Below, one piece after another: positions 1 to 64,000 of a stretch of DNA of 64,000 bases. The stretch's first letter is position 1; every line of letters begins with the position of its first letter. A program made the translations under genes and the position numbers. This DNA is from Leptolyngbya sp. BL0902 (GTDB taxonomy: Bacteria; Cyanobacteriota; Cyanobacteriia; Phormidesmidales; Phormidesmidaceae): positions 4,211,501-4,275,500 of the forward strand of contig NZ_CP046155.1 of assembly GCF_016403105.1 (NCBI RefSeq), written 5' to 3'. The notes under the pieces were generated by a model, which was not told where the DNA came from, searched no databases, and saw only the letters and a list, made by a program, of their open reading frames with translations.

Positions 1-436
1 CGTAGACATCCCAGCCCGGATTGGCGGGATCGGGCCGACGACGGGCATCAATGGCGACGACGATGCACTGGGAACCAAAGCGGTCGCTGGCTTCTTGGAC
101 AAATTCTGGCCGCTTCACCGCCGCCGAGTTAATGCTGACCTTATCGGCCCCGGCCCGCAGCAGCTTTTTGATGGTATCGAGGTTGCTGATGCCGCCGCCC
201 ACCGTCAGCGGAATGAACACCTGCTCCGCCGTTTGGTAGACCACATCAATGATGATGTCTCGGTCTTCGTGGGTGGCGGTGATATCTAGAAACACCAGCT
301 CATCGGCTCCGGCTTCGTTGTATGCCTGGGCTAGCTCAACGGGATCGCCCGCATCGCGTAGATCGACAAAATTAACTCCCTTCACCACCCGTCCCGCCTT
401 CACATCCAGGCAAGGAAGAATTCGTTTTGCCAGCAT
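1..436 (-). CDS. hisF: Imidazole glycerol phosphate synthase cyclase subunit HisF (C-terminus cut by window edge)
   Basis: HisF is the cyclase half of the HisFH enzyme. It turns PRFAR plus ammonia from HisH into imidazole glycerol phosphate and AICAR in histidine synthesis, in the cytoplasm. The reverse complement from 436 opens with [20 protein letters not shown], the classic HisF N-terminus with the catalytic Asp of CLDVK. The half-barrel motifs FLDITAT, LTVGGGI and [11 protein letters not shown] follow, and then the second-half motif VVAIDARR. The frame stays open to base 1, so only about the first 145 of some 255 residues are present. It is divergent from petP. The ATG at 436 matches the family start exactly. 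Confidence 0.96.
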
Positions 437-550
437 TGCCCTTTCCGCCACCGACGCATTACCCATTCACGATAGATCATTAGGGGGCAAGCGCTGATAA
501 ACTGTGTCTTGGTTTTATCGTGACGTAAGCAGTTGGAGCCGTTGATTGCC

Positions 551-748
551 ATGGCTTTAGAGATCGGCCAGAAAGTGAAAATTGTCCGCCTGAGAGATCG
601 TGTTTCCTCCGATGTTGCGGGCCGCCTCGGTAAAAGCGGTACCATCAGCAACTTCAAAGTGGTGGATGGCCGTGGGATCGGCGTGGTAGTGGAATTTGAC
701 GACAAGTACGCCACCTGGTTCTTTGAAGACGAGCTATCTCCCGCCTAG
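551..748 (+). CDS. petP: Cytochrome b6f complex subunit PetP (DUF2862)
   Basis: This 65-residue protein is the cyanobacterial PetP, a small SH3-like subunit bound at the cytoplasmic side of the cytochrome b6f complex. In Synechocystis it stabilises the complex and tunes linear electron flow. The sequence starts MALEIGQKVKI, continues through GKSGTISNFKVVDGRGIG and ends with the conserved WFFEDEL. I chose the ATG at 551 because a GGAG at 536-539 lies 11 bases upstream and the family starts there. An in-frame TTG at 533 would add six residues. A strong intrinsic terminator follows at 828-851, so the gene is probably a single transcription unit. Confidence 0.9.
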   Translation: MALEIGQKVKIVRLRDRVSSDVAGRLGKSGTISNFKVVDGRGIGVVVEFDDKYATWFFEDELSPA

Positions 749-827
749 GCTAGGTTTTCACCCATTTTGAGAGCATTTGACTGGATTTCGCCTAGATAAC
801 GTCCACAATCAGGCCAAATCTCTAGAG

Positions 828-851
828 CAAGGGGCTTAAGCCCCTTGTTTT
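828..851 (+). terminator. Intrinsic terminator downstream of petP
   Basis: Bases 828-837 and 838-847 form a perfect 10-bp inverted repeat (CAAGGGGCTT/AAGCCCCTTG) followed directly by TTTT. The position, 80 bases after the petP stop, fits transcription termination of petP. The palindrome has no spacer, so some inner pairs must open to make the loop. Confidence 0.7.
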
Positions 852-1119
852 GTATCGTCCCCTAAGATGGACGTCGCCCAAATCCCCTAGCCTTGCAGGG
901 TGGGCACCGCCCACCATCCGCGCTACCTTGCTAAGTAGGATGGCTAAATTAAAATTAATTTTGGCTCTGGGTTTCGACTGCGCTCAACCCTTTTGCTGCT
1001 TGGCGTGGGGGCCTTGAGCGAAGTTGAAAGGCGTTTTACTACGGCTGGTTTCAGTGGGCATTGCCCACCCCACGGTTGGTCACATCCGCATCTACGTCCT
1101 TTAGCGTCTTTGAGCAGTT
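852..1119. repeat. Intergenic stretch packed with small palindromes, including a REP-like inverted pair (972-1029)
   Basis: I see no gene here. There are two GTGGGC-type palindromes, at 899-915 (GGTGGGC/GCCCACC) and 1054-1068 (GTGGGCA/TGCCCAC). Between them, 972-990 (TTTCGACTGCGCTCAACCC) and 1012-1029 (CCTTGAGCGAAGTTGAAA) are inverted copies of one unit about 40 bases apart. A close relative of this pair lies at 25133-25190, with shared flank TTTTGGCTCTGGG. The arrangement resembles bacterial REP doublets (REPIN-like). I infer a mobile or formerly mobile intergenic repeat, not a regulator of either neighbour. Confidence 0.65.
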
Positions 1120-2220
1120 ATGGCAAAAATTCTGACCTTCCTCGGCAAAGGCGGCTGCGGCAGCACCACCATGGCCATTGCCACCGCAAAGCAACTGGCA
1201 GGATCGGGCCAACGGGTGTTGCTGATGATCCAGGATGTGACGCCGGGGCCAGCCATTTTGCTGGGGCAGACGCTCAGCGCCGAGCCGACTGTGATCAGCT
1301 CCAACCTCACGGCGGTGCAGATGCACAGCGCCACCCAGCTAGAGGCCAGTTGGCAAACCCTGAAAGACCTGGAACGCCAATATCTGCGGACGCCCTTCTT
1401 GAAGGATGTCTACGGTCAGGAATTGGGGGTGCTGCCGGGGATGGATCAGGCGTTGTCGCTGAACGCCCTGCGCGAGTACGACGCCAGCGGCCAGTACGAC
1501 GTGATTATCTACGATGGCACCGGGGGCATGGGCACCCTGCGGATGTTTGGCCTGCCGGAAATCTTGGATTGGTACGTGCGCCGTTTTCGGAATGTGCTGC
1601 AACAGTCTGACCTGTGGCGGTCGCTGTCGCCCTTCATTCAGCCCGTGTCGGCGGCGGTGCTGTCCACCGACTGGTCGGGGGATATTTTGGATCGACCCAC
1701 CGGAGAAATGCGATCCATGCTAGAGCAGGGCCGCGATGCCGTCAGCAATCCCAACCGTACCCTCGCCTTTTTGGTGACAACCCCCGCCGCCGATGCCGTG
1801 GCTACGGCCCGCTACCTGTGGGGCAGTGCCCAGCAGATTGGCCTCACGGTGGGCGGAGTGCTGGTCAACCACGGCGATCTGGGTTCCGAGCACGAGGGAG
1901 CCTTTGCCCCGCTGCCCCACTTTGCCATCCCCAGCCAGCACAACCACGGCTGGGAGGCGGTGATCCAAGCGCTTCCCGATGTTGACCAAATCGCCGCCCA
2001 GGCTAACCCCGCCACGGTGATCGATCTGCCCAGCAAAACTGTCAAACTGTTCCTGCCCAGCTTCGACAAAACCCAGGTGAAGCTCACCCAGTACGGCCCA
2101 GAGGTGACTGTAGAAGCAGGCGACCAACGGCGTAACCTAATGCTGCCCCCAGCCTTGGCAGGTAAATCCGTGGCGGGGGCCAAGTTCCAAGATCAATACC
2201 TTGTCCTCACCTTCGGCTAG
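1120..2220 (+). CDS. ArsA/Get3-family ATPase, Get3d-like (C-terminal alpha-crystallin-like domain)
   Basis: A 366-residue soluble P-loop ATPase of the ArsA/GET3 family. The P-loop is GKGGCGSTT at residues 9-17, and the switch-II-like element is YDGTGGMGTLR at 131-141, matching the family's D..PTG..LR. From about residue 290 the protein becomes beta-rich (VKLFLPSFDK, VTVEAGDQRRNL) and ends in FQDQYLVLTF, like the HSP20-type domain of Get3d from cyanobacteria and plastids. Get3d binds hydrophobic segments, but its client set is not settled. Oddly, the usual second Walker A lysine is Ser15 here. The ATG at 1120 is the only good start. The gene stands alone after a repeat-rich spacer. Confidence 0.82.
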   Translation: MAKILTFLGKGGCGSTTMAIATAKQLAGSGQRVLLMIQDVTPGPAILLGQTLSAEPTVISSNLTAVQMHSATQLEASWQTLKDLERQYLRTPFLKDVYGQELGVLPGMDQALSLNALREYDASGQYDVIIYDGTGGMGTLRMFGLPEILDWYVRRFRNVLQQSDLWRSLSPFIQPVSAAVLSTDWSGDILDRPTGEMRSMLEQGRDAVSNPNRTLAFLVTTPAADAVATARYLWGSAQQIGLTVGGVLVNHGDLGSEHEGAFAPLPHFAIPSQHNHGWEAVIQALPDVDQIAAQANPATVIDLPSKTVKLFLPSFDKTQVKLTQYGPEVTVEAGDQRRNLMLPPALAGKSVAGAKFQDQYLVLTFG

Positions 2221-2322
2221 GGCATCAATACCTAGGATCGCCCCCAGCTATTGAGGATCCCCAACCTTAGCGCCCAGGTTTGGCCCATGGGGATGATCGC
2301 CTGGGCGCTGGGGTCACGCTAC

Positions 2323-3279
2323 CTATCCTTCCTGGGGATGGATGGCGGCGGGCCTAGGTGGTCGAGGGGCGGACAGTTTTGGACTGGCCCATCGCACCAA
2401 GCGTTCCACCAGATTGGGCATCCACCGCTGCGCTAAGACGGCCCATTGGCTTTGCCACCCCACCAGAATTTCCGTCTGCCCCTGGCCTAGCCCGCGCAAC
2501 AGGGCCGCCGCTACTCGGTCGGGTGGGGTGGATTGCACGCCGCGAAACCTCGATAATCCTCGCACCATATCGGTCTCGGTGAGGGAGGGCAACAGCGCCA
2601 CCACCCGCACCCGATGGGGGGCCAATTCACCGCGCAGGGCCTGGGTAAAGCCTAGAATGGCAAACTTGGTGGCGGAATAGGTAGCCATGGTCGGCGCGGC
2701 CACCTTGCCCATGAGGCTAGAAACATTGATAATGCAGCCCTCACGCCGAACCACCATGCGGCGGGCCACCAGGCGGGTGATGGTGTACAGCCCCAGCAGG
2801 TTGGTGTCCAGCTCCGCCTGCACCTGATGCAGAGATGTCTGTAAAAAAGGCGCTTGGTGAGCCACTCCGGCACAGTTCACCAGCAGATGGATGGGGCCGT
2901 GCTGTTGCCAAGCCTGGGCAATGGCTACATTCACCGCCACGGGCTGGGTCAGATCGAGCGGCAAAAGCACCACCTTCGCCCCCCGTTGTTCGACCTCGGT
3001 GGCCACCTGGGCCAACCGTTGGCCATCGCGGGCCACCAGCACCAGGCACCGGGCACCGTGATCCGCCAAGGCCAAGGCAATGGCGCGGCCAATGCCCCGC
3101 GAGGCTCCGGTGATCAGGGCGGTTTTTCCATGGATGGAATAATCTGGGCGGGCCGCTCCCAGTTGGGTTAAGAAAGGCGTCTGCGTCGGGAACAACGCAG
3201 GGATGACAGCCGATGGGGCACGGCGGTTTTGGCGTCCCATCATCCATAGATGGGACATCAGATCAGTCAAAACTTGCAT
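2323..3279 (-). CDS. Short-chain dehydrogenase/reductase (SDR), substrate unknown
   Basis: A classical SDR oxidoreductase of 318 residues. The NAD(P)-binding TGASRGIG is at residues 57-64, NCAG (a variant of NNAG) at 135-138, the catalytic Ser at 187/188 and YSATK at 201-205. An N-terminal stretch of about 48 residues precedes the Rossmann fold. It is probably real, because the ATG at 3279 has a strong GGAGG ribosome site 8-12 bases upstream. The C-terminal tail (about 40 residues, ending in a Pro/Arg-rich stretch) is longer than in typical 250-residue SDRs. The mix of features fits membrane-associated lipid or sterol-type reductases, but the sequence does not fix the substrate. It is convergent with the Get3d-like gene. 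Confidence 0.85.
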   Translation of the reverse strand: MQVLTDLMSHLWMMGRQNRRAPSAVIPALFPTQTPFLTQLGAARPDYSIHGKTALITGASRGIGRAIALALADHGARCLVLVARDGQRLAQVATEVEQRGAKVVLLPLDLTQPVAVNVAIAQAWQQHGPIHLLVNCAGVAHQAPFLQTSLHQVQAELDTNLLGLYTITRLVARRMVVRREGCIINVSSLMGKVAAPTMATYSATKFAILGFTQALRGELAPHRVRVVALLPSLTETDMVRGLSRFRGVQSTPPDRVAAALLRGLGQGQTEILVGWQSQWAVLAQRWMPNLVERLVRWASPKLSAPRPPRPAAIHPQEG

Positions 3280-3944
3280 GGAGTTACCTCCGGCTGAAGG
3301 GTTGAAGGGTTCAGACCGCGTGATGTTGTTGGGGGGCCATCGCTCAACAGACTCGCGTATAGGAGCGATGGCAGAAGGCCGTAGAACCGAGTCCTCAGGT
3401 ACAGCAAGACAGCGGTGGCCTACCCATTTTTCAGAAAGGAAAGATTAGTTCACCGAAAGCATAACGTTTCGTAACTCAATCATGGTGGGCTTTCTCCTTG
3501 CGAAGGACTATCCGAACCAATGAATACCGACCTTAGCACCGGGATCAGTCCTTGGCCATCATCCTGAGTGAAATCCGTAAACTGTATTTTTTCTTAGCTA
3601 AATTCTCATAATTAACAGTCAGCATCAAGCGCTGGCCCCTCACCATGATTTTTGCTACTACCAGAGAGCTTTGTGAGGAGGTCATCCCCCGCTGCTGCTG
3701 GGGAAAGCTGTTAAAGAACCCGGCTTTCGGCCCATTGCCGCCCGGAACGCTGAATCAGTACCGACGGCTTAGACGCGATCTATCCGCCCGAACGTTTCGG
3801 CCCCTGCCTTGCGCCCATTCCTCCGCTGTTAAATGAGAATCCCTGGGCGGCGGGAACCAAATTCTGATAGGCCCTTGGAAGGCCAGTCCGCGATCTCTGC
3901 CCGTTACCAGCTTTGGGGATGAGATTCAAGGCTAGGATCAGGGG
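3280..3944. other. 665-bp intergenic region without a supported gene
   Basis: Between the divergent SDR and KDPG aldolase genes I see no convincing coding region. A 63-codon open frame at 3645-3836 has no family resemblance and no ribosome site. Bases about 3575-3625 are AT-rich and could carry promoter elements. A short hairpin (CCCC/GGGG) lies near 3688-3706. I looked for RNase P RNA, tmRNA, Yfr1 and SRP RNA motifs and did not find them. An unrecognised small RNA in 3640-3940 cannot be excluded. Confidence 0.4.
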
Positions 3945-4667
3945 ATGGATACAGCTACATTTTTAGAGACTTTGCGACAACAGCGGGCCATTGCCGTGCT
4001 GCGTGCGCCCCGTTTTGATCTGGGCCTGCGGATGGCTGAAGCGGCGGCGGCGGGCGGGGTGCGACTGATTGAAATTACCTGGAACAGCGACCAGCCAGAC
4101 AAGTTGGTTACGCATCTGCGCCAAGCCCTGCCCCACTGTTGGATTGGGGTGGGCACGGTGCTGTCCATGGCAGATTTGCAGGCGGCGATGGCCGCAGGGG
4201 CCGAGTTTGGGTTTTCGCCCTACACGGATCCCGACCTCTTGCAATGGGCGGTGGATCGGCAGTGGCCCCTAGTCTCCGGAGCCCTCACCCCCAGCGAAAT
4301 TGGTGCGGCATGGCGGGCCGGAGCCCCGGCGGTGAAGGTGTTTCCGGTGTGGGCTATGGGTGGGCCAAGCTATCTCCGCAGTTTGCAAGCGCCCCTGGGC
4401 CACATTCCCCTCGTGCCCACGGGTGGCCTTACCCTTGACCAAGTAGAGTCTTTGCTACACGCTGGGGCGACGGCAGTGGGGTTGTCCACGGGGCTGTTTC
4501 CTGCCCAAGCCCTAGCCCAGGAAGACTGGGCGACGATTACCGATCTCGCACGGCAACTCATTGGGCTTTGCCAAACCGCCAGATCCGCCCAGCCCCAGGG
4601 CCAGAAAACCCAGGGCCAACACTCTCCACCCCTAGCGAATGCGCTGGAGAGTGCTGATAATGCCTAG
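3945..4667 (+). CDS. eda: 2-keto-3-deoxy-6-phosphogluconate (KDPG) aldolase
   Basis: A TIM-barrel class I aldolase that splits KDPG into pyruvate and glyceraldehyde-3-phosphate. The Schiff-base lysine is K131 in VKVFPV and the catalytic Glu is E43 in IEITWN. GVGTVL (68-73) and PTGG (158-161) are the other family motifs. The core is about 205 residues, and a Gln/Pro-rich tail of about 30 residues overlaps the next gene's 3' end. Where E. coli Eda has an Arg in EVTLRT, this protein has Asn (EITWN). In cyanobacteria the enzyme has been linked to the Entner-Doudoroff pathway, but that role is debated because the dehydratase step is uncertain. The ATG at 3945 follows GGATCAGGGG. Confidence 0.88.
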   Translation: MDTATFLETLRQQRAIAVLRAPRFDLGLRMAEAAAAGGVRLIEITWNSDQPDKLVTHLRQALPHCWIGVGTVLSMADLQAAMAAGAEFGFSPYTDPDLLQWAVDRQWPLVSGALTPSEIGAAWRAGAPAVKVFPVWAMGGPSYLRSLQAPLGHIPLVPTGGLTLDQVESLLHAGATAVGLSTGLFPAQALAQEDWATITDLARQLIGLCQTARSAQPQGQKTQGQHSPPLANALESADNA

Positions 4668-4823
4668 GCTAAAGCAAAGCATAATGAATACCCACAGCAC
4701 CGCCCCCGGCATAAACGCCAGCACAGAAAGCCCCCGCAGCAGCCACACCAGCAGGGTCGCACCGAGGGCCACTAGAAAGGCTTTGGTGAAGGGTTGGAGG
4801 GGGTAGCGACGGCGAGGCGTCAT
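4632..4823 (-). CDS. Small two-helix membrane protein, unknown function
   Basis: A 63-residue protein with a basic N-terminus (MTPRRR) and two hydrophobic segments at about residues 14-35 and 39-57, so it should be an integral membrane protein with both ends on the same side. I do not recognise a family. The ATG at 4823 has GGAG 7-10 bases upstream, which supports translation. Its 3' end overlaps the end of the KDPG aldolase gene by 36 bases in convergent orientation. It lies upstream of no obvious partner on its own strand (lspA starts behind it at 5450). Confidence 0.6.
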   Translation of the reverse strand: MTPRRRYPLQPFTKAFLVALGATLLVWLLRGLSVLAFMPGAVLWVFIMLCFSLGIISTLQRIR

Positions 4824-4967
4824 GGGTTATCTCCGGGTGGGTGTTCTGGGGGTGATGGCTAGGCTAGCAAGATTTAGGCAGTTGCGGGCAGACGGGTGGC
4901 CCAGAAACCAGAGTGGTCATAGGGATCTGATCTGGAATTGGCTGCTGGAATGCACGATGATCTGGAA

Positions 4968-5450
4968 CTAACTATTTTCGGGATGCTTGGTCGGGTGGCG
5001 TAGGGCGGCAATCAACAGGCAGATGATGCCGATATTGATCCAGACATCGGCCATGTTAAAAATCGGGAAACGGATCAGGCGAAAGTCTAAAAAATCTACC
5101 ACCTCGCCCGCCAGCACCCGGTCAATACCGTTGCCCAGGGCTCCGGCCAGGATGAAGCCATAGCCTACCTGTTCCCAGCGGTTGGGAAGGGCCACACCCC
5201 AGCCCAGGGCTATCAACCCAGCGCTGACCGCCATGGAGAGCCACCGAAGCCATTCGCCATTGTTGCTAAACAGGCTGAAGGCGGCTCCGGTGTTGGTGAC
5301 GTAGGTAAAGTAAAACACCCCCGGCCAAAGCGGCATGGAGTCTGGCGGGTTGGTCAGTTCAAAGGTTTGCGTCACCCAGTACTTGGTGAGTTGATCGATC
5401 ACCAAGCCCAGCACCGCCGCGACCCAAAACCAATGATTGCGAAGTTGCAT
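4968..5450 (-). CDS. lspA: Lipoprotein signal peptidase (signal peptidase II)
   Basis: LspA removes the signal peptide of diacylglyceryl-modified prolipoproteins in the inner membrane. This 160-residue protein has four predicted membrane helices. The conserved block GNGIDR (106-111) leads into VVDF, with catalytic D119, and FNMADVWINIG carries the second catalytic aspartate, D135. It starts four bases after the bioY stop on the same strand, so the two are almost certainly co-transcribed and translationally coupled. A VTNTGAAFSLF segment (51-61) matches the family's NxGAAFS motif. Confidence 0.95.
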   Translation of the reverse strand: MQLRNHWFWVAAVLGLVIDQLTKYWVTQTFELTNPPDSMPLWPGVFYFTYVTNTGAAFSLFSNNGEWLRWLSMAVSAGLIALGWGVALPNRWEQVGYGFILAGALGNGIDRVLAGEVVDFLDFRLIRFPIFNMADVWINIGIICLLIAALRHPTKHPENS

Positions 5451-5454
5451 GGGC

Positions 5455-6069
5455 TTAATAAAAGAGCAATTGCCGGAGGGCTAAGGACAACACAGACACC
5501 GCACAAACCACCACCAGATGACCTGGAAAGGGCAGGACGGAATAGGTCATGACTAAATCCCAGTAGGAGGCGGATACCGCATTCAGCCAGCCTAGCAGGG
5601 AAGCGAACGTGAGGTAAACCAGCCCACAGGCGTGGATCATCCCCAGGCCGCAGAGACTACTAACCGCGAGGTTCTCAAGTTTGGGGGGATCTTGAAAGGC
5701 TAGATAGCCGCACAGCCAGCCCGCTGGCAGAAAGCCGAGCAAATAGCCAAAGCTGGGCTCACGCACATAGCTGAGGCCGCCGCCCTGGGTAAACACCGGA
5801 AACTCGAAGACCCGAAATAGGGCCAACCCCAGCACCAGATAGGCGATCTGTGAAAGCGCCGCCGCATTTTTGCCGCCCACGCAGCCCGTTAGCAGCACCG
5901 CCCCCACCTGGAAACTCACGCCCAAGGACATGACGGCTAGCCCCGCTTGGCCCCACACCCAGGGCGGGTTAACGGTAAACGCCTCCATCCAGGTAGCCAC
6001 AATGGTGAGTACCAGGCCAATTAGTGCCCAGAGTAGTTCAAATGGCGCTAGCACCGCAGACGACTTCAC
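5455..6069 (-). CDS. bioY: BioY-family biotin transporter (ECF S component)
   Basis: A hydrophobic protein with about six membrane helices, of the BioY family that imports biotin, alone or with ECF energising subunits. The start APFELLWALIGL, the segment EAFTVNPP and the GGLSYVREPSFGYLLGF region, which carries the family's GY..GF signature, support this. The frame is open far upstream to 6327, but the first 86 codons of that stretch are not protein-like. I place the start at GTG 6069, which has GAGGT about 8 bases upstream and gives 204 residues, the family length. It is followed after four bases by lspA. Confidence 0.8.
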   Translation of the reverse strand: MKSSAVLAPFELLWALIGLVLTIVATWMEAFTVNPPWVWGQAGLAVMSLGVSFQVGAVLLTGCVGGKNAAALSQIAYLVLGLALFRVFEFPVFTQGGGLSYVREPSFGYLLGFLPAGWLCGYLAFQDPPKLENLAVSSLCGLGMIHACGLVYLTFASLLGWLNAVSASYWDLVMTYSVLPFPGHLVVVCAVSVLSLALRQLLFY

Positions 6070-6467
6070 CCCCAATCTACCTCTGCCCAATACCCCTGCA
6101 TCGTAGCTTACCCCTTGCCCTTCGCAGACCACCTGGCCCATCGCCCGCGCGCTGACCCGTGGGATGGGTAGCCGTGGTGCCGACGCAGCATGCCAGCCTG
6201 TCTCTCCGCCTGAACCCCGGCACGGGGCACCGCCTTGGAAAGACCATCGCGCCCGGAAAGGGGGCTTTTTTAGACCTTCAGCGTAGCAGGGTTTGCCGCC
6301 GATGGATGCGGATTCTGGCCACCCCATGGTCCCAGGGGCACAATCCGGTTGGGCGTCCGCATCCTTGGTATGCTGGTAAGGTAAATCGGGCCAACGGGAT
6401 GCTGCGGTGTCTCCGGGTCGTGTTTACGCTGTAGTTGTTACTCTTGCGAGTCCAGGCAAAGACGAAC
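6070..6467. promoter_or_regulatory. 398-bp divergent region between bioY and btpA
   Basis: No gene is supported. The stretch must contain the promoters of the bioY-lspA unit (leftward) and btpA (rightward), but I cannot place clean -35/-10 boxes. Bases about 6250-6272 (GCCC, short loop, GGGC, then TTTTTT) look like a weak plus-strand terminator hairpin with no annotated gene upstream of it. That could mean a short untranslated transcript or leader. An inverted pair GGTGCC (6179-6184) and GGCACC (6226-6231) encloses a potential structured segment. I could not match it to a known riboswitch. Confidence 0.35.
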
Positions 6468-7313
6468 GTGGACTTATTTGAAACCTTTGGAACCGATCAC
6501 CCCGTCATTGGCGTTGTCCACCTGCTGCCCTTGCCCCAGTCGCCCCGCTGGCAAGGTAGCCTTCAGCAGGTCATCGACCGCGCCGAACAGGAGGCCACGG
6601 CCCTAGCCTCAGGGGGAGTTCACGGCCTGATTGTCGAGAATTTTTTTGATGCGCCCTTCACCAAAGGATCCGTCGATCCCGCTGTGGTCAGCGCCATGAG
6701 CTTGGTGGTTCATCGCCTGCAAACCCTGGTGACGGTGCCCATTGGCCTCAATGTGCTTCGCAACGATGCCCGTAGCGCCATGGCCATTGCCACCTGTGTG
6801 GGGGCCAAGTTCATTCGGGTGAACGTGCTGACGGGGGTGATGGCGACGGATCAGGGCTTGATCGAAGGCTGTGCCCATGACCTATTGCGCTATCGCCGTG
6901 AGTTGGGCAGTGAGGTCAAGATCCTCGCCGATGTGCTGGTGAAACACGCCCGCCCCCTAGGCTCCCCCAACCTAACGACGGCGGTGCAGGAAGCCATCCA
7001 CCGGGGCATGGCCGACGGCATTATTCTATCGGGTTGGGCCACGGGTAGCCCCCCCAGCCTAGAGGACTTAGAACTGGCCAAGGCAGCGGCGGGCAACTGC
7101 CCGGTCTTCATCGGCAGCGGGGCTGATTGGGACAACATCGGTACCCTGATGCAGGCGGCGGACGGGGTGATTGTGGCCAGCTCCCTCAAGCGCCACGGCG
7201 ACATCAACCAGCCCATCGACCCCATTCGGGTAGGACAATTTGTCGATGCCATGGCTGAAGGGTTACAAAACCCTGACCTCAGCCCCACCGTTCCTACCCT
7301 AGCGGTCTCCTAA
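6468..7313 (+). CDS. btpA: Photosystem I biogenesis protein BtpA
   Basis: BtpA is an extrinsic thylakoid protein needed in Synechocystis for stable accumulation of the photosystem I reaction-centre proteins. The family (BtpA/SgcQ) has a TIM-barrel fold. The sequence holds IGVVHLLPLP near the N-terminus, GLIVENFFDAPF, GLNVLRNDARSA, KFIRVNVLTG and GIILSGWATG, all family blocks. I prefer the GTG at 6468 (product starts MDLFETF), because homologues begin there. An in-frame TTG at 6435 would add 11 residues and has no ribosome site. Length is about 281 residues, typical for the family. Confidence 0.9.
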   Translation: MDLFETFGTDHPVIGVVHLLPLPQSPRWQGSLQQVIDRAEQEATALASGGVHGLIVENFFDAPFTKGSVDPAVVSAMSLVVHRLQTLVTVPIGLNVLRNDARSAMAIATCVGAKFIRVNVLTGVMATDQGLIEGCAHDLLRYRRELGSEVKILADVLVKHARPLGSPNLTTAVQEAIHRGMADGIILSGWATGSPPSLEDLELAKAAAGNCPVFIGSGADWDNIGTLMQAADGVIVASSLKRHGDINQPIDPIRVGQFVDAMAEGLQNPDLSPTVPTLAVS

Positions 7314-7500
7314 GTCGGGGGGCATCGCCCAGTCGGGGATTCACCCTTTAAGATAGACAACAGGTTCCGGGGCACGGTTGTGGCCTAGATCATGTGGCCT
7401 AGCCCTAGATTAGATCCGTCCCGTGAGCTTCGTCTCGCGACATCCCAGTTCGCGAAACACCGTATCACCAAGCCGAATATTGCAGGTTGAGAGAACTCCG

Positions 7501-8418
7501 ATGAGACGACGTCGTCAAGAAAGTCGCTGGATCCATCGCCGCTCCCGTTGGTTATTGGGCGGCATTGCGGCCCTAGGGGCGGTGGAAACGGCCTACCTCA
7601 CGGTTATGAAATTCATGGGCAGCGACGCCTGTCCGACGGAGGGCTGTGATCGGGTGTTGAATAGCCCCTATGCCACCGTCTTTGGCCTCCCGCTGACGCT
7701 GTTTGGCTTCCTGGGCTATGCCGCCATGTTCGCTCTGGCCACCGCTCCCCTCTGGATCACCCCTGACCGCAACAAAGGTCTGCACCAAACCCTAGAGACC
7801 AAGACCTGGCCGCTGATCTTTGCCCTGTCCACGGCGATGTTGGCCTTCAGCAGCTACCTGATGGTCATCATGGCCTTTGAAATTCGGGCCTTCTGCCCCT
7901 TCTGCGTGGCCTCGGCCCTATTTGCCCTGGCGATGTTTGTGATCACCCTACTAGGGCGGCGCTGGGATGACCTGGGGCAGTTGGCCTTCATCGGCGTCAT
8001 TGTGGCCACGGTGACGCTGACGGGGGTGATGGCGGTCTACGCTCCCATCCGGGCGGGCGGCGGTGCGGCTACAGCCCAAGGTCAGACTGGCCCGCCGATC
8101 ACCACGGCCTCTGGCCCCGCTGAAATCGCCCTAGCGCAACACCTGAAAGACAGCGGAGCCGCCATGTATTCAGCCTGGTGGTGCCCCCACTGCCACAGCC
8201 AAAAGCAAGCCTTTGGGGCTGAGGCGGTTTCGATTTTGCCCAACGTGGAGTGCGATCCCGAAGGCATCAACCCCCAGCCCGCGCTGTGTCGCTCCAAATC
8301 TGGAGTAACGGGCTTTCCCACCTGGGAGATTAACGGCGAGTTTTACCCCGGTGCCCAGCCCCTCAGCCGCTTGGCCGAACTGTCTGGCTACACTGGCCCC
8401 ACCAACTTCCTGCGCTAG
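7501..8418 (+). CDS. VKOR domain fused to thioredoxin-like domain (disulfide-forming membrane protein)
   Basis: A natural fusion of vitamin K epoxide reductase and a thioredoxin-like domain that makes disulfides in the periplasm/lumen using quinone as electron acceptor. The Synechococcus homologue is structurally characterised. Residues 16-180 carry four to five helices, with loop cysteines C44 and C49 and the redox pair C132-P-F-C135. The C-terminal domain has WWCPHC (C228, C231) plus C251 and C263, the second pair that shuttles electrons. Length 305 residues. I chose ATG 7501, which has GAGAGAA about 8 bases upstream. An earlier in-frame GTG at 7423 adds 26 unlikely residues. The gene is probably monocistronic. 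Confidence 0.93.
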   Translation: MRRRRQESRWIHRRSRWLLGGIAALGAVETAYLTVMKFMGSDACPTEGCDRVLNSPYATVFGLPLTLFGFLGYAAMFALATAPLWITPDRNKGLHQTLETKTWPLIFALSTAMLAFSSYLMVIMAFEIRAFCPFCVASALFALAMFVITLLGRRWDDLGQLAFIGVIVATVTLTGVMAVYAPIRAGGGAATAQGQTGPPITTASGPAEIALAQHLKDSGAAMYSAWWCPHCHSQKQAFGAEAVSILPNVECDPEGINPQPALCRSKSGVTGFPTWEINGEFYPGAQPLSRLAELSGYTGPTNFLR

Positions 8419-8432
8419 GGGATGCCCTGAGT

Positions 8433-9098
8433 CTAGGGCCGTTTGAGGGCCAGGGTGAGGCCGTCGGCTAGGGGCAGGAGGCTCAGGACAATGCGCGGGT
8501 CGGCGGCGAGGTTGGCATTCAAATCCCGCAGGATTTGGGTACGGCTATCGGTGACGGTGGGATCGGCCACCCGCCCCGACCACAGCACATTGTCAATGGC
8601 CATCAGCCCGCCGGGGCGCAGCAGTTGTAAAACCTGCTCGTAGTAGGTGGGGTAGTGGCGCTTGTCGGCGTCAATAAAGGCAAAATCAAAGCTATCCTGC
8701 TGTCCTTCGGCGATCAGTTGGGCGAGGGTTTCGGTGGCGGGGCCAAGGCGCAGGTCTATTTTGTGGGCCACTCCGGCCCGCTCCCAGTAGCGCTGGGCGA
8801 TGGCAGTGTAGTCGGGGTTGACGTCACAGGCCACTAACCGTCCCTCCGGCGGCAGGGCCAGGGCCACCCGCAGGGCGCTATAGCCCGTAAACACCCCTAC
8901 CTCCAGCGCTTTGGTTGCCCCCATAAGCTGAATCAACAGCGCCATAAACTGCCCCTGCTCCGGCGCAATCTGCATTTGGGCCATGGGGTGCTGGGCCGTT
9001 TCCTGGCGCAACTCCTTCAAAAGGTCAGTCTCCTGCACCGAATGGGCGAGGAGGTAGTTGTAGAGATTATCGGTGAGGGCGAGGGTGCGGTTAGACAT
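8433..9098 (-). CDS. SAM-dependent O-methyltransferase, CCoAOMT-like
   Basis: A 221-residue class I methyltransferase of the cation-dependent caffeoyl-CoA O-methyltransferase family. SAM-binding motif I is ALEVGVFTGYSAL, followed by the acidic ribose contact in ACDVNPDY. FIDADKRHYPTYY and DNVLWSGRVADP hold the metal-binding residues (D of DADK, D and N of DNVLWSG). Cyanobacterial homologues such as Synechocystis slr0095 methylate catechol-type compounds in vitro. The native substrate is not known. It is convergent with the VKOR gene (15-bp gap). Confidence 0.88.
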   Translation of the reverse strand: MSNRTLALTDNLYNYLLAHSVQETDLLKELRQETAQHPMAQMQIAPEQGQFMALLIQLMGATKALEVGVFTGYSALRVALALPPEGRLVACDVNPDYTAIAQRYWERAGVAHKIDLRLGPATETLAQLIAEGQQDSFDFAFIDADKRHYPTYYEQVLQLLRPGGLMAIDNVLWSGRVADPTVTDSRTQILRDLNANLAADPRIVLSLLPLADGLTLALKRP

Positions 9099-9128
9099 GG
9101 CAGTTGGATGCTTGCAACTCCTGAACGT

Positions 9129-9161
9129 TTCTGGCTTCTGGCTTCTGGCTTCTGGCTTCTG
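9129..9161. repeat. Heptanucleotide tandem repeat (STRR-like)
   Basis: Four complete copies of TTCTGGC in tandem plus a partial fifth, just upstream of the O-methyltransferase start and before moaD. Seven-base short tandem repeats (STRRs) are a known feature of many cyanobacterial genomes. A second heptamer array with a different unit occurs at 53577-53610. Confidence 0.85.
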
Positions 9162-9225
9162 ATTTTAGGCCCCAGTTCAGCCATGATCAGAGTAACGATC
9201 ATTCAATGGCTTGGCGATGGATTCC

Positions 9226-9471
9226 ATGACTGTGACGGTGAAGCTCTTTTCCATTTACCAGGAAGCCTACGGCGTGCCGGAGGTGGTGTGGGACTTTCCA
9301 CCCCAAAGCACCGTAGCATCTGTCCTAGACCGAGCCTTGGCCGATCATCCCCGCCTAGAACCCTGGCGCGACAAAACCCGCCTGGGCCTCAACCTTCAGT
9401 TCGTCAGCGCCGATACGCCCCTGACCCAGGGGGACGAAGTGGTGCTGATTCCTCCGGTGAGCGGGGGCTGA
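9226..9471 (+). CDS. moaD: MoaD/ThiS-family sulfur carrier (molybdopterin synthase small subunit)
   Basis: An 81-residue ubiquitin-fold sulfur carrier ending in the obligatory Gly-Gly (PPVSGG). In MoaD the C-terminal glycine is adenylated and thiocarboxylated and gives sulfur to precursor Z in molybdenum-cofactor synthesis. VTVKLFSIYQEAYG and GDEVVLIPPVSGG are MoaD-like rather than ThiS-like. Starts at TTG 9211, ATG 9217 and ATG 9226 are in frame. I took 9226, which gives the usual family N-terminus (MTVTVKLF), but no strong ribosome site decides it. No other moa gene is nearby, so assignment as MoaD rests on sequence alone. Confidence 0.78.
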   Translation: MTVTVKLFSIYQEAYGVPEVVWDFPPQSTVASVLDRALADHPRLEPWRDKTRLGLNLQFVSADTPLTQGDEVVLIPPVSGG

Positions 9472-9620
9472 CAACCCCAGGTCTGACCCTACAGCACGTC
9501 CCCACAGCGATCCCCCAGGGCAAATTCCCCCGGCGGGGTACCTCACCCGTGGCGGCAGCGGAATTCTTTGGGGTAAGATGCTATCCCCTAGACCCCTAGC
9601 AATTTCTCCGAGGTGAGCCG

Positions 9621-10151
9621 ATGGCCCCCCAGCGCGTTTTTTCCGGTACCCCATGGGAAGCCACCGTGGGCTATTGCCGTGCCCTGCGGGTGGGGTCGCA
9701 GATTTTTGTCTCCGGCACAGCCCCCAGCGATGGCCAAGGCGGCACCTATGCCCCTGGGGATGGCTACGCCCAAACCCATCGGTGCTTGGCCATCATTGAG
9801 GCCGCCCTGGAGGAATTGGGGGCCAGCTTGGCGGACGTGGTGCGAACTCGCCTCTACGTCACGGATCTCGACCAGTGGGAAGCCATTGCCAAGGCCCACC
9901 AAGAGCGCTTTGGCGATCATCCCCCGACCAGCACCCTGGTCAAGGTAGCGGGGTTGATCAACCCGGATATGGTGATCGAGATTGAGTCCGAAGCCTACTG
10001 TGAACCCGTGGCCCTTGCCGCGCCTCCAGAGGCTCCGGCCATGACGCGGCGGGCGATTCTGGGCCGTCCTATCCAACCCAACACCTATCCCTACGGCAGC
10101 ACCTACCCGCCCACCACCGCCCAGGATTTAGACGAAGGGTGTTTAGACTAA
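9621..10151 (+). CDS. RidA/YjgF-family protein with C-terminal extension
   Basis: RidA proteins hydrolyse reactive enamine/imine intermediates from PLP enzymes. Residues 1-130 hold the trimeric fold: GSQIFVSGTAP, VVRTRLYVTD (with the carboxylate-binding Arg), and VIEIESEAYCE at the last strand. A GAGGTGA ribosome site 5-11 bases before ATG 9621 fixes the start. The protein is 176 residues against a usual 125-130. The extra 45 residues include a Pro/Tyr-rich tail (PIQPNTYPYG, TYPPTTAQDLD) outside the RidA fold. Function of the tail is unknown. No PLP enzyme gene is adjacent. Confidence 0.82.
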   Translation: MAPQRVFSGTPWEATVGYCRALRVGSQIFVSGTAPSDGQGGTYAPGDGYAQTHRCLAIIEAALEELGASLADVVRTRLYVTDLDQWEAIAKAHQERFGDHPPTSTLVKVAGLINPDMVIEIESEAYCEPVALAAPPEAPAMTRRAILGRPIQPNTYPYGSTYPPTTAQDLDEGCLD

Positions 10152-10236
10152 TCCTCGCTGGTAGTTCCTCCCTCCCATGGGGCATCAACGAACAGAAACC
10201 GCTGCCTGTAGATCCTGAGACCGTGCCAAGAACAGC

Positions 10237-11289
10237 CTAGGGTTCGGCGGGCCAGTTAAAACCACGGGACTGCAAGAGCTGGCGCTGGCGCTGGCGGGCG
10301 AGGGTTTGCAGGTCGATGCTGCGGTCGGTTTCGTCTACAATTTCCCCGGTCAACACCTCTAGCACGTCCTCCAGGGTGACGACGCCGGAAACGCCGCCAT
10401 ACTCATCCACCACCACGGCCAAATGTTCGCGGGCGGTTTGAAATTCTTGCAGCAGCTTATCGGCCCGCTCGGTTTCGGAGACAAAGCGCACCGGGCGCAC
10501 CACATCGCGAATCAACTGCTGCCCTCGACCCTGGATGAGAGCCGCCAGCAGATCGTTTTTCATCACCAGGCCCAAAATGTGGTCGATGTCGGTGTCGCTG
10601 ACCAGGATGCGGCTGTGCTGGGAGTTGAAGATTTTGTCCTGGGCTTCGGCAATGGTGAGATCCCCCGGCAGGTGGGTAAGGGCCACCCGTGGGGTCATGA
10701 TGTTGATGGATTTGGTGTCGTTGAGGCGAAACACCCGCCGGATCATCTCTGCCTCGTCGGCTTCGATGATGCCCTCTTGGTGGCCGATGGTGGCCATCAG
10801 CTTAATTTCGGCTTCGTTGGTGCTGGGGCGCTGGCCAGAGTTGATAAACGGTGCTGTTACCCACTCAAGGGCCATCACAATCGGCGTAAAGAGCCAGGTC
10901 ATTCCGCGAATGGGCACCGCAATGGCCAGAGCTAGGGGAATAGCATAGCGTTCGCCAAAGATCTTCGGGAAAATCTCGCCAAACAGGATTACCAACAGGG
11001 TGAGCGCCGCCGTGAACATTCCCAACAGGGCATCTTGGAAAATCGTCGCGGCCATGCCCCCAATGAAAACGCTGCCCACGATGTTGAACAGGTTGTTGAG
11101 AATCACAATGGTGGCGATGGGGCGATTCACCCGCTGACGGATGGCCAGCAGGGCGAGGGCAGCGGGCTTTTGAGTCTCGGCCAGTTGCTGCACCTTGAGG
11201 ACAGGGATCGACAACAGGGCTACCTCGCTGCTAGAACATAGCGCCGAGCCGACAAGCATCACGAGAATAGCGAGTACCAGACTCAGCAT
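10237..11289 (-). CDS. CNNM/CorC-type membrane protein with CBS-domain pair
   Basis: A 350-residue DUF21 (CNNM) protein with four membrane segments within about residues 1-150, containing SSSEVALLS and GEIFPKIFGERYA. The adjacent CBS pair follows from about 190, with the conserved MTPR and MKNDLLAAL, then AVVVDEYGGVSGVVTLEDVLE. Family members export Mg2+ or other divalent cations, or are called hemolysin-like. The short C-terminal tail lacks a full CorC_HlyC domain. It is divergent from the ABC ATPase gene, with 182 bases between. Confidence 0.87.
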   Translation of the reverse strand: MLSLVLAILVMLVGSALCSSSEVALLSIPVLKVQQLAETQKPAALALLAIRQRVNRPIATIVILNNLFNIVGSVFIGGMAATIFQDALLGMFTAALTLLVILFGEIFPKIFGERYAIPLALAIAVPIRGMTWLFTPIVMALEWVTAPFINSGQRPSTNEAEIKLMATIGHQEGIIEADEAEMIRRVFRLNDTKSINIMTPRVALTHLPGDLTIAEAQDKIFNSQHSRILVSDTDIDHILGLVMKNDLLAALIQGRGQQLIRDVVRPVRFVSETERADKLLQEFQTAREHLAVVVDEYGGVSGVVTLEDVLEVLTGEIVDETDRSIDLQTLARQRQRQLLQSRGFNWPAEP

Positions 11290-11471
11290 AGGTTCGTTCG
11301 GGGCAGACCAATGGAGGACGAAGACACTGTTATGATTTTTCTAATCTTACGCCCTGGGGAGAACAGCACCGCTGTTGGCCGTTGGCCCCAGGGTAGCCCA
11401 TCTTCCCATCCTTCCCCTAGGGCTAAGGCCCCTGGGGGCCAGTCCTCCGAGACAAAGAAGCCACGATTTCC

Positions 11472-13385
11472 ATGCCTAGGGCCATGTCATCACCACAGCC
11501 AATGAGCGATTCTATTCTCGATGTCCGTCACCTGCGGGTGGAGTTTGCGGTGGAGGGCCGGGTTATTCCTGCCGTCAACGATATTTCCTTCCAGGTCAAA
11601 CGGGGCCAAACCCTGGGCATTGTGGGCGAGTCGGGGTCGGGCAAGTCGGTGACGTCCTTAGCGGTAATGGGCCTAGTGCCCTCGCCACCGGGGCGGGTGG
11701 TGGGCGGCGACCTGATCTTTCAGGCCCCCGACACCCCCGCCGTCAACCTCATGGCCCTCAGCGACGATCAGCGCCAAGCCTACCGGGGTGGCCAAATCGC
11801 CATGATTTTCCAGGAGCCCATGAGTTCCCTCAATCCGGTGTATACCATTGGGTTTCAAATGGTGGAGGCCATCCGCCAGCACCAAAACCTCAGCCCAGAG
11901 GCTGCCCAGCGTCAGGCCATTGAACGCTTGCAGGAGGTGAAGCTGCTGCCCCAGACCGACCAGCACCGGGCCGAGCTGCGCCAAGCCCAGCCCCATCTCT
12001 CGGATCAGACGCTCACGGCCCAGATCGAAGCCCAGCAGCAGGCCATGCTCAACCGCTACCCCCACGAACTTTCCGGGGGCCAAATTCAGCGGGTCATGAT
12101 CGCCATGGCGATTTCCGGCAACCCCGCCCTGCTGATTGCCGACGAACCCACCACCGCCCTAGACGTCACCGTTCAGGCCACGATTTTGGATCTGCTGCGG
12201 GAACTGCGGGATCGGCGGGGGATGTCCCTGATGTTTATCACCCACGACCTGGGGATCATCGCCGAAATTGCCGACCAGGTCGCCGTGATGTACCAGGGTA
12301 AAATCGTAGAAGCCGGATCGGTGATGGAGATCTTTGCCAACCCCAAACATCCCTACACCAAAGGCCTCTTGGCCTGCCGCCCCCAGCCTGAACAGCGGTT
12401 GCGCCGCCTGCCCACCGTGGCCGACTTCATGGGCACCGAGGTGGAGCAGGGGCATCTCACCATCCGCGAGAAGGTGTTGGATGAGACTGCGCGGGCTCAG
12501 TTTTCACCGCTGACGGAGGCGGAACTTGATGTCCGTCGGCAAACCCTGGAGGCCAGTCCTCCCCTGCTGAGGGTGGAGCACCTGAAGGTGGGCTATCCTA
12601 TCCGGGGCGTCTTCGGCAAAACCCAGCGCTATACCCTAGCGGTGAACGACGTATCCTTCCACATCCAAACTGGAGAAACCTTTGGCCTAGTGGGCGAATC
12701 GGGCTGCGGCAAGACCACCCTAGGCCGCGCCCTGCTGCGCCTGGTCAACCCCCTCAGCGGCCATATCTGGTTTGAGGGACGCGATGTTCTGGCCCTCAAG
12801 CCCCAGGCCCTGCGCACCCTGCGCCGCGATATGCAAATTGTGTTCCAAGATCCCTACAGTTCCCTCGATCCGCGTATGAGTGTGGGAGCCGCCATCGCCG
12901 AACCCCTGAAAATCCATGGCGTCGTCAAAAGCCAGCGCAACCAAAAGGAGCGAGTTGCCTACCTGCTCGAACGGGTGGGCCTGCCCGCCGACTGCATGAA
13001 CCGCTTCCCCCACGAGTTTTCTGGGGGCCAACGCCAGCGGATCTGCATTGCCCGTGCCCTCGCCCTCAACCCCAAATTCATCATCTGCGACGAGTCTGTT
13101 TCTGCGCTGGATGTCTCCGTCCAGGCCCAAGTGCTGAACCTGCTGAAGGAACTCCAGGCCGAATTCAATCTCACCTATATTTTCATCTCCCACGACCTCG
13201 CAGTTGTGAAGTTCATGAGCGACCGCATCATGGTGATGAACCAAGGCCAGGTCGAAGAAATCGGCCCCGCCGAAGCGGTCTATCGCCAACCCCAAACCGC
13301 CTACACCCAAAAGCTGATTCAATCCATCCCCATTGGTAGCCTAGAGCGCATTGAGGAACTACAACAAGGTCGCCTAGTGGCCTAA
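11472..13385 (+). CDS. Double-ATPase ABC transporter protein (dipeptide/oligopeptide/glutathione-type uptake)
   Basis: Two fused ABC ATPase domains of the OppD-OppF type in 637 residues, which power peptide, glutathione or nickel importers. Domain 1 has [17 protein letters not shown] and [12 protein letters not shown], then the Opp C-terminal signature KHPYTKGLL. Domain 2 has [17 protein letters not shown] and [13 protein letters not shown]. An insertion of about 50 residues sits between the Q-loop and the signature of domain 1, as in cyanobacterial homologues. No permease or solute-binding gene is adjacent, so the transporter is split across the genome. In-frame starts at 11472, 11484 and 11502 have no clear ribosome site. 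I list the longest. Confidence 0.88.
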
Positions 13386-13456
13386 CGGGCTGCGTAAAAT
13401 AGTCTTCTGCATCCAAGATTTCGTACCCAATACTCTGCCCCTAATCTCTGCCGCCC

Positions 13457-14791
13457 ATGACTGCCTCCCCTGCCGCTCAATCGTCCCACTCCCCACTGCC
13501 CACGGCCCACTCCCTCGCGCCCCTGGCCCAGGCCACCCGCCGCGCCGCCCAGCGCCTTGCTACGGCCACCACTGCCGACAAAAATCGCGCCATCGAGGCC
13601 ATCGCCACCGCCCTAGAGCAACACGAGGCGGCGATTGTGGCGGCGAACCAGGCGGATTGTGAGGCGGCTTTACAGGATCACCTGGCCAAACCCCTCTACG
13701 AACGCCTGAAGCTGGACGCCGTGAAGCTGCGGGGAGCCATTACGGGCCTGCGCGATGTGGCCAAGCTGCCCGATCCGGTGGGGACGGTGCAAATCCATCG
13801 CGAACTGGATGCGGGGCTGGTGCTGAAGCGGATCACCTGTCCCCTGGGGGTGTTGGGGGTGATTTTTGAATCGCGGCCCGATGCAGTGATGCAGATTTCG
13901 GCCTTGGCGGTGAAGTCGGGCAACGGGGTGATTTTGAAGGGCGGCAAGGAGGCGGTGCAGTCCTGTACGGCCCTGGTGGCGGCGATTAAGCAGGGGCTAG
14001 AAACGGCGGGGTTCGATCCGGCGGCGGTGCAGTTGCTCACCACCCGCGAAGAAACCCAGGCTATGCTTGCCCTTGACGAATACATCGACCTGATTATTCC
14101 CAGGGGTTCCAACGCCTTTGTGCGCTTTGTGCAAAACAACACCCGCATCCCCGTGCTGGGCCACGCGGACGGCATTTGTCATCTCTATATTGATGCCGAA
14201 GCCGACCTGGCCAAAGCCGCCCCCATTGCCGTGGATGCCAAAGCCGCCTATCCCTCGGCCTGCAACGCCATCGAAACCCTGCTGATTCACCAGGCCATTG
14301 CCGCCACCGCCCTGCCTGCCCTCGCCACTGCCCTACGGGAAGCCGGGGTAGAACTGCGGGGAGACGACCGATCTCGCCAAATCCTGCCCGACCTAATCCC
14401 CGCCACCGAGGAAGACTGGGCCACGGAATACAGTGACCTCATCCTCGCCATCAAAGTGGTGGATGATCTAGAAGCCGCCGTCACCCACATCAACACCTAC
14501 GGCTCTCGCCACACCGACGCCATCGTCACCGAAAACGCCACCACCGCCGCCCAGTTTATGGCCGAGGTGGATGCCGCCGGGGTCTACCACAACTGCTCCA
14601 CCCGCTTTGCCGATGGCTTCCGCTATGGCTTTGGGGCCGAGGTGGGCATTAGCACCCAAAAAATGCCGCCCCGTGGGCCAGTGGGGCTAGAGGGCCTTGT
14701 CACCTACAAATACCAAGTGGTGGGCGATGGCCATGTCTCCACCACCTACAGCGGCCCCAACGCCAAACCCTTCACCCATCGGGATTTGTAA
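13457..14791 (+). CDS. proA: Gamma-glutamyl phosphate reductase
   Basis: ProA reduces gamma-glutamyl phosphate to glutamate-5-semialdehyde with NADPH, the second step of proline synthesis. This aldehyde-dehydrogenase-fold protein of 444 residues has catalytic C269 in [26 protein letters not shown] (129-142), LKGGKEA, IIPRGSN and [20 protein letters not shown] are all ProA signatures. The first 22 residues, rich in Ser, Pro and His, lie before the family start and are encoded by a degenerate CCCACT-type repeat. No proB neighbours it. Confidence 0.94.
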
Positions 14792-14845
14792 GTTTAGTTG
14801 TGTGACGTGTGAGTTGCCTGTTCTAGTGGGTACTCTTGAACAAGT

Positions 14846-14871
14846 AGAGGCATTGTAATTAAGATGCCTCT
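14846..14871. terminator. Stem-loop after proA, possible terminator
   Basis: AGAGGCAT (14846-14853) pairs perfectly with ATGCCTCT (14864-14871) across a 10-base AT-rich loop, 55 bases after the proA stop. There is no following T-run on the plus strand, so termination is only plausible. Confidence 0.4.
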
Positions 14872-15000
14872 GCTATTGCTCAGAGCCTTAAACGCCTACT
14901 GAGCCTAGTCGTTTGGTCTGTTTTCCTGGTCGCCTAATCCATAACGCTCTTAACTGCACCATTTTTGGTGTGGCCCTTCAATTTGCCAGGAGAAATTACG

Positions 15001-15156
15001 ATGACCAAAGCTACGCCTCAGAACTACAGCAGTCAGGAAATTACAGGTAAGCCGGGAGCCCTATGGGGGCCTCTTCCCATACCGATGAAACCGACATTCC
15101 GCAGGTTGACAGGAGTTAATTTAGGAGGTAGTGCTGGCAGGCCGGAAATCCCATGA
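15001..15156 (+). CDS. Small ORF (51 codons) with a good ribosome site, convergent with the radical SAM gene
   Basis: The ATG at 15001 is preceded by AGGAGAAATTACG, an unusually good ribosome site, and the product begins MTKATPQNYSSQEITGKPGA. From about 15055 the plus-1 and plus-2 frames compete: ATG 15063 opens MGASSHTDETDIPQVDRS and stops at 15117-15119. One missing or extra base near 15060 would join the two into a peptide of about 40 residues. As read, the ORF runs 40 bases into the 3' end of the convergent radical SAM gene. I do not recognise the peptide. It could be a modified-peptide precursor, a decayed gene or chance. Confidence 0.4.
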   Translation: MTKATPQNYSSQEITGKPGALWGPLPIPMKPTFRRLTGVNLGGSAGRPEIP

Positions 15157-15243
15157 GGCGGATGATCTTGCGGTGTTCATCCGAGAGGTTGCTGACCTGC
15201 TGGGATAAATCGATGCGCCGCTGTTCGTAGCCGGGTCGTTTAC
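15116..15243 (-). other. Probable frameshift: continuation of the radical SAM gene in another frame
   Basis: Read leftward from about 15235, the shifted frame gives GYEQRRIDLSQQVSNLSDEH, then RKIIRLMGFPACQ and a TAA at 15118-15116. Codons in this frame end in G or C, as in neighbouring genes. The unshifted frame gives Ser/Ala/Thr-rich filler. One extra base between GTAAA and CGACCC would restore a continuous reading (VKRPGYEQ). The cause may be a sequencing error or a real mutation. Confidence 0.6.
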
Positions 15244-16266
15244 CAGCGCACCACCGCAACTCGAACCACTGCCAGCGGTGCAGCCATAGCAGTAGGGCCG
15301 AGTTTGCACCGTTTGCAGTTGATTTAGTCCCTCATCGGTGAGTAGGTCTGCAACGGTGAAGGGCTGGCCGTTGGGCAGGCGGCAGGGCACCCCTTCCATT
15401 TGGTTGAAGTCGCAGTCGTAGAGGTTGCCCAGGTAATCGACGGAAAGCTGGTCGCGGCACATGACATTGGCCACGGTGGCGGCATTGTGGTGCTGCGAGA
15501 GGAACTGAAGGTAGGGTTCGTAGAGATCCTGGGCGATTAGGGCTTGCTTGACGCGGCCAATGGGCAGGTTGGTGAGGGTATAGAGCTGGTTGAAGGCGAT
15601 GCCAAAGTGGGCGTGCAGATAGGCGCGATAATCGGCCTCTAGCTTGGCCTGGGATGGGGTGAGGGAGAACTCGGCGGTGCGGGGCACGGGGGGATTGTAG
15701 ACCAAATCTAACTTTAGGTTGGGGGCTTGGCCATAGCCCAGTTGGTTGAGCCACTGCAAGGCGCGAATGGAGGCGTCGTAGACCCCCGACCCGCGCTGCT
15801 GGTTGACGTTTTTCTCTAGATAGCAGGGCATGGATGCCACCACCTGAAGCTGATGGCGGGCGAAATATTCTGGCAGGTCGCCGTAGCCCGGTTCAAAAAA
15901 AATCGTCAAATTTGTGCGTACCATCACGGCTTTGCCCGCTGCCCTGGCGGCTTCTACTAGGGGCCGAAAGCCGTAGTTCATTTCTGGTGCACCCCCGGTT
16001 AAATCGACCGTAGCAATGGAGGGATAGCGGCGAATCACCTCAATGAGCTGGTTGCATACGGTTTCCGAGAGTTCCTCGGTGCGCTTTGGCCCCGCTTCTA
16101 CGTGGCAGTGGGTGCAGGCTAGGTTGCAGCGCCGCCCCAGGTTGATTTGCAGCACCGTAATGGGGTGCTTGGTGAGGGGTTGGCCAAGGCGCTGGTCAAA
16201 GGGCGTGATGCCGAGGACAGCAGATTCAGCGGCAACGTCGGAAACGGAGGGAGAAGTGGCAACCAT
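15121..16266 (-). CDS. arsS: ArsS-type radical SAM protein (DUF3641 C-terminus), 3' end apparently frameshifted
   Basis: A radical SAM enzyme with the cluster motif CNLACTHC (C47, C51, C54 from ATG 16266), VDLTGGAPEMN and the DUF3641 C-terminal Cys region (NVMCRDQLSVDYLGNLYDCD; CYGCTAGSGSSCGG). ArsS proteins act with the methyltransferase ArsM in arsenosugar synthesis, but no arsM is near. After CGGALV the listed frame becomes low-complexity, while the next frame reads on as protein-like sequence (GYEQRRIDLSQQ...ending PACQHYLLN) and stops at 15116. I infer a single-base indel at about 15236-15243. A GTG at 16293 would add nine residues without a ribosome site. Confidence 0.8.
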   Translation of the reverse strand: MVATSPSVSDVAAESAVLGITPFDQRLGQPLTKHPITVLQINLGRRCNLACTHCHVEAGPKRTEELSETVCNQLIEVIRRYPSIATVDLTGGAPEMNYGFRPLVEAARAAGKAVMVRTNLTIFFEPGYGDLPEYFARHQLQVVASMPCYLEKNVNQQRGSGVYDASIRALQWLNQLGYGQAPNLKLDLVYNPPVPRTAEFSLTPSQAKLEADYRAYLHAHFGIAFNQLYTLTNLPIGRVKQALIAQDLYEPYLQFLSQHHNAATVANVMCRDQLSVDYLGNLYDCDFNQMEGVPCRLPNGQPFTVADLLTDEGLNQLQTVQTRPYCYGCTAGSGSSCGGALVNDPATNSGASIYPSRSATSRMNTARSSASWDFRPASTTS

Positions 16267-16427
16267 GGGCAAGCTCGAAACAACAGACGGCACAGTTTTA
16301 ACAGAACTATGCCCTATTAGAACCGATTTGACCGAAAAATGCCGGAGCCAAGACTGTCATCGGCGCATCAGCCGCCCTAGGCAGGGCTTGGTAGAATATC
16401 GGTGGTCATGAGTCAGCGGCACAGGAC

Positions 16428-16964
16428 ATGGCTAAATTTTCCAGACCGTTTTTCCGTCCGTTTTTTCAATCGGCCCCTCGGCAGTCCCGGATCCTCACCC
16501 TAGACAGCGGTGCGGTCTACGACTGCCCTGTCTGCCGCCACGGGCACATTGAGGCCATGGCCCTGATGGATGCCTACGCCTGCAACTTCTGCCGCCACAT
16601 TCTAGAAGCTAATCTCGATCAGCAGACGGTGCATGTGGTGGATGGTGTACAACCCATGGGCTGGCGCTGGCAGGGCTGGCGCTGGCAACCCCTCCACCAC
16701 CCCGCCGCCGACATCACCCTCACCCTGTGGATTGTGGGCCTTGCCCTAGTTCTGTTCCCCGCTGGTTTGGTGGTGCTGGGCGGCTATATGTTTCCGCCGC
16801 TGGATGAGGCGGATCAGGGTCATTGGTCGCTGGTGTGGGCCAGCCTTACCCTCCTTGCCCACACGGCGATGGTGGGCTGGATCATCGCTGAGCATTACCA
16901 GTTTCCCTACTACGTGCTGACTAAGGTGCGGGTGCAGCGGCTCTTGGCCCGACTGCCGGGGTAA
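16428..16964 (+). CDS. Zinc-ribbon membrane protein, conserved hypothetical
   Basis: A 178-residue protein with an N-terminal rubredoxin-like ribbon, CPVCRHGH at about 33-40 and CNFCRH at about 52-57, followed by two hydrophobic helices at about 97-120 and 132-155. Topology suggests a cytoplasmic metal-binding head on a membrane hairpin. A repeated GWRWQ pair (about 78-87) sits before the first helix. The ATG at 16428 has AGGA four bases upstream. I do not recognise a named family. Similar proteins are, I believe, common in cyanobacteria. Confidence 0.65.
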   Translation: MAKFSRPFFRPFFQSAPRQSRILTLDSGAVYDCPVCRHGHIEAMALMDAYACNFCRHILEANLDQQTVHVVDGVQPMGWRWQGWRWQPLHHPAADITLTLWIVGLALVLFPAGLVVLGGYMFPPLDEADQGHWSLVWASLTLLAHTAMVGWIIAEHYQFPYYVLTKVRVQRLLARLPG

Positions 16965-16965
16965 A

Positions 16966-17009
16966 GCCCAGGGAGTGTCGCTCCCCGCTAGAGGGCGTTT
17001 CCCCTGGGC
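16966..17009. other. Nested stem-loop between convergent genes
   Basis: GCCCAGGG (16966-16973) pairs with CCCTGGGC (17002-17009), with an inner pair GGGAG/CTCCC (16971-16985) as an alternative. It begins two bases after the stop of the zinc-ribbon gene and lies before the convergent beta-barrel gene. It may act as a bidirectional barrier, but there is no T-run. Confidence 0.35.
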
Positions 17010-17053
17010 AGTTCGCCACCGTTGTTGCGCGGTGGCGGTCTAGTTGCCAAGGG

Positions 17054-18877
17054 TTAGAACCGATGGCGCAGGTTGACGGAGAGACTATTGAGGTTGGCAT
17101 CAAACCGACCGAGATCGGTGCGGAACAGGATTTGCCCCACGGTATTAGGGCTCAGGTCGGCGCTGACCCCAGCGGTGAGGTCAAACCAGGTGCGGTCAAT
17201 GTCGTCTATGGGCAGCACAAAGCTGTCTCCACCGCCCACAAAGCGGGCCGTTATCACCGGGGCCGAATAGCCCAGGCGATGATTTAGCCCCAACCCGACA
17301 AAGGGCAAGATGTAGCGATCTCCGGTCAAAATGGGGTAGGCCACATTCAAACCCAGGTTGGCAATGGTGGAATTGCTGTTGTAGCCGTCTATCACCGTAG
17401 CCCAAGGATCAGCCCCTGTTTCGGTGTAGCCATTCACCCGGTTGCTGACATATCTCAAGCCCAGGGATGGCTCCAGAATGACTCCCCCGGTGGTGAAAAA
17501 CCAGCCTGTTTCTACCCCAACATTAAATTGGTTGCCGCTGCTAGACCCCAGGGCCGTAAGGGGACTGCCAGGAATGGCAATGGTGCGGCGACTGCTGAAG
17601 CTATCAAAGCCGTAGCCGATGAAGCCCGTGGTATAGCCGCCGGAGCCGTAGGTGCCTGTGCCATAGAGGTTGAGGGAGACACTATCGGCATCCGCCGTTG
17701 CTAGGTCATTCCGCTGGCTTCCGGTGCTGTAGGCAATAGCGCCCCCCAGCAGAAAGTTAGGATTAAACGTGTAGTCTGCCCCGGCCATGATGACGTATTG
17801 ATTTACATCAAAGTCTGGCACGCCCTGGGCATTTCCCCAGGCTATATCCCCAGAAATAAACGCTGACCAAGGACGGTGGATCGCGGCGGGGGTGAGGGAG
17901 GTTTCCTGGGCCACGGGGGCGACATCGGCGGAGTGTGGCGATGCCGCAGCCTTGAATAAATCCGCAGCCATGGTGGCCATGGGGTAGGCTTCAACCTCCA
18001 ACCGCAGCGCCTCCCGCACAGCACGGGCTGAATCTGGGGCCGATCCAGAGACAGCGGCAGGGGGCACCCCAGAGAACGGTAGCCCTTCAGCGGTGGCCAA
18101 GGCTGAGAGGTTTAGGCCAGACAGATCTAGGCTAGGACGCGCAGCACCCATGGGGGCAGGGTTTTGCAGCATCCGTCTGCGGAGTTGAGTGCGGTCTAGG
18201 AGGTACCGAGAGACACTTTCCTGTCCTCGTTGGCTAAGGGATAGGTGGGCTACTGGGGTTTGAGGAATGAGGGACAGCACAACGGCTTCCAACTCCTCCT
18301 CCGGTAGGTTCAGGATGGCCTCTCGCTCCTCGGTGGGCAGGGTGTTTAACACCTCAGTAATGGCCTCTTGAAGGGGGATAAGCTCCTCTGGCAAAGAATC
18401 ATCGTCATCAATGGTCGGTTGATCATCGTCGATAAAGGACACCTGAGACTGTAGCCAAGAGAGAAAGTCGGCCTCGGCCTGCTGTAGTTGGTCAGGTTCG
18501 GGAGATTCTTCCGATAGTTCTAGAACCAACCGCCCAAAGCTATTAATTAAAGCCGGATCATTCACCCCTTCTTGAATGACCTGGATGATGGCATCAGAGC
18601 CAGCCCTCTGAATAAACTGCCCGAGTAAAGAGTCTGAGGGCGTCTCGGCAGTGAAGGTATTCAAAAATTCAACGGCGCGAGGGCTATCCCAGGGAACAAT
18701 TTCTAAGTTGGGAACAGGGATACCATCACGGGGCACAAAATACTGGGGACAAGGAGCGGGGAAACGGCTACTACAAAACTGAAGGGGGGGCAGCGTTGAA
18801 AGCTGGCCAAAGGCAGGGGCCGCTGCTATACCCACTAGGCCAACCATTACTAAAACCGATGGCAGAGGTCGTTTCAT
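17054..18877 (-). CDS. Secreted beta-barrel (autotransporter-domain) outer-membrane protein
   Basis: A 607-residue protein with a signal peptide ending at AFG-Q (residue about 24). An acidic, helix-rich passenger of about 300 residues follows (QAEADFLSWLQSQ, PTEEREAILNLPEEELE). From about residue 335 a C-terminal barrel has alternating strands (ADYTFNPNFLLGGAIAYSTG, LNVAYPIL, LGLNHRLGY) and ends in RHRF, the terminal aromatic residue used for BAM recognition. This is the autotransporter barrel layout. The passenger has no recognised enzyme or adhesin domain. It is preceded by a 700-bp gene-free region. ATG 18877 is the natural start. Confidence 0.78.
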   Translation of the reverse strand: MKRPLPSVLVMVGLVGIAAAPAFGQLSTLPPLQFCSSRFPAPCPQYFVPRDGIPVPNLEIVPWDSPRAVEFLNTFTAETPSDSLLGQFIQRAGSDAIIQVIQEGVNDPALINSFGRLVLELSEESPEPDQLQQAEADFLSWLQSQVSFIDDDQPTIDDDDSLPEELIPLQEAITEVLNTLPTEEREAILNLPEEELEAVVLSLIPQTPVAHLSLSQRGQESVSRYLLDRTQLRRRMLQNPAPMGAARPSLDLSGLNLSALATAEGLPFSGVPPAAVSGSAPDSARAVREALRLEVEAYPMATMAADLFKAAASPHSADVAPVAQETSLTPAAIHRPWSAFISGDIAWGNAQGVPDFDVNQYVIMAGADYTFNPNFLLGGAIAYSTGSQRNDLATADADSVSLNLYGTGTYGSGGYTTGFIGYGFDSFSSRRTIAIPGSPLTALGSSSGNQFNVGVETGWFFTTGGVILEPSLGLRYVSNRVNGYTETGADPWATVIDGYNSNSTIANLGLNVAYPILTGDRYILPFVGLGLNHRLGYSAPVITARFVGGGDSFVLPIDDIDRTWFDLTAGVSADLSPNTVGQILFRTDLGRFDANLNSLSVNLRHRF

Positions 18878-19580
18878 CGTTCGTTACTCCTCAGTAAAAC
18901 CTAGGTTTAGCTAAAAAATGCACTTCTGCATACCTCTCAAACACTGCGGCCCAGACAGGACAAAATCCATAGACTTCAAAGGATCTCTGGACTTTCCCCT
19001 AGGAGAAAACAAAGCCCTCAAGATCTAAATTGCCGTATTTCTAGGCACCTAAAGTTAACCCCTATCTCAGCATCTTGAGGGGCAAGAATTCACTGAAAGG
19101 GCCTTTAATTGCTAGAAAGTCTTGGCGGCTGAAATCCCGCTGGCTGACTGCACTATCGCAAAGGGGACACGTTTGATTAAGTTTGAGATCGGTCAGTAAG
19201 ACTGCCTATATCTTACGGTTGCCGCCTCCTAGACGCGACCATGATTCATTAATCGATCACTAATCTTTACGCTTCGTTGAAAAGGACTGGAATGCCCTAA
19301 TCACTTCGATCTGGAGGCAAGAGAAACCATCAAAACCTGGCTTCTGATCAGGTGCCTCGACAGCAACTGGAAACGCCACAAAAATGCCCCAGGCAATAGA
19401 TGACTGGGGCAACCCTGACTAGCTGACCGAAGATTCTGCATCGGGCACGAAACCACGCCCCTACAGCCTTGGGTTCGCGTGGGGGTCAGGTCTCCTGCCC
19501 CTCCAGCAGCTATGGGCTCTAGCCAGGTTTGTCCGTCAACCAGGGGGCAAACCGAAGCAGACGGAAGGGATGGCTCAGCC
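18878..19580. promoter_or_regulatory. 703-bp non-coding region with a long-looped inverted repeat (19015-19081)
   Basis: No gene is supported. CCCTCAAGAT (19015-19024) and ATCTTGAGGG (19072-19081) are perfect 10-bp inverted arms around a 47-base AT-rich loop. In a leftward transcript they would lie in the 5' leader of the beta-barrel gene, about 140-200 bases before its ATG. The right part contains the terminator of pdhC (separate entry). The region is AT-richer than its surroundings and probably holds the promoter of the barrel gene. I could not match it to a known RNA family. Confidence 0.45.
19376..19411 (-). terminator. Intrinsic terminator of pdhC
   Basis: On the minus strand TGCCCCAG (19411-19404) and CTGGGGCA (19392-19385) form a perfect 8-bp stem with an 11-base loop, followed directly by TTTTTG (19384-19379). 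It lies 170 bases after the pdhC stop, in the right orientation. Confidence 0.8.
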
Positions 19581-20882
19581 CTATAGCGTCAAGGATTGGG
19601 GATTATTTTCAATGACGTCGGCCAGATCCTTGAGGAAGCTGGCGGCATCGGCTCCGTAGATAATTCGGTGGTCGCAGGTGATGTTAACGCGCATCTGTCG
19701 CTTCACGCCCATCAGGCCGTCGGCGGTGGCCACCACAGTGGGCTTGGCGGCCCCAATCGCTAGGATGGAACCCTGACCAGGGGGCAGAATGGCGTCGAAG
19801 CTATCCACCCCAAACATCCCCAGGTTCGACAGGGTAAAGGTGCCAGAGGTATATTCTTCGGGCTTGAGCTGCTTCACGCGAGAGCGCTCTACCAGATCGC
19901 GCCAGGTGCGCGAGAGAGAATAGATGTCTTGCTGGTCGGCGTTTTGCAGCACGGGGGTAATCAATCCGCCGCCCTCCATAGCCACGGCCACAGCCACATT
20001 GATGTTGGGGCGGTACTGCAAACCTTGGTCGGTGTAGTAGGCGTTGAGGACGGGATGTTTCTTCAGCGCTACGGCCACGGCCTTGGCCAGCAGCCCAGTC
20101 ATGGTCACGCCTTTAGATTTGATTTGCTTGTAGAGGGCATCTAGGGCATCGGTGGTGATGGTGTAGCCGACGTGGAAGACGGGTACCGTGAGGCTAGCGT
20201 TCATATTCCGCACCACCGACTGTTGCAGGGTGCTGAAGGGCACCAACTGCCCCAGGGGAGCCGTACTAGGGGCGGGAGCTGGGGCAGCGGCCACCACGGG
20301 CAGGGGAGCCGGAGCCGGAGCCGCCACCAGGGCCGTCGTGGCGGGGCCAGTGGGGGTGGGGGTTTTCCCTGCGGCCAGTTCTACATCTTGGGCCACAATC
20401 CGACCGTGGGGGCCGCTGCCTTGTAGGGTAGCAAGGTCTACCTTGAGGTCTTTGGCTAGCTTGCGGGCACGGGGCGAAATGACGACACGGCCACTGCGAG
20501 GGCTAGCAGTGGTTCCGTTTTGGGCTGAAACTGCCGCAGGGGCTTCGGCCACGGCCACGGGAGCAGCGGGAGCAGCAGCGGCCTCACCCCCCATCGTGCT
20601 GGCTTTGGCGGCGGCCTGCTGTTTAGCCGCTTCGACCTCGGCCTCCGTTTCAGCAAGGAGGGCAATGGCTTCGCCTACGGGAGCGGTGCCGCCCGCCTCC
20701 ACCACAATGGCCGCAAGGATGCCTTCATGGAAGGACTCCACATCCATATCCGCCTTGTCCGACTCAACAATCACCACCGTTTCGCCCTTTTCCACCTTGT
20801 CGCCCGGAGCTTTTACCCAGGAAACAATTTTGCCTTCGGTCATGGTGGAGCTGAGGGCGGGCATGAAGACTTCGCGAATCAT
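19581..20882 (-). CDS. pdhC: Dihydrolipoamide acetyltransferase, E2 of pyruvate dehydrogenase
   Basis: E2 moves the acetyl group from E1 to CoA on a swinging lipoyl arm and forms the core of the complex. Domains in order in 433 residues: lipoyl domain (1-75) with lipoyl-lysine K43 in ESDKAD; an Ala/Pro linker; the E1/E3-binding domain at about 135-170 (SPRARKLAKDLKVDL, GSGPHGRI); a second Ala/Pro linker; and the catalytic domain from about 210. Catalytic H405 is in DHRIIYGAD, where Tyr replaces the usual Asp, as in plastid-type E2. ATG 20882 gives the canonical N-terminus (MIREVFMPALSSTM). Its own terminator is at 19376-19411. Confidence 0.95.
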   Translation of the reverse strand: MIREVFMPALSSTMTEGKIVSWVKAPGDKVEKGETVVIVESDKADMDVESFHEGILAAIVVEAGGTAPVGEAIALLAETEAEVEAAKQQAAAKASTMGGEAAAAPAAPVAVAEAPAAVSAQNGTTASPRSGRVVISPRARKLAKDLKVDLATLQGSGPHGRIVAQDVELAAGKTPTPTGPATTALVAAPAPAPLPVVAAAPAPAPSTAPLGQLVPFSTLQQSVVRNMNASLTVPVFHVGYTITTDALDALYKQIKSKGVTMTGLLAKAVAVALKKHPVLNAYYTDQGLQYRPNINVAVAVAMEGGGLITPVLQNADQQDIYSLSRTWRDLVERSRVKQLKPEEYTSGTFTLSNLGMFGVDSFDAILPPGQGSILAIGAAKPTVVATADGLMGVKRQMRVNITCDHRIIYGADAASFLKDLADVIENNPQSLTL

Positions 20883-21205
20883 GGGGTGACTTCCGAGACA
20901 GCGCTAAAACAACAACGTGGTGGCAAGACCGACTACCTATTCTAGCCCTAAGCGGAATCCATCCCCAACAATCTCCGGCGCAAACCGTTGGGAAATCAGA
21001 CCCCAGCGGGGAGACGATGGCGATTGGGAAACCAGAACCCATCCGGGCGGCGATGACGATCCCTAGGGATCCCCAAACCTGTCCCCTAGCCCTGCCCTTG
21101 GTGGGCCATCGCCCTAGCCATTCAGGGCCGTCTTGAGGAAATCCTTGGGTAAGAACAAGGTGACGGTGGATAATGCCAGAGACCTATGGTGTGACAGAGT
21201 GAACG
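20883..21205. other. 323-bp divergent region upstream of pdhC
   Basis: No gene is supported. The region must hold the pdhC promoter (leftward). Loosely repeated GGCGATGNCGAT-like phrases occur at about 21013-21060, and a CCCTAGGGATCCC palindrome-like run lies near 21061-21073. I see no clear promoter boxes. Confidence 0.3.
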
Positions 21206-21502
21206 GTGAAATACTTTTTTCTTTCCGATGGTTGGGTGACGGGCCGCGTATGGGAGTTTGGTGGCCTCTGGAATGAGCGGGCTTGGCAGCGCAAACCTCA
21301 CCTGCGTCGTCTCAACTTGGCGATCCATGAGCAGGGTGAAACCCTATGGCTCTACCAGGTAGAGGAGGCGGTGCTGATGGTGGAGGTCAAACCCGTCGCT
21401 GAAAGCGAGTCGGCGTTTAACCAGGTGGTGCTGAAGCGGCTGATGACCGCCGAACAGGTGATCGAGCGGCTCTGTGCCGACTACCCCACCGCTGTCGGCT
21501 AG
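21206..21502 (+). CDS. Conserved hypothetical protein, 98 residues
   Basis: A small soluble protein beginning MKYFFLSDGWVTGRVWEFGG, with Trp-rich beta-strand segments (LWNERAW, ETLWLYQVEEAVLMVEV) and a C-terminal helix (QVIERLCADYP). I do not recognise the family. It starts at GTG 21206 with only a weak purine stretch upstream. It ends one base before the stop of the convergent TolC gene. Codon use is like that of neighbouring genes, which supports it as coding. Confidence 0.6.
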   Translation: MKYFFLSDGWVTGRVWEFGGLWNERAWQRKPHLRRLNLAIHEQGETLWLYQVEEAVLMVEVKPVAESESAFNQVVLKRLMTAEQVIERLCADYPTAVG

Positions 21503-21503
21503 C

Positions 21504-23207
21504 CTAGCGGGGCAGGGTACTCAGGTTGCTCACGGCCCGCTCTAGACGGGCTAGGGCACGGTTGTACTCTAGCTTGGCCCGAACGAGGTTGCCCTCGGCT
21601 TGGGTCAATTCGCTGGTGGCGCTGAGTACTTCGGTTTGGGTGCCCACCCCAGCCTCAAAGCGTAGGTTGGCCAGCCTCAGCGCCTGCTGGGCTTGACTGA
21701 CGGCGAGGGTGGCGGTGTCAATGTTGGTTTGGTTGGCTTGCAGGGTGTAGTAGGCTTCCTCTACCTGGATGCGGATCAGGTTGCGGGCATTCTCAAACTC
21801 AAACTCGTCGATGCGGATATCCAGCTCGCTTTGGGCTGCCCGTGCGCGGGTGCCACCGCCATCGTAAAGCCGCCAAGCTAACTGTGCCCCCATGGCAAAG
21901 CCATCGTTGGTGCTCGTGGGCACGCCCTCCGGCGTAATCAGCAGGGCTTGGAAATTGTACTGGGCAAACAGCCCCACGCTGGGCCGGGTGCGGGCGAGGG
22001 TGGCCTGTCGCTGGGCCTCGTTAAATTCCCGCTCGACGAGGAACTGCTCTAGTTCGGCTCGGTTCTGGTAGGCCAGCACAATGCTTTCCTCCAGGCTCAG
22101 GGGCCAGGTGCCCATCACCTCCACGCCCAGGGTGGTGAGGTTGATGGAGGGGGGGACATTCAGGCGGCGGGCCAGTTGGCGCTGGGCAATGTCGCGCTGG
22201 CTTTGGGCTTGGGTAATGTTTTGGCGGGCATTGGCCACCTGCACCTCGGCCCGCAGCACATCAAACCGGGTGCCCACGCCTACTTCCTCCCGCAGCCGGG
22301 TAATGCGCAGGTTTTCCTCGGCTTCTTGCAGGAAGGCTTGGTTGATGCGGATTTGCTCACTGGCCTCCTGCACCGCGTAGTAGTCGGTGATGGTATTCAG
22401 GCGCAGTTCAACCTGGGCGCGTTCCACCTGAAGCGTCGCTAAGCGCACCTGCTCTTCAGCCACCCGAATACGGGCCGCCCGCTCCCCAGACACCCCCAGG
22501 TCATAGTCGGCGCGGATGCCGCTATTGAAGCGGGTGGCGGTGTTGTTCAGCCCTAGGCCAAAGTTGGTTTGATCCGTGACCTCCAGGGTGGCATTGAGGT
22601 CGGCGGTGGGCAACCGGAGCGCCTGCTCGGCCCGCAGCCCTTCATAGCTACGCTCAAGCTGAAGCTGGGCGATCCGCAATTCCTCGCTGTTGCGGTAGGC
22701 CAGTTCAATGGCGGTTTCTAGGGAAATGGGCTGGGTGCCGACAATTTCCACCTCAGCAGGCTGGGTTTGCAGCCGCAGGGGATTGGGATGGGGCCTGAGG
22801 TAGTCCAGATCCAGGTCAGACCGAGGCGCTGTGACCTCGGTAGGCAAGGTAGGGTCGACCAGATTTGTGGGAACGGGTTCGGCTGAATTTGGCTCAGCGG
22901 CCTCGGAGGCCGATCCAGCGTCAGGCCGATCCCCCCCCTGGAGAGGCAGGGTGTCTTGGTCAGCAGGCGCAGGGGTTGCCTCTGGATCTAGGGCGAGCAA
23001 AGCCCTATCCCCCTGGATCAGATTGAGGGTCGTGGGGTCTCCCTTAGCCGAAGTGGCGGGAGTTTTTGGGGAAGACAAAAGAACAGGAAGGCTAGATCCC
23101 GCACTGACCAGGGTCTCAGGCTGGGCCACAGCGGGCAACGTAGGCCAAGCCAGGGCAGCCGCCCCCAAACCAAGACGGATCAAGCGACGACGGCACGAGT
23201 CACGCAT
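21504..23207 (-). CDS. TolC-family outer-membrane channel protein
   Basis: TolC proteins form trimeric channels that complete type I secretion and efflux pumps. After a signal peptide (MRDSCRRRLIRLGLGAAAL..., cleavage near PAVAQ) comes an unusually long Pro/Ala/Asp-rich linker of about 120 residues. Two OEP repeats follow, each starting SLETAIELAYRNSEEL or SLEESIVLAYQNRAEL, with long coiled-coil stretches (REEVGVGTRFDVLRAEVQVANAR; RFEAGVGTQTEVLSATSELTQAEGNL in part). The GVGTxxDV/EV motif is the TolC hallmark. I chose ATG 23207. A TTG at 23228 is also in frame. No pump genes are adjacent. Confidence 0.88.
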   Translation of the reverse strand: MRDSCRRRLIRLGLGAAALAWPTLPAVAQPETLVSAGSSLPVLLSSPKTPATSAKGDPTTLNLIQGDRALLALDPEATPAPADQDTLPLQGGDRPDAGSASEAAEPNSAEPVPTNLVDPTLPTEVTAPRSDLDLDYLRPHPNPLRLQTQPAEVEIVGTQPISLETAIELAYRNSEELRIAQLQLERSYEGLRAEQALRLPTADLNATLEVTDQTNFGLGLNNTATRFNSGIRADYDLGVSGERAARIRVAEEQVRLATLQVERAQVELRLNTITDYYAVQEASEQIRINQAFLQEAEENLRITRLREEVGVGTRFDVLRAEVQVANARQNITQAQSQRDIAQRQLARRLNVPPSINLTTLGVEVMGTWPLSLEESIVLAYQNRAELEQFLVEREFNEAQRQATLARTRPSVGLFAQYNFQALLITPEGVPTSTNDGFAMGAQLAWRLYDGGGTRARAAQSELDIRIDEFEFENARNLIRIQVEEAYYTLQANQTNIDTATLAVSQAQQALRLANLRFEAGVGTQTEVLSATSELTQAEGNLVRAKLEYNRALARLERAVSNLSTLPR

Positions 23208-23464
23208 AAACACCACAGGCCACAGCAACGATAAACATTAACATCGCACTCAAAAAAGAACCGCCGCCAGAACCCCAGGGGTGCTGACCCAGTCCTCCAG
23301 TGTTTTAGCATATCGGCACTTGGCCAGACGAGAAAGCCGTTTGCCCCGTGACCTACCCTAGGGTAGAGATCCACGAACACTTGGGGGCCAACCTGGGATT
23401 AACGCTGGGGAAATTGGCGATCTACCCTAGGGGCATCCTGTAGGCAAATTGCCTAGATCCAACC

Positions 23465-24874
23465 CTAGGACGGAGCCCAGTAGCCCACGGCGGGTTGCAG
23501 ATTAGTGTAGGTTGCCTTGGGCACCACGCCGCAGCAGATTTTCACCAGGGCATCGGTGTCTTCGATGGGCAGAATGGGCACCTTGAACCGCTGCCCTACC
23601 TCCGCCACGCTCACGTCATCCAAAAAGAGGGTGTCTTCGGGTTGGCCGCTATCGCTGGGCTTCAGCATCACCGTAGGCAGCAGCAGGGCATCTCCCAGTT
23701 CCTTCCCGTCTAGGCCCGCCATCAGGTCTTGCCCGGTCAGCAGTCCGGTGACAGTGAGGTCTCGGCCCCAATAGTCGCTAGCTAGGGCCACGAGCTGCAC
23801 GGTCAGGTCTTCCACTTGGTTGAGCCGATCCACAATGGGCTGGAAGGCGTGCTCCACGGCATTGCCCACCACCCAGGTGAGGGTGCGGGGCGGGTGAACG
23901 GCGTCGGGCAGATAGTTGCTGGCGGAGTCCTCAAACTGGGTGAGGAACTGGCGGATGGAGCCCACGCCGTTGTCCAGTTGGGGATAGTCTTCGTAGTCGT
24001 CGGCACTGGGTACTTCTTGGTTGGCCAACAGGTACCATTCATCGGCCAGCCAAGCAAAGCGGGTGCCAAATTGGGCCATAAATTCGGCCTGGAGGGCTTC
24101 GACCTGGGCAATGGTGGCGGCGGCTTGGTCGGCGGTGACGGGGGTCAATTCATCCTGGGGCGGGCGGAAGCGGGTCAGCCCCACAGGCACCACGGCCACG
24201 GAGGTGACGGCGGGAATATCGCCCTGGTGGAATTTAGCGAGATCCCGCAGGGTGGTTTCGAGGTGGTCGCCATCGTTAATGCCGGGGCAAACGACAACCT
24301 GGGCGTGAATTTGCAAGCGCTGGGCTTGGAACCAGGCCAGTTGTTCTAGGATTTGGCCCGCCCGTGGGTTTTTCAGCAGCCGCGACCGCACCTCTGCCTC
24401 GGTGGCATGGACGGAGACGTAGAGGGGTGACAGCCGCAGTTGGGCAATGCGCTCCCACTCCTGGGGCAGCAGGTTGGTGAGGGTGAGGTAGCTGCCGTAG
24501 AGGAAACTCAGGCGATAGTCGTCGTCTTTGAGGTAGAGGGTGTCGCGCTTGCCGGGGGGCTGCTGGTCGATGAAGCAGAAGGGGCAGGCGTTGTTGCACT
24601 GCATCAACCCATCGAACAGAGCGGTTTCAAACTCTAGCCCTAGGTCGGCGTCGATGTCTTTTTCGAGCTCCACCCGATGGGTTTTGCCGTCGCGGTCGAG
24701 CACCTCTAGGGTCAGTTCCTCATCGGCGCAGAGAAAGCGGTAGTCGATCAAATCCCTGGGATACTGATCGTTAATGGCGACTAGGGCATCACCGGGCTCA
24801 AACCCCAATTCCTCGGCAATGGAGCCAGGTAAAACGCGGGAAATGCGAGCTGGACGAATTGCGGATGCAGCCAT
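23465..24874 (-). CDS. PDZ-radical SAM-DUF512 protein (cyanobacterial FeS protein)
   Basis: A 469-residue protein matching the cyanobacterium-specific FeS oxidoreductase family (TIGR03279). A PDZ-like domain (about 8-70: RVLPGSIAEELGFEPGDALVAIN in part) precedes a radical SAM-type cluster motif CNNACPFC (C93, C97, C100) followed by FIDQ. Barrel motifs VSVHATE and QVVVCPGIND come next, and then the DUF512 C-terminus, ending with VKICCGVVPKATYTN. The reaction is unknown. Start ATG 24874. The neighbouring TolC gene is 257 bases away in the same orientation, with no evidence of a shared function. Confidence 0.88.
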   Translation of the reverse strand: MAASAIRPARISRVLPGSIAEELGFEPGDALVAINDQYPRDLIDYRFLCADEELTLEVLDRDGKTHRVELEKDIDADLGLEFETALFDGLMQCNNACPFCFIDQQPPGKRDTLYLKDDDYRLSFLYGSYLTLTNLLPQEWERIAQLRLSPLYVSVHATEAEVRSRLLKNPRAGQILEQLAWFQAQRLQIHAQVVVCPGINDGDHLETTLRDLAKFHQGDIPAVTSVAVVPVGLTRFRPPQDELTPVTADQAAATIAQVEALQAEFMAQFGTRFAWLADEWYLLANQEVPSADDYEDYPQLDNGVGSIRQFLTQFEDSASNYLPDAVHPPRTLTWVVGNAVEHAFQPIVDRLNQVEDLTVQLVALASDYWGRDLTVTGLLTGQDLMAGLDGKELGDALLLPTVMLKPSDSGQPEDTLFLDDVSVAEVGQRFKVPILPIEDTDALVKICCGVVPKATYTNLQPAVGYWAPS

Positions 24875-25229
24875 GGTGTTAAGGAACCCCCATCAAACAG
24901 GATGAAGCCAATCGAGTACGTGCCTTCCACCAGGATAAGGGCTTTGGCGTGGGGCCACCCCCTGGTCAGAACCATTTGTTACTGAGTATGCCCGTCCTCA
25001 ACAGCACTAACCCAGTTTTGTGGCCAACAATCTGACCCAAGGGCTGAAACCTAAGCCCCTAGGGCAGATTAGCCAAGTAACAATTCCTATCGGTTTAGTG
25101 AAGTGAGGGGTCACAAGGATTTGTAAAACGCATTTCGGCTGCGCTCAATGCCCCCGAACCAGGTAGCCAGAGGGTTGAGCGGAGTCGAAACCCAGAGCCA
25201 AAATCCAGTTTAAGGGCCGCTGGGTGCCG
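24875..25229. repeat. Intergenic region with a REP-like inverted pair (25133-25190)
   Basis: No gene is supported. Arms TTTCGGCTGCGCTCAATGCC (25133-25152) and GGGTTGAGCGGAGTCGAAA (25172-25190) are inverted copies of the same unit found at 972-1029. The right arm plus its flank CCCAGAGCCAAAA is, reverse-complemented, nearly identical to 959-988. This fits a dispersed REP doublet of the genome. Confidence 0.7.
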
Positions 25230-26192
25230 CTAGATATTCTGCATTCGGCCCGTCACCAGAGCCAGCAAAATGGCGGCCCCAAAGGCGAGGCGGTACCACA
25301 CAAACACCCAGGTGCTGTGCTGCTTCAGGAAGTTGAGCAACCAAACAATGGAGAGATAGGAGGACACAACGGTGGTCAGCAGCCCCACCAGCAGGGGGAT
25401 CAGCCCCACATTGCCGAGGCCGTTGTCTAGCAAGCCCTTCAGTTCCACCACTCCCGCCAGGGTAATGGCAGGCACCCCCAGCAAAAAGGAAAACCGCGCC
25501 GCCGTCGCCCGTTCCAGGCCCATAAACAGCCCCGCCGTCAGGGTAGACCCCGACCGAGACACGCCGGGAATCAGCGCGAGGGCCTGGGCTAACCCCATCA
25601 GCACCCCATCCTTGAGGGTGAGGTGATCAAAGGTGCGCTGCCGCCGCCCCACCCATTCCGCCGCCGCCAGCAGCAGGGCCATGACGATAGACACCACGGC
25701 AATGGTGGCGCTACTCCGCAGGGGAGAGTTGTCAAAATCGGGAATGAAGACCTTGATCAGCAGCCCACCCACCACAATCGGCAGGGTGCCCACCAGAATG
25801 CCTAGGCCCAGGCGAAAATCCGGCGCATCAAACTTGCGGTCTAGGGTGGCCTGCACCATGCCCACCGTCACCTGGCGCAGATCATCCCAGAAGTACCAGA
25901 GAATGGCCGCAATGCTGCCCAACTGAATCACCGCCGTGAAGGCCACCCCCGGATCGCCCCAGCCCAGCACCACCGGGATCATCTTGACGTGGGCGGTGCT
26001 ACTAATCGGCAAAAATTCTGTCAACCCCTGCACCAGGCCGATCACGATGGCCTGAAAAATGCTCATCGTCTCCATCACCGCTGGATGACCCGCCTGGGCC
26101 AAGGGCAAGCTAGACGGGACAGATCCTAGGGATACGACGGATGCGGGGCCTAGGACATGGATGAAGGCCGTGGCTAGAGCCGTTGAAATCAT
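25230..26192 (-). CDS. uppP: Undecaprenyl-diphosphate phosphatase
   Basis: UppP (BacA) recycles undecaprenyl pyrophosphate to the lipid carrier for peptidoglycan and polysaccharide synthesis, and confers bacitracin tolerance. The membrane protein has the family motifs GLTEFLPISSTAH and ALIPGVSRSGSTLTAGL, with the catalytic Glu/Ser and the GVSRSG phosphate-binding loop. As read from ATG 26192 it is 320 residues, with about 42 residues before the family start (MSIFQAIVIGLVQG). That extension is hydrophobic and signal-like and occurs in some cyanobacterial homologues. An internal ATG at 26066 is an alternative start. Confidence 0.9.
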   Translation of the reverse strand: MISTALATAFIHVLGPASVVSLGSVPSSLPLAQAGHPAVMETMSIFQAIVIGLVQGLTEFLPISSTAHVKMIPVVLGWGDPGVAFTAVIQLGSIAAILWYFWDDLRQVTVGMVQATLDRKFDAPDFRLGLGILVGTLPIVVGGLLIKVFIPDFDNSPLRSSATIAVVSIVMALLLAAAEWVGRRQRTFDHLTLKDGVLMGLAQALALIPGVSRSGSTLTAGLFMGLERATAARFSFLLGVPAITLAGVVELKGLLDNGLGNVGLIPLLVGLLTTVVSSYLSIVWLLNFLKQHSTWVFVWYRLAFGAAILLALVTGRMQNI

Positions 26193-26471
26193 AGGAATTA
26201 CTCAGTTACTCAGCAATGTACTCAGAAATGACTCAGACAATAGGCGTAACACCAGGGGCGTTGTTGGGCATTGTAAGGGGTAACACGGATAGTCTTCCCT
26301 GTCCTGGGCACAGCTTTGCAGAGCCTTAACGGGATGACTAAGCCCCCAGACCTCGGCTAGCCCAGGGGATGCCACCGCCGCCGCCCTCGTTGCCCCAGGG
26401 AAAATATTAAGGAAAAGCGTAAACCTGCGGAAATTCTGCCCTGCTCGGCCCATCCCCCCTAGGGGCATGTT

Positions 26472-27224
26472 ATGTTACAACTAGTTAAGTTGCCTCTAAG
26501 GTTTCCCTTGAGTCTCTCCCCCGGCCTCACCTCGACCAAAAGCCTATTTCTGTGGCTCTCTGCGGCCCAGGGTTGGCTCAGTCGCTCCCACCAACAGCTA
26601 CAGGTTTTTGGGGCGGCCATGGGTCTCGTTATTTTACCAGTTTTTTTTCAAGCGCCCTTGGTGCGCTACTTCCCCTGGGTTAGCCTCGCGATGACGCCCC
26701 TGTGGCTGTGGCTGGGTGCGGTGCTGATGAAACGCCCCCGCTGGGAGGTGTGGGGTGATTTAATCGTAGGTTTTGGCTGGATTTGGCTAACCGGATCCCT
26801 CTACTGGGGCTGGTTTCGCTGGGAGCCCGTCATGCACCTGCCCATCGAAGCCCTGGGGATGCCCATTGCGGTGCTGTGCCTGTATTACGGCACGGGCCGG
26901 GTGGGCAGCTACTTTTTCCTAGGTTCCCTCCTCGGTACCGCCATTACTGACCTGTATATCAACTGGATGCACCTGTTTCCGGTGTGGCGGCAGCTCATGG
27001 AGGTGGAGCCCGATGTGGCCCCGGTGGTGCTGCGGGCGGCGGCGGTGGCCCTCGAAACCGATGTGGCGGCCTGTCGAGCGGTGGTGCTGGCTATCTTTCT
27101 GCTGGTGGCCACGGCCATCGCCCTAGGAACCTCCCGGCAGTTAGCCTGGTGGGCCTTTGGCGGGGCCGTTCTCAGCACCTTGATTGTCGATGGCTTGTTT
27201 TTCCTCAGCGCCATGCTGGCCTAG
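26472..27224 (+). CDS. DUF3120 membrane protein
   Basis: A 250-residue polytopic membrane protein conserved in cyanobacteria and plastid-bearing algae and plants as DUF3120. About seven hydrophobic helices are seen. Conserved-looking blocks are RPRWEVWGDLIVGFGW, GSLYWGWFRWEPV and GSLLGTAITDLYINWM. No biochemical function is established to my knowledge. The start ATG 26472 lies in a weak context. The first 45 residues are not very hydrophobic and may be a lumenal or cytoplasmic tail. It is divergent from uppP. Confidence 0.75.
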   Translation: MLQLVKLPLRFPLSLSPGLTSTKSLFLWLSAAQGWLSRSHQQLQVFGAAMGLVILPVFFQAPLVRYFPWVSLAMTPLWLWLGAVLMKRPRWEVWGDLIVGFGWIWLTGSLYWGWFRWEPVMHLPIEALGMPIAVLCLYYGTGRVGSYFFLGSLLGTAITDLYINWMHLFPVWRQLMEVEPDVAPVVLRAAAVALETDVAACRAVVLAIFLLVATAIALGTSRQLAWWAFGGAVLSTLIVDGLFFLSAMLA

Positions 27225-27344
27225 CGTCTATCCCGCGATTCCAACCCTTACCATCAGACCTTTGGCGGCGGTAGGTCGCGATATCATAGACCCTAGACCC
27301 TGTGTTGAGAATCGTTTGCTATCGGAGCTAGGGGAAGCACTTAG

Positions 27345-28430
27345 TTGCACAATAGCTCTATAGCCCCGTGGCCCCAGCCATCTCCTAGGGTTAACAAGGT
27401 CAATACGATAGTGAATGGCGCGTTAGCTGCGGTGAACACCCCTGAATCTGGCCCCTACCTCACCCTCAAAACCAACGCTGGCCCACGCTACTTGTCCCTC
27501 ACGGGACTACACTGCTGGACCGTGGGCCGCAGTGATGACAACAATTTAGTCCTGCCTGACCGCTGGATATCTCGCAACCATGCCATGCTCCAAGGCATGG
27601 ACAACGGATCGTTCTACCTGATTGATTTGGGAAGCCGCAACGGCACCTTCATCAACGGGCGGCGGGTGAGTGTACCCGTAACCCTGCAAGATGGCGACGA
27701 AATTATTTTTGGGCAAACGGAGATCAGCTTCTCCAACCCCAAAACCAATGCCCAGAACCTGGCGGCAGCCGGAGCAGCGGCAGCAGCGGATGCCGACCGA
27801 GAGTTTACCGCCACCGCCATGCTCCACGTCCGGCGGCTCATTTCGGTGATGGTGGTGGATATCCGCGACTTTACGGGCCTAACCCGTCAACTAGACGAGA
27901 AAGTGCTCTCCGAGGCCATCGGCACCTGGTTTCGGCGGGCGGGGGAAATTCTCACCCAGTACGGCAGCGGGGTGGATAAGTACATTGGCGATGCGGTGAT
28001 GGCGGTGTGGGTACATGGCCCAGAGGGGGCCAGCCCTGACGAGATGCGGCATATTCTCCAGGCGGTCAACACCCTCGCCACCATGACGAGCTGCCTCCAC
28101 GAGCAGTTTCCGTTGCCCTTTCCCCTACGCATTGGGGCCGGACTGAACACGGGCTATGCCATGGTGGGCAACACCGGATCCGCCAATCGGCCCGACTACA
28201 CCGCCCTAGGCGACACCGTGAACGCCGCCTTTCGCCTAGAGTCCTCCACCAAGCAGCTTGGCCTTGACCTGGCCATGGGCGAAACCACCTACGACTCTCT
28301 CCAAACCCTAGGCTCTAGGGAAACCTATTTTCAGCACCATACGGTTATGCTCAAGGGCTACGACAGCCCCATGACTGCCCACGGTGGCACCTTTGCCCAG
28401 CTCAATCAATTTTTGGTGCAGCAAAGCTAG
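27345..28430 (+). CDS. Class III adenylate cyclase with N-terminal FHA domain
   Basis: Makes cAMP in the cytoplasm. The FHA phosphothreonine-binding domain spans about residues 58-130 (GRSDDNNLVL, SRNHA, LGSRNGTFING). The cyclase domain spans about 165-345: metal-binding D172 in VVDIRDFTG and D216 in YIGDAVMAVW, adenine-selecting K212 and the DYTALGD segment, and transition-state N293 and R297 in TVNAAFRLES. All catalytic residues are present, so it should be active. FHA coupling implies control by Ser/Thr kinase signalling. The start is TTG 27345, with AGGGGAA about 10 bases upstream. An EEP hydrolase follows in the same direction 98 bases later. Confidence 0.92.
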   Translation: MHNSSIAPWPQPSPRVNKVNTIVNGALAAVNTPESGPYLTLKTNAGPRYLSLTGLHCWTVGRSDDNNLVLPDRWISRNHAMLQGMDNGSFYLIDLGSRNGTFINGRRVSVPVTLQDGDEIIFGQTEISFSNPKTNAQNLAAAGAAAAADADREFTATAMLHVRRLISVMVVDIRDFTGLTRQLDEKVLSEAIGTWFRRAGEILTQYGSGVDKYIGDAVMAVWVHGPEGASPDEMRHILQAVNTLATMTSCLHEQFPLPFPLRIGAGLNTGYAMVGNTGSANRPDYTALGDTVNAAFRLESSTKQLGLDLAMGETTYDSLQTLGSRETYFQHHTVMLKGYDSPMTAHGGTFAQLNQFLVQQS

Positions 28431-28484
28431 TCTGTGGGTTGCAGGGAAGCGGGGATCAGCTAGGCTACTGTCTATAGCCCTTGC

Positions 28485-28503
28485 CCTAGGGAGATTCCCT
28501 AGG
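28485..28503. other. Tight 8-bp hairpin before the EEP gene
   Basis: CCTAGGGA (28485-28492) and TCCCTAGG (28496-28503) pair perfectly around a 3-base loop, 25 bases before the EEP start codon and 55 bases after the cyclase stop. It could limit readthrough or affect translation. No T-run follows. Confidence 0.4.
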
Positions 28504-28528
28504 AGTATCACCGAGGATCCGTACTGCC

Positions 28529-29575
28529 GTGGTCGATAGCCTTTCTGCCCCAGAGCGCCGCCTGTTTCGGGTGGGCACCTTTAACCTGTCTAACCTAGCC
28601 CTGCCGGAGCGTGAGTTTTATTCTGGCGAAGCCTACAGCCGCGAGGACTACCTGCAAAAACTTACCTGGATTGGCCGCCAGCTCGACCGCATGAAGGTAG
28701 ATATTGTGGGTTTTCAGGAGGTGTTTCACCAGGGAGCCCTCAAGGAAGCCCTCCACCGCAGCGAGTACCACCGCCAGCACACCATTGTGATGGCCGAAGG
28801 GAGCGGACGTGGCCCTGGACTGGCCCTTGCAACACGGTTCCCGATCTTAGATCAGCGGGTCTACGAAGACTTTCCCCCCGGTAGTGCCCTGGATTTAGAC
28901 GGTGCAGAACTGCCGATTCATCGGTTTTCCCACCCGGTGCTGGCGGTGGATCTGGCCCTCACCGACACGATTCAATGTACGGCCTTTGTCATCCACCTCA
29001 AGTCAAAGCGGCCCACCCTGGCGGATGGCGTAGATCGTAGTGACCCGGTGGAGGTGGCCAAGGGCTATGCGCGGTCGCTGATTCGGCGGGCGGCGGAGGC
29101 CACGGCCCTACGCTGTTTGCTGATGGAGGTGCTGCAAGATCGGCGCTATCCGGTGATTGTGATGGGCGACGTTAACGATAACCACACCGCCGTCACCACC
29201 CAAATTGTGGCCGGACAGCCCCCCTGGGAATGCTGGCCCTACCGCAAAAAAGCCCCGGTGTGGGACGTGCTGCTGTACCAGGTGAAGGACATCCAGGCCC
29301 GCCTCGGCTACGGCGATCACTACTACACCCACATCCACAACGGCCACTACGACAGCCTCGACCACATCATGGTGAGCGAAGAGTTTGCCGCCCAAAACCG
29401 CGACCGCATTGGCCGCGTCACCTACGTTTCGGTCTACAACGACCACCTGTTTGACCAAACCCTGCTCGACGAAACCATCGAACCCTGGAAGTCTGACCAC
29501 GGCCAGGTCGTCGCCACCATCGAGCTAGATCCGCCCCCCTCCACCGTACCTACCTTCCCGGTGCGGCGGGGGTAG
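28529..29575 (+). CDS. Endonuclease/exonuclease/phosphatase (EEP) family protein
   Basis: A 348-residue Mg2+-dependent phosphoesterase of the DNase I/exonuclease III fold. Motifs in order: GTFNLSNL (N-terminal Asn), VGFQEVF (metal Glu), VIHLKSKRP, VMGDVNDN (Asp/Asn pair), YDSLDHIMVS and KSDHGQVVA (terminal catalytic Asp-His). The family covers nucleases, sphingomyelinases and inositol phosphatases. The sequence does not say which this is. There is no signal peptide, so it is cytoplasmic. The start is GTG 28529, with GAGGA upstream at a long spacing. Confidence 0.85.
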   Translation: MVDSLSAPERRLFRVGTFNLSNLALPEREFYSGEAYSREDYLQKLTWIGRQLDRMKVDIVGFQEVFHQGALKEALHRSEYHRQHTIVMAEGSGRGPGLALATRFPILDQRVYEDFPPGSALDLDGAELPIHRFSHPVLAVDLALTDTIQCTAFVIHLKSKRPTLADGVDRSDPVEVAKGYARSLIRRAAEATALRCLLMEVLQDRRYPVIVMGDVNDNHTAVTTQIVAGQPPWECWPYRKKAPVWDVLLYQVKDIQARLGYGDHYYTHIHNGHYDSLDHIMVSEEFAAQNRDRIGRVTYVSVYNDHLFDQTLLDETIEPWKSDHGQVVATIELDPPPSTVPTFPVRRG

Positions 29576-29627
29576 CGCTAAGCAGCCCGACTTTCGCGGG
29601 TCTCGGACACCCCCCATGGGTCTAGGG

Positions 29628-31286
29628 CTAATGGGTCCAGCGGGCGCGGTTGGGGCGGGCATCGAGGTGAGCCAGGTTGGGGTAGCGGCGGTAGCGGCCT
29701 AGGCCACCGGGCCACCAAGGATCGAGGAACCAGTAGATCTGGTTGCCCGTTAGGCCGGGGCAGTGGAAGTCGATGGCGTCACCCACAATGTGGCGGCTCT
29801 GGGATGCGCCTCCCACCTGGCGGTTGATGCTGGCAGGGCGATACCAACTGGTGATGATGAAGGGCCGACCCAGGCGGTCACGGGCCTGCTGGGCCAATTG
29901 GGCAATGCGAACAATGGCATCCACCGTGGCCTGGTTGGGGGGCATCCGGGCTCCGCCTCGGGTGGCTTCGGCCCAGGTGAAGTTGCCGTTGGGCACGATG
30001 CTGGCCGCGAGCTGAATGTTGTGGGGTGTCCAGCGGGAGGGGCGGGGCGGCGAGGGCAGCGCCAGGGGCACGGGCATGGCATCGGGCGAGGTGGGGGCCG
30101 CTCGTTCCATGCGCCGCACCTCCTCCAGCAACGCCTGCACGGTGGCGGTGCGGCCCTCCAGCCTGCGCCAAAGCTGCACTAGACGAATCAGGGCTTCCCG
30201 CTGGGGTTCAGTTTCGGTGTAGGTGGTGGGAAGGCGCTGCACAAAGTCTAGAAGCGCCCGGTCTAGGGTTTGGGCCGTCCCCATCAGGGCTTCGGGGTTG
30301 TCGGCGTTGGCCACTAGGTCGTCGGGGTTCACCCCCAGTTTTTCCAGGGCTTCATTGCGAGACTCTAGCTCAAACCAGCGGCGGTAGGCTTCGGTGAGGG
30401 CAAAGCGTTGGTCGCCCTGGCCCCGGTAGAGGCTGGGCAGGGTTTGCACAAAGGCGATCAGGGCTGGATCGATGATGGGCAGGTTGGTTTCGTGGGCGAA
30501 GGGATCGCTGGCAAGGAGGGTGGCGATGGTGTCTTCGCGGGAGTCCAGTTTGCGCCAGAGTTGCACCAGGCGAATCAGCGCCTCCCGCTGGTGGGGGTAG
30601 CCGGAATAGTAGCGCAGAGCCGACTGGAGAAAGGCCAGCAGGGCTTGGTCTAGGGCGGTTTCGTCGGGCACCTGATCCACCACGGGCACCTGAAGCACCC
30701 CATAGACCGCCTCGGCGGCGTCCAGTTGTCGCCACAGCCGCACCGCCTCCACTAGGGCCTGTCGCTGGCTCTCTAGGCGGCTGTAGTTGGGGGGCACCCG
30801 TTCTACAAAGGCCAGCAGGGTGGGGTCAAGCTGGGCTAGGCCCTTGGGGGGGATATCGCCACCGTCTGCGGCCAAGTCTGCCAGGTAGGCTTGTCTTAGG
30901 ACTGGCCCCTCGCAGGGTTCCAGTTGGGCTGCGTCGGTTTCCTCGACGGTGGGGGTATAGCCCTCGGCCACCGTGGCGAGGAATCGGTCGCTATAGCGTC
31001 CGGCGGCGGCGTTCCACAGGTCGGCATTGGCCCAGCCTTGGTCAATCAACCGCTGGGTGAGGCGGCGCAGGGTGTTGGCCGTCACCTGCACCTGGCCGAT
31101 AAAGGTTTCCACCTGGGCCAAGTCAACCTGATGGATGGGCACCAAGCCCAGGCCCGTTTCGCCATCGGCCAGAGGCGGCTGCCCCTGAACGGCATGGAGT
31201 GCCGCCAAGAGGGGCTTGTGGATACCTGTGCGGTTCGCCTCAGTGAGATAGTAATAGTTGCGCTGATCCGGTGCTAGCTTTTCCAT
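29628..31286 (-). CDS. Peptidase M15-type protein with four internal helical repeats
   Basis: A 552-residue protein with three parts. The N-terminal 110 residues (LAPDQRNYYYLTEANRTGIHKP in part) resemble a domain found before cyanobacterial M15 peptidases. Residues about 160-400 hold four repeats of some 70 residues, each with a phrase like LLAFLQ...YY...QREALIRLVQLWRKLD. The C-terminal 130 residues form an M15_3/DD-peptidase-like domain: ITSWYRP, SRHIVGDAIDFH (zinc His and Asp) and LAHLDARP (third zinc ligand). Such domains cleave peptidoglycan stem peptides. No signal peptide is visible, which is odd for a wall enzyme. Start ATG 31286. Confidence 0.8.
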   Translation of the reverse strand: MEKLAPDQRNYYYLTEANRTGIHKPLLAALHAVQGQPPLADGETGLGLVPIHQVDLAQVETFIGQVQVTANTLRRLTQRLIDQGWANADLWNAAAGRYSDRFLATVAEGYTPTVEETDAAQLEPCEGPVLRQAYLADLAADGGDIPPKGLAQLDPTLLAFVERVPPNYSRLESQRQALVEAVRLWRQLDAAEAVYGVLQVPVVDQVPDETALDQALLAFLQSALRYYSGYPHQREALIRLVQLWRKLDSREDTIATLLASDPFAHETNLPIIDPALIAFVQTLPSLYRGQGDQRFALTEAYRRWFELESRNEALEKLGVNPDDLVANADNPEALMGTAQTLDRALLDFVQRLPTTYTETEPQREALIRLVQLWRRLEGRTATVQALLEEVRRMERAAPTSPDAMPVPLALPSPPRPSRWTPHNIQLAASIVPNGNFTWAEATRGGARMPPNQATVDAIVRIAQLAQQARDRLGRPFIITSWYRPASINRQVGGASQSRHIVGDAIDFHCPGLTGNQIYWFLDPWWPGGLGRYRRYPNLAHLDARPNRARWTH

Positions 31287-31441
31287 AACCCTGTTTTCGT
31301 CTCCCCAAACCTGGTAGAACAGCGCCCTGGGCTGTTTCGGTGGCAGGCAGGATGCCTACCCTACCCTGTTCCTGTCGATGCTGTGATGGTCTGACTGATC
31401 TTTCGATCCCGTGACTCTTGTCGTCCCTAAGTGTAGAACCG

Positions 31442-32224
31442 ATGGACAAATCCCAACCATGCACCGTCGCCGAGTTTGTCCATCAGTTTCGGCAAACCTG
31501 CCCCCGGCCTGGGTTAATCGCCACCGACATGGACGGCACCCTCACTCGCCAGGGACAATTTAGTGCCGACTTGATCCAAGCCCTGGCCCAGTTGCAGCAA
31601 GCGGGTTGGACGGTGCTGGTGGTAACGGGACGCTCGGCGGGCTGGGTGCAGGGGCTGGCCCACTATCTGCCCATTGCCGGGGCCATGGCGGAAAATGGCG
31701 GCGTTTATTTTCCTGGCCGCGACCGTCCCGAATACCTAACAGAGCAGCCCAAATGCTCGAACCACCGCGAGGCTCTAGCGGTGGTCTTCGTTCACCTACA
31801 AAAGCACGGGTTTGATATTGTTCCTGCGGAAGACAACCGTTTTCGCCTCACCGATTGGACGTTTTCCACCGACGGGCTAACCCCCGCCGACTTCACCCGC
31901 ATGGCGGAAATTTGCCACAGGCTCGATTGGGGCTTTACCTACAGCACCGTGCAGTGCCATCTTTTTCCCCTAGGGCAATCCAAGGCGGCGGGGCTGAAAC
32001 GGGTCTTGGAGCACCATTTTCCCCAGTTCACCCCCCACCAGGTGATCACCCTGGGCGACAGCCCCAACGATGTTAGCTTGTTCGATGCGGCCCTGTTCCC
32101 CCACTCCGTCGGCGTAGCCAATGTGAGGCACTACTGGGCTGCCTTAGCCCACCATCCCCGCTGCGTCACCCACCGGGCCGAAGTAGACGGCTTTTTGGAA
32201 CTCACCCAGGCGCTTTTGGGCTAG
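31442..32224 (+). CDS. HAD-superfamily (Cof/IIB-type) sugar-phosphatase-like hydrolase
   Basis: A 260-residue phosphatase of HAD subclass IIB. Motif I is DMDGTLT with the nucleophile Asp, motif II VVTGRSAG, motif III lysine in QSKAAGLKR, and motif IV GDSPNDVSLF. The cap domain lies between about 85 and 180. Members dephosphorylate sugar phosphates or related metabolites. The substrate cannot be read from sequence. I chose ATG 31442. An upstream in-frame TTG at 31418 lacks a ribosome site. It is flanked by the convergent P-type ATPase gene and the interspersed repeat at 32242-32357. Confidence 0.85.
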   Translation: MDKSQPCTVAEFVHQFRQTCPRPGLIATDMDGTLTRQGQFSADLIQALAQLQQAGWTVLVVTGRSAGWVQGLAHYLPIAGAMAENGGVYFPGRDRPEYLTEQPKCSNHREALAVVFVHLQKHGFDIVPAEDNRFRLTDWTFSTDGLTPADFTRMAEICHRLDWGFTYSTVQCHLFPLGQSKAAGLKRVLEHHFPQFTPHQVITLGDSPNDVSLFDAALFPHSVGVANVRHYWAALAHHPRCVTHRAEVDGFLELTQALLG

Positions 32225-32241
32225 GCGATCTTTACCTGAGT

Positions 32242-32357
32242 CTGGGGCTGATGCCAAATCTGAGTGAGGCGATCCCGATTCCTAACCCCACCCACGGTAG
32301 GGGCGACGTCTCCTCGCCCGCCCATGATACCGGGGGCAAACGAGTCGGATTTAGTAT
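32242..32357. repeat. Interspersed repeat, copy 1 of about 115 bp (inverse of 53987-54104)
   Basis: The reverse complement of this stretch matches 53987-54104 over nearly its whole length. The shared core includes ATACTAAATCCG, CTCGTTTGCCCCCGGTATCAT, GGGCGAGGAGAC.TCGCCCC and a diverged tail GGTTA.GAATCGGG. The core contains a GGGCGAGG/CCTCGCCC-like palindrome. It lies between the HAD gene and the convergent P-ATPase gene. No ORF is present. Confidence 0.8.
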
Positions 32358-32411
32358 GAGTCTGGGCCTGGATGCGACGAAGACGCTGAACTTGCCCCAA
32401 ACTGCGGCGAT

Positions 32412-35219
32412 CTAGGTGCGAACCACCTTGCCCCGCAGGCGGCGGTAGATTTTTTCAAACTCGACCCAGACAAACAGCAGTGAGCTAAAGCCCACGCAGA
32501 TCAGCAGTTCTAGGGGGCTGATGAGGTGGGTGCCGAAGAAGTTCCGCAGGGGTTCGATGTAGATCAACATTAGTTGCAGCAGGGTGGTCATCACCACGGC
32601 AAACAACACAAAGGGGTTAGACCAGGGCGAGGTTTCGATGGTGAGACGATTGTCGGAGCGGACGGCGATGGCGTGGCCCATTTGGGCAAGGCAGAGGGTG
32701 GTGAAGACCATAGTTTTCCAGCGCTCCGCCGATAGGGTCTCGGTGACGTAACCTTGGGCGTCGTGGTAGGCCCACACCATCATGGTGACGGAAATGACGG
32801 TGAACACCAGGCCAATTCGCACCATGTAGGCCCCCAGCCCACGGGCAAAGATGCTTTCCTGGGGGTCGTGGGGAGGTTGATCCATCACGTCGGGGGCGGC
32901 GGGTTCTACCGCTAGGGCCAGGGCCGGAAAGCCGTCGGTGACGAGGTTCATCCACAGAATTTGTAGAGGACTGAGGGGCACATCCAAAATCGGCAGCAGC
33001 ATGGGCGAGAGGGCGATGGTGAGCAGTTCGCCAATGTTGGAGCCGAGGATATATTTGACGAAGCGGCGAATGTTGGTATAGACCACCCGCCCCTCTTCGG
33101 TGGCGGCAACGATGGTGGCAAAGTTGTCGTCCAGCAGCACCATGTCGCTGGCTTCTTTGCTCACGTCGGTGCCCGTGATGCCCATGGCAATGCCAATTTC
33201 GGCCTGCTTCAGGGCGGGGGCATCGTTGACGCCATCTCCGGTCATAGCCACGATTTGGTCATCGGCCTGGAGGGCCTGAACAATCCGCAGCTTGTGTTCT
33301 GGCGACACGCGGGCGTAGACATTCACGGTTTTGACCGCCGCTTCCAGGTCGGCTTGGCCCATGGCTTCGAGCTGGGTGCCGCTGAGTACCTGGGTGTCTG
33401 GTTCCGCAATCCCTAGGTCTTGGGCAATGGTCATCGCGGTAATTTGGTGATCGCCCGTGATCATCATGGGCCGAATCCCCGCCGCCCGACAGCGCTCCAC
33501 CGCCACCTTCACCTCTGGCCGGAGGGCGTCGATCATCCCCGCCAGCCCCAGCCACACCAAATCCTGCTCCACGAGATCGGGGTTGTCGGCGCTGGGAATA
33601 GCCTCCAGAGGGCGGTAGGCAAACCCCAGGACGCGCAGCCCCTTGGCGGCGAGGGCGGTATTGTCGGCCACAATCTGCCGCCGCTGGTCTGGCGTGAGAG
33701 GCAGGGACTGGCCTTCCACTAGACCGTGGGTGCAACAGTCGAGCAGCATCTCCGGCGATCCCTTCGCCAAGAGCAGGTAGGGCGCTTCTAGCAGGTCGGC
33801 GGGCAAGGAAGGCGTGGCCTGCCGATGGGGGCCATTGTCTAGCACCACGCTCATGCGTTTGCGCTCGGAGGAGAAGGGAAATTCTGCCACCCGATGGAGG
33901 GTATGGGCCAGATGGTGACGGTCTAGGCCACCCTTAGCGGCCATAACGACGAGGGCTCCCTCGGTGGGGTCGCCGAGGATGGCCCAATCGCCCTGTTCCT
34001 TTTGCAGCACCGCATCATTGCAGAGCAGGCTATCGAGCAAAAGCGACTGAAGATCGGGGTGGGCCGCGCCCGTGGCGCTGGCGCTGATAAACTCCCCCTC
34101 TGGCGCGTAGCCGTGGCCCGTCACCTGCCACTGGTGGGAGAGGGTGCGAATGTGCTGCACCACCATTTTATTTTGGGTGAGCGTCCCCGTTTTGTCGGAG
34201 CAAATGGTGGTGACAGAGCCGAGGGTTTCCACCGCTGGCAGCCGACGAATCAGGGCATTGCGGCGCACCATCCGCTGGGTGCCAATGGCCAGGGTTACGG
34301 TAATCACGGCGGGCAAGCCTTCAGGCACCACCGCCACCGCCATACTCAGGGCCACCTCCAGCAGGGCCTCAAAGGCGGGCCATCCGCCCACGATTACACC
34401 GCCCCCCACCACCAGGGCCACCAAAATTAGGGAACCGCCCACCAGCACATTCCCCAGTTGATCCATCCGCTGCTGAAGGGGGGTGGGGTCGTTTTCCACC
34501 GATTGCAGCAGGGCCGCAATCCGCCCCAGTTCAGTCTTCATCCCGGTGGAGGTGACGATCATCTTGGCGCGGCCCTGGAGCACTTCGGTGCCCTGGAACA
34601 CCAGATTTTTGCGGTCGGCCAGGGGGGTAGTTTCCGCTAGAACGACGTGGGCTTGCTTACTGGCTCCGTGGGCCTCCCCAGTCAGGGCCGATTCGCGCAC
34701 TTGCAGGTTAGCCGCCTCTAGCAGCCGCCCATCCGCCGGAACCTGGTCGCCCGCCTCCAGCAACACAATGTCGCCAGGAACCAAGTCGGGGGAGGGCACT
34801 TCTTGAAGCCGTCCCTCCCGCTGCACCCGCACGCTGGGGGCAGCCATTTTTTTGAGGGCAGCTAGGGCTTTTTCGGCCCGACTTTCTTGGAAGTAGCCCA
34901 GCACCCCGTTCAAAATCACGATGGAGAAAATCGCGATGGCATCCTTAGGAAATTCCTGGTGGCGCAAAGACAGCACCCCCGACACCACCGCCACCGCAAT
35001 CAACATCAGCAGCATGATGTTGGTGAACTGATCCAGCAGGATACGCCAGGGGGGCCGACCGCCCGATTCCTCCAGTTCATTCGGGCCGTACTGCTGTCGG
35101 CGTTCAATGACCGTTTGGGAAGCTAACCCCTGCTCAGCATCGCTTTCTAACCAGTCCAACGCTTGGCGAGCATCAACAACATGCCAGAGCGGATTCTCTG
35201 CGGGCTGAACTTTATCCAT
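32412..35219 (-). CDS. Cation-transporting P-type ATPase (type II, Ca2+/PacL-like)
   Basis: A 935-residue P2-type ATPase. An N-terminal cation-ATPase domain is followed by four membrane helices. The TM4 ion-site motif is [12 protein letters not shown], the phosphorylation site [12 protein letters not shown], and the hinge [13 protein letters not shown]. The C-terminal six-helix cation domain ([27 protein letters not shown]) follows. PEGLP plus NLVTDG fits Ca2+-type or Na+/K+-related bacterial pumps such as cyanobacterial PacL, and not heavy-metal CPx pumps. I chose ATG 35219. A TTG at 35240 is in frame. The protein pumps cations out of the cytoplasm across the plasma membrane. Confidence 0.9.
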
Positions 35220-35420
35220 GAACCAGTACCGACTTGCCAATGGGCCAACGCCTTTAATGGTATAGCGGCAATCCGACTTGGGGGCTTAGGTTGAGATTTT
35301 TGCTTGAATGTAACAAAATGCCACCGTTCCACCGCTTCAGGGCCGATCTGGATTTCGGTCTGAGGGAGGATGGGGCCTAGATAGGCGCGGCGGTGAGGAG
35401 CCGCAGCGGCTAATGCGCGA

Positions 35421-36242
35421 CTAATACAACGCCTGCATCAGACGCTTGCGGTAGGTGGTGGTGAGGCTATCCCCATCCCCCAGCAGCTTAAATATCGTCA
35501 GCATGGCCTTGCGGGCACCGTCGTTGCGGAAGCGGCGATCCTGCTGCACCAGGGCCAAAAAGCCATCTAAGGCTTGGGCATAGTCGGCGGCGAGGGTGGC
35601 CTCACAGGCCCGGCGATAGGCTTCCTCTAGGGGCGAGTCTGGCGCTGGTTCGGCCAGGGTAGCTTGCAGGTCGATCAGTTCGCCCAGCCCCGCCACCGCT
35701 GAGGCCACAGAACGGTCGTCCCCAGGGATAAGGTCGAGGTATTGGCGGGCGGTGGCCGCGTCTCCCTGCGCTAGGTAAAACCGAGCGGCCTCCATCAACA
35801 CCTGGGGTTTTTCGGGAAACTGGGTGAGGATCGCCGTCAGGGCGTCCTGGGTTGCGGCCCGGTTGCCCTCGGCTTGTACCGCCGCCAAAGAGGCGAGGGC
35901 TTGGTCGAGGGTAGACCGTAGGCCCAGCTTGGTCAACAGATCCCGGATTTGTGGTTCGGGCAACACCCCCACAAAGCCCTCCATCACCTGCCCCTGGCTC
36001 ACAATCCGCACATCGGGCACCCCCTCCACCCGAAAGGTGCGGGCTAGGTCTGGGTTTTGGTCAATGTCTACCTTGGCGACGGTGATATCGTATTCCTGGG
36101 CCAGCCGCTCTAGGATGGGCTTGAGGATTTGGCAGGGGCCGCACCAAGTAGCGTAAAAATCGACCAGCACCACCTGATCGACGGACTGAACCAGCACATC
36201 GGTTTCAAAGGTGGTTTGGGTAACGGTAATAGACTGTCCCAT
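35421..36242 (-). CDS. CnoX/YbbN-like thioredoxin with C-terminal TPR domain
   Basis: A 273-residue cytoplasmic protein. Residues 1-110 are a thioredoxin fold with an intact WCGPC (C34, C37) and the cis-Pro loop GVPDVRIV. The remaining 160 residues are helical TPR-type repeats (LEEAYRRACEATLAADYAQALDGFL in part, ending YRKRLMQALY), as in E. coli CnoX, a holdase that protects cysteines and hands clients to chaperonins. E. coli CnoX has SXXC instead of CXXC, so this form can act as a disulfide reductase. ATG 36242 is the likely start. An in-frame ATG at 36290 adds 16 residues. Confidence 0.87.
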   Translation of the reverse strand: MGQSITVTQTTFETDVLVQSVDQVVLVDFYATWCGPCQILKPILERLAQEYDITVAKVDIDQNPDLARTFRVEGVPDVRIVSQGQVMEGFVGVLPEPQIRDLLTKLGLRSTLDQALASLAAVQAEGNRAATQDALTAILTQFPEKPQVLMEAARFYLAQGDAATARQYLDLIPGDDRSVASAVAGLGELIDLQATLAEPAPDSPLEEAYRRACEATLAADYAQALDGFLALVQQDRRFRNDGARKAMLTIFKLLGDGDSLTTTYRKRLMQALY

Positions 36243-37103
36243 GGTGATGCAAGGAGGGATAAGGGCAAGCCGCAGGGCTCGATTCATCACCTTAGCACCG
36301 AATTCTTAGGGTTATCGTCGGGTTATCGACAGACCACACCGGGGCAACGGAACCACCTCCAGGAGCCACCAAGGCCCTAGACCCAGCATTGGCAGGAGTC
36401 CCCAGTCCGAGGGAAGAGCTATTTCGCTGACCGATGGCGGCCCTCCCATCTAGGCAACCATCGAGAAAATACTGATCCGCTTGGGCGTGGTCATCACCCT
36501 ATCCACCCTGCCCAAGACGAGTACCAACGGATCTACCCTAACGCTGTAAATGCCGGGAAACTGGGCCAAACTCCCCTCCAGCCCTGGGAAAGGCAGGTTA
36601 TCTCATCAGCTTTTGGAAAAGCTTTTCTTAAGATAAGCTAAGCCATCTTAAGAAAAGCTGAAACGAAAATAAGGTTTTGATAAGGATTTCGCATTCAAAA
36701 ACTCACGTAAATTACTTTTTTGAGATCCAAAACCCTCTTTTTTACCCTTTATATGAGTTTATTTTTTCTCAATACTTTTATCAGTCTTGCGAATAGACAA
36801 AAATCAATAAACTCATCCCCTCTCACACTCAAAACCCTTTCTGCAAAAGCTTTTAGCAGCCCAGCACCTCCATTTCAATCAGAAATATAAGGAAAAAATA
36901 AGAAGGAAATGATAGTTCTAAAAAACACTTCTGCAAAAAATATTTACAATAACATCTGTGTTTATACTGAATAGTCTTGGGTAGCCTAGATATATGGTTG
37001 ATTCAGTTGGCTAATTTCCCTGTGAATGATGCAGGCTTAACCGCCATCAGGGAGCTAAATTGCTTTAGCCATTCCATTGTTTCAAGAAAAGTTGAGACTT
37101 CTC
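36243..37103. promoter_or_regulatory. 860-bp AT-rich leader of the chaperone-usher operon with strong palindromes
   Basis: Bases about 36600-37000 are far richer in A and T than the rest of the window and hold no gene. AGCTTTTCTTAAGAT (36620-36634) and ATCTTAAGAAAAGCT (36645-36659) form a perfect 15-bp inverted repeat with a 10-base spacer. AAAAGCTTTT occurs at 36617-36626 and again at 36845-36854, possibly a repeated operator. A -10-like TATACT lies at 36963-36968, with TTTACA at 36943-36948, though the 14-base spacing is short. Low-GC leaders often mark silenced or acquired surface loci. Here that is inference. Confidence 0.6.
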
Positions 37104-37583
37104 ATGAATTTGCTCAAAACGACCGCCATCGCTTCTTCCCTCGTCGCCGCCAGCTTTGTGATGGGCACTGGCATGGCCAAGGCTCAAACTGTGAACGTGC
37201 CTTTTGCTGGCACAGTTCTTGGGCTTTGCACCTTCCCTAATGCGGCTGTTCCAGGCGTGCTTGCTATCAACGCGGGCACAGGAGCAGTTACAACGACCAC
37301 TCCCGGCACGGTAGCCTTAACCTGCACTGGCCCCTTTAATTTCTCCGTGGCTGCTCCGGCGGCTACGGGTGCCAATGCCCTCGCCGGGGCGGGTGCCTCA
37401 ACAGCAACGCTGACTGTTCAAGGCACGACCGTGAATTCGGGCGCTGCTCCTACAGCCGTGAATGCAGCGGTTACTTTGGAGCCTGTTTCGGTCACGATGA
37501 CGTACCAGGTCGATGCAGGTGCACTTCCTGTTGGCCCTGGCCTTTACGGCTTTGACGTTGTCGTTACCGCTGCTGGTAACTAG
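37104..37583 (+). CDS. Pilin-like secreted subunit 1 of chaperone-usher fimbria
   Basis: A 159-residue secreted protein with a clear signal peptide (cleavage near AKA-Q, residue 27/28). The mature part is small, Ala/Thr/Val-rich and beta-stranded, with one cysteine pair (C42 and C74) placed as in spore-coat-U/sigma-type fimbrial subunits. The end reads GPGLYGFDVVVTAAGN, a typical last strand. It is the first gene of a four-gene run with chaperone and usher, so it is probably the major subunit, folded by donor-strand complementation. ATG 37104 is preferred to TTG 37077 because the signal peptide then starts cleanly (MNLLKTTAIASS). Confidence 0.72.
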   Translation: MNLLKTTAIASSLVAASFVMGTGMAKAQTVNVPFAGTVLGLCTFPNAAVPGVLAINAGTGAVTTTTPGTVALTCTGPFNFSVAAPAATGANALAGAGASTATLTVQGTTVNSGAAPTAVNAAVTLEPVSVTMTYQVDAGALPVGPGLYGFDVVVTAAGN

Positions 37584-37621
37584 GCCCGAGATAGGTGCAT
37601 GCCGTTTGTTTGGATGTAACC

Positions 37622-38065
37622 ATGTGTCGTCTACTGGCTACTACCGTGTTGGCGGGGGTGGGGGTGTTGTTTTCGCACCCAGCCCTCGCCCAGGTCATCA
37701 CCTTTCCCGCACAAACGCCAGGGGTTCTGGTGCAGCCAGCGGGAAATCCCCATCGCCTGCAAACAGGTGTTAATGGCACGGTCACGGTCAGCGTTGTGGG
37801 CGGACTTGGCGTCACATTGCAGGTGGCAGCGCCCACCTTTGTCTCTGGGCCAGGTGGACAAACTGACGATCCCCCTGGCACCATCAAAACGGCTACGGCC
37901 ACGTGGCCCACGGGTAGCGCTACCAGCGGCGGTGGGGCTGCACCCTTCCCGACGGCACTCACCACCGTCGTGAGTGTGTCGATGGCGGTGGATCGCCAAC
38001 CCCCCAACTTTTTTGCACCGGGTCTGTATAACTATCAAGTTGTTCTGACGGTTGCCGCGCCCTAG
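37622..38065 (+). CDS. Pilin-like secreted subunit 2 of chaperone-usher fimbria (no cysteine pair)
   Basis: A 147-residue secreted protein with signal peptide (MCRLLATTVLAGVG, cleavage near ALA-Q, 23/24). The mature chain is beta-rich and ends APGLYNYQVVLTVAAP, clearly related to the end of subunit 1 (GPGLYGFDVVVT). Apart from Cys2 in the signal it has no cysteine, so it lost or never had the subunit disulfide. It begins 39 bases after subunit 1 and ends 53 bases before the chaperone gene. It may be a minor, tip or terminating subunit. ATG 37622 is the likely start, though the ribosome site is weak. Confidence 0.66.
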   Translation: MCRLLATTVLAGVGVLFSHPALAQVITFPAQTPGVLVQPAGNPHRLQTGVNGTVTVSVVGGLGVTLQVAAPTFVSGPGGQTDDPPGTIKTATATWPTGSATSGGGAAPFPTALTTVVSVSMAVDRQPPNFFAPGLYNYQVVLTVAAP

Positions 38066-38118
38066 TAGGTGTCTGTTTTTAAGATTGCTGATTGAGCTTG
38101 CGTTTTGGTTCGTAAACT

Positions 38119-38934
38119 ATGTTTAGCCCACGCTGGTTGGCTGTTGCCTTACGTCCGTTGACCTCTGCTGTGGTGGCGCTGGGGGCCGTTGGCTTTCCAG
38201 CCCTAGCGCAGTTGTCTGTTAGCCCCCTAGTAATTGAATCTACGGCCAGCCAGGGCCAAGGGCAAGGGGTCATCATCCTGTCCAATACGGGTGAAACGCC
38301 GACCCGGCTGCGGGTGTATGCTGAGCCATTTACCTACGGGCGCGATGGCCTGGAAGTGTTGACGGAATCGGATCAGGATCTAACGCCCTACCTACTGTTT
38401 TCCCCCCGCGAACTGGTGATAGAACCAGGGCAAACTCGCATGGTGCGGCTAGCGGCGCGACTATTACCTAGCTTGGGCGAGGGAGAATTTCGCGCCATTG
38501 TGTTTACGGAATCCCTGGAAACGATGCCCTTCGGCACTGACGGAAATGTAACCGTGGGGATTATTCCCCGCGTTGGCGTGACGATGTATGTGCGGCAGGG
38601 AAATGTAGCCCCAGCTTTAGAGGTGCTATCTGCCACTGTGCAGCCAGAGGACGGCAGAATTGCCCTGCTGGTGGCCAATGCCGGAGACGCCACCGCCCGC
38701 CCCGCCGTCAATTGGGCCTTGGTGCACAACGGCACCACCCAGGCCAGCGGTAGAGAAGGCGAAACCACGGTGATTGCAGGCGGAGACCGAAACCTGATGA
38801 TTGACCATACCGCCAACCAAGAGCCCCCCCTCGCACCGGGCACCTACACCCTCAGCGGAACGCTGACTTGGACGCTGGACAATCGCCAAGAAACCCTGCC
38901 CTTTAGCGTGCCCGTTACCCTGCCAGCGCCCTAG
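38119..38934 (+). CDS. Periplasmic pilus-assembly chaperone (PapD-like fold)
   Basis: A 271-residue protein with signal peptide ending at ALA-Q (30/31). Domain 1 is an immunoglobulin-like fold typical of fimbrial chaperones: LSVSPLVIES, GQGVIILSNTGETPTRLRVYAEP, SPRELVIEPGQTRMVRL and EGEFRAIVF. Domain 2 follows (VGVTMYVRQGN, LLVANAGDATARPAVNW). These match the sigma/archaic-type chaperones rather than FGL/FGS enterobacterial ones. It should cap the G strand of the two upstream subunits and deliver them to the usher gene 75 bases downstream. The ATG at 38119 is the only convenient start. Confidence 0.8.
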   Translation: MFSPRWLAVALRPLTSAVVALGAVGFPALAQLSVSPLVIESTASQGQGQGVIILSNTGETPTRLRVYAEPFTYGRDGLEVLTESDQDLTPYLLFSPRELVIEPGQTRMVRLAARLLPSLGEGEFRAIVFTESLETMPFGTDGNVTVGIIPRVGVTMYVRQGNVAPALEVLSATVQPEDGRIALLVANAGDATARPAVNWALVHNGTTQASGREGETTVIAGGDRNLMIDHTANQEPPLAPGTYTLSGTLTWTLDNRQETLPFSVPVTLPAP

Positions 38935-39009
38935 GGTGCGGCTCTGCTCCCTGATTGCCCTCCGCCTCTCCTCACAATCAGCGCATCCTTTTCATTTCAG
39001 GCAAGTTTT

Positions 39010-41745
39010 ATGTTAGCCCCCCTCCGCATGGTTCTCGTTGCGCCCTGTTTGGGGTTTCTCCTCGCCCTGGGCCATGCCATCCTCCCCCAACCCGCCCTCA
39101 CCCAAGAGCCCACCGTCAGCGACGCTACCCACGATGCACCCGGCGATGGTAGTGCGGTAGAGGCGGCATCTCCCCAGCCCCAAACACCGCTGGCGCAAGA
39201 GGTCATCCCAGAAGCTAGCGCCCCAGAGGCTGAAATCCCCAATGGGGACGGCGTGGATGCGGTGGCGTTTGATCTCCTTCCGGTGGGCATTTTGGTGGGC
39301 GACCGTCCTCGGACAGACGTGGTTTTGGTGCGTGGGGCCGACAATGGTCTAGAGGCCGTGGCCCTAGAACGCTGGCTGGTGCCCGTTGAGGTGGTGATGC
39401 AGGCGCTTCAGCTTCAGCGCACCGTGCTAGACAGCGGCGAATGGGAACTGCGGTCTCCCGGTTTGGTGATTCGGCTGAACCCCGACGAACTGGTAATGGA
39501 TCCAGACCTGGGGTTAGCGATGTCGGTGGCCGACATTGAGCAGCGCCTAGGGGTGCCCGTCAGCTTTGAGATCGCCAACTATGCCCTGCGGCTCGATCCG
39601 CCCTGGGCAGGGCAGTTTCGGCGGGGGCAGTTTGCCGATCAGCCCGTGATCACCGAGGGCTTGCCCGTGGTGCCTTCGGAGTCTTTTACCGCCACCGCCG
39701 TTGCCCAGCGGATGGATTTCTTTGGCAGCAACGGCGTCAACAATGATCAGGGACAGTTCACCGCCCTGGGGGGGCTGCTGGGCGGGAGCTGGTTTTTCCG
39801 CATGAACCAGCAGGACTTGTTTGATAGCGGCACCTGGAGTCTGTCGGAACTGCAATACCTCAACCAATCCGACGGGGCCGACTATGCCTTGGGGTCTCAG
39901 CCCACCTTTTGGCCCAGCGTTAATGGCACCAGCGGCCAACCGTTTTGGGGCGTCACCACCATTCAGCGGTTTGGCTATGTGCCTGCGTTTTTCTCTGGCA
40001 GCGGTGGGTTTAGCCCCAGTTTGCGCCAACAGGCCGATGTGGTGGGGCGCACCATCCAAGGCGAAGCCCCGCCCAATACCCTAGTGCAGCTCACCCTCAA
40101 CTTTCGCAGCAACGTGATTGCCGAAACCCTAGTGGATTCCAGCGGCATCTACCGCTTTGAGAATATTCCGGGCAATACGGGCCGCTACGAGGTGCTGCTG
40201 TTTCCTAACGGCCAGCTCACCGCCGAACCAGAGGTACGTCCGGCCACGTTCTCCACCCTGCCCAGTCGGTTATCGGCGGGAACGTCGGCCCTGGTGGCCT
40301 CGGTGGGGGCGGGCCGGGTGCTTCGGCCCAACGAGTTTTTGGGCGACTTTGAAACCGTCATGGCTGGGGCCTCCTACCGCTATGGGGTGTCGGATGAACT
40401 CACCCTGGGGGCCGGGGTGGTGCAGGATAGATCGCTCTTTGGCCTAGGGGAACTCTTCTACGAACCGGATTGGGCACCCATCCGACTGGCCGCTACCCTG
40501 GCAGGCGGGGCCAACCAAGTGGCTGTCAATGCCGACTTCACCTACGAGCCGTCCACTGCCTTCCGGCTCGACCTCAATACCGACCCCTTCAGTTCCCGAT
40601 TTTTGGCAAGTTGGCAGGCCATGCCTGGTTTGCGGCTGCGGCTGGGGGGCAACAGTCGGGAAAATGCCCTAATTGCCGGAGCCTCGTTTTTCTACAGCAC
40701 CTTCGATTTTAATGTCAACGGCAGCGTAGACTACACCACCGATAACTTCCTGCGCTGGAGCCTGCTGTCTCGGTTTGACCGGGCCGAACTGCGCAGCTTT
40801 GGCAACGAACTGAGCACCAACAACGAACTCAATGTCAAACTCAACAACGACCGTAACTTCACCCAAGGCCACTTTATGCGCCTAGGCTACGAAACCCAAG
40901 CCGCTGGTGCGAATAACCTCGTCACCCTGGGCTGGCGCTACCGTTCTCCAGGCCGTGCCATTGATGGCCGCTACTTCTGGGAAATGGACTTGGGCTATGG
41001 CCTGGGTAGCCAGGGCAATGGGGTGGTGGCATCGTTGGGTACGGCTATTTTGCCCGGTGTGGTGCTGCGGGCCAGGTATGACGGCGTTTCGGTCTTAAGT
41101 GGAAACGACAGCTACCGCATCGAACTAGTGCCCTTCATCAACACCCAGGCGGGCGTTTGGTCGCAGGACTCCCGCTACGACTATCTACGCCAGGAGGGGG
41201 GGCTGTGGATTCAACCCTTCCTAGACCGCAACGGCAACGGCCAGCGCGACGACGGCGAACCCCTCTACCTCGACAACGCCGAACTCCTGTTTGTGGTGGA
41301 TAATCAGCCCCTACTACCCAACCAGTTTGAACGGCAAGCCAACGGCATTTTCCTACGCTTGCCCCCCGGCCTCCATCGTCTAGACCTCGACCCAGCTGGG
41401 TTCCCCATCGATGGCCAACCCAGCCAAACGGCCTACGCCGTGGAAGTGACCTCCGGCAGCTATACGCCCGTGCCCATTCCCATCACCCGTGCTTTCACCG
41501 TGGCCGGACGGGTGCTCGACGCCGAGGGCAACCCCGTTGCCGGAGCACGGGTAGAAGCCATCCCCCAAAACGGCGGTGGGCCGCGCCTGTCTGTTACCAA
41601 CCGGGCCGGAATTTACTACCTCGAAGATCTGAGAACGGGCACCTACCAACTACGGGTGAACGGCAGTCCCGTCCAGCCCAGCGACGTCACCCTCACCGAC
41701 ATGAGCGAAGGACTCCAGGAAATCAACCTGCGCCTTGCAGACTAA
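39010..41745 (+). CDS. Fimbrial outer-membrane usher
   Basis: A 911-residue usher that receives chaperone-subunit complexes and secretes the fibre. Signal peptide to about residue 31 (PALT-Q), then an acidic Pro/Glu-rich linker and an N-terminal domain at about 85-200. The barrel follows with a mid/plug beta-sandwich near 340-420 (VQLTLNFRSNVIAETLVDSSG in part; SGIYRFENIPGN). Strands continue (FRLDLNTDPF, DYTTDNFLRWSLLSRF). The C-terminal domain from about 830 resembles a carboxypeptidase-regulatory fold (VAGRVLDAEGNPVAGARVEA; RAGIYYLEDLRTGTYQLRV). Long acidic stretches near 725-745 (DRNGNGQRDDGEP) suggest Ca2+ binding. It is the last gene of the operon. Confidence 0.85.
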   Translation: MLAPLRMVLVAPCLGFLLALGHAILPQPALTQEPTVSDATHDAPGDGSAVEAASPQPQTPLAQEVIPEASAPEAEIPNGDGVDAVAFDLLPVGILVGDRPRTDVVLVRGADNGLEAVALERWLVPVEVVMQALQLQRTVLDSGEWELRSPGLVIRLNPDELVMDPDLGLAMSVADIEQRLGVPVSFEIANYALRLDPPWAGQFRRGQFADQPVITEGLPVVPSESFTATAVAQRMDFFGSNGVNNDQGQFTALGGLLGGSWFFRMNQQDLFDSGTWSLSELQYLNQSDGADYALGSQPTFWPSVNGTSGQPFWGVTTIQRFGYVPAFFSGSGGFSPSLRQQADVVGRTIQGEAPPNTLVQLTLNFRSNVIAETLVDSSGIYRFENIPGNTGRYEVLLFPNGQLTAEPEVRPATFSTLPSRLSAGTSALVASVGAGRVLRPNEFLGDFETVMAGASYRYGVSDELTLGAGVVQDRSLFGLGELFYEPDWAPIRLAATLAGGANQVAVNADFTYEPSTAFRLDLNTDPFSSRFLASWQAMPGLRLRLGGNSRENALIAGASFFYSTFDFNVNGSVDYTTDNFLRWSLLSRFDRAELRSFGNELSTNNELNVKLNNDRNFTQGHFMRLGYETQAAGANNLVTLGWRYRSPGRAIDGRYFWEMDLGYGLGSQGNGVVASLGTAILPGVVLRARYDGVSVLSGNDSYRIELVPFINTQAGVWSQDSRYDYLRQEGGLWIQPFLDRNGNGQRDDGEPLYLDNAELLFVVDNQPLLPNQFERQANGIFLRLPPGLHRLDLDPAGFPIDGQPSQTAYAVEVTSGSYTPVPIPITRAFTVAGRVLDAEGNPVAGARVEAIPQNGGGPRLSVTNRAGIYYLEDLRTGTYQLRVNGSPVQPSDVTLTDMSEGLQEINLRLAD

Positions 41746-42111
41746 ACCGCCTTCGTGGTAGGGCTGGGGGAAATGCCTGGTAAATGGGGTGATCTAGCCC
41801 TCGCCCGATTGAACCCCAGGCCAAGGTCAGCTCAGTGGCCCAACAGCCTAGAAACCCACCCAGCGGGAAGCAGGCTACCCCCCCAGTCCCTCTTCCTACC
41901 AAGGGTTAGGCTACGGCGGCTTGGCAATCTCCTCAGCCTGGATGCAGTCTGCGGCAGCGCCCCAGCAGGCATAAAACTTATCGAAAAGTAACTATAACTT
42001 TATGGCAGAGGCTGACAATCTTTATGAAAATAAAGGTATTCTAAGGCGGCAGTAGCATCCCAGGGTGACGGGCCGACTTCATTACCTCACCAAACCCTAG
42101 GCACAACCATC
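41746..42111. promoter_or_regulatory. 366-bp spacer after the usher gene
   Basis: No gene is supported. The right end (about 41970-42060) is AT-rich and may carry the promoter of the next small gene: TATAACTTTATGG lies near 41994-42006. I see no hairpin with a T-run after the usher stop, so the end of the usher transcript is not defined. Confidence 0.35.
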
Positions 42112-42408
42112 ATGTATGCCCTAGCAGCCGATCACTTGCTGTACTACAAAATTACATCGGGGCCAGAGGGCTGTCGCATTCGTATTTGGGAAACCCCGGA
42201 TACAGCGGAGGAAGGCGAACAGGGGTCTTACTTATACATCATCAATCTTCGGGTGGCCAACGTGGCCGAGGCGAAGGCCGTGCTCACCCACCACCTTGCC
42301 CTCAACGGAGGAGCCCTTGCCTGTGACCAGGCGGAGTTCCCCCACAAGGGCAAAATTCGTATTCTGGCCTTCCCCACCTGGAATCGTCAGGAGCCCCCGG
42401 AGAGCTAG
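42112..42408 (+). CDS. Hypothetical protein, 98 residues
   Basis: A small soluble, mixed alpha/beta protein without signal peptide (MYALAADHLLYYKITSGPEG, then IRIWETPDTAEEGEQGSYLY, and a helix VAEAKAVLTHHLALNGG). I do not recognise it. It begins at ATG 42112 with no strong ribosome site and is followed 28 bases later by another small gene in the same direction, so the two may form an operon. Codon use is like that of neighbours. Confidence 0.55.
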   Translation: MYALAADHLLYYKITSGPEGCRIRIWETPDTAEEGEQGSYLYIINLRVANVAEAKAVLTHHLALNGGALACDQAEFPHKGKIRILAFPTWNRQEPPES

Positions 42409-42436
42409 CCCCCGTCGTCTTTCTGAGGTAGCCATC

Positions 42437-42739
42437 ATGCTTGTCAGCCATCTCCAACGCCTGACCCAAGACGCCACCTACCGCGACCTTGCCCTCCGCT
42501 GCCAAGAGTTTTTGTACTACCACGACCATGCCCCCCGCCTAGGGCACGACGAGCACCGCCAACTGGCCGAAGATACCCTCTACAACCTGCTGGTGGAGTA
42601 CCTGATTGGCACCGGAATGCCCCGTCCCCAGGCTGAGCAATTTTGTAACCAGAGGGATCACCTCGTTGAGCTGGCGCTTCGCATTGCCTCCATCCTGGGG
42701 CCGTCTGCCCATGGAGCAAGCCCCTGGCCAGCCTCCTAG
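42437..42739 (+). CDS. Hypothetical protein, 100 residues, helical
   Basis: A small predicted all-helical soluble protein (MLVSHLQRLTQDATYRDLAL, LAEDTLYNLLVEYLIGTGMP, HLVELALRIASILG). I do not recognise the family. ATG 42437 has GAGGT about 9 bases upstream, which supports the start. The frame is open to 42296, but that part overlaps the preceding gene. Its stop overlaps by four bases the stop of the convergent beta-barrel gene. Confidence 0.58.
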   Translation: MLVSHLQRLTQDATYRDLALRCQEFLYYHDHAPRLGHDEHRQLAEDTLYNLLVEYLIGTGMPRPQAEQFCNQRDHLVELALRIASILGPSAHGASPWPAS

Positions 42740-44058
42740 AACAGCGGCACCGTGGCATCAATGGTAAAGCCAAAAATGGTGTCATTCAACCGCAGGCGCG
42801 GGTCGGAGGAACGGCCAAAGCTGCGGCCACCATAGAGGCTGAGCCGTACCCGTGGGGTGAGGCTATAGACCACCTGCCCCAGGAGTTGTTGCACGGTGTC
42901 TTGGCGGTCTTGGGTGCTGTAGTTGATCCGGTTGATCTGATAGCTGATGCCCGTGTGCCATCGGGCAGTGGGGGTATAGCCCAGGTAGGCTCCGGCGGTG
43001 TGGGACAGGCGGCTGAAGTCGGTGGTAAAAATGCTGCCGTCGATGGCTTGGCTGCGGGCCTGGGCCTGATTCCACTGCACCTGATAGAAGCTGTCGAGGG
43101 TGAGGTTGGGGGCGAGGGGATCGCTGCGACCCAGGGAGAGGGCCACGGATCGGTTATCAAAGAAGCGAAAGCCCCCCGTTCGCAGGAGTTCTTGGTAGGC
43201 AAGGCTGAGTTGGGCGTAGGCCCTGGGGGAGAGTTCCTGGCGCAGGGCTAGTCTGGCCTGCCAGCCGCTATAGTCGAGATCCAGCCGCTGACCATAGCGC
43301 TGAAGGCCTAGATCCAGTTCGCCAATGAGCAGGGTTTGGGGGCCAAGGCTAGGATAGATAGCCACACTGGCCGCAGGGCGATAGAACCGATCCCCCGTCA
43401 GGCCACCCACCTCGTTCTCCACCAGCAAAACGTTATCGCTACTCACCGCCGAAAACCGAGTGGTGAGAAACGCGATCTTGGTGGGCGGCGGCGACAACGG
43501 GGGCTGCTCACGAATACGCAAAATGCCCAGTTCGGGATCTTCTAGGGGGTTTCGCACCCGAATAATGCCCAATTCGGGATCACCCTCCCCACCGTCTGGA
43601 TCGTCATCCGAGGCGAGCGGCCCAGCAGAACCCGGATCAACCTCCGGCGGCAATGGCCAACCCTCAGATGCCGCTGCGGGAGGGTCTGGGCTAGAAGGAT
43701 GGGAAACAAGGGCTGATCTGGCAACAGCAGTAGATGGTGGGGTGGCCCCGTGCTCCCTTGAGACAGCCTGGGCTAGATCCGGCGGGCTAGGCGTTCTAGT
43801 CTCAGCCGGAATTGGCAGGGGCAGCAGCGCTGGGAGGGCGGGTTTCGGGGTGTCCTTAGACCCTTGTAACCACGGGGCAACGGGCGACGATGCAGCAATC
43901 TCGTGGTCGTCAGCGGGGTAGGCCCCAGGAAAATGAGGCGATGCCTTAACCTCGATGCCCTCGGTGGCGAGGGCCGCTGGGCCAAGGCCGCCTAATCCCC
44001 CCAGGCTGATCAGGGCCGAGAAAACCATCCATGGTTGGGGCCGGAGGGAGAAAATCAT
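42736..44058 (-). CDS. Outer-membrane beta-barrel protein with duplicated DPELGI motif
   Basis: A 440-residue secreted protein. The signal peptide spans about 1-32 (cleavage near ALA-T). A Pro/Ser/Ala/Asp-rich region of about 130 residues follows. Then a 14-residue duplication DPELGIIRVRNPLE / DPELGILRIREQPP occurs at about residues 161-188. The final 240 residues are barrel strands of alternating hydrophobicity (TLLIGELDLGLQRYG, ARLALRQELSPRAYAQLSLAY in part, VRLSLYGGRSF) ending in TVPLF, the terminal Phe typical of barrels. Function unknown. It may be an anchor or receptor for surface polymers, given the FecR and usher neighbours. Confidence 0.7.
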   Translation of the reverse strand: MIFSLRPQPWMVFSALISLGGLGGLGPAALATEGIEVKASPHFPGAYPADDHEIAASSPVAPWLQGSKDTPKPALPALLPLPIPAETRTPSPPDLAQAVSREHGATPPSTAVARSALVSHPSSPDPPAAASEGWPLPPEVDPGSAGPLASDDDPDGGEGDPELGIIRVRNPLEDPELGILRIREQPPLSPPPTKIAFLTTRFSAVSSDNVLLVENEVGGLTGDRFYRPAASVAIYPSLGPQTLLIGELDLGLQRYGQRLDLDYSGWQARLALRQELSPRAYAQLSLAYQELLRTGGFRFFDNRSVALSLGRSDPLAPNLTLDSFYQVQWNQAQARSQAIDGSIFTTDFSRLSHTAGAYLGYTPTARWHTGISYQINRINYSTQDRQDTVQQLLGQVVYSLTPRVRLSLYGGRSFGRSSDPRLRLNDTIFGFTIDATVPLF

Positions 44059-44538
44059 TCAGTCCAGGGAGAATGAATCATCCGTAAAATCACTGCATTT
44101 GCTGGGTGTTTCTTGCCGTTTTGGATTGACTTTATCAAATTTTTGTAAACTCCGTCGGCGACCTACGCCCTGCCATGGGGCGCGTTCATCCGTTGTTTTC
44201 CTGAGGCATAACGGGCTAAATCCTTGATCTACCTAGGGTTCTCCCAAGCCATGCCGTCGGCCCAGGGCTTTCCAAGGGCCGCTGAGAATGTCTGTTAGCG
44301 TTCACCCTCCCCATGAAGCAGTGACTAAGTATCGTTGTCGAGTTACGTCGTGTAAACACTGATGATTTTCATGAAGTACCATTGAAGGGAAGGTGCTTTA
44401 CCCAGGACTGGGGGGAAAGTTACGCAACGGAGGGAGCGTTATCGCCAGCCGTCGCAAGATCTCCCGAAAATCCTGCCTCCAATCTCAGGCTCGCAGACCT
44501 CAGAGCTCACGTTGAATGTTGTCATTGGCCTGAATGCT
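44059..44538. promoter_or_regulatory. 480-bp divergent promoter region
   Basis: No gene is supported between the divergent beta-barrel and FecR genes. The left half contains TTGACTTTATCAAATTTTTG (44124-44143), AT-rich and promoter-like for either direction. The right half has TAAACACTGATGATTTTCATG near 44351-44371. The boxes do not meet consensus spacing, so precise promoters are not called. Confidence 0.35.
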
Positions 44539-46155
44539 ATGGCTCAGCTACCTTGGATGTCCGGCCCCCGGACACTTCGCCCTCTTAGGGCTCTCGTTCT
44601 TGTTGTCTCTATGGCTATGCTAGGGGTGGTGGGAGAAGGTGGAGCCCCTGCCCATGCCAATGTGGTTCTCACCCGCGCCGACGTTGAAGCCATTCTCAAC
44701 CGCGTGGAGCTGATTCAGCAGGGGCAAGCCGCCCGCATGGCCCGCCAACGCGACAGGATGACGGTGGGCGATGCCCTCCGAACGGCGGCTCAGTCCCAGG
44801 CTCAACTGCGCTTTAACGATGGTTCCTTGGCTCGAGTAGGTGAGCGGGCTACGTTTCAGTTTTCGCCCAATACCCGCAATTTCCGCCTCTCCAATGGCAC
44901 AGTGCTGTTGCTCATTCCCCCAGGGCGCGGACGTAGTACCATTCAAACCCCTAGCGCTATCACCGGGATTCAGGGATCGGCGTTGGTGGTGCGCCACATT
45001 GAAGATCGCGACCTCACCATTGTGATGGCCCTGACTAATAACCCCGCTGGGCCAATGACCGTTACCCCCCTAGGCTGCGACGGGGGCGAGGTCTCTAGAC
45101 CCTGTGGGCCAGAGTATCCGCTCCATGCCGGACAGATGGCTCTAGTGCAGCACAACCAGGTGCAAATTCTAGAGTTTGATTTGTTCACCTTCTATGAGAC
45201 GAGTTCCCTGGTTGATGGTCTGGAACTGGATAACCCCGATGCCTCCGTGTCCCTGGGGCCAGATCTCGACCCGGTGCGAGGTGAAACCCTTGAAGCCCTC
45301 TCGCAGTTCTCAGACGACGCGGCAATGGCGATACTTAATCCCGATATCGTCTCCATTACCCCACGCGCTGGCACGCTCACCAGCGAACCTGGGTTGACCA
45401 TCCCCAACCCCAATCTATTGGGACAGGGTCAGCGTCCACCTAGTATTTCCCCTTTGCTCGATCATTTACCAGGCATTTCCCCAGCCCTACCCAATCCCCA
45501 GAATTCGGCCTCGGCGTCCCCACCTGTGCAACCCACCACCACGCCGCCAGTCACGCCGCCAGTCACGCCGCAAAATCCGGTAGCGCAACCCCCAACAACT
45601 CCTCCACCCAACGCGCCGCAAAATCCCGGAACACGGCCTCCCGCTGCGCCGCCACCGAACACGCTGCAAAATCCAGTAGCGCAACCCCCAACAAATCGTC
45701 CACCTAACACGCCGCAAAATCCTGGAACACGGCCTCCTGCTGCGCCGCCAGTCACGCCGCAAAATCCAGTAGCGCAACCCCCAACGGCTCCTCCACCCAA
45801 TGCGCCGCAAAATCCCGGAACACGGCCTCCCGCTGCGCCGCCACCGAACACGCCGCAAAATCCTGGAACACGGCCTCCTGCTGCGCCGCCAACCAATGCG
45901 CCGCAAAATCCGGTAGTGCAACCCCCAACGGCTCCTCCACCCAATGCGCCGCAAAATCCCGGAACACAGCCTCCCGCTGCGCCGCCAGACACAGGGGTGC
46001 AGCCTCCGGCAACTCAACCCCCAAACGCCCAGCCCCCAGGCCAACCCAATCGGCCAGGAAGCCCTAATGTTCCGGCGAGTCCGCCCCCTTTTCAAGAGAA
46101 CCCAACTGTTCCCGCCCGCCCCCCCGCCAATCCACCTGTCATCTTTCAGCCCTAG
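44539..46155 (+). CDS. FecR-domain secreted protein with Pro-rich tandem repeats
   Basis: A 538-residue protein. The N-terminus is a signal/membrane segment (LRALVLVVSMAMLGVVG, cleavage near AHA-N). It is followed by a FecR-type domain (about 45-170): VGDALRTAAQSQAQLRFNDG, ATFQFSPNTRNFRLSNGTVL and TPSAITGIQGSALVV are its blocks. In cyanobacteria such domains occur on secreted proteins and not as anti-sigma factors. After a 120-residue linker the rest is Pro-rich: eight to nine 16-residue units alternating NPVAQPPTAPPPNAPQ and NPGTRPPAAPPPNTPQ. I use ATG 44539. TTG 44512 and ATG 44557 are alternatives. Confidence 0.78.
   Translation: MAQLPWMSGPRTLRPLRALVLVVSMAMLGVVGEGGAPAHANVVLTRADVEAILNRVELIQQGQAARMARQRDRMTVGDALRTAAQSQAQLRFNDGSLARVGERATFQFSPNTRNFRLSNGTVLLLIPPGRGRSTIQTPSAITGIQGSALVVRHIEDRDLTIVMALTNNPAGPMTVTPLGCDGGEVSRPCGPEYPLHAGQMALVQHNQVQILEFDLFTFYETSSLVDGLELDNPDASVSLGPDLDPVRGETLEALSQFSDDAAMAILNPDIVSITPRAGTLTSEPGLTIPNPNLLGQGQRPPSISPLLDHLPGISPALPNPQNSASASPPVQPTTTPPVTPPVTPQNPVAQPPTTPPPNAPQNPGTRPPAAPPPNTLQNPVAQPPTNRPPNTPQNPGTRPPAAPPVTPQNPVAQPPTAPPPNAPQNPGTRPPAAPPPNTPQNPGTRPPAAPPTNAPQNPVVQPPTAPPPNAPQNPGTQPPAAPPDTGVQPPATQPPNAQPPGQPNRPGSPNVPASPPPFQENPTVPARPPANPPVIFQP
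45574..45987 (+). repeat. 48-bp coding tandem repeat inside the FecR-domain gene
   Basis: Eight copies plus a partial ninth of a 48-bp unit, most exactly 48 bases and one 45. Each begins AATCC and ends GCCGCAA. Units alternate between two types (NPVAQPPT- and NPGTRPPA-), so the higher-order period is 96 bp. Near-identity at DNA level suggests recent expansion and likely length variation between strains. Confidence 0.88.
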
Positions 46156-46425
46156 CCCTATTGCTCTGTAGATACGTTAGAGGGAAGGAGGAAGAGAGAT
46201 TAGGGGCTGCGTCCGTGAATACGCCGTCGCAAAACCTCGCCATTATCAGTACGGTTCTACCGACCTGAGAAACGGGGCAATATTGGTTAGCTTAGGTGTA
46301 GATGTTTGAAGTCCCTTTCCCATCCAAGTCCATCCTCAGCGGCTTGCCGTAGCACAAGCGCCCTCCGGGACTTGGTAAGCCCCCGGCGACCTACCCCTTA
46401 CAGCCAGCAAAGCGAGGTATCTCCT

Positions 46426-46773
46426 GTGAGCAATCCTTCCGGCAAACCCCCAGAACTATTCAGCGGATTCAAGCCCTTCGAGCATGGCAACTCGCTGATG
46501 CAGTACGTTCACGCCATGAGCCCTGAAACCATCACCCAACTGTCTAACCCAGCTTCTTCAGAAGTTCAGCAGATGATGGAGCACAACATCATTGGGCTGT
46601 TGGGAGGGCTACCGTCGCAGCATTTTGATGTGGAAATTACCACCAACCGCGAAAGCCTAGGGCGGCTGTTGGCCTCTGCTATGATGAGCGGGTACTTTTT
46701 GCGCGGAGCCGAACAGCGCATGGAAATGGAGCGATCCTTTGTCCTCGCTGACGCCGCCCCTGACCATGAGTAA
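46426..46773 (+). CDS. DUF760 protein
   Basis: A 115-residue protein of DUF760, found in cyanobacteria and plant chloroplasts. It contains LMQYVHAMSPETITQLS, QQMMEHNIIGLLGGLPS and RESLGRLLASAMMSGYFLRG, which match the domain's helical core. The GTG at 46426 has GAGGT nine bases upstream and fits the family start. The longer frame to 46306 is not protein-like. Some plant members are linked to light-regulated protein stability, but no bacterial role is known to me. The mutY gene follows 22 bases later. Confidence 0.8.
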   Translation: MSNPSGKPPELFSGFKPFEHGNSLMQYVHAMSPETITQLSNPASSEVQQMMEHNIIGLLGGLPSQHFDVEITTNRESLGRLLASAMMSGYFLRGAEQRMEMERSFVLADAAPDHE

Positions 46774-46795
46774 CCTCTAGCGCCCCCGTTTATCC

Positions 46796-48112
46796 TTGGC
46801 CGACTCGTCCCTAGATGCCGCTTCTCAGTCTCGCCGTTGCCGCGATGGGGAAGCCGCGTATCTGACGGCGGCGCTGGATGTTTTGCCGACGGTTGAATCT
46901 GCCGAGTCCGCTGCATCCACTATTGACGCTGCGGTTGAGTTTGCGAAACACGTTGACCCTGGACATTTAAAACCTTTGAACCCGGCTGGGGCTGTCTCCC
47001 CCTGGCCGGGTTTTACTGTGCCCGATTTTGTGGTGGCGGAACTGCGATCTAACCTGCTGGATTGGTACACCCAATCGGGACGACAACTGCCCTGGCGCAA
47101 TATCGACAGCCCCTACGCCATCTGGGTTTCGGAGATGATGTTGCAGCAAACCCAGGTCAAAACCGTGCTGCCCTACTACGAGCGCTGGCTGGCACAATTT
47201 CCCACCGTGGAAGCTCTGGCAGCGGCGGACTTGCAAACGGTGCTAAAAGCCTGGGAAGGGTTGGGTTACTATGCCCGTGCCCGCAATCTGCACCGGGCTG
47301 CCCAGCGCATCGTGGCGGAGCATGGGGGTCAGATTCCTCAGGATTTTGACGCCATTACCGATCTTCCCGGCATTGGCCGCACCACGGCGGGGGGCATCCT
47401 TAGCTCCGCCTACAACTTGCCCTACGCGATTTTGGATGGCAATGTGAAACGGGTGCTAGCTCGCCTCATTGCCCTGCCCGTGCCCCCAGCCAAGGCGATG
47501 AATACCCTGTGGGATCTGTCTGATCGGGTGCTAGATCCCCAAAATCCCCGCGACTTTAACCAAGCCATGATGGATTTGGGGGCCACCCTCTGCACTCGCC
47601 GTCAGCCCGATTGCCCCCGCTGTCCTTGGCAGAAGCACTGTCGCGCCTATAATCTGAATGTGCAAACGGAGATTCCGATGACCGAAAGCAAAGCCCCCAT
47701 TCCCCACAAACACATTGGCGTCGCGGTGATTTGGAACGACCAAGGCCAGGTGTTAATCGACCGTCGCAAACAGGAAGGGCTGCTGGGCGGATTGTGGGAA
47801 TTTCCGGGCGGCAAAATTGAAGCCGGGGAAACCGTAGAAGCCTGTATCCGGCGGGAAATTCAAGAAGAACTCGGCATCGCCATTGCTGTGGGCGACCTGC
47901 TTTGCACCGTCACCCATACCTATTCCCACTTCAAAGTCACCCTCAACGTTCACCACTGCACCCACCTCAGCGGCGACCCCCAACCCATCGAATGTGACGA
48001 AGTGCGCTGGGTCAGCCTCGACCAAATTGAGGAATATCCCTTCCCCAAGGCCAATATCCAAATTATCGACGCCCTCAAGGCCCACGCCCAGGCTAATTCA
48101 GCCGCAAATTAG
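46796..48112 (+). CDS. mutY: A/G-specific adenine DNA glycosylase MutY with C-terminal Nudix domain
   Basis: MutY removes adenine mispaired with 8-oxoguanine. The glycosylase domain spans about residues 78-300: catalytic Glu (E113) in SEMMLQQTQ, the helix-hairpin-helix LPGIGRTTAGG, the Asp in ILDGNVKRV, and a 4Fe-4S cluster with spacing C-X6-C-X2-C-X5-C (CTRRQPDCPRC...HC). The C-terminal 130 residues form the 8-oxoG-recognition domain with an apparently complete Nudix box (GGKIEAGETVEACIRREIQE in part, then ELGI). From TTG 46796 there is an unusual N-terminal extension of about 77 residues. GTG 47018 is an alternative start nearer the family length. Confidence 0.9.
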   Translation: MADSSLDAASQSRRCRDGEAAYLTAALDVLPTVESAESAASTIDAAVEFAKHVDPGHLKPLNPAGAVSPWPGFTVPDFVVAELRSNLLDWYTQSGRQLPWRNIDSPYAIWVSEMMLQQTQVKTVLPYYERWLAQFPTVEALAAADLQTVLKAWEGLGYYARARNLHRAAQRIVAEHGGQIPQDFDAITDLPGIGRTTAGGILSSAYNLPYAILDGNVKRVLARLIALPVPPAKAMNTLWDLSDRVLDPQNPRDFNQAMMDLGATLCTRRQPDCPRCPWQKHCRAYNLNVQTEIPMTESKAPIPHKHIGVAVIWNDQGQVLIDRRKQEGLLGGLWEFPGGKIEAGETVEACIRREIQEELGIAIAVGDLLCTVTHTYSHFKVTLNVHHCTHLSGDPQPIECDEVRWVSLDQIEEYPFPKANIQIIDALKAHAQANSAAN

Positions 48113-48134
48113 GGAGGTGTCCAGCCGCCCAGCG

Positions 48135-48226
48135 GCCCTCACCCTAAATCCCTCTCCCCAAGGGAGAGGGACTTTTAGCCTTTCTAGCTCCCCTTTCCTT
48201 GTGGGAGAGGGGTTGGGGGTGAGGGC
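48135..48226. repeat. Intergenic palindromic repeat of about 92 bp
   Basis: GCCCTCACCCTAAATCCC on the left and GGGGTTGGGGGTGAGGGC on the right are imperfect inverted ends. Inside, CCCTCTCCCC..GGGAGAGGG makes a second palindrome. This is a very common dispersed repeat form in bacterial, including cyanobacterial, genomes, often seen between genes. No ORF and no terminator T-run. Confidence 0.75.
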
Positions 48227-48373
48227 TTGCTCACAACATAAGAGAGTGTTTGTGACCCACTGTACCGAGGACGCCCATCCTACGCCTTAGCCCATGTGTA
48301 GAGCCATGAAGTAGTGACCAGAGGGGTTTCCTAGCCTTTTACAATAGGTACAGTCCTTTATCGAGTATTCCCT

Positions 48374-48589
48374 ATGGCAGTGGAAACCGTGGGTAGCCCA
48401 CCCCCTGAGGCCGATCAGATTAAAACCGTGCTAGAGCAACAATTGCCCAACATCATCGCCAGCTTTAACCAAGTGCTGCGCGAACAGTACGGCATCACGG
48501 GCGTGAGCGTGGGCGGCTTTAGCGTGGTGCCCGAAAGCGCCGTGGCCGGAACCGTTGTCTGCGACCAGGAAAGCTGCTCGATTAATTAG
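48374..48589 (+). CDS. Conserved hypothetical protein, 71 residues
   Basis: A small protein (MAVETVGSPPPEADQIKTVL, then LREQYGITGVSVGGFSVVPE, ending CDQESCSIN). It has one amphipathic helix and a short beta-hairpin with two cysteines near the C-terminus (CDQESC), which might bind a metal or form a disulfide. I do not recognise it. ATG 48374 is the start. No clear ribosome site is present, and codon use is like that of neighbours. Confidence 0.55.
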   Translation: MAVETVGSPPPEADQIKTVLEQQLPNIIASFNQVLREQYGITGVSVGGFSVVPESAVAGTVVCDQESCSIN

Positions 48590-48673
48590 CTTCTACAGGC
48601 CAACGCACACTCAAACCGTTGGCCCGTAAATCTTTGACCTAGAGCAATCCCCGCCGATTAACGTCACCCGTCA

Positions 48674-48946
48674 ATGCCGCCTGTTTCCCATCCCTTTAGT
48701 CGGGGACTGCTAGTCGTACTGATGAACTACAATGACCATGCGCCGCCCCACGTCCATGTCAAATATCAAAATGACTATGGCAGCTACCGGATAACCATTC
48801 AGTCTCGGCAGTGGATGCAGCCGGGTAAACCGCTCCCTCCCAAGTTTAAGCGCCTCATTGAAGCTTGGGTCGAGGCCCACGAAGAAGCTTTATTAGACCA
48901 GTGGGAACGGGCGATGCGGCACGAAACCATTGAAATCGTAGGATAG
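48674..48946 (+). CDS. DUF4160 protein
   Basis: A 90-residue protein with the DUF4160 signature YNDHAPPHVHV (residues 18-28), followed by two short strands and a helix (FKRLIEAWVEAHEEALLDQW). DUF4160 genes nearly always sit beside DUF2442 genes, as here (five bases to the next gene). The pair behaves like a toxin-antitoxin-like or accessory module in genome surveys, but a mechanism is not established to my knowledge. Base composition is AT-richer than that of surrounding housekeeping genes. Confidence 0.8.
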   Translation: MPPVSHPFSRGLLVVLMNYNDHAPPHVHVKYQNDYGSYRITIQSRQWMQPGKPLPPKFKRLIEAWVEAHEEALLDQWERAMRHETIEIVG

Positions 48947-48951
48947 TCGCC

Positions 48952-49341
48952 ATGAAATGGGAATCCTGGCAATTACTAGCCCATAATCCAACATATTGGC
49001 AAAATTCGGCTGAAAAAGGATTGCTCAAGGCCGAGTATTTAGGCGACTACACCTTGCGACTGTGGTTTGAGGAGGATCTCGATGTTAGTATCTACGACCT
49101 AGACTTTTACCCACTCCTCATCGAAGAAGATCCAGGCCCAGCCCTAAGACCGCTACGTCAAATAGAACGCTTTCAGTTCGTAAAAGGCGACTATGCCCTG
49201 GTCTGGCCCAACCCAGAGACCGGAGCCTACGATAAAGCAACCATCGATCTGGCCCCCGAATGTGTGCGTTTTTTCTGTGAGCAGTATGGTCGCCTGGTGA
49301 AACCGAGCCGAACGGCCTTGAAAGGAGGTGTCTTAGGATGA
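48952..49341 (+). CDS. DUF2442 protein
   Basis: A 129-residue partner of the DUF4160 gene. The core matches DUF2442 (LKAEYLGDYTLRLWFEEDLD, then VSIYDLD and an acidic C-terminal half). Together with the gene before it (5-bp gap) and the Uma2 gene after it (four-base ATGA overlap), it forms a three-gene translationally coupled group. ATG 48952 is the natural start. The function is unknown. Confidence 0.72.
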   Translation: MKWESWQLLAHNPTYWQNSAEKGLLKAEYLGDYTLRLWFEEDLDVSIYDLDFYPLLIEEDPGPALRPLRQIERFQFVKGDYALVWPNPETGAYDKATIDLAPECVRFFCEQYGRLVKPSRTALKGGVLG

Positions 49342-49886
49342 GCGTTGCCATTGCCAAATGGACGTTGGAAGAGTATCACCGCATGATTGAGGCGGGATTG
49401 CTTGACCATCGCCGCGTAGAACTATTGTTAGGAGAAATTGTGGAGATGGCTCCAGAGGGTGAACCCCACGCCTACTTCAGTTCGGAAGCGGGGGATTATT
49501 TGGCGCAAAAGCTCGGCAGTCGAGCCATGGTGCGGCAGGCCAAGCCCATTACCCTGCCCAATCAATCGGAGCCTGAGCCAGATATTGCCATCGTTCAACG
49601 GTTGGGGCGCGAGTATCTCAATCACCATCCCTATCCTGAAAATATTTTTTGGGTGATGGAATACGCGGACTCTAGCTGGGAGAAGGACTTTGACACCAAA
49701 AGCCAGGTTTATGCCGAGGTGGGCATCGCTGAATATTGGCGGATCAACCTCAAACAGCGACAACTGCTTCTGTTTCGAGATCCTCGGTCAAATGGCTATG
49801 CGTCTTGTACCCCCATCGCGACAGGGAGCTTAACTCCGCTCGCTTTTCCAGAGGTGGTGATTGAGATTCCTCAGCTGATTGACTAG
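49338..49886 (+). CDS. Uma2-family (DUF820) PD-(D/E)XK endonuclease-like protein
   Basis: A 182-residue protein of the Uma2/DUF820 family, very abundant in cyanobacteria and predicted to have a restriction-endonuclease-like fold. Visible motifs: WTLEEYHRMIEAGLLDHRRV at the N-terminus, VELLLGEIVEMAPEGEPHA, EPDIAIVQ (active-site Asp), and MEYADSSWEKDFDTKSQVYA, which replaces the usual ESS(S/T)L..D...K, so acid and lysine are retained. GIAEYWRINL closes the core. It overlaps the DUF2442 gene by four bases. No DNA target is known. Confidence 0.85.
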   Translation: MSVAIAKWTLEEYHRMIEAGLLDHRRVELLLGEIVEMAPEGEPHAYFSSEAGDYLAQKLGSRAMVRQAKPITLPNQSEPEPDIAIVQRLGREYLNHHPYPENIFWVMEYADSSWEKDFDTKSQVYAEVGIAEYWRINLKQRQLLLFRDPRSNGYASCTPIATGSLTPLAFPEVVIEIPQLID

Positions 49887-50084
49887 GGCTATCGCGTCGT
49901 GGTCTACGGATTCGCAAAAGCTCAAAAGGGATCTCAAGGGACAGAAAAACCATGGCCGGATGGAGAGGGCCGCGCATTGGTGGGGCATCCTGGGCGATGG
50001 GGAGTGTCAACAAGCGTAATGGAAACCGCGCACGCCGGGAATCTGCGGTATTCTTGGGGCAAAATTCCTGCATAGGTCAGCCCC

Positions 50085-50663
50085 ATGAGTCGGCGTAGCA
50101 TCTTCTATAGCTTGGTGGTCGTGGTGATGGTGGCTCTGCTGATGGCGGTTCCCTTCGCCACCCGCACCCCGGCCCAGGTGAGCAGCAGCCCCAATTCGCC
50201 GCCTCTCCGCAATCTAATCCAGGTGTTTGAGCCTGTCATGATGCCGGGGGCAACGGCCTATTCTGTATTCACCACCGAAGCCACGTCGGCCCATCAGGTG
50301 TGGTACCGCGTTTCTGGCGGTGATGCGCTGTTTCGGCAGCGGCTGCGGGTGTACCAGGAAAATGCCAGTCCTCGGCCCCAAAATCAGCTCCCTCCCGACA
50401 GTGCTCGGCGGCAGGAAATCACCTCCAACAATCCGACGGGCTGGTTTATGTTTCCGCCCGAAGCCGGGGTATTCACCTACTATTTCGACGGCGATCATCG
50501 CTCTCGAACGGGCTCAGGGTGGGATGATGCCTTTGGCCTCAAGGTGCAGCGAACTCGCTTTGCCAACGGCAATCTCTACGACCTAGGCTTTGAAGATCAA
50601 GAAAGCCTGGATGACTTTAATGACTTAGAACTTCAGGTCGTTATTCTACAGCCTTTGCCCTAG
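50085..50663 (+). CDS. Secreted or membrane-anchored hypothetical protein, 192 residues
   Basis: An N-terminal hydrophobic segment (residues 8-26, MSRRSIFYSLVVVVMVALLM in part) looks like an uncleaved anchor or signal peptide, followed by PAQVSSSPNSPP and a beta-rich domain (TTEATSAHQVWYRVSGG, PPEAGVFTYYFDGDHRS). The C-terminal part is acidic (GFEDQESLDDFNDLELQ). I do not recognise the family. It lies 22 bases before the SixA gene in the same direction and may share a transcript. Confidence 0.55.
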   Translation: MSRRSIFYSLVVVVMVALLMAVPFATRTPAQVSSSPNSPPLRNLIQVFEPVMMPGATAYSVFTTEATSAHQVWYRVSGGDALFRQRLRVYQENASPRPQNQLPPDSARRQEITSNNPTGWFMFPPEAGVFTYYFDGDHRSRTGSGWDDAFGLKVQRTRFANGNLYDLGFEDQESLDDFNDLELQVVILQPLP

Positions 50664-50684
50664 TCCGATCTCGAGCCTGTTGCC

Positions 50685-51194
50685 ATGACCAAACATCTGA
50701 TCCTCTTTCGCCACGGCAAATCAGACTGGGAAGCTAGCTTCAACCGTGACCACGACCGTCCGGTGGCGGAACGGGGACAGCGGGCCGCAAACGCCATGGG
50801 CCGATGGCTGGCGGCGGTGAATCGGGTACCGGATTTGGCCATTACCTCCTCGGCGGTGCGGGCCAAAACCACCCTAGAACTGGCGATGGCGGCGGGACAA
50901 TGGGCTTGCCCAGCGCAGATCACCAACGATTTGTATGAAGCTACGGTGCCTACGGTGATAGGGGTCATTCAGCAACAGCCAGACACCTATCACTCCCTGA
51001 TGTTGGTGGGCCATGAGCCAACTTGGTCGGATACCCTCACCTACCTAATGGGGGGCGGTGCCGTGCGGGTGCCCACAGCCGCCATGGCTTGCCTAGAGTT
51101 TGAGGTAGACCACTGGGCGCAGGTTGCCCAGGGCCGTGGTACCCTGCTGTGGCTAATGCTGCCCAAACTCCTGAACCAGAAGCCGCTGCTATGA
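50685..51194 (+). CDS. sixA: SixA-like histidine phosphatase
   Basis: A 169-residue member of the histidine-acid-phosphatase/phosphoglycerate-mutase fold. The catalytic His is in FRHGKSDW (residues 9-16), the second Arg in ITSSAVRAKTT, and the later catalytic His in LVGHEPTWSD. SixA removes phosphate from histidine-phosphotransfer proteins, such as ArcB in E. coli. In cyanobacteria its targets are open. Its last four bases (ATGA) contain the start of the next gene, so the two are translationally coupled. Confidence 0.83.
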   Translation: MTKHLILFRHGKSDWEASFNRDHDRPVAERGQRAANAMGRWLAAVNRVPDLAITSSAVRAKTTLELAMAAGQWACPAQITNDLYEATVPTVIGVIQQQPDTYHSLMLVGHEPTWSDTLTYLMGGGAVRVPTAAMACLEFEVDHWAQVAQGRGTLLWLMLPKLLNQKPLL

Positions 51195-52111
51195 CCAGCC
51201 TGCCCCCCGCCCAGGTTTATGACTGGAAGACCTACCCCTGTACCTACACCCACTATCCGGCCCTGGGCCATCAGGACGCGCCACCCCTGCTGTTGATCCA
51301 TCCTATCGGCGTGGGGCTGGCGGGTTGGTTTTGGCATCGCACCGCCCAGACTATGGCAGCGGCGGGAAACTGCCCCGACCTCTACGTGCCCGACCTGCTG
51401 GGCTGCGGCCACAGTGCTAAACCCAAGGTTGCCTACTACGCCGAAGACTGGGCCGATCAGTTGGCTTACTTTTTGTGCCAGGTGGTGCAGCGGCCTGTGG
51501 TGCTGGTGGTGCAGGGGGCGGCCTTGCCCATTGGCCTACATCTGCTAGCCCATCCCCACACCCAAGGCTACATTCAAGGACTGGCCCTCAGCGGCCCGCC
51601 AGGGATGAAACTGATGACGATGCCCACCACCCGCCGTCGCCAAACCCTGCTGTGGAATCTGCTGTTCAGCGGCCCGGTGGGCGTTGGGTTCTTTCGCTAT
51701 GCCCGTCGCGAAGCCTTTTTGCAGTCCTTCAGCCGCCGTCAACTGTTTGCCACGGAGGCCGATATCGACCGCGAGTGGCTCGATCACCTGCTCACCGATG
51801 CCCAAGATACAGGCGGACGCTACGCCGTTTACTCCTTCCTAGCGGGCTTCTGGCGACAAGACTATACCGCCCTGATGGCCGCCATCTCTATCCCCACCCT
51901 CGTAATCTTTGGAGAATCCGCCTCCGGCATCAACCAACTCAGCCGCACCGACCCACCCCGACAGCGGTTGACAGACTACCTCCACCACATTCCCCACGCC
52001 ACCGGAAAAATAATCCCCGGTCGCAACGTCCTGCCCTACGAATCCACCGCTGCCTTTGTAGAAACCCTGCAAACTTGGCTCACCGACCAGTCCTGGGGCG
52101 CTAGCCAGTGA
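51191..52111 (+). CDS. Alpha/beta-hydrolase-fold protein lacking the catalytic Ser and His
   Basis: A 306-residue protein with the alpha/beta-hydrolase core layout: LLLIHPIGVGLAGWFWHR at the oxyanion region, DLYVPDLLGCGHSAKP, and VVLVVQGAALPIGLHLLA at the nucleophile elbow. At the elbow the expected G-x-S-x-G is VVQGAAL, so Gly109 sits where Ser should be. Near the end the expected His is absent (PGRNVLPYES), though Pro, Tyr and Glu of that loop remain. Aspartate-like residues (VIFGESASG) fall at the usual acid position. It is therefore probably not a hydrolase. Start ATG 51191 overlaps the SixA stop. Confidence 0.75.
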   Translation: MTSLPPAQVYDWKTYPCTYTHYPALGHQDAPPLLLIHPIGVGLAGWFWHRTAQTMAAAGNCPDLYVPDLLGCGHSAKPKVAYYAEDWADQLAYFLCQVVQRPVVLVVQGAALPIGLHLLAHPHTQGYIQGLALSGPPGMKLMTMPTTRRRQTLLWNLLFSGPVGVGFFRYARREAFLQSFSRRQLFATEADIDREWLDHLLTDAQDTGGRYAVYSFLAGFWRQDYTALMAAISIPTLVIFGESASGINQLSRTDPPRQRLTDYLHHIPHATGKIIPGRNVLPYESTAAFVETLQTWLTDQSWGASQ

Positions 52112-52198
52112 GCGAGAACGTGAGCGGGGGGAAGCGGGATTGAAGCACTTGACCACCAAGGGCGTTGTGCAGCCCCTCACTCGCCCATCAATGACCAG

Positions 52199-53281
52199 CT
52201 AGGACGTAACCATAGAGGTTTTGGGACGGGCAAAAATCATGCGTCCAGCGGAGGTTTGTAGCGATCCGGTGACAACAACCTCCAGTTCTTCCCCGATGTA
52301 GTCGCGGCCTTCTTCTACCACAACCATGGTGCCGTCGTTTAGATAACCCACACCCTGGGAGGGTTCCTTGCCTTCCTTGAGGATTTTCAGGTCAATGTCA
52401 TCCCCTGGCAGGTAGGCGGGGCGGATGGCCTGGGCGAGGTCATTGATGTTGAGTACCTGCACCTCTTGGAAGCTGGCCACCTTGTTGAGGTTGTAGTCGT
52501 TGGTGAGCAGGGCGGCATTGAGTTCCTGGGCCAGCCGCACCAGCTTGGCATCCACGGTGGGGATGTCGTCGTAGTCTTCGGAATTAATCAGCACCCGGTT
52601 GGGGTGGGCCTCGCGGATGCGGTTTAGCACATCCAGCCCCCGTCGGCCTCGGCCTCGCTTTTGGTCGTTGGAGGCATCGGCCACCTGTTGCAGTTCTTGC
52701 AGCACAAACTGCGGTACGAGGAGTTGCCCTTCTAAAAAGCCCGTTTCCAATAGCCCTTCAATGCGGCCATCAATGATGCAACTGGTGTCGAGCACCTTGG
52801 TTTTCGAGGGCTTCAGGGTGCCCTCGGCCACCAGGGTAGATTCCAGGGTGCTAGGGCTGACCAACCGCAGCAGGGAACGCCCGTGGGTATCGGCCAGGTT
52901 CATGCCAGACACCGCAAACAACACGCTGCCCAACACCGCCGTCAACGGTTTGATGAAGCCAAATTCTGAGGGAATTGGCAGCAAGAACAAGGGAGCCAAC
53001 ATCAGGTTGGCAATCAGCAGCCCCAGCACCAAACCCACAGCGCGGGCCAGCAAACGGTCGGGGGGGAGTTCCTTAATTTGCTGCTCTAGGCGGCGATAGC
53101 TGGTCTGCACCACTAGGCCCAACCCGGTGCCAATTAGGCCCCCAAACACCGCCGTAACGGTGCCCAGCCCCTCCATATTGGTGACTTGGGCTAGAATTTG
53201 CTGGGGCAGCAGGTCAATGCTGTAGAACCCAATTCCCGCGCCAGCTAGGATGAATGAGAATACAATGAGTGCGTCTAGCAT
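52199..53281 (-). CDS. PIN/TRAM-domain membrane protein (YacL-like)
   Basis: A 360-residue protein with four hydrophobic helices within residues 1-140 (IVFSFILAGAGIGFYSIDLL in part, LGLVLGLLIANLML). A PIN nuclease-like domain follows at about 160-280 (VLDTSCIIDGRI, VPQFVLQELQQVAD, DAKLVRLAQ, LLTNDYNL; acidic residues of the active site are present). A TRAM RNA-binding domain lies at the C-terminus (GVGYLNDGTMVVVEEG, EVVVTGSLQTSAGRMIFAR). The family includes Bacillus YacL. RNase activity and target are not known. ATG 53281 is the family-like start. The open frame to 53398 is not protein-like. Confidence 0.87.
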   Translation of the reverse strand: MLDALIVFSFILAGAGIGFYSIDLLPQQILAQVTNMEGLGTVTAVFGGLIGTGLGLVVQTSYRRLEQQIKELPPDRLLARAVGLVLGLLIANLMLAPLFLLPIPSEFGFIKPLTAVLGSVLFAVSGMNLADTHGRSLLRLVSPSTLESTLVAEGTLKPSKTKVLDTSCIIDGRIEGLLETGFLEGQLLVPQFVLQELQQVADASNDQKRGRGRRGLDVLNRIREAHPNRVLINSEDYDDIPTVDAKLVRLAQELNAALLTNDYNLNKVASFQEVQVLNINDLAQAIRPAYLPGDDIDLKILKEGKEPSQGVGYLNDGTMVVVEEGRDYIGEELEVVVTGSLQTSAGRMIFARPKTSMVTS

Positions 53282-53610
53282 GGTGGTTGGCCCTAGGGGC
53301 GATGGTGGCGGCGGATAAACGGTGGATTTGGACTTGGATGTTAAATCAAGGTTGAATAAAACGAGATCCCAAGTTTCAGTGTACTCCGCCGATCTCAATG
53401 CGACGAAATACCTAGACAGGCAAAAGTATATCGTTAATTTCTAGTGGCTACGGGTAGGGGTTCCCGGACTCCAAATTTCCCTTAATCTTGTCATCCCCCA
53501 GATTGGCCCAAGCGAAGCAGCACCCAACGCCCCTCTATTCCTAGGTTCTGGGCTTTGCCATAGCGTCACCCAACCCACTCCCGACTCCCGATTCCCGACT
53601 CCCAACTCCC
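53282..53610. repeat. 329-bp intergenic region ending in a heptamer tandem repeat (53577-53610)
   Basis: No gene is supported. Bases 53577-53610 hold ACTCCCG, ACTCCCG, ATTCCCG, ACTCCCA and ACTCCC, five near-copies of a 7-base unit that run directly into the ATG of the VOC gene at 53611. No Shine-Dalgarno sequence is present in this CT-rich leader. This is the second STRR-like locus in the window. Confidence 0.8.
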
Positions 53611-53994
53611 ATGATTTCCCCCCACGCCCCTCTCCACGTCGCCCTCAACGTCAGCGACCTTGCCCAGGCCGAAGCCTTCTACAGCGGCGTGTTAGGGTTG
53701 CAGACCGTGGAGCGTCCTTTCTCGTTTCCAGGGCAGTGGTACCAGGTTGGCGCGTTTCAGATTCACCTCATCATGGCGGATAAGCCCTATCAGCGCCCTC
53801 AAGACACCGAAAAATGGGGTCGCCATGCCCACCTAGCCCTAGCCGTGAGGGATTTGGAGGCCACGGCAGCAGCCCTAGAACAGGCGGGTTGTCCGGTGCA
53901 GCGCAGTGCCTCTGGGCGGGCAGCCTTATTTACCCAAGATCCCGACGGCAACGTGATTGAGCTGACTTGCATTGTAGATGAGCCTGAATACTAA
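53611..53994 (+). CDS. VOC/glyoxalase-superfamily protein
   Basis: A 127-residue vicinal-oxygen-chelate fold protein with two beta-alpha-beta-beta-beta modules. Metal-site candidates: His9 in LHVALNV, His in FQIHLIM, His in RHAHLALAV, and Glu in DGNVIELTC, so the usual 2-His-1-Glu type site could form. GRAALFTQDPDGNVIEL is the typical C-terminal signature. The substrate is unknown. Translation starts at ATG 53611 directly after a heptamer repeat and without a ribosome site. Its stop codon lies inside the interspersed repeat beginning at 53987. Confidence 0.83.
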   Translation: MISPHAPLHVALNVSDLAQAEAFYSGVLGLQTVERPFSFPGQWYQVGAFQIHLIMADKPYQRPQDTEKWGRHAHLALAVRDLEATAAALEQAGCPVQRSASGRAALFTQDPDGNVIELTCIVDEPEY

Positions 53995-54104
53995 ATCCGG
54001 CTCGTTTGCCCCCGGTATCATTAGTGGGCGAGGAGACCTCGCCCCTACCGTTGGCGGGGTTAAGAATCGGGGTTTCCTAACTCGGATGTGGTATGAGGTC
54101 TCAA
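53987..54104. repeat. Interspersed repeat, copy 2 (inverse of 32242-32357)
   Basis: Reverse-complement match to 32242-32357 starting at ATACTAAATCCG, which includes the VOC stop codon (TAA, 53992-53994). It continues through GGCTCGTTTGCCCCCGGTAT and GGGCGAGGAGACCTCGCCCC to a diverged tail near 54104. The nested palindrome GGGCGAGG.AGA.CCTCGCCC could form a stem in RNA, perhaps acting as the 3' end of the VOC transcript. Confidence 0.8.
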
Positions 54105-54211
54105 AAACAAGCTTTCCTACATGGATGCGATCCCCATCCTCAGTGCCGCTACCAACCTGGGAGCGGGCGTTAGGGTGGGCCACGATCAGGGCTGTCGATC
54201 AAGCGGGTGAT

Positions 54212-54946
54212 CTACTGAAGCTGGGCAAAGTTGTAGGGGGCCGTGAAGTTGTTGTAGCGCACCCGTAGGCGATCCCCGAAGGCGGCGTCCACCTCGTCCA
54301 AGGCGCGACTAAAGGCAGGTTCGGCCTCCCAGGGAATGAGGTAGGCAACGTTGAAAATCATCGCGTCGGTCATGGGATCGTTTTCGATGGCGTCTTTGGC
54401 GAGGGGCGCTAGGGCGTGGCGAAACTGGTCGGCAATGCTCTCTTGCCGTTCCTGAAGCGCCGCCTCAATTTGCTGCCCAATTTGAATCACCTGATCCATA
54501 CTGAGCTGGGTGCCCTCTAGCTGGTCGCGCTGGTGGCGGAGGTCGTCGTTTTCGGTCATCAGCATCTCTAGCTCCGTGGCCGCATCCCACATCACCTTCA
54601 CGCTCACCTCGCGGCAGCCGTCTAGGCGCTGAAAAAGCTGGGTCAGCATCTCGCAGTAGGGGGTGATCAAGTCCTCCTTCACCTGTTCCCAACTGCTGAC
54701 CGTGAGCCCAAACTGAAGCGGCAGCAACGTATGAAAGCCTTGCTGCATGGCCGATTCCAGCACCTTTTCGTGGGCGAGCAAATTGTAGCGGCTGGCTAGG
54801 TAGCGCTTTTGGCAGGCCGGAGAGTACAAAAATGTAAAGCCATCCAGCGTCCAAGCCTCTACGGGCTGGTCATCCAACCCCGTCACCGAAACCGCCTTGG
54901 GGCCAGGGGCTGGAAAAATGCCGTACAGGTAATATCGCGTTGCCAT
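54212..54946 (-). CDS. Gas-vesicle GvpL/GvpF-family protein (isolated)
   Basis: A 244-residue protein with the GvpL/F layout: YYLYGIFP at the N-terminus, a middle block HTLLPLQFGLTVSSWEQVKE in part, VSVKVMWD, a helical coiled-coil-like segment, and the C-terminal signature RVRYNNFTAPYNFAQL. In gas-vesicle clusters GvpF/L are needed for assembly of the vesicle. No gvpA, gvpN or gvpG gene is visible in the window, so it may be a stand-alone paralogue with another role. Start ATG 54946. The next gene on this strand upstream is DUF3288. Confidence 0.85.
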   Translation of the reverse strand: MATRYYLYGIFPAPGPKAVSVTGLDDQPVEAWTLDGFTFLYSPACQKRYLASRYNLLAHEKVLESAMQQGFHTLLPLQFGLTVSSWEQVKEDLITPYCEMLTQLFQRLDGCREVSVKVMWDAATELEMLMTENDDLRHQRDQLEGTQLSMDQVIQIGQQIEAALQERQESIADQFRHALAPLAKDAIENDPMTDAMIFNVAYLIPWEAEPAFSRALDEVDAAFGDRLRVRYNNFTAPYNFAQLQ

Positions 54947-55074
54947 CGCTGCTATCCATGGGGTGAAGGAACTCTTTCCAACATTCCCCTAACCTAGAGG
55001 AAATTCACCGAATTGATGCAGATAGATACAAAGTGATGGAAAACGTTGGATAGGGTTGTTCGCCGCCGTTCTGA

Positions 55075-55359
55075 TCAACTCCAGTCTTCCCGGCCTCGGC
55101 CCAAGCCCTTGTACACATCGCCCTGCTGGTGGATGGTGCGGGTTTTGGCAAACAGGGTGTCTTCGGTAAGCTGCCAGCGGTTGAGGGCCTTTTTGAGGTC
55201 GGTTTGAATGTCCCGTGCGCCGGGAAAACCCTCGTAGCGAATCATCAGGCGGGCCAGTTCCACCAGATTGTAATCGGTGGCTTCTCCGGCCAAAAGTTGA
55301 TTCACCACGTCGCGGTCGGCCTTGTATTGGGGGTGCTGTTGATCCTTGGTGTCGGCCAT
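55075..55359 (-). CDS. DUF3288 protein
   Basis: A 94-residue cyanobacterial protein of DUF3288 (MADTKDQQHPQYKADRDVVN, LLAGEATDYNLVELARLMIR, GFPGARDIQTDLKKALNRW). It is predicted to be soluble and helical. It begins nine bases after the stop of mnmA on the same strand, so it is probably its co-transcribed downstream gene. No function is known to me. Confidence 0.82.
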   Translation of the reverse strand: MADTKDQQHPQYKADRDVVNQLLAGEATDYNLVELARLMIRYEGFPGARDIQTDLKKALNRWQLTEDTLFAKTRTIHQQGDVYKGLGRGREDWS

Positions 55360-55368
55360 GGGATGCTC

Positions 55369-56493
55369 CTAGCGACTCAGGACACTGGCTTCGGGGGCTG
55401 TGTTAACCGGGTTTTCCGCCTGACTAACGGCCATTTCAATGAGCCCGCCGCCCAGCACCCGGTCGCCATCAAACCACACCGCCGCTTGCCCAGGGGTGAC
55501 GCCAAATTGGGGTTCGTCAAACACCAGCTTCACCCGATCTCCCCAGCCGTTGGGGCCTTCGAGGGGAATTAGGGTCGCCCCTACGGCTCCGCTGCGGTAG
55601 CGAATTTGCACCGACACGGGCATCGGCTCCTGGGGCGCGGCAATGGAGACCCAGTTCACCCGCTGCACGGTGCAGTCGGGCCAGTGGGCATCGCTGCGGT
55701 CGGCGACGATGACGTGGTTGCGGCCCATATCAAACCCCACCACGTAGAGCGGGTTGGGGGCGGCAATACCGAGGCCCTTGCGCTGGCCGATGGTGTAGTG
55801 GTGAATGCCCGTGTGCTGACCCAGAATGCGGCCCTCGGTATCGACGATATCCCCCGGTTTGGGGGCGAGGTATTTGTCCAAAAACGTTTGCATGGAGCCG
55901 TGCTGCTCAATGAGGCAGAGGTCTTGGCTGTCGGGCTTTTCGGCGGTGTGCAGGCCCAGTTCGGCGGCGATGCGGCGGGTTTCGGTTTTGGTTTGGTGCC
56001 CCAGGGGAAAGTGGCAGGCCGCCAGCAAATCCTGGGTCAGGTCATACAAAAAGTAAGCCTGATCCTTGGTCGAATCCACCGCCCGCAACAGCTCGTAGCG
56101 CCCGGTTTCGGCGTTGTGGAGGATGCGGGCATAGTGCCCCGTGGCGATGCGCTCACAGCCCAGTTCTTCGCGGGCGTATTGCAACATGGGGCCAAACTTC
56201 ACCGCCCGGTTGCACTGGGAGCAGGGCAACGGCGTGATGCCGCTGCCGTAGCCTTCCACCAAATAATCGACGATTTCCTTCTGAAACACCTCGCGGCTAT
56301 CCACAATGTGGTGGGGAACGCCCATGTCTTCGCAGAGCTTGGCCGCATCCACCATGCCCTCCGAGCAGCACTGGCCCTTGCCCTTCATCAGCCACAGGGT
56401 CAGCCCCACCACGTCATAGCCCTGCCGATGCAGCACCGCCGCCGCCACCGAACTATCTACCCCGCCCGAAAGCCCCACCACAATCTTTTCCAT
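55369..56493 (-). CDS. mnmA: tRNA-specific 2-thiouridylase MnmA
   Basis: MnmA makes s2U34 in tRNA-Lys, -Glu and -Gln using ATP and a persulfide relay. The PP-loop GLSGGVDSS lies at residues 6-14. Catalytic cysteines are in [11 protein letters not shown] and [23 protein letters not shown] and [16 protein letters not shown] are further family blocks. 374 residues from ATG 56493, the universal start ([15 protein letters not shown]). The open frame to 56529 is not used. DUF3288 follows nine bases downstream. Confidence 0.95.
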
Positions 56494-56654
56494 GGCCAAA
56501 TTTCTGCGCTGAATCGCCCTAAGACACAATTTCTATCCTAGCGCAGGCGCTTTGGATATCTGGCGACTCCTACCGTTCTGCCCCCGTAGTCTGGCTCCTA
56601 TGGGCGCGGGTGAATTGACCAGGGGCGGGGGCAAGCGTCGAGCCATGGGGGCAC

Positions 56655-57008
56655 TTAGCTACCAAGCTTAAAGGCTTCAACCACCAGGGCATAGAGTCCC
56701 CCAAGTTTGATGCTATTGAGGCAGTCGAGCCAGAGGGGCTTGGGCACCTTGCGGATGAGTTCGGGATCTCGCCAGCGGCGACTATAGACTAGCCAACTCA
56801 CCGTCTCGAACCCCAGCACCAAAAAGAGGGATACCGTGACATCCTGAATGGCGGCCTGTCCGGCAATGGCAGAGAGGGCAACCGCCGCAAAGTAGCCCCC
56901 CAACAGGCTAATAATCACCAGAGAAACCCGCCGCCAGGGGTTGATCAACCACAGGCTAAGCTGGTCTCCCAATTCATCAAACAGAATGCTGAGGCGAGTA
57001 CGTTGCAT
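56655..57008 (-). CDS. ycf20: Ycf20-family (DUF565) membrane protein
   Basis: A 117-residue membrane protein with the DUF565/Ycf20 block RTRLSILFDELGDQLSLWLI in part, NPWRRVSLVIISLLGGYFAA, and three hydrophobic segments. Ycf20 is conserved in cyanobacteria and plastids. In Chlamydomonas and Arabidopsis homologues affect non-photochemical quenching. ATG 57008 gives the family N-terminus (MQRTRL). The upstream frame to 57068 is not conserved-looking. It lies between mnmA and a divergent hypothetical gene. Confidence 0.87.
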   Translation of the reverse strand: MQRTRLSILFDELGDQLSLWLINPWRRVSLVIISLLGGYFAAVALSAIAGQAAIQDVTVSLFLVLGFETVSWLVYSRRWRDPELIRKVPKPLWLDCLNSIKLGGLYALVVEAFKLGS

Positions 57009-57300
57009 GGGCAGCGGCAGAACTCGTTGACATGGGGCAGGATGGAAAAGAGGCGCTGGGCCTTGCAATACATCCTATGGTAAAGCTTCAGCTTGTCACC
57101 CTCGCCGGATTTTTCGGTGCAGGGAATTCTATAGATCGGCGAACGCGAGAACTAAGCCGCTGTATGGGCACCGCATGGGCACCGAAAACAAGATTCACAG
57201 CTAACGTTTTGCAGCGATTTGACGTTCAGCCATTCGACCGGACATCGTGAGGTCTGGGCAACTCTGGGCATCCTAAATAGGCAAGCACTAGGAGGTGCCG

Positions 57301-57759
57301 ATGGCGAGTCTTTTAGCGGTTCTACTTTGGATTGTCGCTGGGTTGTGGGTGCGTCATCATCAGCGATTTAAGGCGGGGCAGGTGAAACATCCGTTTCTGG
57401 CCTTTGGTCGAAGGATCAGCCGAGCGTCCCAACCTAAACCCAAGGGTACTGTGCGACCGCAGCCTTCCGCCTCAGTTGTCAGCGGTACTGTCGCAGCGAG
57501 GAGCAAGACCCCGCCTCGAAGAGCTACGAAAGCTACATCGTCACCGCCGCCTTCGGTTCCCAGGTCTGTATCCTTTTCTTCCGCCGCACCTCCGGCATTT
57601 TCCATTCCGGCAACGATTTTATCCAAGATGGATCGCTACACCTACAACCGAGCCACCTCAGAGCGCTTGGTGAGACAAGTCGCCGCCAGCAACCCCGGCA
57701 AGACAGGGGCATGGTGTGCCGAAAAAGCACTTTGGGATTTGGAACGAGATCGCCGCTAA
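57301..57759 (+). CDS. Hypothetical membrane-anchored protein, 152 residues
   Basis: The first 18 residues (MASLLAVLLWIVAGLWV) form a membrane anchor. Residues about 35-105 are a Ser/Pro/Arg-rich linker of low complexity. The C-terminal 45 residues (MDRYTYNRATSERLVRQVAA, GKTGAWCAEKALWDLERDR) look like a conserved helical domain. The ATG at 57301 has AGGAGG five bases upstream, a strong site. The family is not recognised. I infer a cytoplasmic domain tethered to the membrane. Confidence 0.65.
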   Translation: MASLLAVLLWIVAGLWVRHHQRFKAGQVKHPFLAFGRRISRASQPKPKGTVRPQPSASVVSGTVAARSKTPPRRATKATSSPPPSVPRSVSFSSAAPPAFSIPATILSKMDRYTYNRATSERLVRQVAASNPGKTGAWCAEKALWDLERDRR

Positions 57760-57822
57760 GTGCGCCCTCCAAGGGGGATCCGTTGCTTTTGATCTAGCGT
57801 GAGGGCGTCAAAAACCGTTACA

Positions 57823-57850
57823 TTGGCGTCCTAAACGGGCTTGCTAGGAT
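57823..57850 (+). promoter_or_regulatory. Possible promoter of the 40-residue membrane protein gene
   Basis: TTGGCG (57823-57828) and TAGGAT (57845-57850) are separated by 16 bases, 107 bases before the ATG at 57957. The match to consensus is moderate (4 of 6 and 4 of 6). Confidence 0.3.
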
Positions 57851-57956
57851 AACCTGTGTCTAAGTCCGGGCTGAAGGTATGCCCCCTTAGCGGCGACCCT
57901 TTCGGGCTGGATTGGGCATAGCAAACACGATTTACACCTGTTTTTACGGATTTCCT

Positions 57957-58079
57957 ATGGATATCAAACTGGTTTTGGCGGTTTTGACCGGGCTGTTTGT
58001 GGTGGCCACCCTGTTCTTTGGCACCAAAAACGGCTTCTATGACACCGACAGCTACCACGGCAATGGGTCGGCCCACTAG
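57957..58079 (+). CDS. 40-residue single-helix protein (photosynthetic-complex-type small subunit, possibly NdhP)
   Basis: A 40-codon ORF beginning MDIKLVLAVLTGLFVVATLF and ending FYDTDSYHGNGSAH. One membrane helix (residues 4-22) is followed by a short polar tail. The size and layout are like the tiny subunits of thylakoid complexes. The tail reminds me of NdhP, a small NDH-1L subunit, but I cannot confirm this from memory. Codon use is normal. The ribosome site (ACGGA) is weak. It lies 20 bases before the beta-CASP gene. Confidence 0.6.
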   Translation: MDIKLVLAVLTGLFVVATLFFGTKNGFYDTDSYHGNGSAH

Positions 58080-58099
58080 GCCCATGAGGTGGCCCACGG

Positions 58100-59830
58100 G
58101 TGGGTTCGGCATCGGCAACCGTGAGTGAGCTATCCTGCGTTGCCTTTGGAGCAGGCCACGGTGGCGAGGGCGTGTGCCTGGAGGTAAACCTAGGGCCACG
58201 GCGGATTCTGCTGGATTGTGGCCTGTCGAGTATGGCTCCGCTGGAGGCCGCACGGGAGCGGGTGGAGCAGGCGGACTTTTTGCTGTGCAGCCACGCCCAC
58301 AGCGATCATGCCCGTGGCCTGCTGGATTTTCATCGCGCCTTTCCCCAGGTGCCCATCTACGGCAGCGAAGTCACCGCCCAGTTGTTGCCCCTCAACTGGT
58401 TAGATCGGCCCGACGAGGTGCCGCCCCATCTGTGTCAGGCCTTGCCCTGGAACACGCCCCTTCAACTCACGGACGACCTGACCCTGCAACTGTGGCCAGC
58501 GGGGCATTTGCCCGGTGCCGCCTGTGTGCTGTTGACCTACACCACGCCCCAGCGGCCCTATACGCTGTTCTACACGGGCGACTTTTTTATTTCTAACTCG
58601 CGGCTGGTGGATGGGTTGCCGCTAGAGTCTCTGCGGGGGCTGCGGCCCGATGTGCTGCTGATGGAAGGCAGCGCGGGTACGGCCCGTCATCCCCATCGAC
58701 GGCAGCAGGAAAATCAGCTGGCTCAGACTATTTACGACCGTCTGCAAGGGGGGCGTTCGGTGCTGTTGCCCGTGCCCACCCTCGGCCAGGGGCAGGAGTT
58801 GGTGATGCTGTTGCGGAGTCACCACCAGTTTACGGGCAAGGATGTGACGGTGTGGGTGGATGCCACAGTGGCGGCGGGCTGCGACCATTACCTGGAACTG
58901 CTGCCCTACCTGCCTAGCAGTGTGCAAAATTTTGCCCGCCACCAGCCCCTGTTTTGGGACGAACGGGTGCGGCCTCGGATTCGGCGGTTGGCCCCTGGGG
59001 AAATGCCCACCGGATCGGCCCCCGCCATTGTGCTGGGCTATCGTGAGGCCGATCTCAGCCGCTATTGCCAAGATCCCGATCACCCCTGGACGGTGCTGTT
59101 ACCCGAAGCCTTTGCCTCCCACCTCGCGACGGCGGTGTTGGCCGCCCCCGAATCCGAGGCGGGGTCTACCCTGGCCTGGTTGCAAACCCTCGCCCCCGAC
59201 CTCGACACAGGCCGCGTGCAGCTCGATACCTACCTGCTCACCACCCACAGCGACGCCGTCGGCACCACCCAACTGATCCACAACTTGCGGCCCCAGCATG
59301 TGGCCTTTGTCCATGGTTCCCCCAGCCACCTGGCCGACCTGGCGGGACTGGAAGAACTGCAAACCCGCTATCAGCTTCACCTGCCCTCCGTGGGAAAACG
59401 GGTGGAATTTCCCATTGGCGACCGTTTTTTGCAGCCCGCTGCCCCCGATCCGCTGTTTGAGGGGGAAATCACCGCCGTGGATGACAGCGTGCTGCTGCTG
59501 CTGTCCGACCGCCTCACCGCCGACCCCCGCTGGCGCACCCTAGCCGATACTGGCCTCGTGCAAGCCCGCTGGCAGGGCGATGAACTGGTAATTAAGGGCC
59601 TCACCCAGCGCGATCTACTGCGACAGGTCGATCCAGAGGATCGCCCCGAACAACCCGATAGCTGCCAACGCTGTCGCCACTTCCAGGGCGGACGCTGCCG
59701 AGGAAACGCCTCACCCCTGTACGGCATGCAGGTTAGCCCCGATGGCTATTGCACCGTCTTTGTCCGTCGCCCTGGGTCTTCGGATCTTCCCCTCACAACC
59801 GAGGATCCCGACGACGAAGCCTTGGCTTAG
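58100..59830 (+). CDS. Metallo-beta-lactamase/beta-CASP hydrolase with C-terminal Cys cluster
   Basis: A 576-residue metallo-hydrolase of the CPSF/RNase-J-like type. The zinc motif SHAHSDHARG has H65, H67, D69 and H70. GHLPGAACVLLTY supplies the next His and FYTGDF the bridging Asp. VLLPVPTLGQGQEL and the later THSDAVGTTQLI and VAFVHGSPSHLADL segments fit the beta-CASP and final motifs. The C-terminus has four cysteines, C522, C525, C533 and C551 (C-X2-C-X7-C-X17-C), likely a second metal site. The substrate is probably RNA, but this is inference. Start GTG 58100. GTG 58121 is an alternative. Confidence 0.83.
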   Translation: MGSASATVSELSCVAFGAGHGGEGVCLEVNLGPRRILLDCGLSSMAPLEAARERVEQADFLLCSHAHSDHARGLLDFHRAFPQVPIYGSEVTAQLLPLNWLDRPDEVPPHLCQALPWNTPLQLTDDLTLQLWPAGHLPGAACVLLTYTTPQRPYTLFYTGDFFISNSRLVDGLPLESLRGLRPDVLLMEGSAGTARHPHRRQQENQLAQTIYDRLQGGRSVLLPVPTLGQGQELVMLLRSHHQFTGKDVTVWVDATVAAGCDHYLELLPYLPSSVQNFARHQPLFWDERVRPRIRRLAPGEMPTGSAPAIVLGYREADLSRYCQDPDHPWTVLLPEAFASHLATAVLAAPESEAGSTLAWLQTLAPDLDTGRVQLDTYLLTTHSDAVGTTQLIHNLRPQHVAFVHGSPSHLADLAGLEELQTRYQLHLPSVGKRVEFPIGDRFLQPAAPDPLFEGEITAVDDSVLLLLSDRLTADPRWRTLADTGLVQARWQGDELVIKGLTQRDLLRQVDPEDRPEQPDSCQRCRHFQGGRCRGNASPLYGMQVSPDGYCTVFVRRPGSSDLPLTTEDPDDEALA

Positions 59831-59875
59831 GGGCAGCTATAGCGACTGTAATGACGGATCTGTACGGGCTTCTCT

Positions 59876-60208
59876 ATGCTCATCCCAAATTCAGAAAATG
59901 CGATTGTTGATATTCGGAAGCTGCGTGACTACTGCCTGAATTTGAATCACGATGATGGAAAACATAAAGCTAGACTGTTTATCGCGATGCTTGGTATGAC
60001 GGCTAATAATGCGGAGGAATTACGCCAGATTCTCCTTGAGGTTGTTCAAAGGCAGGATGCACAGTTGGGCAGACAAGATAGGTTTGGCCAACGCTACACC
60101 CTAGATTTCAACCTTGAATGGCACAATAAAAGCGCAACTTTACGAAGCGGTTGGATTATTGAGCACGGTTCAACTATTCCGAAACTGACAACCTGTTATC
60201 CTCTGTAG
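59876..60208 (+). CDS. DUF6883 protein
   Basis: A 110-residue protein (MLIPNSENAIVDIRKLRDYC, HDDGKHKARLFIAMLGMTAN, FNLEWHNKSATLRSGWIIEH) matching DUF6883 as I know it: an alpha/beta fold with a conserved GKHKARLF and W..GWII. DUF6883 is often followed by DUF4926, as here (16-bp gap). The pair is found patchily in bacteria and is AT-richer than its surroundings (about 45% GC by eye), suggesting lateral transfer. It has the arrangement of a toxin-antitoxin or accessory module, but no activity is established. Confidence 0.75.
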   Translation: MLIPNSENAIVDIRKLRDYCLNLNHDDGKHKARLFIAMLGMTANNAEELRQILLEVVQRQDAQLGRQDRFGQRYTLDFNLEWHNKSATLRSGWIIEHGSTIPKLTTCYPL

Positions 60209-60224
60209 TGAGGTGGAGGGCATG

Positions 60225-60470
60225 ATGAACAACCTAATTCAGTTGCTGGATGTTGTTGCTTTGGTGGTAGATCTTCCTCAGTACAATTTGTGGCGAGGAC
60301 AGGTTGGCACCGTGGTTGAAGTGCTGGCTAATGGAGCGGCTTTTGAAGTTGAATTTAGTGACCGAAATGGGCGTACCTACGAGTCCTTAGGATTGCCTCC
60401 AGAGCAAATTATGGTCTTACACTTCGAGCCTGTACACCCCAGTGATATTGCTGAAATGGTACCTGCCTAA
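60225..60470 (+). CDS. DUF4926 protein
   Basis: An 81-residue protein of DUF4926 (LLDVVALVVDLPQYNLWRGQ, GTVVEVLANGAAFEVEF), a small SH3-like beta-barrel family. It is the partner of DUF6883 here. GGAGG at 60215-60219 stands five bases before ATG 60225. A second ATG at 60222 is closer. The C-terminus is acidic. Low local GC matches that of the partner. Confidence 0.78.
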   Translation: MNNLIQLLDVVALVVDLPQYNLWRGQVGTVVEVLANGAAFEVEFSDRNGRTYESLGLPPEQIMVLHFEPVHPSDIAEMVPA

Positions 60471-60540
60471 AGCAAGGCCAGGGCTTCAAATGGATTCCCC
60501 ATGGAAACCGAATGACCGAATTTCTCCCATGGGCTAAAGA

Positions 60541-61086
60541 TCATGGGATGTCTTGGACATTGCTGGGGGAACGTAGGGCAGGTAGCAGATAGACCAGTCC
60601 AGACAGCAGCGTGAGTGCCACCGCCAGCCAAAAGAGGATCTGGCTGGGCAGCAGGAAGGCCTCCGGCAGGGGCGCAAGGAGAGCTGTAATGGCGGCAATT
60701 TGTACCACGGTTTTGGCCTTGCCCCAGAGATTGGCCCCCGGCACGCCGCCGCTTTGCATCGTTGGGTTCACCCGCCATCCGGCAATGGTGATTTCACGGG
60801 CCACAATCAAAAACACCCCCCAGGCGGGCACAAGGTTCATCTCCACCAGCACCAGCAAGGGGGCCAACACCAGCAGCTTATCCACCAGCGGGTCGAGGAA
60901 TTTGCCCAGCTCCGTTACCTGGTTTAGCTTGCGGGCTAGGTAGCCATCCAGCCAGTCTGTCCCCGCCGCCAGCAAAAAAATCCCCGCCGCAATCCACCGT
61001 TCGTAGGGGGTGGGATGGGTGAGCAAAATCAAAATCAGCGGCACCCCCAACAGGCGCGACACGGTGATCCAGGTGGGCAAGTTCAT
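60541..61086 (-). CDS. pgsA: CDP-diacylglycerol-glycerol-3-phosphate 3-phosphatidyltransferase
   Basis: PgsA makes phosphatidylglycerol phosphate, the precursor of the phosphatidylglycerol that photosystems need. The CDP-alcohol phosphotransferase motif is DWLDGYLARKLNQVTELGKF in part, then LDPLVDK, with the catalytic Asp residues conserved. Five to six membrane helices in 181 residues. ATG 61086 gives the family N-terminus (MNLPTWITVSRLLGVPLILI). The frame upstream to 61287 is not protein-like and would run into hypE. It is divergent from hypE. Confidence 0.92.
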   Translation of the reverse strand: MNLPTWITVSRLLGVPLILILLTHPTPYERWIAAGIFLLAAGTDWLDGYLARKLNQVTELGKFLDPLVDKLLVLAPLLVLVEMNLVPAWGVFLIVAREITIAGWRVNPTMQSGGVPGANLWGKAKTVVQIAAITALLAPLPEAFLLPSQILFWLAVALTLLSGLVYLLPALRSPSNVQDIP

Positions 61087-61268
61087 AGGCCAGGGGAAAA
61101 CACAGGTAGGAGCATTATCGCCCATGGCGCGGGGCCTACAGCGGCGCGACCCGGCAGAGACCTGGGGTAGGGAAACGCTGCGGGAAAATCTTAAGAAAGG
61201 CCCAGGAATTGGCCCCTGGCGGGAAACGCCTTGCCATGCTAAACCTACAGCGTGCGTAGTGAGATGGT

Positions 61269-62297
61269 ATGGGTTTGGCAAAAACACGGCGGGAGACCTG
61301 CATTACCCTGGCCCACGGCAGCGGCGGCAAGGCCATGGCCGATTTGGTGGCGGAGGTATTTGTGCATCGGTTTGATAATGCCCTGCTGGCCCCGCTGAAC
61401 GATCAGGCGGTGATGGATTGGGCGGGGGGACGGCTGGCCCTAACGACGGATTCCTACGTGGTGGATCCGCTCTTTTTTCCCGGCAGCGACATTGGGGCCT
61501 TGGCGGTGAACGGCACCGTCAACGACCTGGCGGTGGGAGGAGCCACGCCGCTCTACCTCACCTGCGGCTTCATTTTGGAGGAAGGATTGCCCATGGATAC
61601 CCTGCGGCGGGTGGTGGAGAGCATGGCCCAGGCAGCGGCGGCGGCGGGGGTGCAGATCGTCACCGGAGACACCAAAGTAGTGCCCAGGGGTAGCGCCGAC
61701 AAGCTGTTCATCAACACCGCTGGGGTGGGCCGAGTCCCAGAGGGCATTGCTCCCTCGGCGGATCGGCTGCGACCGGGGGATGTGGTGCTGGTGAACGGAT
61801 TTTTGGGCGACCACGGCGCGGCGATTACCGTGGCGCGGGCAGACTTGGCCCTAGAAAGCCCCATCGAAAGCGACTGCCAACCCCTGAATGGCCTGGTTTC
61901 AGAAATTCTGAAGGTGTGCCCCCAGGTGCGGGCCATGCGCGATGCCACTCGCGGCGGCTTGGCCACGGTGATGAACGAATTTGCCCTCAGTTCCCAGGTG
62001 GGCATCCGTTTACAGGAAAACGCTCTCCCCGTGCGCCCCGCCGTTCAGGGACTTTGCGAACTGTTGGGCCTCGACCCGCTGTATCTGGCCAACGAAGGCA
62101 AACTCGTCGTCGTGGTGCCGCCGGATCAGGCCGAAGCTGTCCTCGCCGCCATGTGCGCCCACCCCGCCGGAACCGACAGCCACATCATCGGTGAAGTGGT
62201 GGCCGACCCCGTGGGGTTTGTGCTGCTCAAAACCGCCTTCGGCAGCGACCGCATCCTTGACCGCTTGGTGGGTGATCAGCTTCCCCGCATTTGCTAA
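61269..62297 (+). CDS. hypE: Hydrogenase maturation protein HypE
   Basis: HypE dehydrates the thiocarbamate on its C-terminal Cys to thiocyanate, giving the CN- ligand of NiFe hydrogenase. The protein ends in QLPRIC with the acceptor Cys342, and contains LAHGSGGKAM, TTDSYVVDPLFFPG, GDIG-like GSDIGALAVNGTVNDLAVGG (catalytic fold) and DATRGGLATVMNE. 342 residues is the normal length. No other hyp or hydrogenase genes are seen in the window, so the partners (HypF, HypC, HypD) lie elsewhere. Start GTG or ATG near 61269. The family N-terminus is short. Confidence 0.93.
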   Translation: MGLAKTRRETCITLAHGSGGKAMADLVAEVFVHRFDNALLAPLNDQAVMDWAGGRLALTTDSYVVDPLFFPGSDIGALAVNGTVNDLAVGGATPLYLTCGFILEEGLPMDTLRRVVESMAQAAAAAGVQIVTGDTKVVPRGSADKLFINTAGVGRVPEGIAPSADRLRPGDVVLVNGFLGDHGAAITVARADLALESPIESDCQPLNGLVSEILKVCPQVRAMRDATRGGLATVMNEFALSSQVGIRLQENALPVRPAVQGLCELLGLDPLYLANEGKLVVVVPPDQAEAVLAAMCAHPAGTDSHIIGEVVADPVGFVLLKTAFGSDRILDRLVGDQLPRIC

Positions 62298-62403
62298 ACC
62301 TCGGCCCTATCGGCTCAAGACAGCGGCTCAATGCAACGACCCAACGCAGCGACCTAACGCAGCGGGAAAGCACCTTCGTCGGCAGAGGATGGGATGGATT
62401 GGA

Positions 62404-63393
62404 TTACACGTCCAACTCGATCCAAACCTGCTGGAGCAGCGGCTGAACACCCATCCCGCTGACGGCGGAAATGCAGTGAATAGAGTGGCCTAGCTCCGCT
62501 TCAAACTGTTGAACCAGGGCGTCGAGGGTGGCTTCGTCGAGGGCGTCGATTTTGTTGAGGGCTACAATCTGGGGCCGCTCCTCTAGGCCATGGCCGTAGG
62601 CGATGAGTTCTTGCTGAATAGTGTGGTAGTGGTCGAGGGGCTGTTCGGCGGTGGCATCTACCAGGTGCAGCAGCAGGCGGGTGCGCTCGATGTGGCGCAA
62701 AAACTCATGGCCGAGGCCCAGCCCTTGGTGGGCTCCTTCAATCAGTCCTGGAATGTCGGCAAAAACGGTGCCATCGCCCGTGGGCCGTCGCACCACGCCC
62801 AGGTTAGGGATGAGGGTGGTGAAGGGATAGTCGGCAATTTTGGGCCGTGCCGCCGAGAGGGTGGCAATCAGGGTGGATTTTCCGGCATTGGGCAGGCCAA
62901 TAATGCCCACCTCCGCCAGTAGCTTGAGTTCTAGCCGCAGCCGCCGTTCTTCGCCAGGAAGGCCGGGGAGGGCGTGTTCGGGGGCGCGTTGGCGGTTGCT
63001 GAGAAAGTGGCGGTTGCCGAGGCCACCTTTGCCACCCTGGGCCACACAGAGGATTTGGCCAGGATCCACCAAGTCTCCCAAGATTTCTTCAGTGTCGGCG
63101 TCGTAGATCATGGTGCCGCAGGGCACCTCCAGCACCAGATCGTGGCCACAGGCTCCGGTCATGTTTTTTGGCCCACCCCGCTGGCCGTCTTCGGCCTTGA
63201 ACTGGTGGGCGTAGCGAAAGTCCAGCAGGGTTTGCAACTGTTCTGTGGCCCGCAGGATAATCGACCCTCCGTGGCCCCCATTCCCCCCCGATGGCCCCCC
63301 AGCGGGGACGTACTTCTCGCGACGGAAGGCCACAATGCCATCACCCCCTTTTCCGGCGATGACATCTACCTCGGCTTGATCAATGAATTGCAT
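62404..63393 (-). CDS. obgE: GTPase ObgE/CgtA
   Basis: ObgE is an essential GTPase tied to ribosome assembly and stress. The Gly-rich Obg fold lies at residues 1-160 ([29 protein letters not shown]), and the G domain at 161-329: G1 GLPNAGKST, switch I with PFTT, G3 [10 protein letters not shown]4 NKID. 329 residues. ATG 63393 gives the family start ([18 protein letters not shown]). It lacks the C-terminal OCT domain of some homologues, typical for cyanobacteria. It ends convergent with hypE. A 13-bp tandem repeat (GCAACGACCCAAC type) lies nearby at about 62334-62366. Confidence 0.95.
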
Positions 63394-63576
63394 GGAGTCA
63401 GGGGGATAAATTAAGGAAGGACGGGTCTGAATCGAAGGAAGGCCGAGGAACGGTCTAAGGTCATGGAGAACCTGGGCCATGCCGCCATCATAGCCGCTGG
63501 CGGGGGGAGGATCGCCGTCCGGGAAAGACGGTTGCCTAGGCGGGGTTCTAAGCGGTAGCCCCAGGCACGGGATGCC

Positions 63577-64000
63577 CTAGTTCTGCTGCTGAAGCTGCAT
63601 TAAGGCCGCTCGAATTTGTTCGGCTAGGGTGTCGTCTTGGGGGTAGGCGGCGGTAATGGCATCAAAGCGCTCGTTGCGGAGGCCATTAGACTGAACGATG
63701 CGACTGGCTTGGTTGCAGTAGTTCACCACAATGGCACGAACATTGTTGCGAATGCCCCGAGGGAGTTGGCTGAGGCTGTTGGTGGTTGTACAGCGCAAAC
63801 TAATGCTGTTGATGTCCACGTTGGTTCCGGTCAGGAGGGCACGAATTTCGTTGAAGGCATTGGTGCGAGGGCCTTCCATCGCCAAGACCGAGCGGGCATA
63901 GCCCATAATTTCCTCCTGGGAAACATTTAGCCCCTGGGCTAGGGCTGGCGCACCCCAATGCACCTGGCCCCCAGGGCTGGCGAAGGAGAGGGGCCAACCT
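63577..64000 (-). CDS. Secreted helical protein, N-terminus cut by window edge (DUF4168-like)
   Basis: The minus-strand frame is open to base 64000. Read from the right it carries the end of a signal peptide (APALAQ), followed by a helix-rich mature domain (QEEIMGYARSVLAMEGPRTN, FNEIRALLTG, VVNYCNQASRIVQSNGLRNE, RFDAITAAYPQDDTLAEQI) and a Gln-rich end (MQLQQQN). Two cysteines (in SLRCTTT and NYCNQ) may form a disulfide. It resembles DUF4168-type cyanobacterial secreted proteins, but I am not sure. The true start lies beyond the window. A GTG at 63963 is in frame but follows part of the signal. Confidence 0.6.
   Translation of the reverse strand, partial: GWPLSFASPGGQVHWGAPALAQGLNVSQEEIMGYARSVLAMEGPRTNAFNEIRALLTGTNVDINSISLRCTTTNSLSQLPRGIRNNVRAIVVNYCNQASRIVQSNGLRNERFDAITAAYPQDDTLAEQIRAALMQLQQQN

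Follow-up and report, generated by a model that had tools for sequence, protein, structure and literature searches.

Among the closest known systems, the one from the same phylum is the CccS-CccP-Slr0019/UshA system of Synechocystis, whose proteins fall under PF05229, PF00345 and PF00577, the three Pfam models by which reviews of cyanobacterial appendages have counted chaperone-usher (CU) systems (PMC4390875); the cyanobacterial CU papers that we found deal with this PF00577/SCPU type. Leptolyngbya sp. BL0902 carries a counterpart of that system on its contig 4. Here we describe a separate locus of the same genome, contained in a 64,000-nucleotide stretch of DNA (the window), which shares with the Synechocystis system the subunit-chaperone-usher logic and profile homology of usher and chaperone, whereas its proteins fail all three models. 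The initial annotation filed it with the sigma-like systems known from cyanobacteria, a placement that is only partly right, as it is the contig 4 locus that represents the sigma/PF00577 type in this genome. A literature search that left aside preprints and most subscription journals returned no paper on the usher family described here.

Six open reading frames lie where the initial annotation had placed them, and an AT-rich segment precedes the first:

36600-37080, + strand: AT-rich leader preceding the operon, with a GC content of 33.9% (whole window, 59.3%)
37104-37583, + strand: subunit 1 (pilin 1), ORF of 159 aa
37622-38065, + strand: subunit 2 (pilin 2), ORF of 147 aa
38119-38934, + strand: chaperone, ORF of 271 aa
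39010-41745, + strand: usher, ORF of 911 aa
42736-44058, - strand: barrel protein (DPELGI), ORF
44512-46155, + strand: FecR/Pro-rich protein, ORF

Successive genes of the core (37104-41745) are separated by 38, 53 and 75 bp, and the translations display the signal peptides and the common subunit ending (PGLYGFDVVVT and PGLYNYQVVLT) that had been reported for them. The leader is probably a regulatory region, judging by its composition: the lowest-GC 400 bp of the window start at 36601, and a milder GC dip also precedes a paralogous cluster in the same genome. Promoter and terminator scans gave nothing above chance, and Rfam had no match between 35 and 47 kb. The four-gene set occurs together in tens of genomes, and an 80% usher paralogue is encoded elsewhere in the same genome, so that the clustering is far beyond chance.

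Identifying these genes was not trivial, because the Pfam tests named in the initial annotation (PF00577, PF00345 and PF05229) all fail for the core proteins; it took the comparison of profiles with profiles, predicted structures and conserved residues to settle the matter. At threshold, Pfam and NCBIfam assign no CU family to any of the four core proteins, and single-sequence searches of the PDB and of Pfam/NCBIfam with the usher, the chaperone and the subunits yielded nothing useful. By the three more sensitive approaches, the earlier reading of a chaperone, an usher and two related subunits holds: with subunit, chaperone and usher genes standing together, the core at 37104-41745 is a CU locus.

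The AlphaFold2 model of the usher (pLDDT 80.4) is organized as follows:

residues ~88-195: N-terminal domain
residues 230-321: six strands
residues ~347-411: plug-like insert, pLDDT 56-68
residues 426-711: remaining barrel strands
C-terminal part: two domains, the last of which matches PF13620

The barrel strands may number 24-26, and the insert follows six strands, the place where FimD and PapC carry their plug. In a Foldseek search of the PDB, FimD/PapC accounted for all 16 best matches (best E 3e-24), at TM-scores of just 0.40-0.52; the usher fold is like that of classical type 1/P pili, whereas FimC and FimD go unmatched by our sequence profiles. Aligned by hhalign to a PF00577 usher profile, the usher profile scored 98% (E 1e-13, 645 columns), against 1.4% for an unrelated barrel and 3.5% for a second negative control. 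Homology is shown only profile against profile, since comparison with the single sequences of FimD, of EcpC (save for its C-terminus, at 2%) and of the contig 4 usher came back blank; the PDB sequences gave weak matches, none of them to ushers, and a plasmid collection gave none. PF00577 itself matches 0 of 28 usher homologues, and the models of the alternative (alpha) class do not claim them either, CooC_C (PF15976) remaining sub-threshold in 9 of the 28 and TcfC (PF16967) not being listed. With its large barrel, a plug insert of moderate confidence, an N-terminal domain and two C-terminal domains, the product of 39010-41745 is, as judged from model and profiles, an outer-membrane usher.

For the chaperone, a profile search of the PDB found EcpB and CsuC only, EcpB ranking best and CsuC reaching E 0.04, and in hhalign the chaperone scored 88% with the genome's own PF00345 chaperone and 86.5% with EcpB, while PF00345/PapD matches none of the 29 members. 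Pro96, Arg125 and Tyr243 are invariant in all 29 homologues, and Arg224 is kept in 28. The profile alignment sets Pro96 in register with CsuC Pro59, the superfamily-invariant proline of PapD-like chaperones, and Arg125 with CsuC Arg89, the non-classical arginine in strand F of domain 1 (PMC4654587); the sister family retains the Arg125 counterpart as well. The spacing of Tyr243 and Arg224 is 19, versus 22 for CsuC Tyr196 and Arg174, the domain 2 pair by which CsuC anchors the subunit C-terminus, and the CsuC alignment stops at the start of domain 2. The profile matches, the proline and the strand F arginine identify the product of 38119-38934, at the level of sequence, as a periplasmic CU chaperone of the non-classical type.

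The two subunits differ at their N-termini. Subunit 1 has a signal peptide, two Cys and a short donor-strand-like extension (TVNVPFAGTV), and its AlphaFold2 model (pLDDT 81.5) predicts an incomplete Ig-like pilin fold, for which the top Foldseek matches are mostly CU pilins: CfaB, the best, then CupE, CfaE, FimH, FimG, CsuA/B and Caf1. It is predicted to be the polymerising shaft subunit. The subunit profile matched nothing among PDB sequences, and PF05229 (SCPU) gave only sub-threshold matches, in 3 of the 26 subunits and none better than E 0.018. Subunit 2 also has a signal peptide; with cleavage sites set by a simple rule, its mature form begins with QVITFPAQTPGVL, which lines up with the A strand of subunit 1. 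Because it has no donor-strand extension and subunit 1 has one, the sequence suggests that subunit 2 serves as a single-domain tip or initiator subunit, which shows that extension-less subunits are recognisable from sequence and can serve to predict the tip. The archaic Csu pilus differs here, as its tip, CsuE, has two domains and our candidate tip one. A parallel is offered by AAF/Afa-Dr fibres (AggB/AafB/HdaB), in which one polymerising subunit is likewise paired with a single-domain subunit without extension, established as the capping subunit for AggB/AafB (PMC5029526), although they show no detectable homology to our proteins and belong to the classical FGL chaperone class. Family subunits come in both kinds, about 20 of some 118 being without the extension, and the extension-less subunit 2 recurs in the paralogous locus (L032) and in relatives; the tip role cannot apply to every homologue, since the extension is present within the subunit-2 group in some relatives (L041-L043). 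Two features that had seemed unusual do not set the locus apart. The mature part of subunit 2 does lack Cys (its signal peptide begins MCRLL), but relatives also have Cys-less subunits, and a two-subunit set is no special minimum: upstream of the chaperone, 5 loci have no recognised subunit gene, 25 have one, 15 have two, 6 have three and 1 has four.

Further copies of the module turn up throughout the cyanobacteria and in a small number of Proteobacteria. Among 386 genomes, this usher type is present in 29, or 36 counting a sister family, and PF00577 ushers in 19; the two types meet in just 7 genomes. A chaperone gene accompanies 69 of 80 related usher loci and lies at most 1.5 kb upstream of the usher in 60 of 66. 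A locus on plasmid 2 of Polaromonas sp. JS666, with DUF4402 subunits, a fimbrial chaperone (so annotated, and recognised by PF00345) and a protein with a carboxypeptidase-like regulatory domain, has the same gene order; its chaperone is reached by tblastn (E 4e-6) and its usher-like protein is also missed by PF00577, but its subunits match PF14352 and its usher similarity is confined to the C-terminus.

Do these systems form a class of their own? One possible reading, though less likely than not, is that the family and its sister family (L065-L070) constitute a fourth major CU class beside the classical, alternative and archaic ones, mainly cyanobacterial but represented in a few Proteobacteria, and that cyanobacteria have no more widespread CU machinery than this one, which escaped notice because surveys relied on PF00577. 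A fast-evolving branch within the archaic (sigma) class of CccS/CccP/Slr0019, working in the same way, is a possible alternative, to be entertained with caution. Its chaperone arginine is of the archaic/alternative kind, and the chaperone and usher profiles match, respectively, the PF00345 chaperone of this genome and cyanobacterial PF00577 ushers. Against it, none of the 28-29 members matches PF00577 or PF00345, the subunits remain below the SCPU cut-off, the best single PDB chaperone match belongs to the alternative pathway (EcpB/EcpC, CFA/I CfaB and CfaE, CooC), and both types exist side by side in Leptolyngbya sp. BL0902. Among described systems, the archaic Csu (CsuC, CsuA/B) and CupE pili share with the locus the equivalents of CsuC Pro59 and Arg89 and the subunit fold, but CsuC is matched only weakly.

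Whatever its class, the locus very probably encodes a CU assembly line, of a branch missed by the standard usher and chaperone models, that would build a thin adhesive fibre. The computations show to what homology group and class of fold the usher, the chaperone and subunit 1 belong, that the operon is conserved, and where the extension is present or absent; donor-strand exchange, the order in which the parts assemble, the formation of a fibre and its adhesiveness are what we infer. Both subunits would reach the periplasm via the Sec pathway, where the chaperone would lend each a strand that fills in its incomplete Ig-like fold, the subunit C-terminus being held, in the manner of non-classical CU chaperones, by the conserved arginine and probably also by the Tyr/Arg pair. 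These complexes would pass to the usher, whose outer-membrane barrel holds a plug; subunit 2, having no donor strand, would enter first and become the fibre tip, and many copies of subunit 1 would follow, each supplying the preceding subunit with its N-terminal strand, to give a thin adhesive surface fibre. It is unlikely that the exported subunits assemble into a coat or a capsule-like layer on the surface instead of discrete pili. In favour of this, non-fimbrial structures can be products of CU-like systems (PMC4390875), as can a spore coat in Myxococcus (Leng et al., as cited in PMC3610870), and a short extension and tiny subunits are compatible with thin, flexible fibres; against it, no sequence feature favours a coat, and an extension-less subunit suits a fibre with a tip. 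That this assembly line is decaying and inactive is very improbable; ushers are split in several relatives (L035, L051, L061), but all four genes of the window and the 80% paralogue are open and the key residues are retained. The larger surface system of the initial annotation, in which the FecR/Pro-rich protein and the DPELGI barrel act together with the CU core, is already refuted as a general system. In its favour is adjacency, in this window alone; against it, the strand switches after the usher, and neither companion has a homologue near any of the 80 related usher loci, which rules both out as CU parts. They belong to something other than the CU core, for their homologues are a conserved pair of their own (mutual neighbours in 35 of 36 genomes, divergent in 34 of 38), and the neighbourhoods to which that annotation had deferred place them far from ushers: wherever another genome carries the pair and the usher-like gene on a single contig, the distance is 0.27-4.7 Mb.

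Our analysis thus brings to light a CU branch unseen by standard usher models, yet present in more cyanobacterial genomes than the PF00577 type. Through the usher gene, it can now be tested directly what the non-type-IV thin pili of cyanobacteria are. If fibres are indeed built, an adhesive organelle that has apparently never been sought would extend from Nostoc and Calothrix to Moorena, with a bearing on the biology of biofilms, mats and symbioses.

The core of the window, two subunit genes followed by a chaperone and an usher gene, encodes a chaperone-usher (CU) system, and four independent lines of evidence converge on this: the usher, the chaperone, the subunits and the gene order. The initial annotation had read the locus in the same way, and every ORF it named is present where it was placed; the grounds are now stronger, resting on the fold and profile of the usher, specific residues of the chaperone, the fold of the subunits and the order of the genes. 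The four core genes lie on one strand with gaps of 38-75 bp, next to a barrel gene and a FecR/Pro-rich gene:

37104-37583, + strand, pilin 1 (subunit 1)
37622-38065, + strand, pilin 2 (subunit 2)
38119-38934, + strand, chaperone
39010-41745, + strand, usher
42736-44058, - strand, barrel, with sub-threshold similarity to EpsL-type outer-membrane proteins only
44512-46155, + strand, FecR/Pro-rich gene (Pfam: FecR)

An AT-rich block at 36600-37080 (33.9% GC against 59% for the window, including the lowest-GC 400 bp) directly precedes the operon, and a milder GC dip of similar length is found at about 10428-10930 of L032, the paralogous cluster in the same genome. The two blocks look like a shared, putative regulatory leader.

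Why was this system not evident from domain models? The checks initially proposed, PF00577, PF00345 and PF05229, all fail at face value on the core proteins: the usher matches Pfam only through a C-terminal carboxypeptidase-regulatory-like domain, no Pfam model is significant for the subunits, the chaperone or the barrel, and NCBIfam contributes no further match above threshold for the window ORFs. The single PF00577 usher of the whole genome lies on contig 4, away from the window. Its neighbours there are a PF00345 chaperone and an SCPU subunit close to threshold, which makes this locus one of the kind described in cyanobacteria as CccS/CccP/Slr0019 (PMC4390875).

The fold class of the usher is clear from an AlphaFold2 model built from 57 sequences (mean pLDDT 80.4; 56-68 in the plug region; 24-26 strands), which runs from an N-terminal domain through six strands, a small beta insert and some twenty more strands to two C-terminal domains. 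In FimD and PapC the plug sits after strand six, and the modeled insert, at about 347-411, lies at that same position. In a Foldseek search of the PDB, the best 16 matches were FimD or PapC (E 3e-24 to 9e-12, TM-scores 0.40-0.52), ahead of every other fold. Homology to PF00577 ushers appears at the profile level only: profile-profile alignment with cyanobacterial PF00577 ushers plus FimD gave 98% probability (E 1e-13, 645 columns), whereas an unrelated barrel family, used as a control, scored 1.4% against the usher family and 3.5% against the PF00577 ushers.

The chaperone belongs to the non-classical type. Its closest counterparts are EcpB and CsuC, the sole matches of its profile among PDB sequences (E 0.02-0.05). 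In hhalign it scored 86.5% with EcpB and 88% with the chaperone on contig 4, and did not match FimC. Its Pro96 and Arg125 align in register with CsuC Pro59, the proline invariant across the CU superfamily, and Arg89, the arginine diagnostic of archaic and alternative chaperones (Pakharukova et al., PMC4654587); Pro96 and Arg125 are each unchanged in all 29 relatives (29/29). Tyr243 (29/29) and Arg224 (28/29) are, by their spacing, candidate counterparts of CsuC Tyr196 and Arg174. All four residues are retained in a sister family of usher/chaperone loci (L065, L066, L068, L069 and L070) whose chaperones are just 22-26% identical to the window's. Plain tblastn also led to Polaromonas plasmid 2 (E 4e-6), where the matching protein is annotated as a fimbrial chaperone, passes PF00345 and lies in a locus with the same order of subunits, chaperone and carboxypeptidase-like protein as the window core. 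This CU-like locus (L192, Polaromonas sp. JS666 plasmid 2), flanked by IS6 transposases, has an usher-like protein missed by PF00577 and subunits with DUF4402 (PF14352), suggesting that DUF4402 is a CU pilin domain.

The best PDB matches of the subunit 1 model (pLDDT 81.5) are mostly CU pilins (CfaB, CupE, CfaE, FimH, CS17, FimG, PapA, CsuA/B and Caf1), with a lowest E of 0.01 and probabilities reaching 1.00. Mature subunits of the family are of two kinds. In most, a short stretch of alternating pattern, xVxVPFxGTV, opens the mature protein and resembles CU pilin donor-strand extensions; the first conserved Cys comes after it, near mature position 14. The other kind, about 20 of some 118, has a signal peptide and no extension, the mature protein starting at the next strand (QVITFPAQTPGVL... 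in window pilin 2; SEPLCTFSQATPGQL... and QLSLTCPSTGSL... in others). The extension-less gene lies immediately 5' of the chaperone in eleven loci, including the window and its paralogue, and immediately after an extension-bearing subunit in five others. A subunit unable to donate a strand can only be the first out, that is, the tip, and AAF fibres have single-domain capping subunits of this kind, AggB and AafB (PMC5029526). We somewhat favor subunit 2 as the predicted tip of the window's fibre, as a locus-specific role and no rule for all homologues, because the pilin 2 homologue of L041-L043 carries an extension. What had been described as a two-subunit minimum is now read, from this difference in extensions, as shaft plus tip. 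The missing cysteine is a separate trait, since Cys-less subunits with an extension exist (e.g. L092, L118). Three larger subunits of 297-377 aa (L057:10501-11634, L058:3840-4859 and L122:3605-4498), apparently two-domain and lacking the N-terminal extension, have a tip-adhesin-like architecture; two sit immediately 5' of the chaperone.

In the mechanism we propose, the chaperone would hold subunits in the periplasm and pass them to the usher; subunit 2 would be exported first, to the tip position, and many copies of subunit 1 would follow, linked by donor-strand exchange, yielding a thin and probably adhesive fibre. The analysis itself establishes the homology and fold class of the proteins, the conservation of the operon and which subunits carry an extension; polymerisation, export, adhesion and placement at the tip are deduced from these.

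The operon is conserved. Among 80 usher loci of relatives, 69 have a chaperone and 62 a recognised subunit, with contig ends cutting many of those lacking either, and the chaperone lies <1.5 kb upstream of the usher in 60 of the 66 loci with both on one strand. The window's genome itself has a second copy, with an usher 80% identical and three subunit genes. The initial annotation had extended the core to a six-gene surface system with the FecR and barrel genes, and this extension falls: none of the 80 loci has a FecR or barrel homologue. Searched independently, barrel homologues occur in 36 of 386 genomes; 37 of 38 have a FecR homologue <3 kb away (34 divergent; 35 genomes), and in other genomes with both on one contig the pair lies 0.27 to 4.7 Mb from an usher-like gene. 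Such a distance from usher genes is what the initial annotation had named in advance as a sign of coincidental clustering. The barrel and FecR/Pro-rich genes are a conserved two-gene unit of their own, adjacent to the CU cluster here by chance.

Several related loci depart from the standard form. Sister-family loci have different subunits, and several share a 740-aa gene (resembling polyphosphate kinase by eye) and further downstream genes. Short usher-like proteins of about 655 aa (L062:7242-9206, L063:5299-7278, L064:6220-8199) have a match that stops short of the C-terminal domains, and no chaperone was recognised nearby. The usher is split into two ORFs in L035, L051, L061, L076, L136 and L137, suggesting repeated decay or sequencing errors.

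Across 386 genomes of the phylum, the window-type usher is present in 29 (E <1e-60), 36 with the sister family and 41 at E <0.001. A PF00577 usher occurs in 19 of these genomes, and both types occur together in seven; the contrast of 29 (36) with 19 is conservative, because the window-type usher was sought with a single sequence and PF00577 with a more sensitive profile. Genera with the window-type usher in a second scan include Nostoc, Calothrix, Fischerella, Anabaena, Dolichospermum, Moorena, Coleofasciculus and Pseudanabaena, and four gammaproteobacterial records (Crenothrix/Methylococcales, Parabeggiatoa) carry it too. In a quick tree the proteobacterial copies group together within the cyanobacterial ones, an arrangement that suggests transfer, though branches are long and support is weak. 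We found no earlier description of the window-type family in the open literature, a scope outside which most subscription journals and preprints fall. The family may form a CU class of its own or may be a fast-evolving offshoot of the archaic one; it is widespread, yet invisible to Pfam models.
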